Part shown: positions 1 through 64,000 of the stretch, in pieces
How positions within the stretch are numbered: position 1 is the stretch's first letter
Layout of the letters: each line of letters opens with the position of its first letter
Assembly: GCF_018619335.1 (NCBI RefSeq)
Contig: NZ_JAHHDX010000039.1
Coordinates: 1-64,000, forward strand
DNA: 64,000 nucleotides
Source of the DNA: Alteromonas sp. ALT199
GTDB lineage: Bacteria > Pseudomonadota > Gammaproteobacteria > Enterobacterales > Alteromonadaceae
Reading direction: 5' to 3'
Made by a program: the position numbers and the translations under genes
The notes under the pieces: generated by a model
What the model saw: the letters and a program-made list of their open reading frames with translations, nothing else
Databases searched by the model: none
Told to the model about the DNA's origin: nothing

Positions 1-107
1 AATTTATACATAGAAGTTAAATAAATTTTCTGGTGTACTAGGCTTAGAAATCCAAGATTTCTCGGACCCCACAACGTACGACAAAAAACAAATAAAAAGG
101 AAATCAT

Positions 108-1910
108 ATGGCAGTGCGTAATAAATTTAGATATGGACTACTTGCATTTTTAGTCTCAGCGGCGCTCACAGGATGCGGCCTTGATGGTGATGATGGTGCT
201 CAGGGGGAAACCGGAGCTCAGGGGCCACAGGGTGAACAAGGTGAGTCTGGTACTGATGGCAGCGACGGCACAGATGCTTCAATTGGCATTGCGATGGATA
301 TCGTAGGTCGCGCTTTCTTGGGCAACCAAACAGCAGCTGAAATCGTGCAGTATCACGCTGATACTAGTACGATTTACGCAACTAATGGCGAAACTAACAC
401 AATTGCGGTTATTGACGCTTCTAGCGTCAATACGGCCACAATGTCAGATCCAATTAATACGACCACGCTTACGCCAACCACTATCGCATTGCCTGCTGAT
501 ATTAACGGTGTAACGCTAGGCAGCTTAACAAGCATCGCTATAAGTGGTGATCTTATGGCTGTTGCAGTACCTGCAGATGTTAAAACTGACAATGGCTATG
601 TGCTGTTTTACACCGGCCTAGACAGCTCAGCTCCCGCATTTTTAGACTCGGTTGAGGTAGGCGCACTGCCTGACATGGTTACTTTTACCCCTGACGGCGG
701 TAAAGTACTAGTAGCGAACGAAGGCGAGCCGTCTGATGACTACACGGTTGACCCGGAAGGTTCGATTAGCGTAATTAATATTCTTGCCAGTGGCGAGCCT
801 GAAGAAACAGGAACCACAGTTGGTTTTAGTGCACTTAACGGCAGTGAAGCTGAACTTATGGCGCAGGGCATGATGTTTCCAAACCCAGCAGGGCGCACGA
901 TTAACGGTACTGCTATTACATCATCAGTCGCTAAAGACCTTGAGCCAGAATACATAACGGCAACGAACGACGTCGCTTATATTAGCCTTCAGGAAAGCAA
1001 TGGCTTAGCCATTTTAGATTTAGAAGAGTTAACCGTGGACGTTGTTGGCTTAGGTACTAAATCTTGGGCAGGGCTTAATATTGATATCCAAGAAAACGAT
1101 GCGGTAAGTTTCGGTCAATATACTGGTCTTTATGGGGTATATCAGCCGGATACCATTGCTAATTTCACGTGGAAAGATGCAACTTTCATTGTAACAGCGA
1201 ATGAAGGTGACGCACGGGAGTACTTCTTTGACGTTGCCGATGAAGCTGCATGTACTGCTGCTGGTGGTGTTGATTTCGACGAAGACGATGGATGCCTAGC
1301 CTATACCGATGAAGTGAAAGTGGAAGACCTTACTGCTGCAGCAAACTCTGAATTGGCTATGCTACAGGCAACAGGTGAAGCTGATGATTTACGAGTAACT
1401 TCGGCCATGGGGGATGCTGATGGAGACGGTGAATATGATGCTGCATATGCCTATGGTGCGCGTTCATTTACTATATGGGATCAAAATGGCTTAGTGGTTT
1501 ATGACTCGGGCGACGATTTTGAGCGCATTACAGCTTCAGTTCACGGCACACAGTTCAATAACGGTGACGACGAAAATGCTAGCGATTCACGTTCTGAGAA
1601 TAAAGGACCTGAGCCTGAAGCATTAACAGTGGGTCAAATTGGCGATCGCACTTATGCATTTATCGGCACTGAGCGCATGGGTGGAATCTTCGTATACGAT
1701 ATAACTAACCCTTACGATGTTCAATTCGCAGAGTATGTGATCAACCGCGACCTTACTGAAGGGTTAACCAGCGATGACGTGATTGGCGATCTAGCGCCAG
1801 AAAGTTTGGTATTTGTGAACGCTGAAGACAGCCCAAGCGGCGTCCCTCTGCTTGTAGTAGGCAATGAAGTAAGCGGTACAGTCACGGTTTGGCAAATCAA
1901 CGAGCTGTAA
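108..1910 (+). CDS. Choice-of-anchor I family lipoprotein with collagen-like stalk
   Basis: A 600-residue predicted lipoprotein. Residues 1-23 form a lipoprotein signal ending in the lipobox LTGC (lipidated Cys23). Directly after it, Gly sits at every third position from residue 24 to 54, giving about 11 Gly-X-Y triplets that resemble a collagen-like stalk. The rest is a repeat-rich, probably beta-propeller-like domain with phrases such as TPDGGKVLVANEGEPS and EPEALTVGQIGDRTYAFIGTERMGG, which I recognise from the choice-of-anchor I family; some relatives are annotated as alkaline phosphatase-like. Acidic DADGDGEYD near residue 440 could bind calcium. AAGGA lies about 10 bases before the ATG. 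A terminator follows directly, so it is probably monocistronic. The enzymatic role is unknown; surface or periplasmic location is inferred. Confidence 0.8.
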   Translation: MAVRNKFRYGLLAFLVSAALTGCGLDGDDGAQGETGAQGPQGEQGESGTDGSDGTDASIGIAMDIVGRAFLGNQTAAEIVQYHADTSTIYATNGETNTIAVIDASSVNTATMSDPINTTTLTPTTIALPADINGVTLGSLTSIAISGDLMAVAVPADVKTDNGYVLFYTGLDSSAPAFLDSVEVGALPDMVTFTPDGGKVLVANEGEPSDDYTVDPEGSISVINILASGEPEETGTTVGFSALNGSEAELMAQGMMFPNPAGRTINGTAITSSVAKDLEPEYITATNDVAYISLQESNGLAILDLEELTVDVVGLGTKSWAGLNIDIQENDAVSFGQYTGLYGVYQPDTIANFTWKDATFIVTANEGDAREYFFDVADEAACTAAGGVDFDEDDGCLAYTDEVKVEDLTAAANSELAMLQATGEADDLRVTSAMGDADGDGEYDAAYAYGARSFTIWDQNGLVVYDSGDDFERITASVHGTQFNNGDDENASDSRSENKGPEPEALTVGQIGDRTYAFIGTERMGGIFVYDITNPYDVQFAEYVINRDLTEGLTSDDVIGDLAPESLVFVNAEDSPSGVPLLVVGNEVSGTVTVWQINEL

Positions 1911-1933
1911 TTTAACGCTATATAGCTAGATAA

Positions 1934-1962
1934 AAACCCGCTTGAATAAGCGGGTTTTTTTA
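1934..1962 (+). terminator. Rho-independent terminator after the lipoprotein gene
   Basis: A 10-bp stem (AAACCCGCTT / AAGCGGGTTT) with a GAAT loop ends in a run of T. It lies 24 bases after the stop codon. Confidence 0.9.
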
Positions 1963-2152
1963 TTGTTATTTAGATGGCGATACATCTTTTCGTTTTAGCT
2001 CCTCAAACGCTTGCATCTACCGAGCTTTCTATCCACGTATATCCCGCCTTTAAGACTATATCGCGTTTTACGTTATTGGACGCGAGGTGCCAAAAGAAAG
2101 GAAATGCAAAATCACACAACATGGTTCGCAATGCGGGGGTTAAAGGCGCTAA
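1963..2152. other. Intergenic stretch between convergent genes
   Basis: With its flanking terminators this makes up a 330-base gap. Two overlapping short open frames here (65 and 77 codons) have no convincing ribosome binding site or recognisable protein, so no gene is called. Confidence 0.5.
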
Positions 2153-2184
2153 TCAAAAAGCCCGAGCTTGAGCTCGGGCCTTTT
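2153..2184 (-). terminator. Terminator of the TonB-receptor transcription unit
   Basis: A perfect 9-bp stem (GCCCGAGCT / AGCTCGGGC) with a 2-base loop. Read leftward it ends in a run of five T. It lies about 60 bases beyond the receptor stop codon and could also work on the other strand. Confidence 0.85.
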
Positions 2185-2240
2185 AATGTCGCGGAGTGCC
2201 TTGCTCTTACCAAGACATTGATTGTTACGATTGCAAGTAC

Positions 2241-5200
2241 TTAGTACTTAACAGTTACGCCTGCAAACAAGCGTGGGCCATAATCATTTACTTCGCCAAG
2301 GTTGCCTTGAACATAGTAGTCTTGAGACTTAGGAGCACTAAATAGGTTAATTGCTTCAACCTTAACGCGTACATGCTCATTAACTTTATACGATGCGCGG
2401 GCTTCCCATACACCTACCTCATCTACGTAGCGAAGGCGAGTTCCATTGCTGGTATACGGCTGGAAGTACTCACTTCTATACTTGTAAATAAGCGCAGTAT
2501 CAAGATCGCCAATCTGATAGTAAACCTGACCGCTAAACACGTGTTCAGAGAAGCCAGGTACAGCGCCTGGAGGAATGATACCTTGAGTCAACTGTGAAGT
2601 ATTACCATCAAGGTCGGTAATAAATGTATCGCCGTAATTACTGTCTTCAAACTCGTAATCAGTGTCGGCATAGTTATAGCCGAATTTCACGCCAATACCG
2701 CTATCCCAACGGTAAGCAACAGAGGTTTCTATACCTATCAATGAGCTACTATCATCAGTAGTCACAGAGTTTGTGATAGGCAAGTTGTAATTGTCACCCT
2801 CAATCTCAAACGTTTCTAGCACCGTTTGCTGTTGGAAGCCACCGTTAAACTGTTTGTAGTAAACACCGAAAGCAAAGATTGAGTCTTCATTCGGGTACCA
2901 CTCAATGGCAACGTCGTAGTTCCAAGACATAAGAGGCTCTGTACTTGGATTACCTGAACCATTCACGCCAACAATTAGGTCTGAAATAGTGGTTGGAGCG
3001 ACTTCATCGTCAGTTTGGAACGTACGGCTAAAGCCTAAATCAGATGGGTCTGCGCGAGACATACCGCGATAGATACCTGCACGCAGTAAAATATCGTCGC
3101 TATAATCCATTACAAAGTTAGCGCTAGGAAGGACCTCGGTATAGCTACCACCACCTTCGATACGCTCAACGACTGAGTCATCTTCAACAAGTGTAAGTGT
3201 ACCCAGCTCACCTTCAATAATTTCAAAAGCGCTTCTAAAACCAATTGACGTAACTTCCGTGTTTACAACACGCACACCGAAGTTACCGCGAATAAATTTG
3301 CCCCACATTTCTGTATCGTAATTCGCCATTAAATAACCAGCGTAAGTACGCTCAGTAACGTCTATTGTTCCTGAATTTTCATATTCTAACTCTGGATAGC
3401 CAAAAGCATCACCATTAGATGCAGCAACAGCACTAGCAAAGCAGTTGTTATCATATGTTGCCCATGAAGAACCCGTGCCGCTATCTACCGTATTTCCGTC
3501 GCCGTCGACGTGCGTGATGATGTTTCCATCTGAAACAGAGGATAAGAAGTCACTTTCTGGGAAGTCAATCTGACAACCTTGCATAAGAGCAATGGCCTGA
3601 GCAATTTCTTCTTCATCGGTTGAGCCTTCGGTAGCCGAGAACGTCCATTCAGTTCTAGAACCGTTGCCCTGAGAACCACCTAGCTGAACAAATGTCATTT
3701 CTGATGCACGTAGGCCACCTTCAACACTTACGAATACATCGTGATCAAGGATATAGCTAAAATCTACCTTAGCCGACTTAACTTCGTTTTCGCGGGTATT
3801 CTCTCTATCAGCACGAGTGCGTAAGCTATCGTAGAAATTAGTGATGTCGGTCACGTCAAAGTTTTGTACTGTGAAATGAGGGATATCATCACCCATATCC
3901 CACGAGAAAAATTGTCTGTCTTCGGTTCGGGCACGGTTTGAAATTTGTAGTTCTTCACGCTCTGTTTTCGAGTAAGCAAGATCGAAACTTAGCGTTAAAG
4001 CGTCGGTAGCGAAGTGTTCAACATTGATACCAAAACCATGGTAGGTTTCGTCGCGCGAGAATTGTTCGCCAGAGCTTTCAATACGGTCTTGACCTTCCCA
4101 ATGTAAAATACCACCCACATCATTAGTTACTAGAGTTGGGCCAGTTAATCCAGGGATCGCACGTTTTTGTAAGAATATTAAGTCGTGTCTTGCTTCTTGC
4201 TGCAAACGATTTGAGTATTGGAAGTCGGTGTTGATATCCCAGGCTTCATTAGGCTGAAACTGCAGCGCTAAAAAGAATGCGTCTCGCTCGTCAGACGTTT
4301 CGTTTTGACGGTAGCTTCGTGAACTTCCGGTCCAAGCGTAAGGCGTACCAGCACTTATCGCTTCACCCGTTTCAGGGTCTATTTCCGTGTTATAACCCTG
4401 ATTTGAGCTACCGCTAACCTGGTCTTCACAGTCGCCAGCGCTGCTGCGGAAAAAGCCTTCATTAGTGTTGGTCGGATCGTTCAAACACGCCCATAGCGAA
4501 GAACCCGTTGGGCTAGAGCTTCTGTACTCGGCTTCAGGTTGAGTTATGTCCTGACGCTGGGCACCGATAGAGATACCTAACGCAGAACCGTTGTTGAACT
4601 CAAACTGGTCAACATAGCTTATCGTTCCACGATAGCCTAAGTCACTGTGAAGTGAATTATCTACATTGCCTTCGTCAGGGTTATAGTTGCCTTTAACTTC
4701 ACCCTGAATACGCTGTTTGCCGTAATCAAGAGGGGCTACAGTTTCAAGGGCTATAACACCAGCCACACCACCTTCAATCATAGAGGCGTCTTGTGTTTTA
4801 TAGATAGCAATCTTCTTAACCAGTTCACTTGGAAACTGTGAGAAGTTAACAGAGCGGTCACCACTACCGTTAGTCGCTTCACGGCCGTTAATGTGCGTAG
4901 CACTTAAGAACGGACCTAGACCACGAATAGTAATTTCTGTAGCACCACCATTTTCACGGTGCGAAGCAGCACCCGTAATTGATTCTAGTGCTTCACCAAT
5001 AGAAAGCGCTGGTAAATCACCAATGTCTTCGGCCGATAAGCCGTCAACAACAGTAGTAGATTCGCGCTTGATTGAAATCTGGTCTTGTATAGTACGACGT
5101 GAGCCAACAACGTCAATAACTTCTACGTCTTCAGCGGCGGCTTGCTCTTGCGCTTCTTGTGCTTGTAGCGAAAAAGCAGAAGTGCTTGCTACGCCAGCGA

Positions 5201-5267
5201 TGAATGCTGCTTTTACCCAGCGTGCTGTTGGGTTTAGGGTAAAGGATGTGCTTCTTTTCAACGACAT
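2241..5267 (-). CDS. TonB-dependent receptor, polysaccharide-type
   Basis: A 1008-residue outer-membrane receptor that would import an oligosaccharide or other large ligand using TonB energy. A signal peptide (about residues 1-37, ending LQA) precedes a TonB-box-like VEVIDVVGSRR. The plug domain (about 60-190) carries the family phrases SIGEALESITGA, ITIRGLGPF and GGVAGVIALETV. The remainder is the 22-stranded barrel ending in a terminal aromatic residue (VTVKY). Length and plug wording fit the TonB receptor subfamily common in Alteromonas, Xanthomonas and Caulobacter. GGAGA sits 6 bases before ATG. It follows the PL6-like lipoprotein gene by 84 bases on the same strand, with a hairpin in the gap, so the pair probably forms a surface binding and uptake system. 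Substrate is inferred from context only. Confidence 0.92.
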   Translation of the reverse strand: MSLKRSTSFTLNPTARWVKAAFIAGVASTSAFSLQAQEAQEQAAAEDVEVIDVVGSRRTIQDQISIKRESTTVVDGLSAEDIGDLPALSIGEALESITGAASHRENGGATEITIRGLGPFLSATHINGREATNGSGDRSVNFSQFPSELVKKIAIYKTQDASMIEGGVAGVIALETVAPLDYGKQRIQGEVKGNYNPDEGNVDNSLHSDLGYRGTISYVDQFEFNNGSALGISIGAQRQDITQPEAEYRSSSPTGSSLWACLNDPTNTNEGFFRSSAGDCEDQVSGSSNQGYNTEIDPETGEAISAGTPYAWTGSSRSYRQNETSDERDAFFLALQFQPNEAWDINTDFQYSNRLQQEARHDLIFLQKRAIPGLTGPTLVTNDVGGILHWEGQDRIESSGEQFSRDETYHGFGINVEHFATDALTLSFDLAYSKTEREELQISNRARTEDRQFFSWDMGDDIPHFTVQNFDVTDITNFYDSLRTRADRENTRENEVKSAKVDFSYILDHDVFVSVEGGLRASEMTFVQLGGSQGNGSRTEWTFSATEGSTDEEEIAQAIALMQGCQIDFPESDFLSSVSDGNIITHVDGDGNTVDSGTGSSWATYDNNCFASAVAASNGDAFGYPELEYENSGTIDVTERTYAGYLMANYDTEMWGKFIRGNFGVRVVNTEVTSIGFRSAFEIIEGELGTLTLVEDDSVVERIEGGGSYTEVLPSANFVMDYSDDILLRAGIYRGMSRADPSDLGFSRTFQTDDEVAPTTISDLIVGVNGSGNPSTEPLMSWNYDVAIEWYPNEDSIFAFGVYYKQFNGGFQQQTVLETFEIEGDNYNLPITNSVTTDDSSSLIGIETSVAYRWDSGIGVKFGYNYADTDYEFEDSNYGDTFITDLDGNTSQLTQGIIPPGAVPGFSEHVFSGQVYYQIGDLDTALIYKYRSEYFQPYTSNGTRLRYVDEVGVWEARASYKVNEHVRVKVEAINLFSAPKSQDYYVQGNLGEVNDYGPRLFAGVTVKY

Positions 5268-5294
5268 TACAATTTCTCCGTTGTGTTATCGATG

Positions 5295-5319
5295 CACTAA
5301 CGCCCCGGAGGGCGCAGTG
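5295..5319 (-). other. Hairpin in the lipoprotein-receptor intergenic gap
   Basis: An interrupted inverted repeat, CACT..CGCCC and GGGCG.AGTG, with a 4-base CGGA loop. No T run follows on either strand, so it looks more like an mRNA-stabilising or processing structure than a full terminator. Confidence 0.5.
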
Positions 5320-5351
5320 ACTAAATGTGTAGGGTATTTGTGTTTTATGTA

Positions 5352-8066
5352 TTAATTATCTGCTGTCCATGTAGAGCCAGCACCTACATCAGTAGACTGA
5401 ATGTAGTAAAGCCCTTTAGCCCCAGCGATAGCTTGCGCACCGTTCGGGTCGGTTTCAATTAAACCATTGGTAGCAGTCACGAACTCTGGCACTTCCTTGC
5501 CATTGTCAGCTGGGTTTTGGTCGATAGCGCCGTCAGTGTCGAATTCGCCATTGCCATTAAGGTTGCGAATATCTACCCAAGACTCATCTTCAACATCTCC
5601 TGACGCATAGCTATCAGTAAAGCCGAAGTTGTTAGATAGAAGTGATTCGTCGTGGTTAATTAGGTCGCAATCGTATTCAAAAGCGTGGTCACTGCTAACA
5701 GCTTCTGAGTCAAAAGCAAAGCCTAACGTGCTCTCTTTGTCTGCTTCGTTAAATCCATTGGCAATAGCGTTGGCATCGAAGTCAATAACAAAGAAATTCT
5801 TGGTAAGACCATAAAGAGTAGGGGCGTTATCTGCAGTTAACTCATCGCAATCGCCAACAGGTGCTTTGCTGCCAACCTCTGTACTAAATACAATAGGTTG
5901 CAGTGAATTTAAAACCGTGTTTTTCGAAACGGTTAGCGTAAGGTCACCGCTGCCGTCAAGCACCGTTTGATTCCCTGCATTTGGAACACCGCCGTCAGCC
6001 TGAGAGAACGGGTTAGCAGTAAATACTAGGCCGCCGGCTTCTTTATTGCCAGAGCGAATACCTGCAATGTAGTTGTTCATTACCGTATGGCCGAGCGGCG
6101 TGATTAATACACCACTTGGGCGGTCGTCTGAACCCGTAATATCAGTAGTTCTAATAATGATATTGTCAGCAACGGTGTTAAACCCACCGTCTTCCAACGA
6201 AATACCGCCATTAGCATCAATGATGGTGTTGCCTTGAATAGTAGCGCCAGACGTTTGGACGCGCATTAGACGACGTCCTGAAGTAAAGTTATCAATACGG
6301 TTGTACTGAACAACAAAGTTAGCGTCTTCTGCCGCATCCGCACCCGTAGTGCTTCCAACGTTAAGTAGCAGTAGGCTTGATTGGTTGAAGTTCGGGTTAA
6401 CCGCATTTTCAAACAAGTTGTATTGAATAGTATGGTTTAGACCCGAAGAAGAGAGCTTAATCACCGAGCCTTTAACCGCGTTGTTTCTATTGCGGAATGT
6501 ATTACGCTCAATCATGGCGCCTTCGCCATTTACTACAAGCCAGTGATGAGTTTCTTCGTTTAGCGTAGTCTGGTCGCCGTCCATTGTGTTTTCAGTGAAA
6601 GTGAAATTATCACCTTCAGAGTAAATAACTGCAGCAGCCTCGCTTTCACAGTAAGAATCTACTGCTGTATCTATGTTTTCAAACCGAATGCCTTTTATTG
6701 CGGCACCGTCTACAGTGCTAGCAATGTTCACACATGCTTCGCCAGAAATAACCGGAGTTTCACCTTCTACGGCGGTCATAGTAACGGCACTGGTTAACAT
6801 AATTGGCGCCAAGTCAGCATAAACGTTAGTGTTTAGACCTAATACATCGCCGTCGGCTAAGCCGCTATTTAGCGCACTTTCAAGGCCAGCTTTGTCATTA
6901 ACAACAGTGCTGTACACGATAGTATCTACTGCATCTGAAGCCGATCCTTCAAAACCGTCATTATCGGTATAAGAGGCTTCTACAGAAATAATCGCGCCCG
7001 CATTCGCGCTTGGTGTGAATGTATTGCTGTTGCTATCAGGTACAGCCACACCATTTGCAAACCAAGTGTATACAACACCGGCTTCATCAAACCCGTTGTT
7101 ATCAGTGAGAGTTGCAGTTAAAGCACCGTTCACTAAGTAGGGAACTGTTCCTGTTATCTCGATTGCGCCAGCTTCGTCAACAGCTTGCTCATTTACCGGA
7201 ATAGTAGGCTCTGAAGTAATGACTTCTTCAAAACCGTTATCATCGGTATAAGATGCTTCAACAGTAATTACCTGTCCAACGAGACTTGTTTCAACTACAT
7301 AGCTGCTTTGAGTGGCACCAGAGATGGCAGTATCATCGCCATACCATTGATAAGCGATTTCACCGGTAGCACCGTCTTCATCATTTACTTCTGTAGAAAG
7401 TGTATTACCTACTGTGGGAGTTCCGACAATAGTGATTGCACCTTCAGAGTTTACTCGGCCTACGAGAGCTGTTGGCTCAGACATTGGCGCTTCGTCAAAC
7501 CCTCGGTTATCCGTAAACGTTGCTGAAACGCTGATGACCTTGCCAAACTCATTTTCCGTGAGTGTGAGTATTGATGTAACTTCATTTTCAATAGCGACAT
7601 CATCTGCGAACCACGTATAAACAATGCTTTCAGGCTCAACGCCATTTTCATCTGACACAGAAGCTGTAAGCATACCGCCTACCACAACATCGCCAGAGAT
7701 TGCGATAGTTGAGGCAAAGGCAATCGCCATAACATCGCTAGTTGGGTCACTTACGTGAGACTCGTTAATGCCACCATCGTCGGTATAAGAGCCTTGCACC
7801 GTAATAGCTGCACCAATTTGATCGTCAGTTAGCGTAAAACTAGCGCCGCTTGCGTCAGCAATTAGCTGGTTGTCTGCATACCAAAAGTAGCTAACCGATG
7901 ATGAAATTCCATCTGGATCACTGACTGAAGCAGTCAAGGTCTCGCCGGACGTCGGCGTTCCAGATAATGTAATACTGCCTAAAGTGTTAGGGTTGTTGTC
8001 AGAATCTACATCACATCCTGTAATGGCAGCTGCTATTGCGCAAAGTGCAAATGCTTTTATCTTCAT
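5352..8066 (-). CDS. Surface lipoprotein with four Ig-like repeats and a PL6-like beta-helix lacking catalytic residues
   Basis: A 904-residue predicted lipoprotein (lipobox ITGC, Cys18). Residues about 31-385 hold four repeats of about 85-95 residues with recurring Y-W/F-x-A/G-D and SYTDD-GF phrases. Residues about 387-770 form a right-handed beta-helix with many N-x-I/F turns; wording such as GFNTVADN and GHTVMNNYIAGI matches the polysaccharide lyase family 6 / chondroitinase B fold. In that family a catalytic Lys and an Arg lie 21 residues apart, in vKSS and LRHG contexts. Here the matching positions are Gln604 (VQTS) and Glu625 (LEDG), also 21 apart, and the calcium-ligand Glu positions 7 and 5 before the Lys are Gly597 and Arg599. 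It is therefore probably a binding protein or an altered enzyme. It precedes the TonB receptor in the same unit. Confidence 0.75.
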   Translation of the reverse strand: MKIKAFALCAIAAAITGCDVDSDNNPNTLGSITLSGTPTSGETLTASVSDPDGISSSVSYFWYADNQLIADASGASFTLTDDQIGAAITVQGSYTDDGGINESHVSDPTSDVMAIAFASTIAISGDVVVGGMLTASVSDENGVEPESIVYTWFADDVAIENEVTSILTLTENEFGKVISVSATFTDNRGFDEAPMSEPTALVGRVNSEGAITIVGTPTVGNTLSTEVNDEDGATGEIAYQWYGDDTAISGATQSSYVVETSLVGQVITVEASYTDDNGFEEVITSEPTIPVNEQAVDEAGAIEITGTVPYLVNGALTATLTDNNGFDEAGVVYTWFANGVAVPDSNSNTFTPSANAGAIISVEASYTDNDGFEGSASDAVDTIVYSTVVNDKAGLESALNSGLADGDVLGLNTNVYADLAPIMLTSAVTMTAVEGETPVISGEACVNIASTVDGAAIKGIRFENIDTAVDSYCESEAAAVIYSEGDNFTFTENTMDGDQTTLNEETHHWLVVNGEGAMIERNTFRNRNNAVKGSVIKLSSSGLNHTIQYNLFENAVNPNFNQSSLLLLNVGSTTGADAAEDANFVVQYNRIDNFTSGRRLMRVQTSGATIQGNTIIDANGGISLEDGGFNTVADNIIIRTTDITGSDDRPSGVLITPLGHTVMNNYIAGIRSGNKEAGGLVFTANPFSQADGGVPNAGNQTVLDGSGDLTLTVSKNTVLNSLQPIVFSTEVGSKAPVGDCDELTADNAPTLYGLTKNFFVIDFDANAIANGFNEADKESTLGFAFDSEAVSSDHAFEYDCDLINHDESLLSNNFGFTDSYASGDVEDESWVDIRNLNGNGEFDTDGAIDQNPADNGKEVPEFVTATNGLIETDPNGAQAIAGAKGLYYIQSTDVGAGSTWTADN

Positions 8067-8125
8067 GATGGCATCGTGCTCCGAGTTAAATTGTAGGGTG
8101 GTAAGGTCGTTATCTTATTTTTGTG

Positions 8126-8161
8126 TTACCAATGTTTTTATTTGTTTGACCAAATTGGTAA
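8126..8161 (-). promoter_or_regulatory. Candidate GntR/UxuR-like operator upstream of the lipoprotein gene
   Basis: TTACCAAT (8126-8133) and ATTGGTAA (8154-8161) form an exact 8-bp inverted repeat with a 20-base spacer. The second half overlaps the palindrome ACCAAATTGGT (8149-8159). The UxuR/ExuR consensus is known to contain AAATTGGT and ACCAATTT halves. The same TTACCAAT recurs upstream of the reductase gene at 10743. Function is inferred. Confidence 0.45.
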
Positions 8162-8332
8162 TAAGGTTAATAAAAACACAATTCATTAACATTTGCTAGG
8201 GGATTTACAAAATTACTTTAAAAAAAGGGAAGTTAGATTAAATTTGATGCAGGAAGAGCAAGAACTGGCTTGGCAGCCTAAGAAGTGCGCATATCTTTAT
8301 GAAAGTAAAAGTTAAATTTAATGAGGAAATAT

Positions 8333-8365
8333 GCGCTACCGGATATCAAACCAACCCGGTAGCGC
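8333..8365 (-). terminator. Hairpin after the MFS gene, possible terminator
   Basis: A perfect 10-bp inverted repeat (GCGCTACCGG / CCGGTAGCGC) with a 13-base loop, just past the MFS stop codon. Read leftward it is followed by only a short T-rich stretch (ATATTTCC), so it may be a weak terminator or allow readthrough. Confidence 0.5.
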
Positions 8366-8374
8366 AGTGGTGTG

Positions 8375-9688
8375 CTACTGCTTAGGCTTAAGCATTTCTA
8401 TCTTGGGTATAAGAGTCCATATCGCCACAATTGCAATAATGGCTAACGATGCACCGATAACGAATGCTGGCGTATAGTTTCCATCTGCGGTTAGCCACGG
8501 CACTAACGACGTTAAACCAACAGCGCCTAACTTGGCCGCCATACCTGAAAAGCCAGACAAAGTGCCTACAGCCTTCTTACCAAACAAGTCACTAGGAAGC
8601 GTTTGAACATTACCAATTGCTGTTTGGAAGCCAAATAAAATAACGGCCATGATTAGTACAGCAACTGTTGGTGCACCTGGGTTCGACATAGCAATAAGTG
8701 CAGGAAGCATAATTAAACAGCCCAAGGTGATGACTAATTTTCTAGTCTTGTCTGTGTTCCAGCCTGCCGCAATTCGGTTTTGCGCTAACAAGCCGCCAAA
8801 CCATGCGCCTAGCATCGCTCCTACATAAGGAACCCAGCCGTATATACCTATCTCTGTAACGTTCATCCCGTATACTTCGTTAAGATAGATAGGGATCCAG
8901 AATACAAATAGCCACCAAATAGGGTCGATTGCTGCCGATGCGATAATTACGCCCCAGCTCTGTTTTCGAGAAAGTAGTTCACCTGTTGAAGGGCTGTATT
9001 CCTCAGCTTCTTTGACATCACCATTTTCATCTTTGTCTTCGCTCATGGTACGCTGACCAGAAAGAATATAGTGTTTTTCTTCTTCAGTTATCCAGGAGTG
9101 CATTGCCGGCGGAGCTTTCACGATGATGACCCACGGGACAAGCCATAATAGGCCAATTGCACCTACCATAATAAATACAGCTTGCCAGCTGAAATGAAGT
9201 GTTAAAAAACCAATGATTGGAAAGGCGATGATGCCGCCAATAGCTGCACCTGAGTTGAATATACCTTGAGCTAAAGCTCGCTCTTTAGTAGGAAACCACT
9301 CAGCATTGCCTTTTGTGGCACCGGGCCAGTTACCTGCTTCAGCAATACCCAAAATAGATCTGAAAATACTAAAGCTAAGCATTCCTTGGGCAAAAGCGTG
9401 CGCGATAGTAGCCAGTGACCAAACACCAATAGAGAGGACGAAGCCAATTCGCGTTCCAATCCAGTCGAAAATCTTACCGAAAATCGCCTGACCAAATGCG
9501 TAAGAAAATACAAATACGATAGATATGTTAGCGTAAATCTGTTTCCTTTCTAACGCTGATTCATCGGGAAACAAGTCTTCTACAATAGCAGGCCATAATA
9601 CGCTTAAAGCTTGTCTATCGATGTAATTTATAATCGTTGCGAGAGCAATAAGTGTAATTACCCACCAACGTAGACCTTGAATTTTCAC
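8375..9688 (-). CDS. MFS transporter, ExuT-like anion:cation symporter
   Basis: A 437-residue inner-membrane carrier with about 12 membrane segments. The N-terminus (TIINYIDRQALSVLWPAI) and the later GIAEAGNWPGATKGNAEWFP are typical of the ACS group of the major facilitator superfamily, which includes hexuronate carriers such as ExuT. A hydrophilic central loop at about residues 205-240 (rich in Glu and Asp) separates the two halves. Translation probably begins at GTG. It lies 51 bases after the reductase gene on the same strand, so the two should be co-transcribed. The likely job is to move a uronate monomer or unsaturated uronate derivative into the cytoplasm. The exact substrate cannot be read from the sequence. 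Confidence 0.85.
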   Translation of the reverse strand: MKIQGLRWWVITLIALATIINYIDRQALSVLWPAIVEDLFPDESALERKQIYANISIVFVFSYAFGQAIFGKIFDWIGTRIGFVLSIGVWSLATIAHAFAQGMLSFSIFRSILGIAEAGNWPGATKGNAEWFPTKERALAQGIFNSGAAIGGIIAFPIIGFLTLHFSWQAVFIMVGAIGLLWLVPWVIIVKAPPAMHSWITEEEKHYILSGQRTMSEDKDENGDVKEAEEYSPSTGELLSRKQSWGVIIASAAIDPIWWLFVFWIPIYLNEVYGMNVTEIGIYGWVPYVGAMLGAWFGGLLAQNRIAAGWNTDKTRKLVITLGCLIMLPALIAMSNPGAPTVAVLIMAVILFGFQTAIGNVQTLPSDLFGKKAVGTLSGFSGMAAKLGAVGLTSLVPWLTADGNYTPAFVIGASLAIIAIVAIWTLIPKIEMLKPKQ

Positions 9689-9739
9689 GGCATCACTTCT
9701 CTTTTAGGTTGTGTATAGTTTCGCCAGCGCGTTCGTTTA

Positions 9740-10618
9740 CTACTTATCTAATTTGACAAAATAGTCGTAGATTTCAGGTACGTTGCCGTTACCTAAGCCC
9801 GCATCTAAAGCTGCTTGCAAATTAGCTGATGAACCTTCAGCAATTTTTGATTCAGTTCCCAGATCTTCAACCATTTTTAGAAAATAGCCTAAGTCTTTGT
9901 TGGCGTTAGCAATAGAAAAGCCTAAATCGCTGTTGTTATCTACCGCATAATTCTTACAAAATTGCATAAACGGTGAATTTGAAGGACCCGCTGACATAAT
10001 GTCGAACAGTTGTTGGCGATCAACACCTGCACGCTCTGCTACAGCAAATGCTTGAGACATAGCGCATACTGTGGTCATTCCCATGAAATTATTGATTAGT
10101 TTCGTAGTATGGCCCGCGCCAAGTTGTCCAAGATAGAATACGTTTTCACCTTGTTCATCAAGTACTGGCTTAACTTTTTCAAAAGTTTCTTTATCACCAG
10201 AAGCCATAATATTAAGAAGACCGTCTTTTGCATGAGCAGGTGTGCGGCCTAATGGTGCATCTACCATACCTACGCCTTTAGCAGCTAAATCAGAGCCAAT
10301 TTTTCGAGTAGAAGACGGAATTGAGGTACCAAAATCTATTACAACTGCACCTTCTTTAAGGCCTGCCATAATACCGTCGTCAGCATACATCACCGACTCT
10401 ACAATATTGGATGTGGTCAAACACAGCATTACGATATCTGACTTTTCTGCCAGCTCCTTGCCTGAGGTAGCTACACCTGCTCCACGCTCAGTGCATTTTG
10501 CAACTGCTTCTGGATTTAAATCCATAACTGTAGTTGGAAAACCTTTGTTTAAAAGGTTTTCTACCATGTTGCCGCCCATAAGGCCTAGGCCGATAAAACC
10601 AATTGATGGTTTAGACAT
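9740..10618 (-). CDS. 3-hydroxyisobutyrate dehydrogenase-family reductase
   Basis: A 292-residue cytoplasmic NAD(P)-dependent oxidoreductase. The Rossmann motif GLGLMG is at residues 10-15, and Asp33 after the second strand suggests NAD preference. The family catalytic Lys is Lys173 in GAGHTTKLINNFM, with Asn177. The substrate loop (120-133, DAPLGRTPAHAKDG) departs from the usual DAPVSGG form, pointing to a substrate other than 3-hydroxyisobutyrate. Relatives in alginate loci reduce 4-deoxy-L-erythro-5-hexoseulose uronate (DehR type) or tartronate semialdehyde; which applies here is inference. A longer open frame runs to 10681 from a GTG, but ATG at 10618 has GAGG about 9 bases upstream and matches the usual family start. 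First gene of a unit with the MFS carrier. Confidence 0.82.
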   Translation of the reverse strand: MSKPSIGFIGLGLMGGNMVENLLNKGFPTTVMDLNPEAVAKCTERGAGVATSGKELAEKSDIVMLCLTTSNIVESVMYADDGIMAGLKEGAVVIDFGTSIPSSTRKIGSDLAAKGVGMVDAPLGRTPAHAKDGLLNIMASGDKETFEKVKPVLDEQGENVFYLGQLGAGHTTKLINNFMGMTTVCAMSQAFAVAERAGVDRQQLFDIMSAGPSNSPFMQFCKNYAVDNNSDLGFSIANANKDLGYFLKMVEDLGTESKIAEGSSANLQAALDAGLGNGNVPEIYDYFVKLDK

Positions 10619-11239
10619 TATCTTTTCCTCATAAGTAAAAATTTCGAAGGTTAGATACAACCTTGTCACCCTTGGTATCACCTAGTCTTTAACGGTCCAC
10701 TGTCTATCAAACAGTGCTCTATTAACTTTATGACTATTGTTATTACCAATTTCATGGGTTAACCCTATTTCTATCTTGCCAATTTGTCAACCAATATCGA
10801 TACTGAGGTCATTAATATGTAAACAAAATGTAGGTATTTAGATGAGAAATCATTATGAAATTTTGTTTTTAAAGTGAATTTATGATATTAAATTGCTGAT
10901 ATTTAATTACTTTTTTTGACTTTTATGTGAGCACGGGTAAATGAGAAGTGACATTGGAATTTGTTTATTTGAAAGTATAAATTCACTTACTGAAATTTGA
11001 AGAGTGTCGTTTTATTGGTCAAGTCAATTTAGCTACAATTCAAATTTGATTGATAAAGATAGGTTCGTTGTATGCATCTTGGTTACACCGTTGTAGGATT
11101 AAGGTAAGCTATAGCCCATAAAACGCAGTCGTATTTTCAACGTTAAGTACGATTAGGTTTAATTGCACTGGCACCGTTGCGTGTAGGACACAAAGTAGCG
11201 CAATGTGTTGAAAGCCAGAGTTTAAATAGATAATAGAGA
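10619..11239. other. Long AT-rich divergent intergenic region
   Basis: About 620 bases between the leftward reductase and the rightward ketosynthase gene. It contains uronate-locus operator-like boxes at 10743-10795 and the palindrome GGGTTAACCC at 10756-10765. I see no open frame with a ribosome binding site. A further TTGGTCAA near 11016 may be chance. Confidence 0.5.
10743..10795 (-). promoter_or_regulatory. Candidate GntR/UxuR-like operator upstream of the reductase-MFS unit
   Basis: TTACCAAT at 10743-10750, within a TTATTACCAATTT that is the exact reverse complement of bases in the lipoprotein-gene promoter (8152-8164). A second degenerate copy, TTGCCAATTTGTCAACCAAT, follows at 10776-10795. 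The match links the two units as one regulon; the regulator is not in this window. Confidence 0.45.
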
Positions 11240-11245
11240 ATGCTT

Positions 11246-12370
11246 ATGTCTCAACAAGTAGTGATTAGTGGTGTGGGTGTTTGGCACCCTAAAGACAGTA
11301 TTACTAACGAAGAATTAGTAGATAGTTACAACGCATATGCCGATGTGTTTAACGTAAAAAATGAAAAACAAATTGAAGCCGGTGAAGTTGCCGCGATGCC
11401 TCACTCGAGCGCAGAGTTTATAGAAAAAGCGTCGGGCATTAAAAGCCGTTACATTTATCAAAAAGAGGGTGCGCTCGACATCACGCGAATGAAGCCAAAA
11501 GTTGCCCCTCGAGCAGATGATGAACTTTCTCACCAAGCCGAGATTGCCGTAGAGGCCGCCAAACTTGCGCTATCATCTGCCAATATAAGTGCTGGTGAGA
11601 TTGATGCTGTGATTGTTTCTTGTGCCTACACTCAGCGCGCTTATCCGGCTATTGCTATTGAAGTACAAGAAGCTTTGAATATTGAAGGTTTTGGTTTTGA
11701 TATGTTAGTCGCTTGCTCCGCTGCGACCTTCGGCATGCATCGCGCTTATGAAATGCTGTGCGCTAAAAATGCGACCCGCGTGTTGGTGATTAACCCAGAA
11801 CTAGTTTCGCCACAAATTAACTATGCCGACCGCGACAGTCATTTCATTTTCGGTGACGTGGCAACGGCAACGGTTCTTGAATTTGCGGAAACGGCCAAGA
11901 GCGAGCACGTTTACGACGTTTTAAGTACCAAGGCACTGACGAAGTTCTCTAACAATATTCGTTCAAACTTTGGTTACATGACGCGAGCTGAAGATGTTGA
12001 CCCTTATGGGCCAGACAAACTGTTCCACCAAGCCGGACGCAAAGTGTTCAAAGAAGTGTGCCCGTTGGCTGCTGCACACATTGAAGCGCATCTGGCAAGT
12101 CACGATATTACACCCGAAGGTGTGAAGCGTTGGTGGCTACATCAGGCAAACATTAATATGAATACTCTGATTTGCAAACGTTTGCTAGGACGCGATGCAG
12201 ATCGCACAGAAGCACCAATCGTGCTTGATGAATACGCTAATACTGCTTCTGCGGGCTCTGTAATAGCGTTTGGCTTGAATCACAAAGATCTTGTTGCCGG
12301 CGACATAGGTGTGCTTTGTTCATTCGGAGCTGGCTATTCGATTGGTTCACTGGTAATACGCAAACGATAA
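11246..12370 (+). CDS. FabH-like beta-ketoacyl-ACP synthase III
   Basis: A 374-residue thiolase-fold condensing enzyme. The nucleophile is Cys157 in LVACSAATFG; the partner His299 is in WWLHQANINMN and Asn332 in EYANTASAG, giving the Cys-His-Asn triad of the FabH (KAS III) group. It is about 55 residues longer than E. coli FabH and lacks neighbouring fatty-acid genes, so it is unlikely to be the housekeeping copy. It resembles the Pseudomonas PA3286 type that feeds beta-oxidation acyl-CoA into fatty-acid synthesis; this is from memory of the family. A start six bases earlier (11240) exists, but AGAGA lies six bases before the ATG at 11246 and abuts the earlier one. Probably monocistronic. Confidence 0.85.
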   Translation: MSQQVVISGVGVWHPKDSITNEELVDSYNAYADVFNVKNEKQIEAGEVAAMPHSSAEFIEKASGIKSRYIYQKEGALDITRMKPKVAPRADDELSHQAEIAVEAAKLALSSANISAGEIDAVIVSCAYTQRAYPAIAIEVQEALNIEGFGFDMLVACSAATFGMHRAYEMLCAKNATRVLVINPELVSPQINYADRDSHFIFGDVATATVLEFAETAKSEHVYDVLSTKALTKFSNNIRSNFGYMTRAEDVDPYGPDKLFHQAGRKVFKEVCPLAAAHIEAHLASHDITPEGVKRWWLHQANINMNTLICKRLLGRDADRTEAPIVLDEYANTASAGSVIAFGLNHKDLVAGDIGVLCSFGAGYSIGSLVIRKR

Positions 12371-12620
12371 CTTTCTGAGCGCAGGTTCTACCTGCGCTGT
12401 GCAAAGTGCGTTACTTTGTTCTGTGTTTAAATACGCGCATTTGGACAAGCCACGTTTTAACCAAATGCGCCAGCAGGCCAAATAGAATGATGACATTGCA
12501 AGACAAGAAAATTAGTAGCATTTAATTAAGGCAGTAGCATTCAAGTATTATTAATATGATGATCTACACGGGTGTAGGTCAGCGTCTCCTAAAAAATGAT
12601 AATAAAGGTGAGATAAAAGG

Positions 12621-14666
12621 ATGATTTCAGATGTAGGCTATGGATTAAATAGTCTGGCGCACTTAGCCCTTTTATTATTATTGCTGACAGTAAGAAAACC
12701 AGGGGTAGCCAAACATCTACTCGTTCTAGCAACTGCGGCTACTTTTCTGTGGTCGACAAGTTTAATCACCTCACTTTTCGGTCCTATTTCTCTTAGCTGG
12801 TTACTTAGTGTTGATGTAATAAAGCAATTGGCTTGGCTGTTGTTCTTAGCTGCCTGTATTCAAACTAACTTCACCAATATTGCTGCGGTTTTAAAACGTC
12901 CAATTACGCTTATTATTGTCGCGCCAGCGCTTGTCGCACTTCTTGCGCCCTACTTATTGGCAGTAAATCCTGCGTGGAGCTTCCTAGTTTTAATCGTACT
13001 TTCTTTAGAAGTGCTTGTACTTTTAGAGGTTGTATACCGACAAGCGGGAAGAGAACAGTGGGCTTTTAAACCCCTTATAATTTATCTGGGCGCAACAAAT
13101 CTGTTCGAGTTTGTCACCTACGCCAACGCGACCATGGTCAATCAGGTAGAGATTGGCTACATCGCTGCGCGGGGTTATATTTATTTTTTGTTAATGCCTT
13201 TGTTAGTCATATCAATTCGACGAATTCATCACTGGGGCATAGATATATTCATCTCACGGGATGTAGTTTTACACAGCTCACTATTGTTAGTGGCTGGCGG
13301 TTACCTTTTCGTGATGGCCGTGGTTGGCTATGCCATAAATTATATGGGTGGAAACTGGGGAGCGACAGTTCAAATAATTCTTGTAGTCATGTCGTTTGCG
13401 CTATTGGCCACCGTATTTTTGTCGAATGGCTTTCGAACCAAAATAAAAGTCTTCATCACCAAACACTTCTTTGCAAACCAGTTTGACTACCGCGTTGAAT
13501 GGGTGAAGCTAACCAAGTGGCTTACTCGCGCCGGCGATACGTCTTCAGACGTTTTTCATGCAGGGCTAACAGGTATGCTAAACGCTATTCAGTATGAATC
13601 TGGTATGCTTTTTAAAGTGACTCCAAATGGTTATGAGTGTGTGGCGAAAGCTTCGCCTATTGAAAGCTCGGCTAATGAAAGCGTAGATAGTGCCATCTGC
13701 ACCACTTTAGAAGCCCTCGCACATTACAGTGACGAGAATGGTTGGATTATCGATACTGACGCTTACCTGGTTAAACCGTTTGACTATGAAGGGTTAAAAT
13801 TAAACCGCGACGCACTAAAAGAGTGGGGTTACCAACTATTTGTCCCTTTTTTGAAAGACGGTGGGTTGTGGGGATTTGCCGTGCTGGCGTCAGGCGACAA
13901 AGAAAAGATAAGTCTCAACTGGGAAGTGAAGGATTATCTTACTGCGGTTTCAGAGCAAGTTGGTACTTATATGCAACACCATGAAGCTGCTCAAGTAGTT
14001 GCTGAGAATGCGCAGTTCGCAGCGTTTAATCGCATGTCTGCGTTTGTATTACACGATTTAAAAAATGTACTCGCCCAAGTAGACCTAATTCTTGCAAACG
14101 CTCAACAGCACAAGCACAACCCTGAGTTTATCGAAGACACGTTCGAAACCTTAGAGCATACTAAGGCAAGAATGGAGAAAATGCTTAAGCAACTAACTGA
14201 CAAGAAGGCGGTAGACGAAGGTGTAAACGCTGAGCTTTTGCTATCTGATGTTGCGAAAGATGTGGTGAGCAACCGCTGCTCCGGTTTAAATCCGTTACCG
14301 AAAGTGCATGTACTTAAAGAAGCTGCAGTAACGATTGATAAAGAAAAAGTAGCAAATGTCTTTTATCATTTGATCAGCAATGCACAACAAGCAACGAATG
14401 ATGACGGTGAAGTTGATGTGGTTATTACCGCTAATTCTGACAACAATACCCAGCTTGTCATGATAGAGGATAATGGTGAAGGTATGGATAAGGCGTTTAT
14501 CGAAGAGCGTTTGTTCAAGCCTTTTGATACTACGAAGGGGAATGCAGGTATGGGGATCGGTGCTTATGACGCAAAAACCTATATCGAATCTATTGGTGGC
14601 AAATTAACTGTTCAAAGTGAACCAGGGCGCGGTAGCTGTTTTACACTGTATTTTCCGATAGGATAG
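12621..14666 (+). CDS. prsK: PrsK-like sensor histidine kinase
   Basis: A 681-residue membrane kinase. The first 265 residues or so contain about eight hydrophobic segments, then a GAF-like domain (about 295-445) and a kinase core. The phosphoacceptor is His478 in LHDLKN; the ATP domain shows an N box (HLISNAQQA), DNGEGMD and GNAGMGIGAYDAK. The membrane-GAF-HDLKN layout is that of PrsK, the kinase named with the PEP-CTERM/exosortase exopolysaccharide system. AGG lies a few bases before the ATG. The response regulator begins 80 bases downstream. No exosortase, PEP-CTERM protein or polysaccharide gene is in the window, so targets must be elsewhere. The input signal is unknown. Confidence 0.85.
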   Translation: MISDVGYGLNSLAHLALLLLLLTVRKPGVAKHLLVLATAATFLWSTSLITSLFGPISLSWLLSVDVIKQLAWLLFLAACIQTNFTNIAAVLKRPITLIIVAPALVALLAPYLLAVNPAWSFLVLIVLSLEVLVLLEVVYRQAGREQWAFKPLIIYLGATNLFEFVTYANATMVNQVEIGYIAARGYIYFLLMPLLVISIRRIHHWGIDIFISRDVVLHSSLLLVAGGYLFVMAVVGYAINYMGGNWGATVQIILVVMSFALLATVFLSNGFRTKIKVFITKHFFANQFDYRVEWVKLTKWLTRAGDTSSDVFHAGLTGMLNAIQYESGMLFKVTPNGYECVAKASPIESSANESVDSAICTTLEALAHYSDENGWIIDTDAYLVKPFDYEGLKLNRDALKEWGYQLFVPFLKDGGLWGFAVLASGDKEKISLNWEVKDYLTAVSEQVGTYMQHHEAAQVVAENAQFAAFNRMSAFVLHDLKNVLAQVDLILANAQQHKHNPEFIEDTFETLEHTKARMEKMLKQLTDKKAVDEGVNAELLLSDVAKDVVSNRCSGLNPLPKVHVLKEAAVTIDKEKVANVFYHLISNAQQATNDDGEVDVVITANSDNNTQLVMIEDNGEGMDKAFIEERLFKPFDTTKGNAGMGIGAYDAKTYIESIGGKLTVQSEPGRGSCFTLYFPIG

Positions 14667-14746
14667 AATAAATATAAAGAACGAGAATAAAACAGTGAGT
14701 TATTCATGTTCTTTGGATGGACGAAGTAGATTAATAGGATGATGAA

Positions 14747-16108
14747 ATGACCGATACCATTTTGGTAGTAGATGATGATTTAGGCATTCAAAAGCAGCTT
14801 AAATGGAGTCTTACAGATTACAATGTCGTTTTTGCTGACGATCATACTTCTGCCATTGCGCAGCTTCGACGTTTTGAGCCCAAAGTTGTCACTTTGGACT
14901 TGGGACTTCCCCCAGACCCGGCTAATGCTTCAGAGGGCTTGCGGATTCTTCACGATATCATCGCACTGGCGCCGAGAACGAAAGTAATTGTGGTTACTGG
15001 TAATAGTGATAAGCAAAATGCGCTTAAAGCTATTGATTTTGGTGCTTACGATTTTTATCAAAAACCTATCGATTCAGATACCATCAAGTTATTAGTCAAT
15101 CGCGCGTTAAACCTTTCAAAGTTAGAGCACGAAAACAGCATTTTAGCGCGCACCCGTTCAGGTATGTCTAGAATTGTTGGCAACAGTGAAGCGATTCAAA
15201 AAGTGGTGCGTCGCGCCGAGAAAATTGCCAATACCGATATCAGTACGTTACTACTAGGTGAAAGTGGTACGGGTAAAGAGGTATTTGCACGCAGCATTCA
15301 TGAACATAGCCCCAGAAAAGACAAACCATTTGTGGCGATAAACTGCGCGTCTATTCCAGAAAACCTGCTCGAAAGTGAATTATTTGGCTACGAAAAAGGC
15401 GCGTTCACAGGCGCAAATAAAACGACGTTAGGTAAAATAGAAACGGCACAGGGCGGTACGCTATTTTTAGATGAAATTGGTGATATGCCTATCGGCTTGC
15501 AAGCTAAGATGCTTCGTTTCTTGCAAGAGCGAGTGATTGAGCGGGTCGGTGGGCGTAATGAAATACCCGTAGATATACGTGTTATATGTGCGACTCACCG
15601 GGATTTACAATCTATGGTAGCGCAAGAAACCTTTAGGGAAGATTTGTACTACCGAGTGGGTGAGATGCCTATCATGATCCCGCCGCTGCGTGAACGGGAT
15701 CAAGATATTATTTTACTCGCCCGTACCTTCCTAAACATTTATCGCGAAGAGTTTAAAGCTAAAGCCAAGAGCTTTTCCGAAACGGCGGTTAATGCCATGC
15801 TGGCCCATAAGTGGCCGGGTAACATTCGTGAAATGCAAAACAAACTCAAATCAGCGGTTATTATGGCTGAAGGTACGGTAATACAGCCTGACGATTTAGG
15901 GCTTTTGCCAGTAGATGCCGAAGATGAACCTGAAACGCTAAACTTACGTGAAGTGCGAGAAATTGCAGAAAGCCGCGCCATACGAAGAGCTTACCAAAAG
16001 GCAGATAAAAATATGTCTAAAACGGCTGAACTACTAGGCGTCACTCGGCCAACGCTTTATTCGTTAATTGACAAATATCATATGGAAGATGTTAAAAGTA
16101 GTGATTAA
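14747..16108 (+). CDS. prsR: PrsR-like sigma-54-dependent response regulator
   Basis: A 453-residue regulator. The receiver domain has an acidic pocket (Asp10, Asp11) and phosphoacceptor Asp51 in LDLGLPPD. The AAA+ domain has Walker A GESGTGKE (171-178) and the sigma-54 contact loop GAFTGA (218-223), so it activates RpoN promoters. A Fis-type helix-turn-helix is at about 424-447 (KTAELLGVTRPTLYSLIDKY). It forms a pair with the preceding kinase and matches the PEP-CTERM-box response regulator family. All residues needed for phosphorylation, ATP hydrolysis and sigma-54 contact are visible. I found no clear -24/-12 promoter beside the pair itself. Confidence 0.9.
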   Translation: MTDTILVVDDDLGIQKQLKWSLTDYNVVFADDHTSAIAQLRRFEPKVVTLDLGLPPDPANASEGLRILHDIIALAPRTKVIVVTGNSDKQNALKAIDFGAYDFYQKPIDSDTIKLLVNRALNLSKLEHENSILARTRSGMSRIVGNSEAIQKVVRRAEKIANTDISTLLLGESGTGKEVFARSIHEHSPRKDKPFVAINCASIPENLLESELFGYEKGAFTGANKTTLGKIETAQGGTLFLDEIGDMPIGLQAKMLRFLQERVIERVGGRNEIPVDIRVICATHRDLQSMVAQETFREDLYYRVGEMPIMIPPLRERDQDIILLARTFLNIYREEFKAKAKSFSETAVNAMLAHKWPGNIREMQNKLKSAVIMAEGTVIQPDDLGLLPVDAEDEPETLNLREVREIAESRAIRRAYQKADKNMSKTAELLGVTRPTLYSLIDKYHMEDVKSSD

Positions 16109-16142
16109 GGCCTGTTTGTCACTACTGTTCGTGATAAAGCGT

Positions 16143-16168
16143 ATAGGGTGAGATGCCTTTCACCCTAT
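16143..16168 (+). terminator. Hairpin after the response regulator gene
   Basis: An 8-bp inverted repeat ATAGGGTG / CACCCTAT with a 10-base loop, 35 bases after the stop. There is no strong T run, so termination is uncertain. Confidence 0.45.
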
Positions 16169-16205
16169 TAAACAAGACTAGGCCTGGTTAATTTGTCGTA
16201 TATTT

Positions 16206-16523
16206 TTATAATACAAACTGGCGGCGAGGCTCAGCTAACGCATCGTGGCCGCTAAACGTCACTTCAACGATTACTTTATTGGGACTATGCTCAATAAAAA
16301 TAATGCTTCCACACACATTACATACATGGTGCGTTTCACCATTGGCCTCATGCAATTCGGCTAACGAGGAAGGAGCACAGTCAATGACAAGTCTTTCTTT
16401 TTCAACCGCCATACATAATTTGCTGGTATCTGTCTGGGTTAGCGTTTCGTTATCGGCTTCTAATTCATCAATATGGTCAATCTCATATTGAATGGCTTGG
16501 CAGCTACAGCTTCCTCTATACAT
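16206..16523 (-). CDS. Small GFA/CENP-V-like zinc-binding protein
   Basis: A 105-residue protein with CSC near the start (residues 6-8, GSCSCQAIQYEI) and CNVCGS near residue 70. These two Cys pairs resemble the zinc site of the GFA (glutathione-dependent formaldehyde-activating) or Mss4-like fold. The typical GFA protein has more Cys residues and is longer, so this is a reduced or divergent member and enzymatic activity should not be assumed. It begins 18 bases after the diguanylate cyclase gene ends on the same strand, so the two are probably co-transcribed. Confidence 0.65.
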   Translation of the reverse strand: MYRGSCSCQAIQYEIDHIDELEADNETLTQTDTSKLCMAVEKERLVIDCAPSSLAELHEANGETHHVCNVCGSIIFIEHSPNKVIVEVTFSGHDALAEPRRQFVL

Positions 16524-16541
16524 ATTTCTTTTTCTCTACTG

Positions 16542-18674
16542 CTATTTATCGAGGGAGTCTGGCCACTTAATACTTGCTACGTTGTTGAATGACGTGGCAA
16601 TTCGTGAGCCAGGAAAGTTAAACTTAGTATCTAACATTGTTGGATGCGCTCTTGGTGTCTTAAGCGTTTCAATAACGCCTACCCAGCCGTTTCTACCAGA
16701 AAGCTTAGTGGCGTATAGTGCGTAGTCGACAACGGCAAACGTGCGTTTCCATGCAGAGTCGAAATCATCGTCTTTATCAGGGGGAAGCAATGAAAAGCCT
16801 ATGCTGCAGGTAATATTGATAGGTTTCTCTAAGCCAATATCAAAAGGCGTGTGAGCTACCATTTCGCGACAGCGCTCTGCCAACTCTGGTAATTCTTCTC
16901 TATTTGAATGCCGACATACTACCAAAAACTCTTCGCCGCCCCAGCGAATAATAAGATCGGTCTGTCTAAATACTTCTTTGAGGACGTTGGCAAATACTGA
17001 GAGCACTTTATCTCCAGCTATATGCCCATAATCATCATTGATACGTTTGAAGTGATCAATATCAATGAGAAGGCAAAGTAAATCTTGTTTAGATTTGCTG
17101 TCATCAGGGTTTTGCTTAGCTGAAAATTGGCTGCGTCTAATTTCCCCTGGAAGCTGTGACTCTAGATAGTGCCTATTGTATAAACCGGTTAATGGGTCAC
17201 GTAAACTCACTTCTTCAAGCGTTCTGTAGGCTCTCTTTAGCTCTTCATTCTTCTCTTGGAGGATCAAAGTTTGTTGCCTGACTTCGCGGCGCAATATAAT
17301 GGTCTGTTGGCGTTGTTTGTAGCGACCCCATACCAGAAATGTCAGCAACATCGCCGCTAAAGATACACTCCAAAATAAGGTGCTTTGTAAGTTTTCATGT
17401 TCAGCTTGGGCAAGCACAAGTTGCTTTGACTCTTCTAGTTTTTCTAGCGTACGAGACTGACGCACAAGCTCGATTTCAGCTTGCAATCCTTCAATAGCTG
17501 ATTTGTTTTCAGAATCTAGTAATACTTCACGTAACTGTTGAATGACAGATTGAATGTCTAAAGCTTTTTTGAACTCTCCTAACGATACAAATGCACTAAG
17601 CTGCAATGAAAGAAAGCTTAACTGCCCGCGAATATCTCTATTTAGCCTCGCATCAATAGTGCCGGTTCGTGCTTCTTTTAATGCTAGCTCAAAGTTTTGC
17701 TCTTTCATGTAAGCTTGAGCTAGGGCAAGTCTTCCCTCTTTCATCAATTTTGCCTGTCCTGATGAACTTGCGAACTTCATTGCTTCTTGTAGAAGCTCCC
17801 TACCTTTCGCTATATCATTATTTTCCACTAGCGCCTTACCCATTAGCATTTTAGCTTCTGCAATTGCACCAACATCATTGGTTGAAAGCAAAAGAGCAAG
17901 GCCTTCGTTAATGGTTTTTATGGCTTGCTTAATGGTACCTGACTTTAGCGCTAATGCGCCCATACGTGTTTTTATTGTACCAAGTAGTTTAGGCGACCCC
18001 GTGCTTTGAATGCTATCGAATGCATCTTGGTAATAGGTGTGGGCTAACGTGGCCTGGTTGAGTAAGCTATAAATTTCGCCGATGCGAAGCAAAGTAACGC
18101 TCATTTGGTTAGCCATTTTGTTTTCGCGAAAGTAACTTAATGCTTGCTTTAACGGTTCTAGAGCGGTTTCAATTTCGCCTTGTTCTTGCTGAATAATGCC
18201 TAGTTCAAGATTCAGTTGAGCCTTCAGCAATTCGTTGCGTTCTATTTGTGCAATAGACATAGCTCGGCGAATATACGTCAGTGCAATCGTATAATTCGAT
18301 AGGTGCCTTTCTGATGTGGCGAGTTGTAACAGCGTTAACGCCATTTTGTTTAAATCACCATCAGAGGTGTAACGCTCTAGGGCTGCGTTAAAAATGGCTT
18401 TCGCCACTTCAAAGCGAGAGGCGTTTTGCAGTAAGGCTCCGAGAGTAGAAAATGTATCAGCAGACATCTGCTGCTGTTGAAGCGCTTGCTCTAAAAGTAA
18501 TAGAGCTTTGCTATCTGCATCAGCATATTGCTTGGCGTTTAAAAGGTTCTCGATATCGGTAATTTCGGTATCGAAAAGCTCAAACGCTTTTACCGTTTTT
18601 ACCTGTGCGCAATGCACGGTGATCAGTAGGGCACACACAAGTAGACGCACTGTGCTAAATCCTTTACGGCCCAT
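16542..18674 (-). CDS. TPR-GGDEF diguanylate cyclase
   Basis: A 710-residue protein with a signal peptide (about 1-30), an exported tetratricopeptide-repeat region (about 45-380), a coiled coil, one membrane segment (about 425-445, WSVSLAAMLLTFLVWG) and a cytoplasmic GGDEF domain. The active-site motif is GGEEF at 579-583; RQTD at 570-573, five residues upstream, fits the RxxD inhibitory site, so product feedback is expected. The domain begins with RDPLTGLYNR. It should make cyclic di-GMP from GTP in response to a periplasmic protein or ligand sensed by the TPR region. The downstream GFA-like gene lies in the same unit. Confidence 0.9.
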   Translation of the reverse strand: MGRKGFSTVRLLVCALLITVHCAQVKTVKAFELFDTEITDIENLLNAKQYADADSKALLLLEQALQQQQMSADTFSTLGALLQNASRFEVAKAIFNAALERYTSDGDLNKMALTLLQLATSERHLSNYTIALTYIRRAMSIAQIERNELLKAQLNLELGIIQQEQGEIETALEPLKQALSYFRENKMANQMSVTLLRIGEIYSLLNQATLAHTYYQDAFDSIQSTGSPKLLGTIKTRMGALALKSGTIKQAIKTINEGLALLLSTNDVGAIAEAKMLMGKALVENNDIAKGRELLQEAMKFASSSGQAKLMKEGRLALAQAYMKEQNFELALKEARTGTIDARLNRDIRGQLSFLSLQLSAFVSLGEFKKALDIQSVIQQLREVLLDSENKSAIEGLQAEIELVRQSRTLEKLEESKQLVLAQAEHENLQSTLFWSVSLAAMLLTFLVWGRYKQRQQTIILRREVRQQTLILQEKNEELKRAYRTLEEVSLRDPLTGLYNRHYLESQLPGEIRRSQFSAKQNPDDSKSKQDLLCLLIDIDHFKRINDDYGHIAGDKVLSVFANVLKEVFRQTDLIIRWGGEEFLVVCRHSNREELPELAERCREMVAHTPFDIGLEKPINITCSIGFSLLPPDKDDDFDSAWKRTFAVVDYALYATKLSGRNGWVGVIETLKTPRAHPTMLDTKFNFPGSRIATSFNNVASIKWPDSLDK

Positions 18675-18800
18675 TCGATTGTATCTCCTATAGGCTATCA
18701 GAATATGTTGGCTGAGTATCCCAGCAGGCTAAGGCTAAGGCAACATTATTATTGTGAAGGATAAAACGAATTTTATGCGTATCTGGATTTATACTTTAGT

Positions 18801-19124
18801 TTAGCTTTTGCTATTATTTTCAATCCACTCTCGAATTAACGCAGACTTGGCTTTACCTGTCTTCCGAGAGATCTTTGCTAACTTTTCAATACATAACGGC
18901 GTTAACGTAAAGGTAGCATGTCGCATACCTTCTGCTTTTGCAGGCTTTCTTATCGGTACAACACTGTCTGTACAAATTTCTTTTGATTCGTTTTTTGCTG
19001 TCAACGTTTGCTTTTTATCTACTTCACCTTGGGCATAAAGCAGTGCATCATCGATAAAATCTTCAACAGAGCGAAGGTTGGGTTTAGCTAATGGCTTCGA
19101 CTTTTTGAGGTTGAGTAAACTCAT
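18801..19124 (-). CDS. Ribbon-helix-helix partner of ParA
   Basis: A 107-residue protein. The C-terminal 45 residues (RHATFTLTPLCIEKLAKISRKTGKAKS and after) look like a ribbon-helix-helix DNA-binding domain of the CopG/MetJ type; the N-terminal half is polar and probably disordered. GGAGG directly abuts an ATG at 19130, leaving no spacer, but lies six bases before the ATG at 19124, which decides the start. It overlaps the end of the ParA-type gene by about 41 bases in another frame, indicating translational coupling. By analogy with plasmid ParA/ParB(RHH) systems it would bind a centromere-like site, but none was recognised here. Confidence 0.7.
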   Translation of the reverse strand: MSLLNLKKSKPLAKPNLRSVEDFIDDALLYAQGEVDKKQTLTAKNESKEICTDSVVPIRKPAKAEGMRHATFTLTPLCIEKLAKISRKTGKAKSALIREWIENNSKS

Positions 19125-19779
19125 AAGCATCCTCCATTTTGCCAGCTAATAGCTCTTCAAACAGGTTTCTTATTTCCGTGGCCGCTTTACCTTCAGGTTC
19201 GCTTTCAATTACCGATTGCCCTGACTCCTCTGAGTCATCGTACATGTTTCGACTAAAAGTAACAGAGTTTAGGACAGGAATACCAAACGAGCGACACACT
19301 TCTTTTGCTTCTAGAATACGATTAGCCAGGCTAGGAAGGGAAGGGCACTGTGTGATGACAAACGCTGCGTTCATTTTTGGGTTGACCATTTTACAGGTAG
19401 ACAAAATATCTTCCATGTGAGGCACCGTTTTGAGGTCGCGACGTTTAGGTCTAAGAGGAATAAGTATGTGGTCCGCAACGGCCATCGACGAGCGAAGCGC
19501 TAGGTTGTCTTGACCGCCGCAGTCGATTACTACGTAATCGTAGTACTGTCGCAGGCTTAGCAGTTCGTTGCGTATTTTTCCGTATAACTGAACACAGTTT
19601 ATTTCAGCAAGACGAGGGTTAGCTTTGCGTTCTTGGATCCAATCTGAAGTCGTTCGTTGCGGGTCACAGTCAACCATTAATACCTTGGCTCCTTTTTCAG
19701 TACGAAGATACACTGCAATGTTTTGCGCTATGCAGCTCTTTCCGCTACCGCCTTTTTCTCCACCAACTAAAATAATCAT
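19084..19779 (-). CDS. Orphan ParA-family ATPase
   Basis: A 231-residue MinD/ParA ATPase with the deviant Walker A motif GGEKGGSGKS (about residues 5-14), Walker A' VDCDPQRTTSDW and YVVIDCGGQD. It is short and lacks an N-terminal DNA-binding domain, like plasmid type Ib ParA proteins, and unlike the chromosomal Soj near gidA. A longer frame begins at TTG 19794, but GAGGG lies 8 bases before the ATG at 19779, so that start is preferred. Its downstream overlapping partner is a ribbon-helix-helix protein. It could position a protein cargo or be a relic of an integrated plasmid; no replication genes are nearby. Confidence 0.82.
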   Translation of the reverse strand: MIILVGGEKGGSGKSCIAQNIAVYLRTEKGAKVLMVDCDPQRTTSDWIQERKANPRLAEINCVQLYGKIRNELLSLRQYYDYVVIDCGGQDNLALRSSMAVADHILIPLRPKRRDLKTVPHMEDILSTCKMVNPKMNAAFVITQCPSLPSLANRILEAKEVCRSFGIPVLNSVTFSRNMYDDSEESGQSVIESEPEGKAATEIRNLFEELLAGKMEDAYEFTQPQKVEAIS

Positions 19780-20015
19780 GGTGATAACCCTCAAATATCG
19801 CTGTACGTTAAAATGCTGAGCGTTAAGGGGTCGAAAATAATATCTCGACCGTACCTAACTTATGTTAAAAGCATAGGCAGGCTTTTCGCTAGGTTCAGCA
19901 TCAAAATCGATATTAACGAATGTGAGACGATACCTATTGATTTGTGAGAAAACTCATTCTAGTCTTCTACGTCTATACAATAATTCACAGTAAAAATTAC
20001 CGATAAGAGGTTGTT

Positions 20016-20756
20016 ATGTCAGAAAGTCGCTTTACTTCCAAAGAAGGTCAAAAAATACCTAGTGTGTCATTTCCATGCCGCGAAGGTGAAGCATGGACAA
20101 CGAAAACGACAGATGAATTATTTTCTGGCAAAAACGTAGTGGTGTTCTCACTTCCAGGTGCATTTACACCTACTTGCTCTTCTACTCACTTACCTCGTTA
20201 CAACGCATTAGCGAAGAAGTTTGCTAAGCACGGTATTGATGAAATTGTTTGTGTTTCAGTAAACGACACCTTTGTAATGAATGCGTGGGCTGCTGACCAA
20301 GAAGCCGCTAACATTACTGTAATCCCTGATGGAAACGGTGACTTTACCGACGGCATGGGTATGCTGGTAGATAAAACGGACTTGGGTTTTGGTAAAAGAA
20401 GCTGGCGCTATTCTATGCTAGTGAAAGATGGCGTCGTAGATAAAATGTTTATTGAGCCTGATGTTGCTGGTGACCCGTTTGAAGTGTCAGATGCAGATAC
20501 CATGCTGGCATACATTGCTCCAGAAGAGCAAACTAACGCACCAGTTTCTGTTATCACCAAACCTGGTTGTCCTTTCTGTACGAAAGCGAAAAAGCTGCTA
20601 GATGAAAACGGCTACGAGTACGAAGAAATCGTATTGGGCAAAGGTGCCTCATTAACCAGCTTAACTGCTATTAGCGGTCGCGAGACTGTTCCGCAAGTTT
20701 TTATTGGCGGTAAACATATCGGTGGTTCTGACGAACTAGAGGCCTACTTTAGCTAA
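20016..20756 (+). CDS. Peroxiredoxin-glutaredoxin fusion (Prx5 type)
   Basis: A 246-residue cytoplasmic peroxidase. Residues 1-165 are a Prx5-type peroxiredoxin with the peroxidatic Cys54 in PGAFTPTCSSTHLP. Residues about 174-246 are a glutaredoxin with the CPFC motif (Cys185 and Cys188) and TVPQVFIGG. The fusion is the known hybrid peroxidase of Haemophilus and other gammaproteobacteria, which reduces hydroperoxides using glutathione. AGAGG lies before the ATG. A strong terminator follows, so it is a single-gene unit. I see no clear OxyR site in the upstream 230 bases. Confidence 0.95.
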   Translation: MSESRFTSKEGQKIPSVSFPCREGEAWTTKTTDELFSGKNVVVFSLPGAFTPTCSSTHLPRYNALAKKFAKHGIDEIVCVSVNDTFVMNAWAADQEAANITVIPDGNGDFTDGMGMLVDKTDLGFGKRSWRYSMLVKDGVVDKMFIEPDVAGDPFEVSDADTMLAYIAPEEQTNAPVSVITKPGCPFCTKAKKLLDENGYEYEEIVLGKGASLTSLTAISGRETVPQVFIGGKHIGGSDELEAYFS

Positions 20757-20780
20757 TACAATTTGTGTTTTAATCGTCAC

Positions 20781-20816
20781 AAAAAACGGGAGCATGGTAA
20801 ACTGCTCCCGTTTTTT
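20781..20816 (+). terminator. Terminator after the peroxiredoxin gene
   Basis: The stem ACGGGAGCA / TGCTCCCGT with an 8-base loop is flanked by A6 and T6. It can work in both directions. Confidence 0.92.
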
Positions 20817-20840
20817 ATTAATTATCCGTAGCGGGGAATA

Positions 20841-21935
20841 ATGGTGTCGTCAAAGTTTTTTGTAAAAATGCTCACAGGTATTGTTGCGCTTTTAGGTGTA
20901 AACATGGCTATAGCCGAAAATTTGGCTACAAGCGATAGCAGCGAGATAAAAACCAAACGTTTTTCAGAGCAGCAAAATCAGTTTAAAGCATTTTACGAAA
21001 AAGAATGGGGGCAAACCCAGCCTTGCAGAGAGACGGCGCTCAACCGTTTTTCAGTATGTAGCAATATATTGCGCAACGAAGGCAATTCACCTTTCATGCT
21101 GACCAATAAAACGAGCAGCAAAGTAGCAGTGTTGATCCACGGCCTTAGCGATTCTCCATTTTTTATGCGTGAAATTGCTAATATTTTGTTTGAGCAGGGC
21201 TTTACTGTAGTAGTGCCGCTTTTACCAGGCCATGGTAAACGAGATGCTGATGATGACATGTCTGACTGGGATTTAGCTGAGCGCTGGCAAGCACATGTCG
21301 ATGAGGTCATTAATTTAGCTGATAGCATGGGCGATACCTTGCTTGTGGGTGGCTTTTCTACTGGCGGTGCTTTGGCCGTTGAGCATTATTTGGATAGTGC
21401 CAATAGCGATGCTAACAATATTGACGGCTTAATGCTTTTTTCCGGTGCCCTCGCGTTGTCTGACAATGCTGAAAGTATGTCTCGAATTTGGGGGATCAAG
21501 CTTTTAGCTAGAATAATTGATGGAAGCTATGAAACCCATGGCCCCAACCCTTATAAATACCCAAACGTGGCTGGCTTAGCTGGATTGGAGTTAATGGACT
21601 TAATTAACACAATTCGGGAAAAAGTTGAGGAGGGGCAACAAGTTGAAGTACCACTTTTCGCCGCTCACTCCCAAGCAGATGTGACTACGCCTATCCATGG
21701 AATAGAGCTTTTAATGGAGGCAAGCGAAGGGCCAAATACCTTCTTTGTAATTGATGAGTCGTACGGGTTGTGCCACGCTGATCTTGTGGTAAACACTAAG
21801 TTGCTGAATAAAATGAATTTCAATGCAAACATGGTTAATCAACAAGAAGAATGCGCGGTACCTAAAGCAAATCCGCTGTTTTCAACTATGGGCTTGATGT
21901 TGCGTGATTACTTGTCGCAGTTCAGCACGCCCTAG
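20841..21935 (+). CDS. Exported alpha/beta hydrolase
   Basis: A 364-residue hydrolase with an N-terminal signal peptide (about 1-26, ending AIAEN). The oxyanion turn HGLSDSP is at 100-106, the nucleophile Ser173 in GFSTGG, Asp280 in AAHSQADVTTP, and His312 in YGLCHADL; these four fit a Ser-Asp-His triad. The wording resembles monoacylglycerol lipase or carboxylesterase families. It lies in the periplasm or is secreted. The preceding terminator suggests its own promoter within a very short gap. The natural substrate is not evident. Confidence 0.82.
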   Translation: MVSSKFFVKMLTGIVALLGVNMAIAENLATSDSSEIKTKRFSEQQNQFKAFYEKEWGQTQPCRETALNRFSVCSNILRNEGNSPFMLTNKTSSKVAVLIHGLSDSPFFMREIANILFEQGFTVVVPLLPGHGKRDADDDMSDWDLAERWQAHVDEVINLADSMGDTLLVGGFSTGGALAVEHYLDSANSDANNIDGLMLFSGALALSDNAESMSRIWGIKLLARIIDGSYETHGPNPYKYPNVAGLAGLELMDLINTIREKVEEGQQVEVPLFAAHSQADVTTPIHGIELLMEASEGPNTFFVIDESYGLCHADLVVNTKLLNKMNFNANMVNQQEECAVPKANPLFSTMGLMLRDYLSQFSTP

Positions 21936-22044
21936 CTTAGCAACGCTGGTCACTGGCTTTACCGCCCGGTTACATCACGCTATTATTGGAGTGTAATGGT
22001 GGTATGAATAGCCATTAAATTTAACAGCTGCCTGAGTAAAGTGT

Positions 22045-22584
22045 TTGAGCAAGTTTCAATTTCGTTTAACGCTTAAAGCGTACAAATCAGCGAACGGGAG
22101 TTCGTTGGTCTTTATGTTATTTTTAATGATGGCCCTTGTGTCGTCAGGCAGTGCTGTATCTATTGAACATTCATACGAACACGTTCACTCAATGCCAGTC
22201 ATGGCACAACAATCTGTTTCGCCTCATGCTTTTCATGAGGTTCATTCATCTGAGTCTGTTGATACACATTGCCAGCATCAGAAGATGTCATCTGAGCATG
22301 CTAATTTAAGTGCCAATAGTAATGTGAGCGACGTTGCTCAACTCAGTGACGCTAACGAGCATAACGCGAATGAAGTACTAACAACCGACATGCCGTGCTG
22401 CAAGGAAGAATGTAATTGCCCTGCAGACCATTGTTTTAACCTCAGCGCCAGTGCGCTTATTCAGCCAACAGTTGAAACCGAAGTGTCGGTAGCGAGAATG
22501 GCTGCCACTGCACCTCTTATTGGGCAGCGTATATCCCTTCACTTTGGGCAGTTTCGCCCACCCAAATCACTTTTCACAGCATAG
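22045..22584 (+). CDS. His/Cys-rich exported protein heading the metal efflux operon
   Basis: A 179-residue protein without a family I can name firmly. A hydrophobic signal segment at about 20-38 precedes a His-rich stretch (EHSYEHVHSM, HAFHEVHSS) and a Cys cluster PCCKEECNCPADHCF. The layout recalls small exported copper-binding proteins such as CopL in front of Cus/Cop systems. The frame starts at TTG 22045; an internal ATG at residue 24 would remove much of the signal region, so the start is uncertain. It lies about 175 bases before the outer-membrane channel gene on the same strand. Metal chelation in the periplasm is inferred from composition and context. Confidence 0.65.
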   Translation: MSKFQFRLTLKAYKSANGSSLVFMLFLMMALVSSGSAVSIEHSYEHVHSMPVMAQQSVSPHAFHEVHSSESVDTHCQHQKMSSEHANLSANSNVSDVAQLSDANEHNANEVLTTDMPCCKEECNCPADHCFNLSASALIQPTVETEVSVARMAATAPLIGQRISLHFGQFRPPKSLFTA

Positions 22585-22759
22585 ATCTATCTTGCGGATT
22601 TGTTTCGCAGTAGAGACGTATTTTATTTAACCATCTTGGTGGTTCGTTTTGAGATCTCTCTAGTCTTTTATCTATGTAACGCGTGGAAAGCCCTTTTGCT
22701 AATACCTTTGTCAAAGTCAGCGAAAAGAGAGCTATGCCAGCACGCTTTACTCCTAAAAA

Positions 22760-24175
22760 GTGATGTTATACATGAGCAACTATTCGGTACCTAAAAAAGT
22801 AAGCGCGAGGGCTGTCAAGCTTTGTAAATCAAGCATTTTGTTCGCAATACATTTTCTGCTTTCTTATTTTTTGTTGGTTAACAATTCTGTCAAAGCGCAT
22901 TCTTTAAGCCTAGAACAAGCGCTGCAGTTAGCTATTCAACACGACCCGTCGCTTAAAGGGAATGTGTATCGCAAGCAAGGTTTTAAGGCAGAAGCTGAAG
23001 CGTCATTATATTGGGAAAACCCACAAATGTCGGCGTCCGTTCAAAACTTGCCTACCGACGGCTTCGCGATTGACCAAGAGCCTATGACGCAATTTAAAGT
23101 GGGTTTGAAGCAGCAATTGCCAAGAGGCAATGAAAATCAGTATAGCCAACAAAAATACTTGGCTATGGTCGATAAGGTGTCTATAGAGAGCCAAGTCAGA
23201 AAGGCGTGGCTTAAACGTGAAGTTACCCTTACTTGGTTAGATTGGATTTACGCAATGCGCCGCATTGCGTTATTAGATAAAGAAAGGTCACTGCTTACTC
23301 AACTACTTGAGTTTACTGACTCTAGATACAGTCAAGGTGTTGGGGCTGCTGAACAGCAAGACATACTGCAGGTGCGCTTAGCATTGCTATCGTTGGACGA
23401 TAAATACCTGCAGGCTTATCAGCTAAAAAACGAAGTGAAATCTGCACTTTCAAAATGGCTTGGTGCCCCGCTAGATGAAACCATTAGTGCGCCGGTAATT
23501 CAATCAAAGCCAGAGACTATAGAACTCGATGCCATTTTAAACCGCAGCAATCTAAGTCTCTCTGCTTTCTTAACGTTTATTGAGAGTAGTGAGCCTTTTT
23601 CCATACTGCGTCACCACCCAGAGGCCATGGCACTTCAGTTTCAAACAGAAATAGAAGCGCAAAATGTCAATATAGCGCGAGAGAAAACCAAGTCTCAGTG
23701 GGCATTTGAGGCCAGCTATGGGTACAGACAAGATGCTCAGAACGGCGCGAGCCGGGCTGACTTTGTTTCACTCGGTGTTCAAGTAGACTTGCCCTTTTTC
23801 AATAAGTCTCGTCAAGACGCCTCAATTGCAGCGGCTGCGTCTAAAGTGAGTGCGTCTGAAACGGACTTCCGCTTGAAAGTGAACGAGCTTGCAGCAAATG
23901 CTGAGGTGCTTAAATCACGATTATCGGGCTTAAGTGAGCGAAAAGCGCTTTACGAAACCGTGCTAATTGGAGAAATACAGCAACTCTCTGAGGCCGAGCT
24001 TACAGCCTATACCACAGACACAGGCGATATAAGCGACGTAGTAAGTGCCAAGCTTAAGCAAATACAGGTGCAGGAAGATTTACTTAGTATTGAGGTTGAG
24101 CGAGCCAAAACCCTGGCGTCGCTTTCTTATTTGTACCTGCCATCCAAAGCCCATTTTTCGAATAAAGAGCAGTAA
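22760..24175 (+). CDS. TolC-family outer membrane channel of RND metal efflux
   Basis: A 471-residue outer-membrane factor (CusC/CzcC role). After an export signal (about 25-50) it begins LSLEQALQLAIQHDPSLKG, the standard TolC-family opening, and has two repeats of long coiled coils with barrel strands. It forms the exit duct of a tripartite pump with the following adaptor and transporter genes; the adaptor starts 3 bases after this stop. Three closely spaced starts (GTG 22760, ATG 22763, ATG 22772) are possible and none has a strong ribosome binding site. Metal specificity comes from the neighbours. Confidence 0.88.
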   Translation: MMLYMSNYSVPKKVSARAVKLCKSSILFAIHFLLSYFLLVNNSVKAHSLSLEQALQLAIQHDPSLKGNVYRKQGFKAEAEASLYWENPQMSASVQNLPTDGFAIDQEPMTQFKVGLKQQLPRGNENQYSQQKYLAMVDKVSIESQVRKAWLKREVTLTWLDWIYAMRRIALLDKERSLLTQLLEFTDSRYSQGVGAAEQQDILQVRLALLSLDDKYLQAYQLKNEVKSALSKWLGAPLDETISAPVIQSKPETIELDAILNRSNLSLSAFLTFIESSEPFSILRHHPEAMALQFQTEIEAQNVNIAREKTKSQWAFEASYGYRQDAQNGASRADFVSLGVQVDLPFFNKSRQDASIAAAASKVSASETDFRLKVNELAANAEVLKSRLSGLSERKALYETVLIGEIQQLSEAELTAYTTDTGDISDVVSAKLKQIQVQEDLLSIEVERAKTLASLSYLYLPSKAHFSNKEQ

Positions 24176-24177
24176 AT

Positions 24178-25983
24178 ATGACGTCTTCATTAAACTCAAA
24201 CAATCAAACCAGAAGCGCTCTTTTAAACAGTCCTCTTGTAAAAGGTTTATTAATAGGCCTGCTAGTCGGTGGCCTATTGGCATTTGGCTTAGCCACACTA
24301 TTGTTGTCTAACGCATCTGTTTCATCGAAGCTGGCTAATAGCAAAAGTGCCCACAGCGAGGAAAAAACACACAGCGATGAGAAAGCCCCTTTATATTGGG
24401 TAGCGCCCATGGATGACAGCTATCGTCGGGATAAACCGGGAAAGTCACCAATGGGAATGGATTTAGTGCCGGTTTACGCCGCTGATAAAGCAAGGTCTTC
24501 GCATAGCAATTTGCGCACGCCAGGTACAGTAATGATCCCACCGAATGTACAGCACAATATGGGAGTTAAAGTTGCCCCTGTTACCATTGGCTCGCTTGAA
24601 CAGACCGTAACAGCGGTAGGCGATGTGGCTTATGATGAAGACAGCATTGTGCACATTCATCCCCGTGTATCTGGTTGGGTCGATAGGTTGTTTATTAAGT
24701 CTCAAGGCGAGCAAGTCGAAAAAGGCCAAGCGCTTTACACTTTGTACTCCCCTGAACTGGTAAGTGCACAAGAAGAATACGTTTTAGCCCTCAAGCGCAA
24801 AGACTCACGTTTAATTGAAGGCGCGGCTCAGCGTTTAAAAACGTTGGGGTTATCGAAGCGCGTTGTTGAAGAATTACAAAAAAGTAGACGGGTAATACAG
24901 ACAGTCACATTTAATGCGCCGCAAAGCGGAGTGGTAGAAGCGTTAAATATTCGCCAAGGGTTTTACGTTCAGCCCGGGACTACGCTGATGAGCATCGCAC
25001 AGCTTGATACTGTATGGGTAATTGCTGAGGTACCTGAAAAGTACGCGCAAGTCATAGCGCCATATAATCTTGCTATGGTTACTCTTGACGCAATGACACA
25101 TGCTTCAGATGCCAAATGGGAAAGCCACGTTGAGTATATTTACCCGTCTTTATCAAAGGTAACGCGAACCTTGAAGGTGCGTATTCCCCTGGCTAATGAA
25201 AACCACACATTGAAGCCTAATATGTTCACTCAGGTTTCTCTTAAGCCAGCACAGCGTAAGCCAGCGCTGCTTGTGCCTCGTAGTGCTGTTATTCGCACAG
25301 CTAAAGACGCAAAGGTGGTGTTGAGTGATGGCAACGGCAACTTTAAATCGGTAAGCGTAAAACTGGGGCAAAGTGATAGTACACACTTCGAAGTGATAGA
25401 AGGTTTGTTACCTAGGGATAATGTTGTGGTATCAGCGCAGTTCTTGATTGATTCCGAGTCCTCGAAAAACAGTGACTTTAAGCGAATGGAGGCGCCGGAT
25501 TATCAGGCCACAACTACCGGTACCATTGAAGCAATTGAATTACCCGTTAAAAACAATACAGGTGAGCCAGCACATAGTGCAGAAGTAGTTATTGCCCGTG
25601 GCCCCATAGAAAAATGGGGGAGAGGCCCTGCAACCATGTCTTTTGCCGTGTCAAAGCACATTGACTTATCCCAGTTCAAACAAGGCGACAACATAGTTTT
25701 CACCTTTTTCACAGGCGACGCATTTACTGTTGTCGATATGCGTAAAGATATGAGCCATGGAAAGGGTGAAGATATAACGCAAAGCTCTGGACAAAGCCAT
25801 CACGAACATAAAGATAGTGAACGCCTGAGTCATGCTCCTCAAAACCGAGACCCTAAAGCTCATAAAGATAATAGGGAAGCTCATAAATCAAACAGTAATA
25901 AGTCGATAGAACTTAAATCAATTAATCATGAATCTGTGGAGCATAAATCGATAAATCATAAGGAGCATATGCACCATGATTGA
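24178..25983 (+). CDS. cusB: RND periplasmic adaptor (CusB type) with heavy-metal and CusF-like domains
   Basis: A 601-residue membrane fusion protein. It has an N-terminal membrane anchor (about 20-45), a heavy-metal-binding segment at 72-100 (YWVAPMDDSYRRDKPGKSPMGMD), the adaptor hairpin and barrel (about 115-430), a CusF-like domain at about 444-520 (GTIEAIEL, GPATMSFAV) and a His-rich tail (about 527-601). The Met-rich N segment and CusF domain indicate copper(I) or silver(I). In E. coli CusF is a separate chaperone; here it is fused. The stop overlaps the start of the transporter gene by 8 bases, so they are translationally coupled. It passes metal from the periplasm to the pump. Confidence 0.93.
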   Translation: MTSSLNSNNQTRSALLNSPLVKGLLIGLLVGGLLAFGLATLLLSNASVSSKLANSKSAHSEEKTHSDEKAPLYWVAPMDDSYRRDKPGKSPMGMDLVPVYAADKARSSHSNLRTPGTVMIPPNVQHNMGVKVAPVTIGSLEQTVTAVGDVAYDEDSIVHIHPRVSGWVDRLFIKSQGEQVEKGQALYTLYSPELVSAQEEYVLALKRKDSRLIEGAAQRLKTLGLSKRVVEELQKSRRVIQTVTFNAPQSGVVEALNIRQGFYVQPGTTLMSIAQLDTVWVIAEVPEKYAQVIAPYNLAMVTLDAMTHASDAKWESHVEYIYPSLSKVTRTLKVRIPLANENHTLKPNMFTQVSLKPAQRKPALLVPRSAVIRTAKDAKVVLSDGNGNFKSVSVKLGQSDSTHFEVIEGLLPRDNVVVSAQFLIDSESSKNSDFKRMEAPDYQATTTGTIEAIELPVKNNTGEPAHSAEVVIARGPIEKWGRGPATMSFAVSKHIDLSQFKQGDNIVFTFFTGDAFTVVDMRKDMSHGKGEDITQSSGQSHHEHKDSERLSHAPQNRDPKAHKDNREAHKSNSNKSIELKSINHESVEHKSINHKEHMHHD

Positions 25984-28900
25984 ATCGGTAATTCGCTGGT
26001 CGGTAAATAATAGAGTTCTGGTGCTGTTGGGCGCCATTATGCTTAGTATTTCAGGAATCTGGGCCGTAAAAAATACGCCTGTGGATGCTATCCCTGATTT
26101 GTCTGATGTCCAAGTTATTGTGAAAGTAAGCTATCCAGGCCAGTCGCCACAAGTGGTTGAGGATCAGGTGACCTTTCCACTCACATCAGCACTCATGTCT
26201 GTGCCTGGCGCACAAACGGTTCGCGGGTATTCATTCTTTGGCGATGCGTACGTGTATGTCATTTTCGATGATGATACCGACATGTACTGGGCGCGAAGCC
26301 GAGTATTGGAATACTTAAGCCAAGCGGCTTCGCAACTTCCAGAAGGTGTAATACCTCAGCTAGGCCCTGATGCAACAGGGGTAGGCTGGGTTTACATCTA
26401 TGCATTGGAAAACGATGCTAGTCAACCAAATGCACTGGATGCTGGTGAGTTAAGGGCGTTACAAGACTGGTTTTTAAAGTTTGAGCTACAGTCAGTTGAA
26501 GGCGTATCTGAAGTTGCTTCTGTTGGAGGTATGGTTAAGCAATACCAAGTGATTATCGACCCCGAAAAGCTACGTGCTTATAACATTCAGCCTTCTATGA
26601 TTGAGATTGCGCTTCAACGGGGTAATCGCGCCTCTGGTGCTTCGGTTATCGAAATGGCGGAAGCCGAGTATATGGTCACTGCGCAAAGCTACATTCAGGG
26701 CAAAGACGATATACTGGCATTGCCTACAGGTGTTGTTAAAGATGGCGTGAGTATAACGATTAGTGATGTGGCTCAAGTGGTAGAAAGCCCGGTAATGCGC
26801 CGCGGTATCGCCGAGCTAAACGGAAAAGGTGAAACCGTAGGCGGCATTATTGTGATGCGCTACGGCGAAAACGCGAAAGCCACTATCGCTGCGGTTAAAG
26901 CTAAATTAATTATGCTAAAAGCCAGCTTGCCTGAAGGGGTGAATATTGTTCCGGTTTACGACCGCTCGACGCTCATCGATAACGCTATCGATACCCTTTC
27001 TTCTAAGCTGTTAGAAGAACTACTAGTGGTAGGTTTGGTATGCGCTATCTTTTTGTTTCATTTACGTTCATCAATGGTGGCGTTAATCAGTTTGCCAGTT
27101 GGTATCCTCGCCGCTTTTATCGTAATGAAACTGCAGGGACTGAATGCCAACATTATGTCTTTAGGCGGCATAGCCATAGCTATTGGTGCAATGGTAGATG
27201 GGGCGATTGTGGTGGTTGAAAACTTGCACAAGCATATTCACCAATATTCAGTGAAAAATGGTGCGTTAACAATTAACCAACTTTCTTCTGGAAAACGGTG
27301 GGAGCTAGTTATTAAATCAACTGCGGAAGTAGGGCCAGCACTATTTTTTGCGCTTCTCATTATCACAGTATCATTCATCCCTGTTTTTGCTTTGGAAGCG
27401 CAAGAAGGGCGGCTTTTTGCACCGCTGGCTTTTACCAAAACCTATGCCATGGCTGCGGCTGCTGCACTGGCGGTAACCTTGGTGCCTGTGCTGGCGGGTT
27501 ACTTCGTGCGTGGCAAAATACGCTCTGAAGCCCAAAACCCGGTAAATCGAGCACTAGAGCGCGTGTATCAGCCAATGCTGACACGATTACTTAACTACCC
27601 TGTGCTCACATTGGTGGGGGCATTTTGCTTATTGCTTTCTATGTACTGGCCGCTAAGTCACCTAGGTAGTGAATTCATGCCGGAATTGGACGAAGGCGAT
27701 TTAATGTATATGCCTACAACCTACCCGGGTATTTCAGTGGGTAAAGCCAGAGAGCTTTTGCAACAAACGGATAAGCTTATTGCCACCTTACCTGAAGTTA
27801 AAACGGTATTTGGGAAAATTGGACGGGCCGATACGGCCACAGACCCTGCACCGTTGACGATGATTGAAACCTTCATTCAGTTTAAACCCAAAACGCAGTG
27901 GAGAGACGGCATGACCACTGAAAAGCTCAAAGAAGAGCTTAACGCTTTGGTGCAATTTCCTGGGTTGACCAATGCGTGGATAATGCCAATTAAAACCCGT
28001 ATCGACATGTTGGCAACCGGGGTAAAAACACCTGTTGGGGTCAAGATTGCGGGGCCCGACCTAGCCGGTATTGAAGCCATTGGAAAGGATATTGAGATAT
28101 TGCTTAACGACCTGCCCAATACCGCATCTGTATACGCAGAGCGGGTGGTTGGCGGTCGTTTTGTGAATGTCGATATCGACAGGCAGTTGGCGGCGCGTTA
28201 TGGCATGACCATAGACGACGTCCAAAATATTCTAGCCTCGGCAGTTGGCGGCAAAATAGTAACGCAGTCTGTAGAAGGACGGGAGCGTTTCCCTGTAACT
28301 ATGCGTTTTCTACAGCACTATCGCGACACGCCTGAATCTCTTGCATCCATGCCTTTCGTTACGCCAAGCGGTGTTCATATTACGCTAGGAGATGTCGCGA
28401 CCGTGGGTATTGACGACGGGCCAGCTGGAATTAAAAGCGAAAACGCGCGGTTAAATGGGTGGGTGTATATTGATATATCATCAGACTCAGCCGCAGGTAT
28501 TGACTTAGGGGGTTATGTAAAGCGAGCTAAAAGTCACTTGTCACAGCACCTTGATTTACCCACCGGGTATTCTATTTCTTGGGCAGGGCAGTTTGCTTAC
28601 CTAGAGCGCGCAAAAGCAAAACTCTCGGTGGTTATACCTTTAACGTTAGCCATAATCTGCCTATTACTTTATCTGGCATTTAAGCGCCTTCGCGATGTAG
28701 CAATAATACTTGTTACCTTACCTTTAGCACTGGTGGGCAGCGTATGGTTACTTTACCTTCTTAATTTCAATTTATCGGTTGCGGTGGGTGTTGGGTTTAT
28801 CGCCCTTGCGGGTGTTGCGGTGGAAATAGGGGTTATCATGTTGGTCTATCTAAACCAATATGTATCAGAAGCACTTATTAGCCACGCAACAGAGAATGGT

Positions 28901-29149
28901 AGCAATAACAAAGATGAGCTAGTGAAAAAGGCTATTGTCCATGCTGCATCAGCAAGACTTCGCCCCGTCATAATGACTTCGCTTTCTATCATTGTAGGCT
29001 TATTGCCAGTTCTTTACGCCACAGGAACAGGCAGCGGGGTAATGCAGCGAATAGCGGCACCTATGGTTGGCGGTATGGCAAGTGCATTGGTGTTAACGCT
29101 GCTGGTACTACCAAGCGCGTTTTACCTAATCGTTTCGGGTAAGAAGTAA
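25976..29149 (+). CDS. cusA: CusA/CzcA-family heavy-metal RND transporter
   Basis: A 1057-residue inner-membrane proton antiporter. It has 12 predicted membrane segments and two large periplasmic loops. Signature phrases are VDAIPDLSDVQVIV at the start, SLGGIAIAIGAMVDGAIVVVEN in segment 4 with the relay Asp, and GFIALAGVAVEIGVIM. These place it in the HME-RND group. The Met content and the adaptor's CusF domain favour copper or silver over zinc, cobalt or cadmium. It is the last gene of the efflux operon and is followed by a hairpin shared with the convergent dipeptidase gene. No CusRS-like regulator is present. Confidence 0.95.
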   Translation: MIESVIRWSVNNRVLVLLGAIMLSISGIWAVKNTPVDAIPDLSDVQVIVKVSYPGQSPQVVEDQVTFPLTSALMSVPGAQTVRGYSFFGDAYVYVIFDDDTDMYWARSRVLEYLSQAASQLPEGVIPQLGPDATGVGWVYIYALENDASQPNALDAGELRALQDWFLKFELQSVEGVSEVASVGGMVKQYQVIIDPEKLRAYNIQPSMIEIALQRGNRASGASVIEMAEAEYMVTAQSYIQGKDDILALPTGVVKDGVSITISDVAQVVESPVMRRGIAELNGKGETVGGIIVMRYGENAKATIAAVKAKLIMLKASLPEGVNIVPVYDRSTLIDNAIDTLSSKLLEELLVVGLVCAIFLFHLRSSMVALISLPVGILAAFIVMKLQGLNANIMSLGGIAIAIGAMVDGAIVVVENLHKHIHQYSVKNGALTINQLSSGKRWELVIKSTAEVGPALFFALLIITVSFIPVFALEAQEGRLFAPLAFTKTYAMAAAAALAVTLVPVLAGYFVRGKIRSEAQNPVNRALERVYQPMLTRLLNYPVLTLVGAFCLLLSMYWPLSHLGSEFMPELDEGDLMYMPTTYPGISVGKARELLQQTDKLIATLPEVKTVFGKIGRADTATDPAPLTMIETFIQFKPKTQWRDGMTTEKLKEELNALVQFPGLTNAWIMPIKTRIDMLATGVKTPVGVKIAGPDLAGIEAIGKDIEILLNDLPNTASVYAERVVGGRFVNVDIDRQLAARYGMTIDDVQNILASAVGGKIVTQSVEGRERFPVTMRFLQHYRDTPESLASMPFVTPSGVHITLGDVATVGIDDGPAGIKSENARLNGWVYIDISSDSAAGIDLGGYVKRAKSHLSQHLDLPTGYSISWAGQFAYLERAKAKLSVVIPLTLAIICLLLYLAFKRLRDVAIILVTLPLALVGSVWLLYLLNFNLSVAVGVGFIALAGVAVEIGVIMLVYLNQYVSEALISHATENGSNNKDELVKKAIVHAASARLRPVIMTSLSIIVGLLPVLYATGTGSGVMQRIAAPMVGGMASALVLTLLVLPSAFYLIVSGKK

Positions 29150-29187
29150 CAGAATAGGTAACAGAATAGAAAGTTCAATAGAAAAGA

Positions 29188-29220
29188 AAAACATGGGGAA
29201 GCAAAAACTCGCTTCCCCAA
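29188..29220. terminator. Shared terminator between the convergent efflux and dipeptidase genes
   Basis: An 8-bp stem GGGGAAGC / GCTTCCCC with an 8-base loop. Read leftward it is followed by a T-rich stretch (ATGTTTTTCTTTTC), so it best serves the dipeptidase gene. Confidence 0.75.
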
Positions 29221-29245
29221 GTTTACTTCTTAGAGCGTTAGGCGA

Positions 29246-30484
29246 TTAATGCGCTGCCGCATGATCTTCCGCATGATCTTCCGCATAGTCTTCTACCTGC
29301 TGCCAAACGCGCAAAAGGTTGCCGCTCAATATCTTTTCAATGTCGGTACGGCTATAGCCTCTATCGAGTAGCCCTTGGACTAAGTTTGGAAAGCTCGCCA
29401 CATTCTTAAGCCCAATAGGTAATGAGTCGCCCACGCCGTCGTAGTCTGAACCAATACCCACGTGATCAACGCCAATCAGCTTTACAACGTGATCGATATG
29501 GTCAAGCACTTCATCAAGCGTGGAGTAAGGGTAAGGCACTTCTTTGCGATAACTTTCTTCAAAGTTCTCTAGCTTAGGGCTGTCTTCACCTTCTTTTTCA
29601 ATTAAGGCTTTACGTGCAGCCGTCAGGCCGCTGCGCCACGTACCGGCTTCTTTAGACACAAAACTAGAACCAAAGTTAATCATAATTACTCCGCCATTTT
29701 CGCCGAGTTTTTTGATCATCTCGTCGTCCATGTTGCGCTCAAAGCCAGGTGTAAATCGGCGCAGTGAAGAGTGAGATGCGATGACAGGTACTTTTGTTAG
29801 CTCAATAACCTGATAAAAAGCGTCATCGGACACGTGAGAAATATCTAACATGATACCAATATTATTCATCTCGCTTACTAGGGTTTTGCCAAACGGGCTT
29901 AAACCTTTCCATTTTCTGCGCAGGTCATACGAAGAGTCAGAAATGTGGTTTGCCTGGCTGTGAGCAAGGGTAATGTAGCGGATGCCGCGCTCGTAAAAGG
30001 CGGTTAAATTTGCTAAATCCCCTTGAATAGGCGAACCATTTTCCATACCCATTGGCAGTGAAATTAACCCTTTTTCAAATTGAGATTTTACGTCAGAAGG
30101 GCTTTTAGCAATGGCAAATTTATCGGGTGCGCGGGCAACAATGGCTTCCACAGAATCGATGAGCTCATGAGCAAGTTGGGTAGATTCAGGCGAGTTGTCT
30201 AAGCTAGCAGGTACATAAATGCTCATAAACGGGGCGTTAAGGCCTCCGGATACTGCGCGAGGGTAGTCAAAGTCTCCATCTTTTGTGGCTTTAGTGACAT
30301 CTACCCACTTCTCTTTAACGCGATAAGGAACATCAATGTGCCCATCTACAATAATAGTGTCTTGTGCGATCTTGATAGCTTTTTCAGATGCTGAATACGT
30401 GGGGGTGTCAGCAAGTACAGAGTGTGAAGCAAAAAGCGCAGAGATAAGTAATGCGCAAGATGAGAGTGGGAAGCGCCCCTTCAT
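29246..30484 (-). CDS. Membrane dipeptidase family M19
   Basis: A 412-residue exported zinc dipeptidase with a signal peptide (about 1-25, ending VLA). The metal motif HID (DGHIDVP) is near residue 47, followed by GMENG, AHSQANH, SHVSDDAF and ASHSSLRRF, which are the metal-site and substrate elements of renal-dipeptidase enzymes; GVGIGSDYDG is also typical. It would cleave dipeptides, perhaps with D-residues, in the periplasm. The C-terminus ends in repeated EDH/EDY units (EDYAEDHAEDHAAAH), encoded by a 12-base tandem repeat at 29259-29294. This tail is not part of the family fold. Confidence 0.92.
   Translation of the reverse strand: MKGRFPLSSCALLISALFASHSVLADTPTYSASEKAIKIAQDTIIVDGHIDVPYRVKEKWVDVTKATKDGDFDYPRAVSGGLNAPFMSIYVPASLDNSPESTQLAHELIDSVEAIVARAPDKFAIAKSPSDVKSQFEKGLISLPMGMENGSPIQGDLANLTAFYERGIRYITLAHSQANHISDSSYDLRRKWKGLSPFGKTLVSEMNNIGIMLDISHVSDDAFYQVIELTKVPVIASHSSLRRFTPGFERNMDDEMIKKLGENGGVIMINFGSSFVSKEAGTWRSGLTAARKALIEKEGEDSPKLENFEESYRKEVPYPYSTLDEVLDHIDHVVKLIGVDHVGIGSDYDGVGDSLPIGLKNVASFPNLVQGLLDRGYSRTDIEKILSGNLLRVWQQVEDYAEDHAEDHAAAH
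29259..29294 (-). repeat. 12-base tandem repeat in the dipeptidase 3-prime end
   Basis: Three copies of GCATGATCTTCC (two exact, one with changes). They encode the acidic/His tail of the dipeptidase and keep the reading frame if copy number changes. Confidence 0.8.
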
Positions 30485-30871
30485 AGAAAATCCTTATTTT
30501 GTTTTTTTATCGCTTTGGTCTAGGTCAATAACTCTAACTTAATAGCAATACGAGACTAAAGGATAAATCATACCCAGACAATAGGCTTCCATTTACTTCT
30601 AATTGTTCATTTTAACCTACAAAATCACCTTAATTGCTCATTTTTAGAGCGCTTGTGCCCGTTTACTTCAAGTTTACATTGCAATAAAAATTTAAAACTT
30701 GTTATGGTGAAGACTGCGTGACTTCATTGCGCGAATACGGGATACTCCCAAGCGCTCCGCCAATTATAGATGACAAACATGCATCAGCGCGGCCGACGTA
30801 ATTTTTTAGTGGTACCCGCTCTTCTCACATAATCAAGCCGGGGCCACAGTTAACAAGTATGAGAAATAAAT
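30485..30871. other. Divergent promoter region between dipeptidase and SapC-family genes
   Basis: 387 bases without a gene. The middle is AT-rich, with TTTACA near 30671 as a possible -35 element for the rightward gene. No clear consensus -10 or operator could be assigned. Confidence 0.4.
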
Positions 30872-31642
30872 ATGGCTATTAATTTTGTACCGCTAGATAA
30901 AGAAAAGCATAAAGACCTAAAGGTTGCGGTAAACACATCTTTCAGCTTTGCGAAAAACACACACCTTGCAGCAGCAACAATTCGTGAATTTGCACAATTA
31001 GCAGCAACAATGCCGCTAGTGTTCATTGAAGACACTGCATCTAAGCGTCACCACGTTGTGACTATGCTAGGCATGGAGCAAGGTCAAAACCTTTTTCTTA
31101 CTGGCGACAGTTGGAAAGGCCCACACGTTCCAATGAACATCCTTCGCTACCCGTTCGACGTACGTCCTGACGGCGATAAGCTAGGTGTTTATATTGATGA
31201 AAACTCAGACCTAATTTCTGATGAAGGCCAAGCGCTATTTACTGAAGCTGGTGAAGCAAGCGAGTTCCTTGATAACCGCCAGAAATTCCTAGCGGACCTT
31301 GCGAATAGCGAAATGCTAACACAGCGTTTTGTAGCGAAAGTGGTTGAACTAGATTTACTTGATCCAATTCAAATTCGCCTTACTTACCAAGACGGTAAGC
31401 AGCGCAATGTTACTGGCATGATGAGCATTAACGAGAAGAAACTTCTTGAGCTACCTGAAGAGCAAGTACTTGACCTTCACAAGCAAGGCTTCCTAGGTGC
31501 AATTTATGCGGTAATGATGTCAGTTGGTCAGCTTAATCGTCTTGTTGAGCTTTCAAACGATACAGATAACCCTATTCGCAACATGCAGCTTTCTGCTGTT
31601 AAAGCAGAAGAAGCGTCTGCTGAAGCGGCACCTAGCGCGTAA
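30872..31642 (+). CDS. SapC family protein
   Basis: A 256-residue cytoplasmic protein without signal peptide. The opening (FVPLDKEKHKDLKV) and FAQLAATMPLVFIED plus LRYPFDVRPDGDKLGVYID match the SapC family, first named near an S-layer gene in Campylobacter; molecular function is not established. In related marine bacteria it often sits beside TonB receptors and flavin halogenases, but here it stands alone between terminators. Its late region LDLHKQGFLGAIYAVMMSV is also typical. A strong terminator follows, indicating a monocistronic unit. The composition and codon use look like a well-expressed gene. Confidence 0.85.
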   Translation: MAINFVPLDKEKHKDLKVAVNTSFSFAKNTHLAAATIREFAQLAATMPLVFIEDTASKRHHVVTMLGMEQGQNLFLTGDSWKGPHVPMNILRYPFDVRPDGDKLGVYIDENSDLISDEGQALFTEAGEASEFLDNRQKFLADLANSEMLTQRFVAKVVELDLLDPIQIRLTYQDGKQRNVTGMMSINEKKLLELPEEQVLDLHKQGFLGAIYAVMMSVGQLNRLVELSNDTDNPIRNMQLSAVKAEEASAEAAPSA

Positions 31643-31661
31643 GCGTTTTAGATCGAAGTTT

Positions 31662-31688
31662 AAAAACCCGCGATTTCGCGGGTTTTTT
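31662..31688 (+). terminator. Terminator after the SapC-family gene
   Basis: The stem ACCCGCGA / TCGCGGGT lies between A5 and T7, twenty bases after the stop. Confidence 0.92.
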
Positions 31689-31812
31689 TATGTCTAAACG
31701 TTACGTTCAGATTTCATCATGTTTCGTTCAGAATCCGTTAAGTTTTAATGCCTTATCTTATGCGTAGTGGTATTACACCTCGTTCCCAACACATTTTTTA
31801 AGGACAAAAGAC

Positions 31813-32637
31813 ATGAACATCAACTCTAATAAACTTTCAACAACGCTAACCGCACTATCACTCATTGCGGCTTCAGTATTTTCAGCGCAAGTAGCACATG
31901 CAGCTACACAAAACGAAGTACAGGTTACCGCTGTTGATCTTGAGGGGCTGGATGACAACCTCTACGGTGCTAGATATGTACGCTACCTTGACGAGGTTAG
32001 CGGTAACAGTGGCGCATACCTTATTAACCCTTATCTACAGCGCATATCAAGTCTGTCTGGTGGGTACGCTAATTTAAACGGTAATGACGTGTTTAATCTA
32101 GGTAGTACTTTTTATTTCGATGACACTTGGATGTTAGCTATTGAAGGTGTCCACAGTAAATTTGACAGCAACTATGGTGATAACGATTACACCAATATTG
32201 ATTTAAAAGTAGGGTTTAACTTGTCACGTCAATGGCAAATAGGCGCAGGGGTAATTTATCAGCGCGCTACTTACGATTTTAATGATGGTACAAATAGCTA
32301 CAGCGAAAGCGAGAATGAAACTTCACCACTTGTTTTTACACGCTATACCACAGTAGGTAACGGGGGAACCGGTTGGGACTTCACCGCTCAATACATTGCC
32401 GATGATGTTGATGTATTATCAGGAAGTGCGCGATACTTCTTTAGCCCAGGTTTAAGTGTTCAAGGTAGTTATAGCTATACCAATGCGCCAGACGGTTTTG
32501 ACAACTTAAAAACCGCAGGTGTGGCTTTAGATTATTGGGTGAATGAGCAGTTCTCAGTATCAGCAAGCTATGAAACAGATATTGATAGTGACATTGAAAG
32601 CGATGTAGCTTCGCTTACAGCTTCATACCGTTTTTAA
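31813..32637 (+). CDS. Outer-membrane beta-barrel (putative porin)
   Basis: A 274-residue protein with a clear signal peptide (about 1-31, ending AHAA). The rest shows alternating hydrophobic strands separated by Asn/Asp/Gly-rich turns and ends in a terminal Phe (SLTASYRF), the usual outer-membrane assembly signal. Aromatic girdles and length suggest a barrel of about 12 strands, of the putative porin type seen in Alteromonas. AAGGA lies about 8 bases before ATG. It is followed by a terminator. Substrate is unknown; passive diffusion or a structural role are both possible. Confidence 0.75.
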   Translation: MNINSNKLSTTLTALSLIAASVFSAQVAHAATQNEVQVTAVDLEGLDDNLYGARYVRYLDEVSGNSGAYLINPYLQRISSLSGGYANLNGNDVFNLGSTFYFDDTWMLAIEGVHSKFDSNYGDNDYTNIDLKVGFNLSRQWQIGAGVIYQRATYDFNDGTNSYSESENETSPLVFTRYTTVGNGGTGWDFTAQYIADDVDVLSGSARYFFSPGLSVQGSYSYTNAPDGFDNLKTAGVALDYWVNEQFSVSASYETDIDSDIESDVASLTASYRF

Positions 32638-32683
32638 GAACAAGTCAGCACTCAACTATTGATAACTAGCAATTACTAACAAT

Positions 32684-32717
32684 GAACTATCAACTTCGGT
32701 TGGTAGTTCATTTTTTC
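32684..32717 (+). terminator. Terminator after the barrel protein gene
   Basis: The stem GAACTA.CAAC / GTTG.TAGTTC with a TTCG tetraloop ends in T6. The TTCG loop is a common stable form. Confidence 0.88.
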
Positions 32718-32921
32718 ATTTATTCATATAAATCGCTTTTAAGTTATCAAGTGCATTCATCAGATAAAAACAGCAGTTCATCGATAAATTTTAAGTTTAA
32801 TTTTACCCACCTGAATATTTTTTAATCTTTTTTACGCGCCTAATCATACACTTCCTCAAAACACTGTATATCCAACCAGTTTAAACCCAGTGTTTATGCG
32901 GCTTTCACGCCTTTTTTCTAC
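32718..32921. other. Gap before the division cluster promoter
   Basis: Part of a gap of about 420 bases. It is AT-rich and holds no open frame that I would call. The promoter and operator of the division cluster lie at its right end. Confidence 0.45.
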
Positions 32922-32985
32922 TTGACAGTGGGGATCATTGGTACCTAAACTGTATCTCAGTGGGTAAATGTGGCGAATTGTGGAT
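32922..32985 (+). promoter_or_regulatory. mraZ promoter with MraZ-type TGGNN repeats
   Basis: TTGACA at 32922-32927 with TAAACT at 32946-32951 (18-base spacer) forms a promoter. Downstream, TGGGT (32961), TGGCG (32971) and TGGAT (32981) are direct repeats with a strict 10-base period; TGGGG (32929) and TGGTA (32939) in the spacer have the same period. MraZ is known to repress its own operon through TGGGN repeats with 5-base spacers. Confidence 0.8.
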
Positions 32986-33059
32986 CAAATCATCATCACT
33001 TTGCAGATTAGTACTCAAAAAACAAGAAAACCAAGAGCAAATAATAAAAGGCTAGGGGA

Positions 33060-33518
33060 ATGTTCCGCGGCGCTAACGCAATCAATCTGGATACAAAAGG
33101 CAGACTGGCTATACCGACGAAGTATCGTCAGTCGCTGCTGGATGATTGTCAGGGACAACTGGTCTGCACAGTCGATACACAACAAAGTTGTTTGCTGCTT
33201 TACCCACTTCCCGAATGGGAAGAGATTGAGCTAAAACTCTCTAAACTTTCAAGCATGGTTCCGGCCGAGCGTCGCTTGCAGCGATTGCTACTTGGATATG
33301 CTTCTGAAGGTGAGATGGATAAAAGCGGACGTATTCTTATTCCTACTCCACTGCGAAGTTTCGCAAAACTCTCAAAAGAAGTCATGTTAGTTGGTCAGTT
33401 AAACAAATTCGAAATTTGGGATGCCGATATTTGGGCACAACAAGTTGAAGCTGATATAGACACCGAACGCAAAGGCGAATTTGAACTTACCGAACGATTA
33501 CAGGACTTTTCTCTATGA
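33060..33518 (+). CDS. mraZ: Transcriptional regulator MraZ
   Basis: A 152-residue protein with two AbrB-like halves, each carrying the MraZ DNA-binding signature: [15 protein letters not shown] at residues 8-22 and [13 protein letters not shown] in the second half. MraZ forms a ring and represses the division and cell wall cluster that it heads. Its likely operator repeats are 75-130 bases upstream. AGGGGA adjoins the ATG. Its stop overlaps the rsmH start by four bases, so the two are translationally coupled. Confidence 0.97.
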
Positions 33519-34456
33519 CGCAGCCTAGCGAATTTAAACATATTTCAGTATTGCTTGACGAATGCATTGAAGCGCTGGCGATTAAACCGGACGGTATCTA
33601 TATTGATGCTACGTTTGGACGTGGTGGGCATTCAGCGCATATTTTAGACGCTCTAGGCGAAAATGGGCGTCTTATCGCCTTCGACCGAGACCCTCAAGCA
33701 ATAAAAGCAGCGGAACGCTTTGCTGATGATAAGCGTTTTAGCATTATCCATTCACCGTTTGGTGATATGGCAGAAGAAATTGAAGCACTAGGTCTAACCG
33801 GTAAGATTGACGGTGTGCTAATGGACTTAGGTGTGTCCTCACCACAGCTAGATGATGCCGAGCGTGGCTTTAGCTTCCTGCGCGACGGTCCGCTCGACAT
33901 GCGCATGGACACGTCTCGCGGTCAAAGCGCGGCTGATTGGTTGGCTAGCGCAGAAGAGCAAGACATTACACAGGTCATCAAAGAGTTTGGCGAAGAAAAG
34001 TTCGGCAAGCGCATTGCTCACGCTATCGTAAATACACGCCTAGAAACACCTATCACGCGTACCGCTCAATTAGCCAAAATTATTGACGAAGCAGTGCCTG
34101 TAAAAGACAAATTCAAGCACCCTGCAACCCGCGCATTCCAAGGTATTCGTATATACATTAATGCTGAGCTTGAGCAACTTCGTGTGGGCCTAAAGGCTGC
34201 CACTCAAGTGTTAGAAAAAGAAGGCCGCTTAGCCGTTATTTCATTTCACTCGTTAGAAGATCGTTTAGTAAAGCGCTTCATTAAGGAACAAAGTAAAGGG
34301 AAAGTTGTACCGCACAATTTACCGATTACCCAGGCTGAAATAGATGCAGATAAAGTGCTTAAAGCCTTGGGCAAAGCGATAAAACCTTCTGAACAGGAGA
34401 TTGCGAACAACGTTCGCTCCCGCAGTTCGGTATTACGTGTGGCAGAAAAGTTATGA
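33515..34456 (+). CDS. rsmH: 16S rRNA m4C1402 methyltransferase RsmH
   Basis: A 313-residue cytoplasmic methyltransferase (formerly MraW) that N4-methylates C1402 of 16S rRNA using S-adenosylmethionine. The opening [13 protein letters not shown], the cofactor motif [21 protein letters not shown] and [11 protein letters not shown] are all characteristic, and the C-terminus [14 protein letters not shown] is standard. Length is normal. It overlaps mraZ and ftsL by four bases on each side. Confidence 0.98.
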
Positions 34457-34788
34457 CCAAAGCCGCACCAGACAAGGACAGCACTAATTTTAAATTACTG
34501 CTTATTATTGTTTCAGATTTAACCCGCAACAAGTTGCGGGTTTTGTTGTATTTAATGGTTATCGTAAGTGCCATGGCGGTGACGCTTAGCAGTCATCACA
34601 ACAGGCAGCAGGTAATTGCACTAGAAGACCTCATGCAAGAGAAAGATGAGCTTGATGTTGAGTGGCGTAACCTGGTGCTTGAACAACGGGCGTTAACTGA
34701 GCATAACCGCATAGAAACTTTGGTTGAGAAGCAGTTGGAAATGTACCGCGCTACCGCAGATGATGAAGTAGTGGTGAGGTTAAAATGA
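34453..34788 (+). CDS. ftsL: Cell division protein FtsL
   Basis: A 111-residue bitopic membrane protein: short cytoplasmic N-terminus, one membrane helix (about 29-47, [18 protein letters not shown]) and a periplasmic coiled coil with Leu spacing. With FtsQ and FtsB it activates FtsWI septal synthesis. Identity rests on this layout and on position between rsmH and ftsI, since FtsL sequences vary widely. Its start and stop overlap both neighbours by four bases. Confidence 0.93.
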
Positions 34789-36560
34789 GTACATCAGCCC
34801 TTTCACGCCAACGCAAAAAAACAGGTGCAAAGCAAAACGTAACGCCAAGCCTAGTGCACTGGCGTTTTGTGGTTGTACTTATTGTGATCATGCTAGTGTT
34901 TGGCGTGTTAGCCGCACGCGCAGCTTACATTCAAGTTATTGAACCTGACGAACTGATTCAACAGGGCGACAATCGTACCTTAAGAACCCGTGACATGCCG
35001 ACCTATCGCGGCCTTATCACCGACAGAAACGGCGTTGAATTAGCTGTGAGTGTTCCTGTTCGTGCCATTTATGCAGACCCAAAAATTATTCATGAAAATG
35101 AAGGCTTCAAAGAGGAGCGCCGCTGGGAAGCGCTAGCGGATGTACTGCGCCAAGACGTTAATGAATTGAAAGAAAAAGTGGCTAACCCCAAGCGTCGCTT
35201 CGTTTATCTACAGCGTCAGGTGTCGCCGGCCATGGCAGAGTACGTTGATAAACTAGATATTCCAGGTATCTATCTGCGTCGCGAGAGCCGCCGCTACTAT
35301 CCTACAGGTGAAGTTTCGGCGCAGTTAATTGGCGTTACCGATGTGGATGACACAGGTGTTGAAGGCTTAGAGCGTATGTATAACGAGTGGCTAACGGGCA
35401 CCCCTGGCTCTCGTAAAATACGCCGCGATGCGAAAGGCCGCCAGGTTGAAATTTTAGAGACTAAGTCGGGTGAAAAAGCTGGTGACCTGCAGCTGACCAT
35501 CGACCAGCGTATTCAGGCTCTAGCCTACAAAGAAATTAAAGAAGCCATGATTTATTATCAATCAAGCTCGGCTTCAGCCATTGTTATTGATGTAAAAACC
35601 GGCGACGTATTGGCAATGGTTAATGCACCTTCCTTCAACCCGAACGACAGAAGCAAACTGTCTGCGCACAGAATGCGTAACCGAGTTATTACTGATGCGT
35701 TCGAGCCGGGCTCAGCATTGAAGCCACTGGCAGTGCTTACTGCATTAGAATTCGGTGAAGTTGAGCCCGAAGACTCGGTAAACACCCACCCGGGTTGGAT
35801 GCGTTTGGGCGGTAGCTTAGTCAAAGATTCGCGTAACTACGGTGAGCTAACGCTAGAAGAAATTATTCAGCACTCCTCGAACATGGGCACATCGAAACTG
35901 GCGCTGTCTGTTCCTAAACAGTTCCTGCTTGATACTTACTACAACATGGGCCTCATGAGTGATACCGGGCTTAACATGGCGGGTGAGAGCAGTGGTATTT
36001 TCCATGAGCGCAGTCGCTGGTCAGAGTTTGAATTAGCCACACTGTCATTTGGTTACGGCATTTCCGTAACCACGGCGCAGCTTGGCAGGCTTTATTCCAC
36101 ATTGGCAAATGGCGGGGTTAAAACACCCCTAAATATTATCAAATCGCCAGAGCAACCTTCATGGCAAGCCCAATCTGAACGCGTTATCAGTGAAGAGAAC
36201 GCGAATGCCATTGTTCAAATGATGGAAAGCGTAACCCAGCGCGGCGGCACGGCAACCAAAGCGGCGGTACCAGGATATCGCGTAGCAGGGAAAACAGGGA
36301 CAAGCCGAAAAGCGGTAGCAGGTGGTTACGGTGAAGAGTATGTGAACATTTTTGCCGGCATTGCACCAGTGTCTGACCCAAGGCTAGTGACCATTGTTTT
36401 GATCAACGAACCCGGCGGCGATTTGTATCACGCAGGGGATACCGCAGCACCTGTATTTTCGTCAATTATGGGTGGTGCACTGCACATGCTTAACGTTACG
36501 CCAGATGACAAGCAGGTTACTTCAAGTCGCTTATTGAAAGGAGGTCAAAGTGGTAGTTAG
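34785..36560 (+). CDS. ftsI: Septal peptidoglycan transpeptidase FtsI (PBP3)
   Basis: A 591-residue class B penicillin-binding protein with one N-terminal membrane helix (about 28-50). The transpeptidase domain has nucleophile Ser310 in EPGSALKP (SxxK), the SSN triad in HSSNMG and KTG in AGKTGTSRK. It crosslinks septal peptidoglycan with FtsW as partner. Length is close to that of E. coli FtsI. Its start overlaps the ftsL stop and its end overlaps murE. Confidence 0.98.
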   Translation: MSTSALSRQRKKTGAKQNVTPSLVHWRFVVVLIVIMLVFGVLAARAAYIQVIEPDELIQQGDNRTLRTRDMPTYRGLITDRNGVELAVSVPVRAIYADPKIIHENEGFKEERRWEALADVLRQDVNELKEKVANPKRRFVYLQRQVSPAMAEYVDKLDIPGIYLRRESRRYYPTGEVSAQLIGVTDVDDTGVEGLERMYNEWLTGTPGSRKIRRDAKGRQVEILETKSGEKAGDLQLTIDQRIQALAYKEIKEAMIYYQSSSASAIVIDVKTGDVLAMVNAPSFNPNDRSKLSAHRMRNRVITDAFEPGSALKPLAVLTALEFGEVEPEDSVNTHPGWMRLGGSLVKDSRNYGELTLEEIIQHSSNMGTSKLALSVPKQFLLDTYYNMGLMSDTGLNMAGESSGIFHERSRWSEFELATLSFGYGISVTTAQLGRLYSTLANGGVKTPLNIIKSPEQPSWQAQSERVISEENANAIVQMMESVTQRGGTATKAAVPGYRVAGKTGTSRKAVAGGYGEEYVNIFAGIAPVSDPRLVTIVLINEPGGDLYHAGDTAAPVFSSIMGGALHMLNVTPDDKQVTSSRLLKGGQSGS

Positions 36561-38115
36561 TGCCTTTATTCAAAGTATTAAAGCCTTGTTAGCAAAATTT
36601 GGAGTAGATGCCCCCGATATTCGCATTGAAGGTTTAACGTTAGACAGCCGTGAAGTGAATACGCGCTTAGCGTTTGTAGCGGTTAAGGGGCATGAACGTG
36701 ATGGTCGCGATTTTATACCACAAGCAATAAGTTTAGGGGCTCGTGTAATTCTGGCGCAAACTGAAGACAGTAGAGCCCATGGTCAAATGGAAATGCGCGA
36801 CCACAGCGTCATAATTTTGCTGTATGAACTACCACAAATGCTCTCGGCGTTAGCTGCTGCATTTTATGACTATCCCGCACAAAAAATGGTCACGGTGGCA
36901 GTGACAGGAACTAACGGAAAAACCTCTACAGTTCAACTGCTTACACAGATTAAGAGCGCATTAGGTACACGTAGCGCAAGCATAGGAACCTTAGGGAGTA
37001 GTGTGTTTGAGGGCGATGAAACCCAGTGGTCGAACACGCCAGCGGAGAACACCACGCCCGATGCCATACGTATGCAATATTTGTTGGCAGACTTTGTGCA
37101 AAGCGAAGTGCGCCATACGGCTTTTGAAGCAAGTTCTCACGCATTGGTTCAGGGGCGTCTTGGTACAGTAAAAACCGATATCGCTGTTTTCACCAATCTT
37201 ACTCGTGACCACTTAGATTATCACGGCACAATGGAAGAGTATGGCAGAGCCAAGCGCTTGCTACTTCAACAGCCGGGTTTGAAAGTAGTGGTGCTGAACG
37301 CTAATGATGATGAAAGCAAAAAGTGGGACGGCGCAGCAGATAAAACTGTAACGCGAGTCTGGACTGGCATAGACGAAAATAGCTTGGCTGGTAAAAGCGA
37401 AATTGTGTTACTGCGCGATCAAAACAATCCTCAAAGTCGCCATTGTTTCGCCACAAATGCTTTTTATCATGCAGGTGGATGTAGCTTTGAACTAGTGAGC
37501 TCGTGGGGAAGCGCTGCTATTTCGCTACCACTATTTGGAAAGTTCAATATCAGCAATGTGCTTAGCGCTATAGGTACGTTACTAGCTGAAGGTGAGCGTT
37601 TTGATGACGTGGTTAACGCGGTAAATGCTATCACTCCCGTCGCTGGTCGAATGGAAGTATTTCCTATAACTGGTGCTGCTAATTTAGTGGTGGACTACGC
37701 GCATACGCCAGATGCGTTAGAGAAAGTGCTATTAAGCGCAAAATTCCATACAACGGGCAAAGTGTGGTGTGTGTTTGGCTGTGGTGGAGATAGAGACAAA
37801 GGCAAGCGACCGTTAATGGGGCAGGCTGCCGAGGTTGGTGCTGACGCTATTGTGATCACTACAGATAACAGCAGAAGTGAATCCCCTGAGTCTATCGCCA
37901 AGGACATCATTGCGGGCTTAAAAAATTCTGAGCTGGCAGTGTCTATTCCCGATCGCGAGCAAGCTATTCGCCACTGTCTTGAGCATGCGCAAGACAGCGA
38001 CATCATCATTGTGGCCGGAAAAGGCCATGAAGATTACCAAATAATCGGTGATAAAAAGACTAACTATAACGAACGTGCAGTTGTGGCGCGACTGCAACAG
38101 GAGTACAGCAAATGA
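36550..38115 (+). CDS. murE: UDP-MurNAc-tripeptide synthetase MurE
   Basis: A 521-residue ATP-dependent ligase that adds the third stem residue, expected to be meso-diaminopimelate. The P-loop is GTNGKTSTV, and TNLTRDHLDYHGTMEEY and DYAHTPDAL are typical. The residue-3 specificity motif, usually DNPR in Gram-negatives, reads DNSR at 439-442; the key Arg is kept while Pro is Ser. GTG is the start, with AAGGAGG six bases upstream. It overlaps ftsI by 11 bases. Confidence 0.96.
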   Translation: MVVSAFIQSIKALLAKFGVDAPDIRIEGLTLDSREVNTRLAFVAVKGHERDGRDFIPQAISLGARVILAQTEDSRAHGQMEMRDHSVIILLYELPQMLSALAAAFYDYPAQKMVTVAVTGTNGKTSTVQLLTQIKSALGTRSASIGTLGSSVFEGDETQWSNTPAENTTPDAIRMQYLLADFVQSEVRHTAFEASSHALVQGRLGTVKTDIAVFTNLTRDHLDYHGTMEEYGRAKRLLLQQPGLKVVVLNANDDESKKWDGAADKTVTRVWTGIDENSLAGKSEIVLLRDQNNPQSRHCFATNAFYHAGGCSFELVSSWGSAAISLPLFGKFNISNVLSAIGTLLAEGERFDDVVNAVNAITPVAGRMEVFPITGAANLVVDYAHTPDALEKVLLSAKFHTTGKVWCVFGCGGDRDKGKRPLMGQAAEVGADAIVITTDNSRSESPESIAKDIIAGLKNSELAVSIPDREQAIRHCLEHAQDSDIIIVAGKGHEDYQIIGDKKTNYNERAVVARLQQEYSK

Positions 38116-39521
38116 TAACAACAACGCTGTTATGGATAGCCGAAAAGGTTAATGGAAAATTATTGAACGACGTTGCGGATATTGAAGTGTCTGCAGTAAG
38201 TACCGATACCCGCACCCTAGAAGATGGCGCAGTTTACTTAGCCTTGAAAGGCCCGAATTTTAATGGCCACGATTTTATCTCAACGGCAGAAAAAGCGGGA
38301 GCAAGCGCGGTTATTGCAAGTGAAGACGTGGAAACCTTGCTACCTGTCATCAAGGTTGAAGATACCAAGGAGGCACTTGGTCTGCTGGGCGCGGCGGTTA
38401 AGGCTCAGGTAGCACCAAAAACTATTGCTATTACCGGGAGCAGTGGCAAAACCACGGTCAAAGAAATGTGCGCGGCCATTTTGGCCCGCAGAGGTAACGT
38501 ATTGGCCACAAACGGTAACTTCAATAATGATATTGGTGTGCCATTAACTCTTCTTCGTTTAGAGACGGAGCATGAGTACGCTGTAATGGAGCTTGGAGCG
38601 AATCATTTAGGTGAAATTGCCTATACCACAAATTTAGTAAAACCTGACGTCGCAACCATTGTTAATGCTGCAGCTTCTCACCTGGAGGGGTTTGGCAGTT
38701 TACTTGGTGTTGCACGGGCAAAAAGCGAAATTTTTAAAGGCTTAGATGAGAATGGCGTAGCGGTAGTTAATGTCGACAGTCAGTTCGCTGAGTTTTGGCA
38801 GGGTAAGCTTAAACAAACTAAAACGCTTACGTTTTCCCCGCAGCAGAAAAACAGTGCAGATTTCTATGCTGAAGATATCACGATTGGCTTAGACGGGTGC
38901 GCTTCATTCCATCTTTCATGTCCTCAAGGCGACCTGGCAATTCAGCTGACAATACCTGGTGTCCATAACGTGGGCAATGCTCTTGTTGCTGCTGCGCTAA
39001 CGCTTCAAGTAGGCGCTACGTTAGAAAATGTGCGCGATGGCTTACTCGCCATGAAGCAAGTTAGCGGCCGTCTTAATGTGAAACAACTTACTGAACAAGT
39101 TCGTCTTTTAGATGATACCTATAATGCGAACGTGGCGTCTGTAAACGCGGCAATTGACACGCTAAGTAGCTTTTCAGGTATTCGTGTTCTTGTGCTAGGC
39201 GACATGAAAGAGTTGGGCGAAAAGGCGCGTTTTTACCACGAGCAGGTGGGGGAATACGCTAGACAAAAAGGAATTGATTACCTGTATACCATGGGTGTTT
39301 TGAGTCAATCAGCGAGTGCTGTGTTTAATGAAAATGGTGGCCATTTCAGCGATGTTGAAAGTTTGTTGGCCGCAATGGAGAGTGATTTGTTAGTGCAGCA
39401 GCGCGATATTTCGATTTTAGTTAAAGGTTCACGCAGTTCAAAAATGGAACGCGTGGTAGAGGCGGTCGAGGCCTCTGCGCTGGGAAAGCACGATAGCCGT
39501 CGGGAGCGAATAGCATGTTAA
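38112..39521 (+). CDS. murF: UDP-MurNAc-pentapeptide synthetase MurF
   Basis: A 469-residue cytoplasmic ligase that adds D-Ala-D-Ala to the UDP-MurNAc tripeptide. The P-loop is [35 protein letters not shown] and [11 protein letters not shown] are characteristic. It is the fourth amino-acid-adding ligase step, after MurC, MurD and MurE, all encoded in this cluster. The start overlaps the murE stop by four bases, and its end overlaps mraY. Confidence 0.98.
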
Positions 39522-40597
39522 TTTGGCTAGCCGACTGGCTGACACAATTCGATTCAGGGTTTAACGTATTTTCATACCTTACTCTTCGCGCAATTTTAAG
39601 CACGTTGACCGCGTTACTTATTGCCATTCTTATTGGCCCTAAGATGATTCGTTATTTGCAGCGTATGCAAATTGGTCAAACTGTACGCGACGATGGCCCG
39701 CAAAGTCATCTATCAAAATCCGGCACACCCACCATGGGCGGGTTGCTGATCCTTGCTGCCATTGTTGTTAGCGGCTTGCTTTGGGCTGACCTGACTAATC
39801 GCTATGTGCTGGTAACCCTAACTGTGGTTGTGGCCTACGGTATTATCGGATTTGTTGACGATTATAGAAAAGTAATCCGCAAAGATTCGAAAGGGCTTAT
39901 CGCGCGCTGGAAGTATTTCTGGCAATCGGTAGTTGCCTTGGGTGTAGCATTCTATTTATACAGTAGCGCTACAATTAGTGCAGAAACTTCGTTGCTCATT
40001 CCTTTCTTCAAAGAAGTATTCCCACAGTTAGGTGCCTTTTTTATCATCATCACTTACTTTGCCATTGTAGGTACAAGTAACGCAGTAAACCTTACTGATG
40101 GTTTGGATGGACTAGCTATTGTTCCTACCATTTTGGTGGCAGGTGCATTTGCCATTTTTGCCTACGTGACAGGTAATGCGAACTTTGCTGAGTATTTGAA
40201 TATCCCACATATTCCGCTCACCAGTGAACTAGTGATTGTGTGTACAGCTATGGTCGGTGCGGGCTTGGGATTTTTATGGTTTAACACATATCCTGCGCAA
40301 GTATTTATGGGTGATGTTGGCTCACTAGCGCTAGGCGGCACATTAGGTGTGCTGGCTGTACTGGTGCGCCAAGAGCTGGTGTTAATCATTATGGGTGGTG
40401 TTTTTGTTGTGGAAACCCTGTCGGTCATCCTTCAGGTAGGTTCTTACAAACTGCGTGGCCAGCGAATTTTCCGCATGGCGCCTATCCACCATCACTATGA
40501 ATTGAAGGGCTGGCCAGAGCCGCGTGTTATCGTGCGTTTTTGGATAATTTCAATCATTTTAGTTTTAGTGGGTTTAGCTACTCTCAAACTTAGATAA
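39515..40597 (+). CDS. mraY: Phospho-MurNAc-pentapeptide translocase MraY
   Basis: A 360-residue inner-membrane enzyme with ten predicted helices that joins UDP-MurNAc-pentapeptide to undecaprenyl phosphate, giving lipid I. FVDDYRKV with its Asp pair, [13 protein letters not shown] and [13 protein letters not shown] carry the magnesium and catalytic residues. GGGAG precedes the ATG by 8 bases, and it overlaps murF by seven bases. Length equals that of E. coli MraY. Confidence 0.98.
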
Positions 40598-40618
40598 GCG
40601 GTTAAGAGATAAATAGTA

Positions 40619-42121
40619 ATGTCGTATAACGTACGTGAGCATAGTTATGTAGTCGGTGGCCTAGGTGTTACAGGTCAGGCTTGCGTGCGCTTTTTGTTGC
40701 AAAAAAAAGCAACGGTTAAAGCGTTTGATACACGTGCTAATTTTACTGCACCTGCTGATCTTGATACTGGCATGCAAGCTTTTATGGCAGATAAGGTCAC
40801 TTGCAATGCCCTAAGTGAAGATTACTTCGATGGTGTAGACACCTTGGTGTTAAGCCCAGGACTTGCTATTGATATTGAACAAGTTGCCTTGGCAAAATCT
40901 TGCGGAGTAGAGGTTATTGGTGACGTGGAGCTGTTCGCCCGTTTAAATACACCTGAGAATAGCACTATGCCAACTAAACGAGTGGTTGGCATAACAGGCT
41001 CTAATGGTAAAACTACGGTTACTTTATTAGTGAACCATTTGCTTAAAGCCTGCGGCGTAAAAAGTATTGAAGCGGGTAATGTGGGCCGACCTGTGCTTGA
41101 AGCATTTAAAAGCGATGCAGATGTAGTGGTAATGGAGTTATCGAGTTTTCAACTTGAAACCACGTCAAGCCTTTTACTTGAGGCTGCCACAGTACTCAAT
41201 ATTTCCGATGATCACCTAGATCGTCACATCACCCTTGAGGCGTATATCGATGCCAAGCACCGTATTTTTGATAACGCTAAATCAGCTGTCGTATGGCGGG
41301 ATGGAGAGTTTGTAGCGCCTGAAGAGCAACTTGTAGATGCGGGTAATGCTAATCACTATGCTGCTTCAAACGTTGCATTGAATAAAGGTTTGCTGGCGAC
41401 ACGAAACATCATTGAATATGGATTAGGCGAATCGTCTACCGGTTTTGCGATTGCACCATTTGAAGATGGCCGCAGTGGTTTTGAAGATAAACAAAGCCTG
41501 TATATTACGTTTAACGGCGAAAAGCTCATTGCCCTTAGCGATATTCATTTAGTGGGTATGCATAACGTACTAAATATTATGGCTGCATTAGGCATTTGCC
41601 TTCAGCTTGGTGTTTCGCCTGAAAGAGCGATTAAACATTTACACAGCTTTAAATCTGCACCTCACCGCTGTGTGGAAATAGCCCGTGTAAACAACGTTCG
41701 CTATATCGACGATTCTAAAGCAACTAATATTGGTGCCACCATAGCAGCCCTAGAAGGAATAGGCCCTACTATAGAGGGTAAACTTATTCTTATTGCCGGT
41801 GGTGACGCCAAAGGTGCGGATATGGAGAATCTGGCGCCTTATCTAAACCAGCATGTGGCCCATGTGTTTGCTTTGGGCAAAGATGCACATCTGTTCGAAA
41901 AGAGTTTTGCTCATGCAACGTGCGTGGCAACCATGAAAGATGCAGTTAAAGCGGCAACAAGGCTCGCTGCTCCTAGTGATGTGGTAATGCTCTCGCCTGC
42001 GTGTGCCAGCTTAGATATGTTTAAGAACTATATGCATCGCGGTGACGTGTTTAAACAAGATGTATACGACCTACATAATTTACACAGTCAGAACAACGCT
42101 ACTGTGGAGGCTGCATCATGA
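40619..42121 (+). CDS. murD: UDP-MurNAc-L-alanine:D-glutamate ligase MurD
   Basis: A 500-residue cytoplasmic ligase that adds D-Glu. The N-terminal UDP domain has [15 protein letters not shown]; the P-loop GSNGKTTVT is at about 127-135; [17 protein letters not shown] and [13 protein letters not shown] are typical. It is about 60 residues longer than E. coli MurD, with extra length mostly around residues 235-310. It follows mraY after 21 bases and overlaps ftsW by four. Confidence 0.96.
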
Positions 42122-43527
42122 TAGCTGCCTCTACCAAACTTAGTGCGTTATTTGCCGCGAAGCACGACGGAAAACCTTCGGCAACGCATCCGTATGATGT
42201 CACTCTCATTTTGATTGCGCTGGCTCTGATGAGCATCGGTGTTGTTATTGTTACATCAGCATCTATGCCGGTGGCAGATAGGCTACACGACAATCCATTC
42301 TACTTTGCCATTCGTCACGGTATTTATATTGTTGGGGCGATCATTGCCGCAATGATCGTTCTGAATTTGCCTATGCAGTTTTGGCGCATGACCAACCCCT
42401 ACCTTCTGCTTGCGGCTATCGCGCTATTACTAGCAGTACTGGTAGTGGGAAGAACCGTAAACGGTAGTACCCGTTGGTTGGCGATTGGGCCCATAACCAT
42501 TCAAGCGGCCGAACCGGCCAAGCTCTTTTTCTTTGCGTATTTGGCAGGCTATCTCGTTCGCCGATACGAGGAAGTTACCGAGAACTTGAAGGGCTTTATT
42601 AAGCCCCTTGTGGTGTTTTTTGCACTGGCTATGTTGTTACTGCTTCAGCCAGACTTGGGGACCGTTGTCGTGATGTTTGCAACCACGATTGGCTTGCTAT
42701 TTTTAGCGGGTGCACGACTGTGGCAGTTCTTCGCACTGGTGTTTGCAGGCATATTGGCGGTTGTAGCGCTTATCGTGTTTGAAGAATACCGAATGAAGCG
42801 GGTAACCTCCTTTTTAGACCCTTGGGCCGATCCGTTTGGTGCAGGCTATCAGCTAACTCAGTCTTTAATGGCTTATGGTCGAGGTAATTGGTTCGGGCAA
42901 GGCCTAGGCAATAGCTTACAAAAGCTTGAGTTTTTGCCTGAAGCACACACCGACTTTGTTATGGCCATTTTGGCAGAAGAGCTCGGCTTTGCCGGTGTAC
43001 TTGCGGTACTAGGTCTTATTTTATGGATGGTGTTACGCGCATTAAATATTGGAAATAGGGCACTTGAAAAAGGGCGCGCGTTTGACGGCTATTTGGCTTA
43101 CAGCATCGGCATATGGTTTAGTTTTCAAACGGCGGTAAATATTGGCGCAAGTGCCGGTATTCTGCCAACCAAAGGGTTAACCTTGCCGCTTGTCAGCTAC
43201 GGCGGCTCGTCACTTATTGTTATGTCAGTGGCGGTAGCCATACTCCTTCGTATTGATTTTGAACTACGTGTTGATGGCGTACAAGCAATCGGCCGAGGCG
43301 ATGGTAAGGACGGCAAGAAAAAGGCCCGTCGCAAAAAGCCTATTTCTTCAAACGAAGCTCAGGCTAAGGAAACGGCTAAACCAGAAAAAAGCACCGATGA
43401 TGAAGATTTTTCATCATCCACCGTGGAAGCTAAGCCCGCAGTAAAAACATCAACCGCGGAAGATGAAGGTAAAGCTGGCATTAAAGCCATACTGGCGCGA
43501 GTAGCGCAGGAGGCGGACAATGACTAA
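42118..43527 (+). CDS. ftsW: Septal peptidoglycan glycosyltransferase FtsW
   Basis: A 469-residue SEDS protein with ten membrane helices; it polymerises lipid II at the septum together with FtsI. Characteristic stretches are [51 protein letters not shown] and [12 protein letters not shown] charged cytoplasmic C-terminal tail of about 75 residues (from about 395), Lys-rich then acidic, is longer than in E. coli. The end overlaps murG by eight bases. Confidence 0.97.
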
Positions 43528-44650
43528 GCGTTGCTTGATTATGGCAGGTGGAACAGGCGGGCATGTATTCCCCGGTCTTGCAGTGGCAAACGCGCTTCGA
43601 AATGAAGGGTGGGATATTCACTGGCTAGGTACCGCCGAACGGATGGAAGCACAAGTTGTGCCTAAGCATGATATTCCTATTCACTTTATTCCAGTAAAAG
43701 GGCTTCGTGGTAAAGGAATATCGGCTCGTCTTCAAGGTGCCGTTGCCTTAGTGAAAAGCTTGTTCTCTGCAAGACGAATCATTAAACGTCTTCAGCCTGA
43801 TGTGGTTGTTGGGTTTGGCGGCTATGCCAGCGGCCCAGGTGGTGTGGCAGCAAAGAGCCTAGGTATTCCTGTTATTATTCACGAGCAAAATGCCGCAGCT
43901 GGCATGACAAATAAGTTACTTAGTAAATTCGCAAACCTCGTTTTACTTGGCTTTAACGATGCTAAAGAACAATTTTCAGGAGTTGCCACTAAGGTGCATA
44001 CTGTAGGTAATCCAGTTCGCGATGAAATTTGGCAGGTGATGCCTAAAGCTGCAGATATTAACGCAGGCGCTCGTGCAAACACTCTTGAAAATACCAGTGA
44101 GTACGAGCAGGGTTTAAATATGCTTGTGGTTGGCGGAAGTTTAGGCGCCCAAATTCTGAATGAAACTGTGCCTGAGGCATGTGGTGTACTAGAAGGCTTA
44201 TCTATAAAGCACCAGTGCGGTAAAGGTAATAGTGAAAGAGTTACTCAAGCTTATAAATCTGTAGGCGCTGATATGGCGAAAGTTGTTGTGAGCGATTTTA
44301 TCGATGACATGGCCGCAGCCTACGAATGGGCCGATTTCATTGTTTGTAGAGCCGGTGCGCTAACGGTAAGTGAAGTTGCAGCTGCAGGGCGCGCCGCTAT
44401 TTTTGTACCGCTCCCGTTTGCGGTTGATGATCACCAAACGAAAAATGCGCAGTCGTTAGTAAAGCAAAATGCGGCATTAATGATTGCTCAATCAGTATTG
44501 AAAGATAGTTTAGGGCAGGCGGTACGTCAGTGGTTACAACACCCTGAAGGCTGCTTAAAAATGGGTGCTATTGCGAAAACATGTGCAAGTACCCATGCCA
44601 CGGAAAATGTAGTAAGCCACGTTAAAAGCGTGGTAGGAGTAGGGGACTAA
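43520..44650 (+). CDS. murG: UDP-GlcNAc transferase MurG
   Basis: A 376-residue peripheral inner-membrane GT28 enzyme that turns lipid I into lipid II. It shows the Gly-rich [47 protein letters not shown] and [28 protein letters not shown] lies eight bases before the ATG, one of the strongest ribosome binding sites in the cluster, perhaps needed because the gene begins inside ftsW. Confidence 0.98.
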
Positions 44651-46095
44651 TGGTTTTTAAAACCCCATTTGAAAGCCCGCAAATGCGCAGGGTAAAAAAT
44701 ATATTCTTTATTGGCATCGGCGGTGCCGGTATGGGCGGTATTGCGGAAGTATTACTGAACGAAGGTTATGCTATTGCTGGCTCTGACATTCAAGAAGGGC
44801 CAATGACCCAGCGCTTAACCGAATTAGGCGCTGATGTGAAAATAGGCCATCGAGCGGAAAATGTCGAAGGTATGGACGTCATTGTGGTGTCTAGCGCTAT
44901 CAATGAGCAAAACCCTGAAATTATTGTTGCTCGTGAAAAGCGTATTCCAATTATTCGCCGCGCCGAAATGTTAGCGGAGCTAATGCGCTTCCGTCACGGT
45001 ATTGCGGTGGCGGGTACGCACGGCAAAACTACCACAACCAGTTTAATCTCGACGATTTTCGCCGAAGCGCAGTATGACCCTACGTTTGTTATCGGTGGAT
45101 TGCTCAATAGTGCCGGTACGAATGCGCGTTTAGGCAAAAGTCGCTATCTTATTGCTGAAGCTGATGAAAGCGACGCGTCGTTCCTTCATTTGCAGCCTAT
45201 GGTATCGGTTGTGACCAATATTGAAGCGGATCACATGGATACCTATGGTGGAGACTTCTCGAAGGTAAAAGATACTTTTGTTGAATTTTTGTCGAATCTA
45301 CCGTTTTACGGGCAGGCCATCGTGTGTGGTGACGATGCGAATATCCAAGAGATTCGCCCTCGTATTGGGCGTAGCATTCTTACCTACGGTTTTGAATCTC
45401 ATAACGATTATCGCGCAGAAAATATTACTTTGTCATTCGGCAAAGCGAATTTTACCGTTATTCGCCCAGAGCGTGAACCCTTAGATATTACGTTAAACCT
45501 CACCGGCAATCACAATGTGCTTAATGCCCTAGCTGCTATTGCAGTGGCTTGCGATGAAGGCGTGGATGACGATGCTATTGTCCGTGCACTAGCTAGCTTT
45601 GGTGGAATAGGTCGTCGATTCGAGCAACTAGGAACGTTTCATACCAGCAAAGGCGAGGTTTGTCTGGTTGATGACTATGGCCATCACCCAACGGAAGTAA
45701 AGGCTACTATTGCTGCTGCTCGCGCAAACTGGCCAGATAGACGATTGGTTATGGTTTACCAGCCTCACCGTTTCACGCGAACACGTGACCTTTATGAAGA
45801 CTTCGTTGAAGTATTGTCGAGCGTCGATGCACTGCTGCTACTTGATGTGTACGCCGCCAGTGAGCAGCCTATTGAAGGCGCTGACAGTAAAGCACTATGT
45901 CGTTCAATTCGTCAGCGCGGTCAGATAGAGCCTGTCTATGCGGGTGATAAAGACGCCTTACCAGCTATTTTGGCGAATATTATGCAAGATGGCGACATTG
46001 TTATGACCCAGGGGGCAGGCAATATTGGCCAAATTGCTAAGCTATTAGCAAGTCATCAGCTAGAGCCTAAAATGCTTGCAAGGGAAGGGGAATAA
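44650..46095 (+). CDS. murC: UDP-MurNAc:L-alanine ligase MurC
   Basis: A 481-residue ligase for the first stem residue. The N-terminal [19 protein letters not shown] binds UDP; the P-loop is [23 protein letters not shown] and [14 protein letters not shown] are typical of MurC. Its ATG shares the last base of the murG stop. Length is normal (E. coli MurC has 491 residues). Confidence 0.98.
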
Positions 46096-46096
46096 A

Positions 46097-47080
46097 ATGT
46101 TTGCACCTTCAGTAAGTATTCACTCACAAAAAACACATACCCCAAGTGAGTATGGCAAAGTGGCTGTGCTGCTTGGTGGTGATTCTGCCGAGCGCGAAGT
46201 ATCTCTAAATTCGGGGAACGCTGTGTTAAACGCACTTTTAAGGCAGGGCGTAGATGCCTTCGCGTTTGACCCAGCAGAGCGACCGCTCACTGATCTTCTC
46301 GACTTAAACGTCGATAGAGCGCTAATTATGCTACACGGTCGCGGCGGTGAAGATGGCTCTATGCAAGGCGCCCTTCAGTTCTTAAAAATTCCCTACACGG
46401 GAAGCCCTGTTTTAGGCTCTGCGCTGGCAATGGACAAAATTCACACCAAGCAAGTGTGGCAAAGTTTAGGTTTACCCACTGCAAAATATGAAATTGCTGA
46501 TAAAAGGCACTTTGAAGCTGGTAAGTGCAGCGCTATAATGGATAAATTGGGGAATGAAGTCATGGTAAAACCGGCCAGAGAAGGGTCGAGTATTGGCATG
46601 GCGAGAGTGACAAGCGCTAAACAGCTCGAAACTGCCATTCAGGACGCTTTTAAATACGATAATCAAGTCCTGTTAGAGCAGTATATAGATGGCCCGGAGT
46701 TCACTATTTCTGTGTTACAGGGGCAGGCGTTGCCGTCTATTCGCATGTCTACTCCACATACATTCTATGATTATGCTGCGAAATATCAGGATAATACAAC
46801 AGAATACTACTGCCCAAGCGGCTTGTCTGAAGAGCAAGAAGCACAGCTAGCAAAACTGGCATCTCGTGCTTTCGACGCTATTTCTGGCAGTGGCTGGGGC
46901 AGAATTGATGTAATGCAGGACAACCAAAGGCAATTTTATTTGCTAGAGGCAAACACAGTACCTGGCATGACAGAAAAGAGTTTGGTGCCAAAGGCCGCCA
47001 AAGTTGCAGGATTAACATTTGACGAACTGGTGCTAAGTATTCTTTCTACCAGTTTTGATGACATTGCAAACAAGGCGTAA
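46097..47080 (+). CDS. ddlB: D-alanine:D-alanine ligase DdlB
   Basis: A 327-residue ATP-grasp ligase that makes D-Ala-D-Ala for MurF. VLLGGDSAEREVSLNSG, HGRGGEDGSMQG, VKPAREGSSIGM and EANTVPGMTEKSLVP are diagnostic. A longer frame begins at TTG 46076 inside murC, but AGGGGA lies five bases before the ATG at 46097, one base after the murC stop, and that start gives the usual length. Confidence 0.97.
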   Translation: MFAPSVSIHSQKTHTPSEYGKVAVLLGGDSAEREVSLNSGNAVLNALLRQGVDAFAFDPAERPLTDLLDLNVDRALIMLHGRGGEDGSMQGALQFLKIPYTGSPVLGSALAMDKIHTKQVWQSLGLPTAKYEIADKRHFEAGKCSAIMDKLGNEVMVKPAREGSSIGMARVTSAKQLETAIQDAFKYDNQVLLEQYIDGPEFTISVLQGQALPSIRMSTPHTFYDYAAKYQDNTTEYYCPSGLSEEQEAQLAKLASRAFDAISGSGWGRIDVMQDNQRQFYLLEANTVPGMTEKSLVPKAAKVAGLTFDELVLSILSTSFDDIANKA

Positions 47081-47082
47081 GC

Positions 47083-47853
47083 GTGGCTGATACCAATGCT
47101 AATCAAAATAAGCCTGCTTTAGAAAAAGAAGGCAAAAGCAAAACAGCGGTATGGGGCGGCGTTGCTTTCTTACTGTTTGTTGTTGCAGGATTAGTTTTTG
47201 GCGGGCTTAGAGCAAACCAGTATATGCAAGATGAACAGCAAATGCCGGTACAGGTTATCGATTTTTCTGGTGATTATCAGCACATCGATATTACCAAGCT
47301 TGAGCGCTTAATACGTAAAGCGCAGCCTGGAAGCTTTTTCGCGCTTGACGTTAACGAGGTGTTTGAACTTGTGGAAGCGCAGCCTTGGGTCTATCGCGCT
47401 TCAGTAAGAAAGAAGTGGCCAAATACGTTAAAGATTTATTTGGTTGAGCAGCAGCCTGTTGCGCAATGGAATGAAGATTTGTTGTTAAACCCTTATGGCG
47501 ATACGTTTAACGACGAAGGCGTGAAGCTGGACTTACCGCGCCTGTACGGTCCGGGGGGCAGTGAAAAAACAGCCCTTGAAGGCTACAACGCGATGCACGC
47601 GCTGATTGCGACAACGGATATGATGCTAGACGAGTTGTCGTTAAGCGAACGATTTGCATGGCAAGTGCAGTTGAAAAACGGCATTAAATTGAATTTAGGG
47701 CGTCAGGAGTTTATCGATAGGCTACAACGGTTTATTGATGTTTATCCACTTTTGGCGCAACAAGAGAAGGCGGTGAAATACGTCGACCTTCGCTATGACA
47801 CGGGCGTAGCAGTCGGATGGAAAGACGACAGCGCCACAGATGAAGAGAGTTAA
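47083..47853 (+). CDS. ftsQ: Cell division protein FtsQ
   Basis: A 256-residue bitopic protein: cytoplasmic N-terminus, one helix (about 25-42, VAFLLFVVAGLVFGGL), a POTRA domain (about 50-125, VIDFSGDYQHIDITKLERL) and a beta domain with LVEQQPVAQWN. It links FtsBL to the early divisome. The start is GTG, two bases after the ddlB stop, with AAGG upstream. Confidence 0.95.
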   Translation: MADTNANQNKPALEKEGKSKTAVWGGVAFLLFVVAGLVFGGLRANQYMQDEQQMPVQVIDFSGDYQHIDITKLERLIRKAQPGSFFALDVNEVFELVEAQPWVYRASVRKKWPNTLKIYLVEQQPVAQWNEDLLLNPYGDTFNDEGVKLDLPRLYGPGGSEKTALEGYNAMHALIATTDMMLDELSLSERFAWQVQLKNGIKLNLGRQEFIDRLQRFIDVYPLLAQQEKAVKYVDLRYDTGVAVGWKDDSATDEES

Positions 47854-47860
47854 GGAAACC

Positions 47861-49090
47861 ATGTCAAAACCTGCTGAACGCAATTTGATTGTAGGGCTAG
47901 ATATCGGCACCAGCCAAGTAAAGGCTGTGGTGGGTGAATTACTAGAAGATGATCAAATCAGTATTGTTGGCGTGGGCACCCATGCATCTAAAGGCATGGA
48001 TAAGGGCGGCGTTAACGATTTAAACCTGGTCGTTAAGTCGGTACAGCGTGCTGTAAACGAGATGGAGTTAATGGCAGATTGCCGTGTGTCTTCAGTTTTC
48101 ATGTCTATCTCGGGACGACACGTTAAATGCCAAAACGAAAATGGCATGGTACCGATTAACAACCAAGAAGTAACACAAGAGGATGTAGATAACGTTATTC
48201 ATGCGGCCCGCAGTGTGCCTATTGCTGCAGAACGCCGTTTGCTTCACGTGTTACCTCAAGAGTTTACTATTGATGTACAGGAAGGCATTAAAAACCCTAT
48301 CGGTATGTCAGGCGTAAGAATGGAAGCTGATGCTCACATTATTACCTGCGCTGATGATATGGCGAAAAACATGGTGAAATGCGTAGAGCGTTGCGAACTC
48401 AATGCCGATCAATTGATTTTCTCAGCATTGGCATCAAGTTACGCAGTGTTAACAGACGATGAGCGTGAGCTGGGTGTTTGTGTAGTGGATATCGGTGGCG
48501 GCACTATGGATATGGTTATCTATACTGACGGCGCTATACGTCACACCGCAGTTATACCGGTCGCAGGTAATCAAATTACCAGCGACATTGCAAAAATATT
48601 TAGAACACCAATCAGCAATGCTGAAGAAATAAAGGTGAATTACGCCTGTGCATTGAAAGATATGGTGAGTATGGAAGACAGTATTGAAGTGCCTAGTGTC
48701 GGTGGACGCCCGGCTAGAGTCATGTCTCGCCATACGTTAGCAGAGGTTATTGAGCCTCGCTATCAAGAACTTTTTGAGCTGGTGCATGATGAAATTCGCG
48801 CCAGCGGTCTGGAAGAACAAATTGCAGCAGGCCTTGTACTTACTGGTGGTACCGCTAAGATGGAAGGTGCTGTTGAATTTGCTGAAGAACTTTTCCAGAT
48901 GCCCGTGCGCGTGGGCAAACCCATTAACGTAAAAGGGTTATCTGAATACGTTGATGACGCTGGTTTTGCGACAGTCGTAGGACTGCTGCAATATGGCAAA
49001 GTACAATCTGATAATAAGAAGTCCAGTACGCAGAAAACCGGTGAAAGCTTATTTCATCGAGTGCAAAGCTGGTTTAAAGGTGAATTTTAA
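47861..49090 (+). CDS. ftsA: Cell division protein FtsA
   Basis: A 409-residue actin-like protein that tethers FtsZ to the membrane. It has the phosphate loops GLDIGTSQVKAVVGE and VVDIGGGTMDM, the adenosine motif LTGGTAKMEG and the C-terminal amphipathic membrane helix SLFHRVQSWFKGEF. The frame opens at 47840 inside ftsQ, but AAGGA lies before the ATG at 47861, seven bases past the ftsQ stop, which I prefer. Confidence 0.97.
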   Translation: MSKPAERNLIVGLDIGTSQVKAVVGELLEDDQISIVGVGTHASKGMDKGGVNDLNLVVKSVQRAVNEMELMADCRVSSVFMSISGRHVKCQNENGMVPINNQEVTQEDVDNVIHAARSVPIAAERRLLHVLPQEFTIDVQEGIKNPIGMSGVRMEADAHIITCADDMAKNMVKCVERCELNADQLIFSALASSYAVLTDDERELGVCVVDIGGGTMDMVIYTDGAIRHTAVIPVAGNQITSDIAKIFRTPISNAEEIKVNYACALKDMVSMEDSIEVPSVGGRPARVMSRHTLAEVIEPRYQELFELVHDEIRASGLEEQIAAGLVLTGGTAKMEGAVEFAEELFQMPVRVGKPINVKGLSEYVDDAGFATVVGLLQYGKVQSDNKKSSTQKTGESLFHRVQSWFKGEF

Positions 49091-49197
49091 TTTTTTTGGG
49101 GGCGCTATAGCTACGGCATTGAGGCTAGCAGGAAGCAATTAGCCTAAGGGAATGACCTGGCGTAGTGTTTAAAAAGACGTACAACCGGAGAGTAAGT

Positions 49198-50364
49198 ATG
49201 TTCGAATTAATGGATAGTCACGGCGAAGAAGCCGTAATAAAAGTCATCGGTGTCGGTGGTGGCGGTGGTAATGCCGTTGAGCACATGGTGTCTCACAGCA
49301 TCGAAGGCGTAGAGTTTATTGCAGTTAACACAGACGCACAGGTGCTTCGTAGCTCAAATGCTGACGTTACGCTTCAAATTGGTTCAAGCGTAACCAAAGG
49401 ATTAGGTGCAGGTGCCGATCCAAATATTGGTCGCGAAGCTGCGCAAGAAGACAGAGAAACCATTCGTCAGGCGTTAGATGGTGCCGATATGGTTTTCATC
49501 ACTGCCGGTATGGGCGGTGGTACAGGAACGGGAGCTGCGCCAGAAGTCGCTAAGATTGCCCGTGAAATGGGTATTTTAACGGTAGCCGTGGTTACTAAGC
49601 CGTTCCCATTTGAAGGTAAAAAACGTACCTCTTTCGCAGAGCAAGGCACGGTAGAGCTTGCTAACAACGTTGACTCGTTAATTACCATTCCTAATGAAAA
49701 GTTACTAAAAGTCATGGGGCCAGGTACGCCATTGCTGCAAGCGTTTAGCGCAGCAAATGATGTACTACGCGGTGCGGTTCAAGGCATTGCCGAGTTAATT
49801 ACCCGCCCTGGTTTGATCAACGTCGACTTTGCAGACGTACGTACTGTTATGTCTGAGATGGGTAAAGCCATGATGGGTAGCGGTGCAGCAAGTGGTCCAG
49901 ACCGTGCTGAAGAAGCAGCAGAAGCAGCAATTGCCAGCCCATTGCTTGAAGATATCGACCTGTCAGGTGCGCGCGGAATTCTTGTTAATATCACGGCAGG
50001 ACCAGATTTCGCTATTGACGAGTTTGAAACTGTAGGTAATGCGGTTAAAGCATTCGCATCTGAAAACGCGACAGTTGTTGTAGGTACCGTTATCGATATG
50101 GAAATGACAGATGAACTTCGCGTAACGGTTGTTGCAACCGGTATTGGCGCAGAGCGCAAGCCTGACATTTCATTGGTAAGCTCTGAAGGTTCTCGCCTTA
50201 CAACGCCAGCAAAAGAATACGGTAGTGCACAAACAAGTGAGCCGCGTTCAGCTGTAGGTGGTACAGAGGGTAACCAAGCGCTTAAAGCCGATGATAGTGC
50301 ACAGCCAGACAACGATTTGGAGTATTTGGATATTCCTGCGTTTCTTCGCAAACAGGCAGACTAA
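49198..50364 (+). CDS. ftsZ: Cell division GTPase FtsZ
   Basis: A 388-residue tubulin homologue that forms the Z ring. GVGGGGGNAV, the signature GGGTGTGAAP and the T7-loop wording NVDFADVRTVMSEMG are clear; a variable linker leads to the conserved C-terminal peptide YLDIPAFLRKQAD, which binds FtsA and ZapD, also encoded here. The frame opens at GTG 49165, but the E. coli-like MFELMD start at 49198 has GGAGAG seven bases upstream and is used. The gap of about 107 bases after ftsA may hold an extra promoter. Confidence 0.98.
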   Translation: MFELMDSHGEEAVIKVIGVGGGGGNAVEHMVSHSIEGVEFIAVNTDAQVLRSSNADVTLQIGSSVTKGLGAGADPNIGREAAQEDRETIRQALDGADMVFITAGMGGGTGTGAAPEVAKIAREMGILTVAVVTKPFPFEGKKRTSFAEQGTVELANNVDSLITIPNEKLLKVMGPGTPLLQAFSAANDVLRGAVQGIAELITRPGLINVDFADVRTVMSEMGKAMMGSGAASGPDRAEEAAEAAIASPLLEDIDLSGARGILVNITAGPDFAIDEFETVGNAVKAFASENATVVVGTVIDMEMTDELRVTVVATGIGAERKPDISLVSSEGSRLTTPAKEYGSAQTSEPRSAVGGTEGNQALKADDSAQPDNDLEYLDIPAFLRKQAD

Positions 50365-50510
50365 TTTAGCTGCCTGAAAAGGAAGGGAATTATTTTACGT
50401 TTGTGTTGTCTCACTTGTTAAGGTGTATTTACACGACGTGATAAATTCGCGTGAAAGGGTCAAAAAAATTCGCAATCTGACTGAGTGAAATCCGTCAGAA
50501 CGGGTGCTTT

Positions 50511-50539
50511 TTGACATGTGAGTAATAACTCACTATAAT
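50511..50539 (+). promoter_or_regulatory. Consensus sigma-70 promoter of lpxC
   Basis: TTGACA (50511-50516), a 17-base spacer and TATAAT (50534-50539) match the sigma-70 consensus at all twelve positions. The predicted leader is about 30 bases. lpxC can thus be transcribed apart from ftsZ. Confidence 0.88.
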
Positions 50540-50576
50540 TCGCGCCCGCTTTTTTAATAGGTAAAAGCTTAAGCAC

Positions 50577-51488
50577 ATGATTAGACAACGTACAATCAAG
50601 CAATCGGTTCAAGAAACCGGAATTGGGCTTCATAAAGGGGAAAAGGTCACAATGACTCTCCGACCTGCGCCAGCAAACACGGGTATCGTGTTTAGGCGTG
50701 TTGACCTTGAACCACATGTTGACATACCTTCGCGTGCGAACGCGGTAGGTAACACCATGCTGTGTACGTGTCTTAATAACGAAGATGGTGTGACTATCCA
50801 AACGGTAGAACATTTAGCCTCTGCGTTAGCAGGCTTAGGTATCGACAATATTATTGTTGAAGTAGACAGTAACGAGCTACCAATTATGGACGGAAGTGCT
50901 AGCCCGTTTGTATTTTTGCTTCAATCTGCCGGTATTGAAGAACTGAATGCGCCTAAGCAATTTATCCGTATTAAAAAGCCTGTTCGCGTAGAAGAGGGCG
51001 ATAAGTGGGCCGAATTAGTGCCCTATGACGGTTTCCGCGTTGACTTCCAAATTGACTTTGATCACCCGGTGATTAGCCAAACTCGTCAGCATATGACTAT
51101 GGACTTTGATTCATGCTCGTATGTTAATGAAGTGAGCCGTGCTCGTACCTTCGGCTTCATGCGCGATTTGGAGTACATGAATGCCAATAACCTAGCATTA
51201 GGTGGCAGCATGGAAAACGCGGTAGCGTTAGATGAATTTCGCGTATTGAACCCAGAAGGATTACGTTACGATGACGAATTCTTGAAGCATAAAATATTGG
51301 ATGCTATCGGTGATTTGTATCTTGGCGGCCATAGCTTAATTGGTGAATTGCGCGCATATAAAACGGGCCATGGCTTGAACAACAAGTTATTAAACGCTGT
51401 ACTGGCACAGAAAGAGTGTTGGGAGTTTGTGACGTACGACTCGCAGGAAACTGCACCAATTCGTTATGCTCAACCCGCGCTAGCGTAG
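50577..51488 (+). CDS. lpxC: UDP-3-O-acyl-GlcNAc deacetylase LpxC
   Basis: A 303-residue zinc amidase, the committed step of lipid A synthesis. The zinc ligands His79 (TVEHLAS), His238 and Asp242 (HKILDAIGD) and the catalytic His265 ([10 protein letters not shown]) are at the same positions as in E. coli. The ribosome binding site is weak (AGG about 15 bases upstream), so translation may be limited despite the consensus promoter. A terminator follows. Confidence 0.98.
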
Positions 51489-51496
51489 AAATTTAG

Positions 51497-51524
51497 AAAA
51501 GCCGCCTAACGGGCGGCTTTTTTT
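51497..51524 (+). terminator. Terminator after lpxC
   Basis: The stem GCCGCC / GGCGGC with a 5-base loop lies between A4 and T7, ten bases after the stop codon. Confidence 0.92.
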
Positions 51525-51672
51525 CATATGGCAATTACTGTAATAAATGATACAGTAGCCGAATAATTAATATAAATTTCACCCTTGTGACACAAAAATC
51601 ATCAGTTGAAGGTACTCGCCTTTGGCTAAAAACACATTTGCAAAGGCGTGAAACAGAAATTTTCTTCGTGGT

Positions 51673-52551
51673 ATGAGACTAACAATTACATTAGCAGGTA
51701 AAAATAAACGTTACAGGCACAGTATTAGTGTCCGTACGCTTGTGAGCGCAACCGTGCTCTCATCTATTTTTATGCTGGTCTCGAGTCGCTCAACGGAATC
51801 GATGTCTGAAGATATTTCTCGTGTGCGCTTAGCGCAAACTGAAGTTAGTGAAAATAAAAAAGACGTTGAAGCACTTAAGCAACAAACCACAGTTAAACTA
51901 AAAGCTTTGCTTTCTTACGTAGCAGAATTATCGGCTCAGGCCACGCTACTTGATGAGAAGGGCAAGCAAATCGCAACAGAATTAGGTATGTCAGCGGCTG
52001 ACCTGGACGCTTTCGTACCGGTATCGATACCGGATAACCTCCATAACGACCCCATCCTTCATGAAATAGCCAAACTAGAGCAATCGCTTGATTTAAAGTC
52101 TCAACAGTTGTCTATGCTTGAAAGTTTGGTGCGGGGTCACCATATCAACGAACAGAGCCAATTATCTGGTCGTCCGATAGAGTCAGGGTGGTTGTCTTCT
52201 TATTATGGTATGCGGGCCGACCCGTTTACTGGCGAACCTACTATGCATAAAGGTTTAGACTTCGCGGGTAAAGCAGGTGAGCACGTTGTGGCAACGGCCG
52301 CGGGCATTGTGACCTGGGCGGGTGAACGCAGCGGCTACGGCCAACTAGTAGAAATTGATCACGGTGATGGTTTTGTTACCCGATACGGACACAACAATAC
52401 CCTTACTGTTTCAATAGGCGATGTGGTAACCAAAGGGGAACCTATCGCAAAAATGGGCAATACGGGGCGCTCTACGGGCGTTCATGTTCACTACGAAGTA
52501 ATAAGAAACGGAAAACAAGTCGATCCTCTGCCTTTCGTTTACAAAAAGTAG
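51673..52551 (+). CDS. M23 (LytM) family metallopeptidase
   Basis: A 292-residue membrane-anchored or exported protein: one hydrophobic segment (about 20-37), a coiled coil (about 45-155) and a C-terminal LytM domain. The zinc motif residues His192 and Asp196 (MHKGLDF) and His271/His273 (HVHYEV) are intact, so it should cleave peptidoglycan crosslinks rather than act only as an EnvC-like activator. It occupies the secM position between lpxC and secA; no secM-like arrest peptide is seen. The coiled coil suggests a divisome partner, which is inference. Confidence 0.88.
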   Translation: MRLTITLAGKNKRYRHSISVRTLVSATVLSSIFMLVSSRSTESMSEDISRVRLAQTEVSENKKDVEALKQQTTVKLKALLSYVAELSAQATLLDEKGKQIATELGMSAADLDAFVPVSIPDNLHNDPILHEIAKLEQSLDLKSQQLSMLESLVRGHHINEQSQLSGRPIESGWLSSYYGMRADPFTGEPTMHKGLDFAGKAGEHVVATAAGIVTWAGERSGYGQLVEIDHGDGFVTRYGHNNTLTVSIGDVVTKGEPIAKMGNTGRSTGVHVHYEVIRNGKQVDPLPFVYKK

Positions 52552-52729
52552 ACTAGGTAGCAGCCAGGTAATTCACGTTAACAAGGCCTTTTTAGCAAAG
52601 GTAGTGTGTAACGATGAAGCATAATTTTAGAACATCGCCAAATACAACAGGGTACTGTTGTGTTTTATACGTTTAATGTAGCTGTGCACGCTGTACGGCG
52701 CCTCGACAAGTATTGGAATAAAAAAGCTA

Positions 52730-55438
52730 ATGTTTTCAAGCATCCTTCGAAAAGTATTCGGTAGTAGAAACGACCGACTATTAAAAAAATTACGCAAAAA
52801 CGTAGATGCCATTAATGCACTGGAAGCAGAATATGAAAAGCTTTCCGATGAGGCGCTAAAGGCTAAAACTGACGAATTTAAAGCTCGTATCGAGAAGGGT
52901 GAAAGCCTAGATAGTCTTCTAGTCGAAGCTTTTGCAACGGTGCGTGAAGCCAGTAAACGTGTTTATGGCATGCGCCACTTCGACGTGCAAATGCTAGGTG
53001 GTCAAGTACTGCACGAAGGTAAAATCTCAGAAATGCGTACAGGTGAAGGTAAAACCCTTACGGCTACTTTGCCAACTTACCTTAACGCACTATCGGGCAA
53101 AGGTGTTCACGTTGTTACCGTAAATGACTACCTAGCACGTCGTGATGCTGAGTGGAGTAATCAATTATTCATGTTTTTAGGTATGCGTGTAGGTTGCAAC
53201 GTACCGGGCATGTCACCCGAGCAAAAGCGCGACGCTTACCAAGCAGATGTTACCTACGGTACCAACAACGAGTTTGGTTTTGACTACCTGCGTGACAATA
53301 TGGCGTTTAGCCCTCAAGACCGCGTTCAGCGCCCGCTTAATTATGCTGTAGTGGATGAAGTTGACTCAATTCTTATCGACGAAGCCCGTACGCCCCTAAT
53401 CATCTCTGGTCAGGCTGAAGATAGCTCAGAGCTTTACCGTCGTATTAACGTCATTATTCCTAAACTTGTTCAGCAAGAAAAAGAAGATGAAGAAGGTCAG
53501 GAAGGTGACGGCGATTACACTATTGACCTAAAAGCAAAGCAGATCCATCTAACCGAGCGTGGTCAAATTCATGTAGAAGAAATTCTTCATGAAGAAGGTA
53601 TGCTTCCAGAAGGCGAGTCACTGTTTGCTGCAGGCAACATCTCACTACTTCATCACATCAATGCTGCACTTCGTGCGCATAAGCTATTTGCCAAAGATGT
53701 TGACTACATCGTTAAAGAAGATCAGATCGTAATCGTTGATGAGCATACGGGCCGCACAATGGAAGGTCGACGTTGGTCTGAAGGTTTACACCAAGCCGTA
53801 GAAGCGAAAGAAGGGGTTCGTATTCAAAACGAAAACCAGACCCTAGCGTCAATTACGTTCCAGAATTACTTCCGCTTGTACAACAAGCTTGCGGGTATGA
53901 CAGGTACTGCCGACACAGAAGCTTTCGAATTTAATCATATTTACGGCTTAGAAACGGTAGTAATTCCAACAAACCGCCCTATGCAGCGTAAAGACAATGC
54001 AGACCTAATTTACCTAACTGCAGAAGAGAAATACGAAGCCATTGTTGAAGACATTAAAGAGTGTGTTAAACGAGGACAGCCCACGCTTGTAGGTACGGTT
54101 TCTATTGAGAACTCAGAGCTCATTTCTCGTATTCTTAAAAAATCGAAAATCCCTCATAAGGTACTAAACGCTAAGTTCCACGAACATGAAGCCGATATTG
54201 TTGCGCAGGCTGGTAAGCCTGGTGCTGTAACCATTGCGACTAACATGGCTGGCCGTGGTACCGATATCGTATTAGGTGGTAACTGGCAGGCTGAGCTAGA
54301 GAAAATTGAAAATCCGACTGAAGCGCAAATTGAAAAAGTAAAAGCGGCATGGAAAGAAAGTCATGACGCAGTTCTAGCGTCAGGCGGTCTTCACATTATT
54401 GGTACAGAGCGTCACGAATCTCGTCGTATTGATAACCAACTTCGTGGTCGATCAGGCCGTCAGGGAGACCCGGGTTCAAGCCGTTTCTACCTTTCATTAG
54501 ACGACGCCCTAATGCGTATATTTGCCTCTGAAAAGATGGGCAATATGATGAAGCGTTTAGGTATGGAGCGTGGTGAAGCGATTGAGCACCCTTGGGTAAC
54601 ACGGGCTATTGAAAATGCGCAACGCAAAGTAGAAGGCCGTAACTTCGATATTCGTAAACAATTACTTGAATACGATGATGTAGCTAACGATCAGCGTAAA
54701 GTCATTTACGAACAACGTAATGAGCTTCTTGATGAAGGCGATATCAGCGAAACTATCGCTGCTATCCGTGAAGATGTTATCTCAGGTGTAGTAGACGAAT
54801 ACATTCCACCTCAATCTCTGGAAGAAATGTGGGACGTGAGCGGCCTAGAAGAGCGCATGCGTGCTGACTTTGCGGTAGATCTGCCTATTAAGACATGGCT
54901 TGAAAATGATGACAAACTGTATGAAGAGAAGCTGCGTGAGCGTATTTTAGGCGAAGTGGTAAGTGCCTATAAGCAAAAAGAAGAGGTTGTGGGTGAACAG
55001 GTGCTACGCCAGTTCGAGAAAGCGGTAATGCTGCAAAACTTAGACAGCCACTGGAAAGAGCATTTGGCGGCAATGGACCACCTACGTCAAGGTATTCACC
55101 TTCGTGGCTATGCACAGAAAAATCCTAAGCAAGAGTATAAGCGTGAATCGTTTGAATTGTTCTCGCAAATGCTAGAAGCACTTAAGGTTGAGGTTATAAC
55201 CATTCTTGCCCGCGTTAAGGTACAAGCCGAAGAAGACGTGCAAAAAGTAGAAGAGCAACGTCGTCAGGCTGACGATGTTCCTAAAAACTTCGAACACGAA
55301 GAAGCAAACGCTGCGCCTGAAGAGGCAAGTGACAAAGTACGTACGCAAGTTCGTGAAGGCGCTAAAGTAGGTCGTAACGACCCTTGCCCTTGTGGTTCTG
55401 GTAAGAAATACAAGCAGTGTCACGGTAAGCTTAAGTAA
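52730..55438 (+). CDS. secA: Preprotein translocase ATPase SecA
   Basis: A 902-residue motor that drives proteins through SecYEG. The Walker A motif is MRTGEGKT, with [34 protein letters not shown] and the C-terminal SEC-C zinc motif [15 protein letters not shown]; the last binds SecB and zinc. Length equals that of E. coli SecA (901). Its stop shares a base with the mutT start. Confidence 0.98.
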
Positions 55439-55818
55439 TGAAAGTAGTACATGTTGCTGTGGGCGTAATCGCCCGCGGCGATGAAATATTCATTACCCTT
55501 CGCCCAGACAATGTTCATCAAGGCGGTAAGTGGGAATTTCCTGGCGGTAAAGTGGAAGAAGGTGAAAGCGTGCTTCAGGCATTAAAGCGTGAGCTTGCTG
55601 AAGAAGTAGGGATTAGCGTGAACCGCAGCGAACCTGTTATTGTTATCACCCATGATTATGGCGATAAGCAAGTTAAGCTAGACGTCCATCGCGTTTATGA
55701 CTTTACCGGTGAGCCTCATGGTAAAGAGGGGCAGCAGTCTCGATGGGTTAATGTAAAGGCACTTAACGCCGAAGACTTTCCAGAAGCGAATGTTCCCATT
55801 ATAAAAGCATTGCAGTAA
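55438..55818 (+). CDS. mutT: 8-oxo-dGTP diphosphatase MutT
   Basis: A 126-residue Nudix hydrolase that removes oxidised dGTP. The full Nudix box GGKVEEGESVLQALKRELAE followed by EVGI fits Gx5Ex7REUxEExGU. EFPGGK and the HRVYDFTGEPHGKEGQ region match E. coli MutT. It is coupled to secA by a one-base overlap, as expected from the conserved secA-mutT order, and is followed by a terminator. Confidence 0.97.
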   Translation: MKVVHVAVGVIARGDEIFITLRPDNVHQGGKWEFPGGKVEEGESVLQALKRELAEEVGISVNRSEPVIVITHDYGDKQVKLDVHRVYDFTGEPHGKEGQQSRWVNVKALNAEDFPEANVPIIKALQ

Positions 55819-55819
55819 C

Positions 55820-55853
55820 AAAAAATGGCCACATCAAAATGTGGCCATTTTTT
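55820..55853. terminator. Terminator after mutT
   Basis: The stem AATGGCCACAT / ATGTGGCCATT with a CAAA-type loop is flanked by A and T runs, so it can act in both directions. Confidence 0.92.
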
Positions 55854-56007
55854 ATTCACTCTCTGACGTGCCTTGAGCATAGTTTTAACGCAAAGTTAAA
55901 CACATTATGTCTTCAAAGCAGCGTTATGCTCATTAACCACTTTCTCAATTAGGAGGCGCGCTCATGCAGACCTGAACGCCCCTTCAGCGCGTCGCTGCCT
56001 ACAGCTA

Positions 56008-56880
56008 CTACAAGTCAATACGTTCAGACGTGGCAAACGCAACATCCAGTTTGAAATACGCCGCTTCGTTGATGAAATGAGGGTAGGTTTCATTTTTACC
56101 CTCCCAAAGAACATCTTTGCCATCAAAGGTTCTAAACATGGGAGAGCCTGGTAACAAGGGCTTAAAGTCATTGTCTTGTAATGAATGATGAACCATAGCG
56201 GTGCGCTTGCCATTTTTATCTAAAGGAAAATTGATGTTTTCCCCCAAGCGAAACGCTTCACACCTTGGTAGTGCGTCCGTTTTTATTTCTTGATTATTAT
56301 AGGCTACACAAAAATCTAAAATGGCTTCAGCCATAGTTTGTGTTAAAAGGTACACATCTTCTCGCAACACACCTTGAGGCTGTCCACCAACCTCAATCAT
56401 TACGCCTTTCTTACCGGTAGTACACATATAGCCGTGCTCAAGATAAGGTTTCTCATCTTCCACCAATATATTTGCTTCAGGCATTTGCTGCTTAACGAAC
56501 CGCGCTAGCTGGATATGAAACTCATCCGCTTCTAAAATTATCAGCGTAGCGCCCATCTCGCTAGTGGTGTTGTGAATATCAATAACAAAGTCGGTATTTG
56601 AGTCGCCTTTTGGACCAAATTTCTCATTCAAAGATTTGGCAAGTACCGCTTCTTTGGAAGAGTTATCACTGGCTAAACCCTCGAAGGTAAACTGCCTATT
56701 TAAGTCTTCTTCTACAAAGCGCACGTTAGCAGCAAGGGCTGCTTCGTTGGCTATGCTTAATGAAACATTAAGCTCACTAAATCGCGAAGGTAGCCCAAAC
56801 TGTTGCCAGTTTTGAATAAGCTGAATACCACTGGTTTCATTGCCATGAGTTCCACCAACAAGCGCGATAGAGTTAAACAT
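56008..56880 (-). CDS. Aspartoacylase (AstE/AspA zinc amidohydrolase)
   Basis: A 290-residue zinc enzyme of the succinylglutamate desuccinylase/aspartoacylase family. ALVGGTHGNETSG carries the His and Glu zinc ligands, EEDLNRQF the substrate-binding Asn-Arg, and VIDIHNTTSEMG the third zinc ligand; the EVGG motif (IEVGGQPQG) holds the catalytic Glu. Length and motifs favour aspartoacylase, which cleaves N-acyl-aspartate, over AstE. It is absent from the same place in E. coli and looks like a lineage-specific insertion between mutT and yacG. Probably monocistronic. Confidence 0.88.
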   Translation of the reverse strand: MFNSIALVGGTHGNETSGIQLIQNWQQFGLPSRFSELNVSLSIANEAALAANVRFVEEDLNRQFTFEGLASDNSSKEAVLAKSLNEKFGPKGDSNTDFVIDIHNTTSEMGATLIILEADEFHIQLARFVKQQMPEANILVEDEKPYLEHGYMCTTGKKGVMIEVGGQPQGVLREDVYLLTQTMAEAILDFCVAYNNQEIKTDALPRCEAFRLGENINFPLDKNGKRTAMVHHSLQDNDFKPLLPGSPMFRTFDGKDVLWEGKNETYPHFINEAAYFKLDVAFATSERIDL

Positions 56881-57188
56881 TACTATTCCTTTTTACTAGT
56901 GTGAAGAAGCGGTAGGTCAGTGTATATATAAGAGCCCAGATAGGCCCAGATGGGTCTAAACAAGGCATGAAAGGCTATCGCTAGCTATTTAAGCTTAGCC
57001 TAAGATTTTGCCAGCAATATACCCATATTATAATGAGAAGCCATTCAGCTTCCTTTCAACTACCTGACTCTGAACTACCTGATTCTGAATGACTTGATAC
57101 TACACCAAGGAATCGGGGACGAAAACACGTCAGCACGCGAATTTACTTAATTAGGTATCGTCTATTATCGGAAAAAGTGTTTAGCCAC
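56881..57188. other. Intergenic stretch before the aspartoacylase gene
   Basis: 308 bases without a gene. It holds a short direct repeat (ACTACCTGACTCTGA and ACTACCTGATTCTGA near 57059-57090) of unknown meaning. I see no clear promoter. Confidence 0.4.
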
Positions 57189-57416
57189 TTAGTGTTTAAA
57201 GAAGTCATCAGACTGCTGCGCCAACATTGCCTCAATTTCTTCTACATCAATATGTTTGGGCGTGGCATCTTCTGCTGGCTTACCGGTAATTTTTCTATCT
57301 TCTGCTGCCCACTCACCTAGGTCGATAAGCTGACACTTCTTGCTACAAAAAGGGCGATATTCGCTTGTTGGCGCCCAAACAACTTGTTTGGCACAAATAG
57401 GACATTTCACTTCCAT
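57189..57416 (-). CDS. yacG: DNA gyrase inhibitor YacG
   Basis: A 75-residue zinc protein. CPICAKQV and [20 protein letters not shown] form the four-Cys zinc site and the standard YacG core; in E. coli it binds GyrB and inhibits gyrase. The acidic C-terminal tail is usual. It follows zapD after about 90 bases on the same strand, the conserved coaE-zapD-yacG order. Confidence 0.95.
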
Positions 57417-57503
57417 AATAGACTCCAGTGAAATACGTCTTTGCGGTAGCGTTAAAAAGAATTAACGCTATCCAAGACGAAAAATATTGAATAAGAACGA
57501 AGT

Positions 57504-58256
57504 TTAGCAGGCCGCTAAACGAAACTGAATACTGTTTTCCACCGCGCCGGTTTGCCCTTCTTGCGGCGAAAACAACATAAAACGTAGGGCGTAACGGTAT
57601 TTATTCCCGCTTAATGTTGGGTAATAGCCTTCATCTACACTACATTTTACGCGAATAAGTTCGTTTTTGTCTTCCGCAGCGCCTTGGTAAAAGCCGTTAT
57701 CTGCCACCGCGTTTACAAACTGGCCTCGCTCGCGAATAAACGATAAGCTGACCGCAATAGCATCGTCAAGAAGCCCTAGGGTGTCTAACCATTGTGCAAT
57801 TTCAGTTTGCCGCTGTTCGAGTGGTTGCTGTAACCAGAAGTGTAAATTAGGCAGGTCGAAACTACATGCGCCACCGGGTATGGCAAACCGCTGTCTTATG
57901 GCGCTTAGCAATTTATCGTCTTTCAGTATGCTACCAAAACGGCGATCAGTCTTAAGCTTTTGCCTCAAGGTGAGTACGGTTTTTAAGGCTTGCTCTAAGG
58001 CCGTACTGTCTATTTTGGGGTGCTTAGACCAGTACACCAAATTCTTTTCGTGTGCATCAAGATCTTTAGTTAAGTCTGAGCGAAGGTCGAGCCTTTCTAT
58101 AAGGTCGAGAAGTTCAAAAAGTTGCTCAAAGAAAACAAGTTGAAGATGAGTGTGTTCTGACTTCGCGGTAATTTTAAGTTGCCCAAGCAGCTGCTCAACA
58201 CGTAAATAGTTACGTACTTTTTCCTTTAGTGGAAACTCGAATACAGCGCTACCCAT
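57504..58256 (-). CDS. zapD: Cell division protein ZapD
   Basis: A 250-residue cytoplasmic protein that crosslinks FtsZ filaments by binding the FtsZ C-terminal peptide. FEFPLKEKVRNYLRVEQLL at the start and CSFDLPNLHFWLQQP in the middle are characteristic (formerly YacF/DUF1342). Length matches the E. coli protein (247). It lies between coaE and yacG as expected; a gap of about 265 bases separates it from coaE, so it may have its own promoter. Confidence 0.97.
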   Translation of the reverse strand: MGSAVFEFPLKEKVRNYLRVEQLLGQLKITAKSEHTHLQLVFFEQLFELLDLIERLDLRSDLTKDLDAHEKNLVYWSKHPKIDSTALEQALKTVLTLRQKLKTDRRFGSILKDDKLLSAIRQRFAIPGGACSFDLPNLHFWLQQPLEQRQTEIAQWLDTLGLLDDAIAVSLSFIRERGQFVNAVADNGFYQGAAEDKNELIRVKCSVDEGYYPTLSGNKYRYALRFMLFSPQEGQTGAVENSIQFRLAAC

Positions 58257-58521
58257 GGAACCCCTTAAAACACATAGACTTAAACAAACTGCACTACGAA
58301 CTAATAGGGCAGCGAATTACAACAAGCCTAAAGCATCAAGGCATTTAAGCCAAGTCTACTTGTTCGTCAAATGCTTACTTTGACGCCATTTGGTCAAAAA
58401 AGTTTCAAAAAGCGGCTTTTAGTCTATAAAAGGGTTGTCATAGGGAAGTATTGTCGAAACAGTAAGAGTAAACAAGAAAGGCCGATGTAAAGTGGTTTGG
58501 TATCACGTAAACCACTTACGT

Positions 58522-59133
58522 TTAGGCTAAAGCAAGGCATAGTAGCTTCTGGTGTAGTGCAGACACTTGACTGGCAAGTGCTTCCAACGTCGTGCTGTTA
58601 TCAAGTACGTCGTTTGCCGCATCAACACGTTCTTTACGTGAAGCCTGCGACGCCATAATACTTTTTATAGTTTGTTCTGTGCTGCCGTCCCGTTTTAATG
58701 CGCGTTCAAGCTGCAGTGTTTCTGGACAATCTACCACCACAACATGGTTGCACATTTCAGTTAATTTGTTTTCAACAAGTAAGGGCACAGATAAAATGCA
58801 ATAGGGTGATGTTGACTCGCTGATCAGCTGCTGCATACGAGAGCGAATAAGGGGGTGGAGCAAACCGTTTAACCAATGCTTTTCTTCTTCGGCGGCAAAT
58901 ACTTTTTCGCGAAGGGCGGCGCGATTAAGGCTTCCATCTTCTAGCAAAATCGTTTCACCAAAATGCTCGGCAATCTGCCGTAAGCCTTCTGAACCTACTT
59001 CAACAACGTCACGTGCGACTTCGTCAGCATCAACAGTATCAATACCCAGGTTTTCAAAAATGGCGGTTGCTGCCGATTTACCGCTCCCTATACCGCCGGT
59101 AAGGCCCACTACGAACACGTCTTGTTTATTCAT
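58522..59133 (-). CDS. coaE: Dephospho-CoA kinase CoaE
   Basis: A 203-residue P-loop kinase for the last step of coenzyme A synthesis. The P-loop GLTGGIGSGKSAATAIF, DADEVARDVV and the lid VVVDCPETLQLERALKRD are typical. Length matches the family (E. coli 206). It begins 18 bases after the pilD stop on the same strand, so it is probably co-transcribed with pilCD. Confidence 0.97.
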   Translation of the reverse strand: MNKQDVFVVGLTGGIGSGKSAATAIFENLGIDTVDADEVARDVVEVGSEGLRQIAEHFGETILLEDGSLNRAALREKVFAAEEEKHWLNGLLHPLIRSRMQQLISESTSPYCILSVPLLVENKLTEMCNHVVVVDCPETLQLERALKRDGSTEQTIKSIMASQASRKERVDAANDVLDNSTTLEALASQVSALHQKLLCLALA

Positions 59134-59151
59134 ATCAACTAAACCTTGTTG

Positions 59152-60069
59152 TTAAAGCACGTAGCCGAGATAGGTAGTGATGATTGCATCTTTAAAAAGC
59201 AGAGTTAGCCAGCCTGCCACAGCAAGGTAGGGGCCAAAAGGAATCGCTAACGATTTGCCTTTATTCTGAATGGTCATAATGAGTATGCCTGCGATAGCAC
59301 CCACAAATGAGGACAGTAAAATAATGACAGGTAACCCCTGCCAGCCAGTAAATGCCCCAAGCGCTGCAAGCAGTTTGAAATCGCCATAGCCCATGCCTTC
59401 CTTGCCCGTAGCTAATTTAAATAGCCAATAGACAGACCATAAGCTTAAATAGCCGGCAGCAGCACCGATAATGGCATCGGTAGTGCCAACAAATATGTTT
59501 TGAGTACTTAACAGTAATCCTAGCCAAAGCAGGGGGAGGGTTAACTGGTCGGGTAGCAGCATTTTATCTAAGTCGATAAACAGCAGTGCAACAAGCATAT
59601 AAGTGAAAAACACTGCCCATAGTGCTTGAGAGGTCACGCCAAATTGATACGCTGCGAAGGTACAGGCAATGGCCGTGAAAAGCTCAACAAGCGGATAGCG
59701 TATTGAAATGCCTACTTTGCATTTGGCACATTTGCCTTTAAGAAACAGGTAGCTAATAACAGGAATATTTTCCCACGCGCGAATTTTGTGGCCGCAGCTT
59801 GGGCAGGTACTGTCTGGCTTTACCAGATTGAACGTTTCTGCGGAGGTGGTTGGATTGCTACCAGCAGATATACTGGCGTTGTTATTTTCACCGCCATTTG
59901 CGCTATCACTAAAATAGCTTTCATACTCTTGCTGCCAACTGCGTTCCATCATAATGGGCAGTCGATAAATCACTACGTTCAAGAAGCTGCCCACCATTAA
60001 GCTTACAAAGAAAACGAGAGAATAAAATACAGCAGGGTAGAGCTGACTAAGCGTTATTATGGCGTCCAT
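59152..60069 (-). CDS. pilD: Prepilin peptidase / N-methyltransferase PilD
   Basis: A 305-residue inner-membrane enzyme that cleaves and N-methylates type IV prepilins and type II secretion pseudopilins. VGSFLNVVIYRLP, the four-Cys motif CPSC...CAKC (in the N-terminal loop), and the two catalytic Asp sites in FIDLDKMLLPDQLTLP and GYGDFKLLAALGAF are present. An insertion of about 25 polar residues lies before the first Cys pair. It follows pilC by about 150 bases. Confidence 0.97.
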   Translation of the reverse strand: MDAIITLSQLYPAVFYSLVFFVSLMVGSFLNVVIYRLPIMMERSWQQEYESYFSDSANGGENNNASISAGSNPTTSAETFNLVKPDSTCPSCGHKIRAWENIPVISYLFLKGKCAKCKVGISIRYPLVELFTAIACTFAAYQFGVTSQALWAVFFTYMLVALLFIDLDKMLLPDQLTLPLLWLGLLLSTQNIFVGTTDAIIGAAAGYLSLWSVYWLFKLATGKEGMGYGDFKLLAALGAFTGWQGLPVIILLSSFVGAIAGILIMTIQNKGKSLAIPFGPYLAVAGWLTLLFKDAIITTYLGYVL

Positions 60070-60222
60070 GAAGTGCAGGTCTTTTTAGTTTTAATAGTGG
60101 TTGGAAAAGTCGGGTTTTAAACCTTGTTAATGAGCGCCACTAAAAGCGCCGCCCAAATCGCTAGTATTTATAGAGCTAGCACTCTTAAAGCTAACAATCA
60201 CAAATCTAGCGATATGTGCAAG

Positions 60223-61431
60223 TTATACCACGTTACCCATTTCGAATATAGGTAAGTACATAGCTACAATCAAGCCGCCAATAACCACACCGAGTACGGC
60301 CATGATCATGGGTTCAAGTAAACTGGTTAACCCGTCTACCATGTCATCAACTTCTGCTTCGTAAATGGTGGCAATTTTGCTCAGCATTTCGTCAACGGCA
60401 CCCGATTCCTCACCAATGGCAATCATTTGCGTCACCATGTCAGGAAACACTTGAGTTGCGCGCATGGCCACATGCATTGGCATACCGCCGGCCACTTCTT
60501 TTCGTATATACAAAATGGCATCGCGATAGACTGCATTACCAGACGCACCTGCGGCAGATTCAAGAGCGCCTATTAGCGGAACACCTGCCGCAAAAGTAGT
60601 TGCAAGGGTACGGGTAAAGCGAGCAATACTGGCTTTTTTAAGTATTTCACCAATAACCGGAATTTTTAAAATATTACGATCCACCGTATCGCGCAGCTTT
60701 TGGCTACGTCTGTGTGCACGCACAAACATAAAGCCCGCTGCTGCCACACCCATGGCAATAAAAATACCGTAGTCTTGCACAAATCGCGAAATAGCCAGCA
60801 CAAACAGAGTGAACGCGGGAAGCTCTGCGCCAAAACTACTAAAGATTTCTTCAAACTGAGGCACAACGAAAACAAGAAGGATAGTCGTAACAATAAAAGC
60901 AACAACCAAAACTGCGATAGGGTAAAACATCGCTTTTTTGATCTTTGATTTTAGTGCTTCAGCTTTTTCCTTGTATGTCGCAATTCGGTCGTAAATGGTT
61001 TCAAGGGCGCCAGATTGCTCGCCGGTATAAACCAAATCACAGTATAGATCATCGAAATAAAGGGGATGTTTTCTGAGTGCTGAAGAAAGCGGATTACCCG
61101 ATTTTACTTCTTCGGTAATCTCACCTAAGAGTTTCCTCATCGATGCATTTGCGTGGCCCTGTGCGATCATTTCCAGAGACTGAATAAGAGTAACCCCTGC
61201 GGCCAGCATGGTTGCAATTTGTCGTGATATAACAGATATATCGGCAGGTTTTATTTTTTGCGCTCTGCCAAAAAGTGGTTTAGCGAGTTTTTTTACTTTG
61301 TTCGCAGAAATGCCTTGCCGACGCAAAAGGTTTTTAGCCTCTGAAAGTGAGGTAGCGGAAATTTCACCTTTACGAGATTGTCCATTCCTGTCTTTTCCTT
61401 GCCAATTAAAGGTTGCCGTTGCTTTTGCCAT
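60223..61431 (-). CDS. pilC: Type IV pilus inner-membrane platform PilC
   Basis: A 402-residue protein with two T2SSF domains (about 70-195 and 270-395) and three membrane segments. KPADISVISRQIATMLAAGV, GEQSGALETIYDRIATYKEKAE and IGEESGAVDEMLSKIATIYE are standard PilC/GspF wording. It forms the assembly platform for the pilin. It lies between pilA and pilD, but the ATPase gene pilB that normally precedes it is absent; only 87 bases separate it from pilA. Confidence 0.97.
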   Translation of the reverse strand: MAKATATFNWQGKDRNGQSRKGEISATSLSEAKNLLRRQGISANKVKKLAKPLFGRAQKIKPADISVISRQIATMLAAGVTLIQSLEMIAQGHANASMRKLLGEITEEVKSGNPLSSALRKHPLYFDDLYCDLVYTGEQSGALETIYDRIATYKEKAEALKSKIKKAMFYPIAVLVVAFIVTTILLVFVVPQFEEIFSSFGAELPAFTLFVLAISRFVQDYGIFIAMGVAAAGFMFVRAHRRSQKLRDTVDRNILKIPVIGEILKKASIARFTRTLATTFAAGVPLIGALESAAGASGNAVYRDAILYIRKEVAGGMPMHVAMRATQVFPDMVTQMIAIGEESGAVDEMLSKIATIYEAEVDDMVDGLTSLLEPMIMAVLGVVIGGLIVAMYLPIFEMGNVV

Positions 61432-61475
61432 TTAGCGATCTCAATTGTTTCGTTAAATTAGAGGTGTAGAAAAAC

Positions 61476-61500
61476 AAAAACCCGACAAAAGTCGGGTTTT
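61476..61500 (-). terminator. Terminator after pilA
   Basis: The stem ACCCGAC / GTCGGGT with an AAAA loop, followed leftward by a T-rich run. It separates pilA from pilC, so abundant pilin mRNA would end here. Confidence 0.9.
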
Positions 61501-61518
61501 CCTATTTTCCATTTACTT

Positions 61519-61944
61519 TCAGCATAGGCCTTTAGCTACACAGCCGCCTGTCGTTGCCCATGTCACAGCGCCATTGGCGATGGTTCCAGTTAACACTAAG
61601 GTATCTGCAGCTTCGATACCGCTTACTGCGTTAGGCACTACAGTAACGGTGTAGCCAGCCGCGGCAGAGCCACCTAATGTGATAGAATCGACAGTCGGCG
61701 CATTTTCCCATCCAGCATTTACAGTGATGCCGCTGCAATCTGCCGGCACACCGGTTTGAGCACAAACTTCAACAGCAGTTTTAGCAGCGCTAGCGGCTGA
61801 AATCACTTCACTGTAAGTCGCACGTGCAGTATAAGTCTGATAAGCAGGCAATGCGATTGCTGCAAGAATACCGATGATTGCAACAACAATCATTAGTTCG
61901 ATAAGGGTGAAACCTTTTTGGTTTTTGTTATTCATGTTCATCAT
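61519..61944 (-). CDS. pilA: Type IV pilin PilA
   Basis: A 141-residue major-pilin candidate. The leader is about 11 residues and PilD should cleave after Gly in [11 protein letters not shown], with the +5 Glu kept; the hydrophobic helix [20 protein letters not shown] follows. The C-terminal Cys pair in GGCVAKGLC gives the disulfide loop. GGAG lies seven bases before the first of two adjacent ATG codons. The 399-base upstream gap and the following terminator indicate its own strong unit. Confidence 0.96.
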
Positions 61945-62343
61945 GGTTTATCTCCGGGACGTTTATAACACGTAAAGTTTAAAATATAATTCAAATTGAC
62001 GTTTATACCCGAGTCGTCCTTGTCAACGCCCCTGGTACTTGATACTCAGTATAGAATTTTTTTTGTCACTAACAAGTATAGGCAAATATACGTATGTCTA
62101 GCTTTTGCAGTATGACATGAATAGCTGCACTATGGCAGGCGCGATCACTTGTACTTTCGTATAAAAGTTAATGACTTATCTACGTATATCTATCTATACA
62201 CAGAAAAACATGACGAGAAATTACTGGGGATCTTCGTGAGTTCTAGTATTTTTGAACATACTACAACTCACGCTTTTTTCTTCGCGGCTAGCTAAGGTGT
62301 TGACACCGAGTTAGCTGACTAAAACGTCTTACAAACTACTTTT
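61945..62343. other. pilA upstream region
   Basis: About 400 AT-rich bases between nadC and pilA. It should hold the pilA promoter; I could not find a clear -24/-12 (sigma-54) element. An imperfect hairpin near 62288-62320 may end nadC transcription, but it has no T run. Confidence 0.45.
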
Positions 62344-63204
62344 CTACGACAGAGTAATTCGAAGCGACAAATCAATGGCCTGAACATGTTTAGTTAACGC
62401 GCCAGATGAAATGTAATCTACGCCCAATTGTGCAAGCGACGCCAGTCGTTCATCAGTAATGTTTCCTGATACTTCCAGTTTACATTGACCTTTGTTGAGC
62501 GCTACTGCCTGTTGGATCTGTTCGTTAGAAAAATTATCTAGCATCACAATATCGACACCTGCACTAAGAGCTTGTTCAAATTCTGCTAGATTCTCAACCT
62601 CTACTTCAACAGGTTTGCCTGGCATCATGGTTTTCGCTCGGCTGACCGCTTTTTCGATATTGCCGCAAGAAAAGATGTGGTTTTCTTTAATTAGAAACGC
62701 ATCGAACAAGCCTACGCGATGGTTTTGGCCGCCGCCGCAACGCACGGCATATTTTTGTGCATAACGAAGGCCCGGCAGAGTTTTTCGAGTGTCTAGAATT
62801 TTTGTATTAGAGCCGTCTAAAAACTTGGCGTAAAAAGCTGTCATGGTTGAGGTTGCAGAAAGGGTCTGTAAAAAGTTAAGTGCTGTACGTTCTGCAGTTA
62901 ATATAGCGCGCGCAGAACCTTCTAAACTTACTAATACCGTGTCGGCATGAACCTTGTCGCCATCTTTTACATGCCAGGTTAGCGACACAGACTCATCGAT
63001 AAGTGCAAATGCTTGGTTCGCCCAAGCAATTCCGCAAATCACGCAAGGCTCGCGGGTAATAATAGTGGCTTTTGCATTAACGCTTTCATCTATCAGGTTT
63101 GCGGTAATGTCGTTTGCAGCATTTAATTCGCCGCCAAGATCTTCAATAAGCGCGTTTGATACTTGCTCTCGAATCGCCTGCATATCTGGTGATGTCATCT
63201 TCAT
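62344..63204 (-). CDS. nadC: Nicotinate-nucleotide pyrophosphorylase NadC
   Basis: A 286-residue quinolinate phosphoribosyltransferase of NAD synthesis. ERTALNFLQTLSATST, DTRKTLPGLRYAQKYAVRCG and LIKENHI carry the substrate-binding Arg, Lys and His residues; EVEVENLAEFEQAL and MLDNFSNEQI are typical. It lies between pilA and a retropepsin-like gene, close to ampD, as in other gammaproteobacteria. Confidence 0.97.
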   Translation of the reverse strand: MKMTSPDMQAIREQVSNALIEDLGGELNAANDITANLIDESVNAKATIITREPCVICGIAWANQAFALIDESVSLTWHVKDGDKVHADTVLVSLEGSARAILTAERTALNFLQTLSATSTMTAFYAKFLDGSNTKILDTRKTLPGLRYAQKYAVRCGGGQNHRVGLFDAFLIKENHIFSCGNIEKAVSRAKTMMPGKPVEVEVENLAEFEQALSAGVDIVMLDNFSNEQIQQAVALNKGQCKLEVSGNITDERLASLAQLGVDYISSGALTKHVQAIDLSLRITLS

Positions 63205-63230
63205 CGCTTTTATCTATGCTATTTATGTAT

Positions 63231-63749
63231 TTAAAGGGTACGCAATATTAACCAATCTCCGCGCTGAGTAAACTCTAATTGGCGAAGAACGCTCATTCCA
63301 AGCAGTATATGGTTATCTTGCATACCTGGATTTAGGTTTGCGTCTACATTACGCACCACAATTTCACCAATGCGCAAGGTATCAATGGTGGATTCGGCGA
63401 CTCTTACCACGCCGTTAGCTGTACTAGCCAGTCCTTCAAGTCCTGCCTTAAGCTGCAACTTGTTGGCTAAGTGAGCAGGCACAGCCACGTCAGTGGCGCC
63501 AGTATCAACAAGAAATACCACTTCCTCACCGTTGATATAGCCTGTCGTTACATAGTGACCTTGACGATTTTGCTTAAGGCGTACCTCAGTTTGCGATCCA
63601 ATACGTTCGGACGCAGGCTCGCTGTTCGGGTTTATTTGTTTTTCTAGTAAGTCAGAGAAGACAAAAACAAGTAACCCGAAACCGCAAATCCATGCAAGGG
63701 CAACCATCCATTTGCCCGCTGAGGTCGTGGGATCTTGTTGTTCATTCAT
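63231..63749 (-). CDS. Retropepsin-like clan AA aspartic protease
   Basis: A 172-residue membrane-anchored protein: one N-terminal helix (about 12-30, WMVALAWICGFGLLVFVFS) and a periplasmic domain with the single catalytic motif LVDTGATDVAVP. One DTG per chain means it would act as a dimer, like retroviral proteases. It fits the TIGR02281-type family; substrates are unknown. It ends about 26 bases before nadC and may be co-transcribed with it. Confidence 0.88.
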   Translation of the reverse strand: MNEQQDPTTSAGKWMVALAWICGFGLLVFVFSDLLEKQINPNSEPASERIGSQTEVRLKQNRQGHYVTTGYINGEEVVFLVDTGATDVAVPAHLANKLQLKAGLEGLASTANGVVRVAESTIDTLRIGEIVVRNVDANLNPGMQDNHILLGMSVLRQLEFTQRGDWLILRTL

Positions 63750-63948
63750 GTTTTTACCTTATTGATAAATGCCTTACGCATAACAGAGATGCACTGTTTA
63801 CCAATCACGCTCTTATAAAAGCTGCCGATTAAAACAGTGGCATAAAATATTGAGCTAGCAACGGCATGTAGCACTTCTAGCCCTATACACTTATATCCCT
63901 ATACAATGTAGGCTATAAAACAGAAAATCAATTAGCGAAGCAAATACT

Positions 63949-64000
63949 ATGGTGCTTTACAATAAAGCGAAGTACACCCTAAGTCCGCATTATGATGCTC
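63949..64000 (+). CDS. ampD: Partial AmpD (N-acetylmuramoyl-L-alanine amidase), 5-prime end
   Basis: Only 17 codons lie in the window, beginning MVLYNKAKYTLSPHYDA. SPHYD matches the start of AmpD, the cytoplasmic 1,6-anhydro-MurNAc amidase of cell wall recycling, and ampD lies near nadC in related genomes. The gene runs off the right edge. The upstream ribosome binding site (AGCGAAG) is weak. The assignment rests on few residues plus position. Confidence 0.6.
   Translation, partial: MVLYNKAKYTLSPHYDA

Follow-up and report, generated by a model that had tools for sequence, protein, structure and literature searches.

A probable PL6_3 alginate lyase with replaced catalytic and calcium-site residues next to a TonB receptor in Alteromonas sp. 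ALT199

The window analyzed here, a 64,000-nucleotide stretch of Alteromonas sp. ALT199 DNA, encodes a lipoprotein with the β-helix of polysaccharide lyase family 6 (PL6), in which the catalytic and calcium-binding residues of that fold are replaced and whose gene adjoins that of a TonB-dependent receptor. Is such a protein still an enzyme, or does it capture glycans for the receptor? The initial annotation had left both readings open. Our analysis indicates that it is very probably an endo-acting alginate lyase of subfamily PL6_3, built from an N-terminal lipoprotein anchor, four Ig-like domains and a C-terminal PL6 β-helix; its lyase activity is inferred from the orthologue AlyM2. The features of the locus are listed in Table 1.

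Table 1. Features of the PL6_3 gene, its product and its neighbors in the window.
Feature	Position	Strand	Basis or remark
Probable PL6_3 alginate-lyase lipoprotein, 904 aa	5352..8066	(-)	ORF with ATG start, homologues, PL6 structure profile matches
Signal peptide and lipobox, residues 1-19 (...AITGC19)	8010..8066	(-)	Sequence
Four Ig-like repeats, ~residues 25-384	6915..7994	(-)	Trp motifs, sub-cut-off profile matches
C-terminal β-helix (PL6 fold), residues 385-904	5355..6914	(-)	
Gly597	6276..6278	(-)	Position of AlyGC Glu213
Arg599	6270..6272	(-)	Position of AlyGC Glu215; one half of proposed charge swap
Gln604	6255..6257	(-)	Position of catalytic Lys220
Glu625	6192..6194	(-)	Position of catalytic Arg241; other half of proposed swap
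Asp626	6189..6191	(-)	Position of AlyGC His242
TonB-dependent receptor, immediately downstream	2241..5267	(-)	TIGR01782, 443 bits, above cut-off
MFS transporter, probable uronate importer	8375..9688	(-)	PF07690; sequence cluster shared with MFS of alginate loci
HIBADH-family dehydrogenase, probable DEH reductase	9740..10681	(-)	PF03446/PF14833

Domain architecture and register of the replaced site

The right-handed parallel β-helix of PL6 type that had been proposed for this protein is borne out by a β-helix model and by profile comparison with PL6 structures (AlyF-OU02, E 7.7e-33; AlyGC, E 2.1e-16). The Pfam family PF14592 did not reach the E-value limit on this protein, hence its orphan-like appearance. 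The four Ig-like repeats, also claimed earlier, are recognizable from aromatic-x-Trp motifs at residues 60, 150, 239 and 333, while the IG_AIR9 and ZirU matches in this part are under their cut-offs. The lipobox reads ITGC19, and a lipobox-like motif is present in 83 of the 86 homologues P0001-P0086 among the matches listed. An aspartate occupies the +2 position after the lipobox cysteine (residues 19-21), a position that varies among homologues. In E. coli lipoproteins, Asp at +2 would favor the inner membrane, and a surface location is therefore only a possibility here.

Direct reading gives Gly597, Arg599, Gln604 and Glu625, in agreement with the earlier claim that the catalytic and calcium site is replaced. 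In place of a Lys and Arg pair 21 residues apart, the window protein has Gln604 and Glu625; in place of AlyGC Asn181, Glu213 and Glu215, which we take to be the calcium ligands, it has Ser563, Gly597 and Arg599. AlyGC is encoded by a locus in the P. chathamensis genome (L092), whose product is identical to PDB 5gkd across all 726 chain residues. When it is aligned with the window protein (AlyGC numbering set by Lys220), AlyGC N181, E184, R187, E213 and E215 fall on S563, L566, N569, G597 and R599, and K220, T239, R241, H242 and R265 fall on Q604, S623, E625, D626 and L654, so that all ten mapped positions differ. The window protein shares the β-helix fold and the asparagine ladder with the canonical PL6_1 enzymes AlyGC and Patl3640, whereas their Lys/Arg pair, Asn/Glu/Glu calcium site and Arg187/Arg265 are all replaced.

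The register of this site can be regarded as secure. The HMMER alignment of AlyF (RELISIKSG...SLRHG) with the window protein (RRLMRVQTSG...SLEDG) is ungapped through the site. In BcelPL6, the reported asparagine ladder places Lys249 at Asn234+15 and Arg270 at Asn258+12 (PMC6879350), and the same offsets in the window protein lead from 589 to 604 (+15) and from 613 to 625 (+12). As controls, 44 distinct canonical PL6 ORFs of the fetched loci were picked by BLAST to one of them, without use of the motif in their choice, and all 44, including both canonical PL6 copies of the window's own genome (L001 and L002), contain E-x-E-x4-K-x20-R-H-G. The ladder register, the ungapped alignment, the AlyGC alignment and these controls together rule out chance or misalignment. 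The initial annotation had named another conserved Lys/Arg pair in the cleft as evidence that would count against its proposal. No conserved lysine was found: among the 37 columns conserved in at least 95% of 59 PL6_3 rows (405 columns examined), none is Lys, and Arg521 and Arg598 are the sole arginines.

Assayed relatives and a paired change at the site

AlyM2 of Pseudoalteromonas arctica M9 is a PL6_3 protein of 910 residues and five domains, reported by Xue et al. in 2022 to cleave PM, PG, PMG and alginate in endo fashion at 11.7-29.7 U/mg, with a yield of ~80% trisaccharides (PMC8953905). The AlyM2 primers match two loci, L013 and L025, with zero mismatches; both genes encode 910 aa and adjoin a TonB receptor in an alginate cluster, and their products are ~65% identical to the window protein over 910 columns, with the same GRR..VQ...LEDG site. 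AlyM2 and the window protein therefore differ in 35% of residues, and have in common the length class, four N-terminal β domains followed by a C-terminal β-helix, Gln for Lys, the absence of the canonical calcium ligands, and the adjoining TonB receptor. According to Xue et al., glutamine replaces the catalytic lysine in PL6_3, and aspartate replaces the arginine in most members; they proposed a distinct mechanism, confirmation of which is pending (PMC8953905). As PL6_3 as a whole is without the Lys/Arg pair (PMC8953905), the pair marks PL6_1 and PL6_2 rather than the whole CAZy family. Their paper names aspartate at the Arg position, whereas the window protein reads Glu625 and then Asp626; direct reading in L013 and L025 likewise gives Glu then Asp (SLEDG), and the aspartate named by Xue et al. 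may be the next residue.

The second assayed relative, Mase04180 of Alteromonas macleodii, was the first PL6_3 lyase to be tested; Mathieu et al. (2016; PMC4954714) report it as an endo-poly-MG lyase, with activity on poly-MG only. At both of its ends, the gene in locus L049 carries exact matches to the gene-specific portions of the cloning primers published for Mase04180, and the reverse-primer portion is present in one of 59 genus genomes. The L049 protein is 33% identical to the window protein over 773 columns and has Asp at column 597, Gly at 599, Gln at 604 and Arg at 625. It thus shares with the window protein the Gln at the Lys column, as well as an Ig-like N-terminus, an adjacent TonB receptor and an alginate locus, but differs in having Arg rather than Glu at 625 and Gly rather than Arg at 599. 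For the mature part of the L049 protein (816 residues), calculation gives 84.9 kDa and a pI of 4.05, compared with published values of 103.2 kDa and 4.1 (PMC4954714); a thioredoxin fusion would explain the mass gap. Two further reported proteins look PL6_3-like judging by position: alt76_03417 of the alginolytic system AS2, described by Koch et al. (2019) as a PL6 without characterized homologue (PMC6431674), and the product of a second PL6 gene of P. carrageenovora, numbered next to a TonB receptor gene (PMC6262041).

The replaced site is strongly conserved. Among the matches listed, G-R-R-x3-V-Q-T-S-x18-E-D-G is kept in all 91 closest homologues, and this invariance rules out loss of the residues by decay. 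The protein searches comprised the best 120 of 266 matches and the best 120 of 176. Among the matches listed, Gln stands at the Lys position in 136 of 138 PL6_3 clusters, as it does in the window protein. A regular expression with Gln604 found the motif in 134 of these, where residues 604/625/626 are Q/E/D (107), Q/E/H (12), Q/E/N (5) or Q/R/N (10). Four domain-bearing proteins that it missed were read by alignment: P0147 and P0149 retain Gln604 and the Arg599/Glu625 pair, P0139 has Ser604 and retains the pair, and P0143 has His604 and Ala599/Leu625, with neither charged partner. At column 598, where the window protein has Arg, P0147 and P0149 have Gln, P0139 has Glu, P0143 has Gly and P0114 has Lys. 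Given Ser604 in P0139, and His604 with loss of the whole pair in P0143, some PL6_3 members may be inactive; the altered new site of P0143 and P0139 makes these two more plausible as true pseudo-lyases than the window protein.

The count of 138 refers to proteins with a site. It leaves out P0206 (a spurious match of the regular expression); P0095, P0099, P0101, P0106, P0112, P0113, P0115-P0117 and P0119, whose alignments with the window protein stop at residues 375-456; P0096, whose match runs to 621 with Ig-like sequence at the site column; and P0150-P0205 with P0207-P0218 (five of the 69 proteins P0150-P0218 pass residue 450, with a maximum of 510). One protein, P0097 (1551 aa), is a multi-lyase fusion with a PL7 domain (801-1066) between two PL6_3 sites (VQ...LEDG at 570 and 1312).

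Positions 599 and 625 show a reciprocal pattern. In canonical PL6, the residues at 599 and 625 are Glu and Arg, respectively, in 44 of 44 cases; the 138 PL6_3 clusters among the matches listed have Arg/Glu (127), Gly or Ala with Arg (10) or Ala/Leu (1), with no case of two like charges or of a lone Glu. A tree was built from 73 rows with the site columns removed. Besides the window protein, the rows comprised 15 close homologues (out of 91), 43 PL6_3 proteins at greater distance and 14 canonical proteins (out of 44); P0139, P0143, P0147 and P0149 were not among them. The canonical and PL6_3 sides split at 100/100, and the window protein groups, apart from canonical PL6, with P0120 (99% identical to L049, that is, Mase04180) and the AlyM2-like P0046. 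The Arg625 type forms one clade (100/99), sister to a Q/E/H clade (100/99); both are joined with the Q/E/N proteins (100/100) among other Glu625 types, and position 625 changes at least two times. The PL6_3 root is uncertain, because the canonical rows and the close group are joined by long branches. From the placement of its clade, the arginine of Mase04180 is most simply a secondary return, and this return at 625 is matched by the loss of Arg599. The pattern suggests that 599 and 625 are partners and that the arginine has moved rather than been lost. Since the swap rests on about two changes at 625, it is a lead rather than a proof.

In the mechanism that we tentatively favor from these alignments, the window protein would work without a Lys base, a calcium site or an Arg at the customary position. 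Its Arg599/Glu625 would be a charge-swapped form of the canonical Glu(599)/Arg(625) pair; Arg599, braced by Glu625, would neutralize the +1 carboxylate together with Arg598 and Gln604 instead of Ca2+, and this group could take part in proton transfer. Precedents are the arginine that acts as base in pectate lyases and the glutamine that acts as neutralizer in PL7. A calcium-independent PL6 enzyme is on record (PMC6879350), and no solved PL6_3 mechanism was found in the open-licence PMC literature. More broadly, it is conceivable, if somewhat doubtful, that PL6_3 represents an independent calcium-free β-elimination site on the PL6 scaffold, with Glu/Arg changed to Arg599/Glu625 and the Lys base to Gln, the arginine back at 625 with Gly599 in the Mase04180 branch, the arginine function kept at a changed position, and a general base that other PL6 enzymes do not use.

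A less likely alternative is a lyase that uses other cleft residues, such as Tyr549, His660 or Glu520/Arg521, and in which the old Lys/Arg site is only a binding subsite. In the 73-row alignment, Tyr549, Arg521, Ser563 and His660 are present in all 59 PL6_3 rows and Glu520 in 57, as against mainly His at 549 (3 Tyr, 1 Asn) and mainly His at 521, Asn at 563, Gln at 660 and Asp at 520 in the 14 canonical rows; Arg599/Glu625 occurs in just 49 of the 59. Tyr and His are reported to be used by other alginate lyase families (PMC6879350). However, Gln604 (59/59) and Arg598 (58/59) sit at the old site, 599 and 625 change together, and a His also precedes another ladder Asn (His545), which on inspection suggests a structural role for His660.

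Genomic setting and the pseudo-lyase hypothesis

The neighboring gene was rightly called a TonB receptor, as a TIGR01782 match over the cut-off shows, and it, the MFS transporter and the dehydrogenase lie on the same strand as the PL6_3 gene. Counting the window, 24 of 29 loci have a TonB receptor directly beside the PL6_3 gene. In the Mase04180 locus (L085), the adjacent receptor is on the opposite strand, and a member of the same cluster as the window dehydrogenase precedes a canonical PL6. Related loci combine the PL6_3 gene with canonical PL6, PL7, PL17, a KdgF-like cupin, KDG kinase, KDPG aldolase, FBA and FBPase, and at least one of PL7, PL17, canonical PL6, KdgK, KdgF and Eda occurs in 24 of the 29 loci, the others being L006, L007, L016, L023 and the window. 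L016 is just 4 kb, L016 and L032 end at the PL6_3 gene on one side, the ORF after the gene in L019 is near the contig end and unassigned, and the fragment L034 is excluded from the count.

No other alginate lyase was found at the window locus, and positions 2241-10681 (dehydrogenase, MFS transporter, PL6_3, TonB receptor) form a reduced cluster without the lyases and KDG genes of most relatives. Canonical PL6 is encoded elsewhere in the genome, on contigs C96 and C113. A full-length or near-full-length PL6_3 copy is present in 15 of 59 genus genomes, a set that overlaps with the named loci, and canonical PL6 in 32. When the P. chathamensis copy was compared by tblastn with the plasmid collection, a single distant match resulted. 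Near the PL6_3 locus, the window also encodes an XrtA/PEP-CTERM histidine kinase PrsK with its response regulator (12621-16108, other strand). A choice-of-anchor I protein encoded in the window (108-1910) has an N-terminal collagen-like stretch (collagen match under the cut-off). Both Woeseiaceae loci carry a 317-aa protein after the PL6_3 gene (L033:11598-12551, L029:12825-13778), directly in L033 and after a PL7 gene in L029; the L033 copy had zero Pfam matches at E 1e-4.

This setting lends some plausibility to a non-catalytic pseudo-lyase that captures glycans for the TonB receptor as SusD serves SusC. The canonical catalytic residues and calcium ligands are both absent, the receptor is so often the direct neighbor, and all 15 genus genomes with a PL6_3 copy also carry canonical PL6, so that its activity could be redundant. 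However, several lyases per alginate locus are usual, which makes redundancy a weak argument. SusD and other surface glycan-binding lipoproteins resemble the window protein as lipoproteins adjoining a TonB receptor in a polysaccharide locus, but the SusD fold is an α-helical TPR fold, unlike the β-helix with PL6 matches found here. Most importantly, AlyM2 and Mase04180 are reported to be active (PMC8953905, PMC4954714). The initial annotation had held lyase activity to weigh against its proposal; such activity is on record for the family, in these two enzymes, and probably extends to the window protein. Its pseudo-lyase thus finds no support, and we reject this very improbable reading on the published activity of the orthologue AlyM2 (PMC8953905). 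Another substrate or kind of enzyme (a chondroitin or pectin lyase, or a mannuronan epimerase) is the least credible explanation.

Implications for PL6_3 proteins

As an alginate lyase, the window protein would cut alginate by β-elimination into short unsaturated oligosaccharides (mostly trimers in AlyM2), which would be taken up by the adjacent TonB receptor and the MFS transporter. The enzyme with a new mechanism, the other suggestion of the initial annotation, is supported, yet it was already proposed in print in 2022 (PMC8953905); PL6_3 membership and the Lys/Arg substitution are likewise known from the literature. What is added here is the link to two assayed enzymes through their primers, the set of canonical controls, and the pattern of charge swapping, of which the passages of PL6_3 literature examined contain no description. 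A plausible mis-annotation, as pseudo-lyases or SusD analogues, is averted for PL6_3 proteins adjoining TonB receptors in marine Alteromonas, Pseudoalteromonas, Paraglaciecola and their relatives. The question of how PL6_3 enzymes cleave without the Lys, the usual Arg and the calcium site is reduced to a small mutagenesis plan, since a paired exchange at 599 and 625 separates the two types with reported activity.
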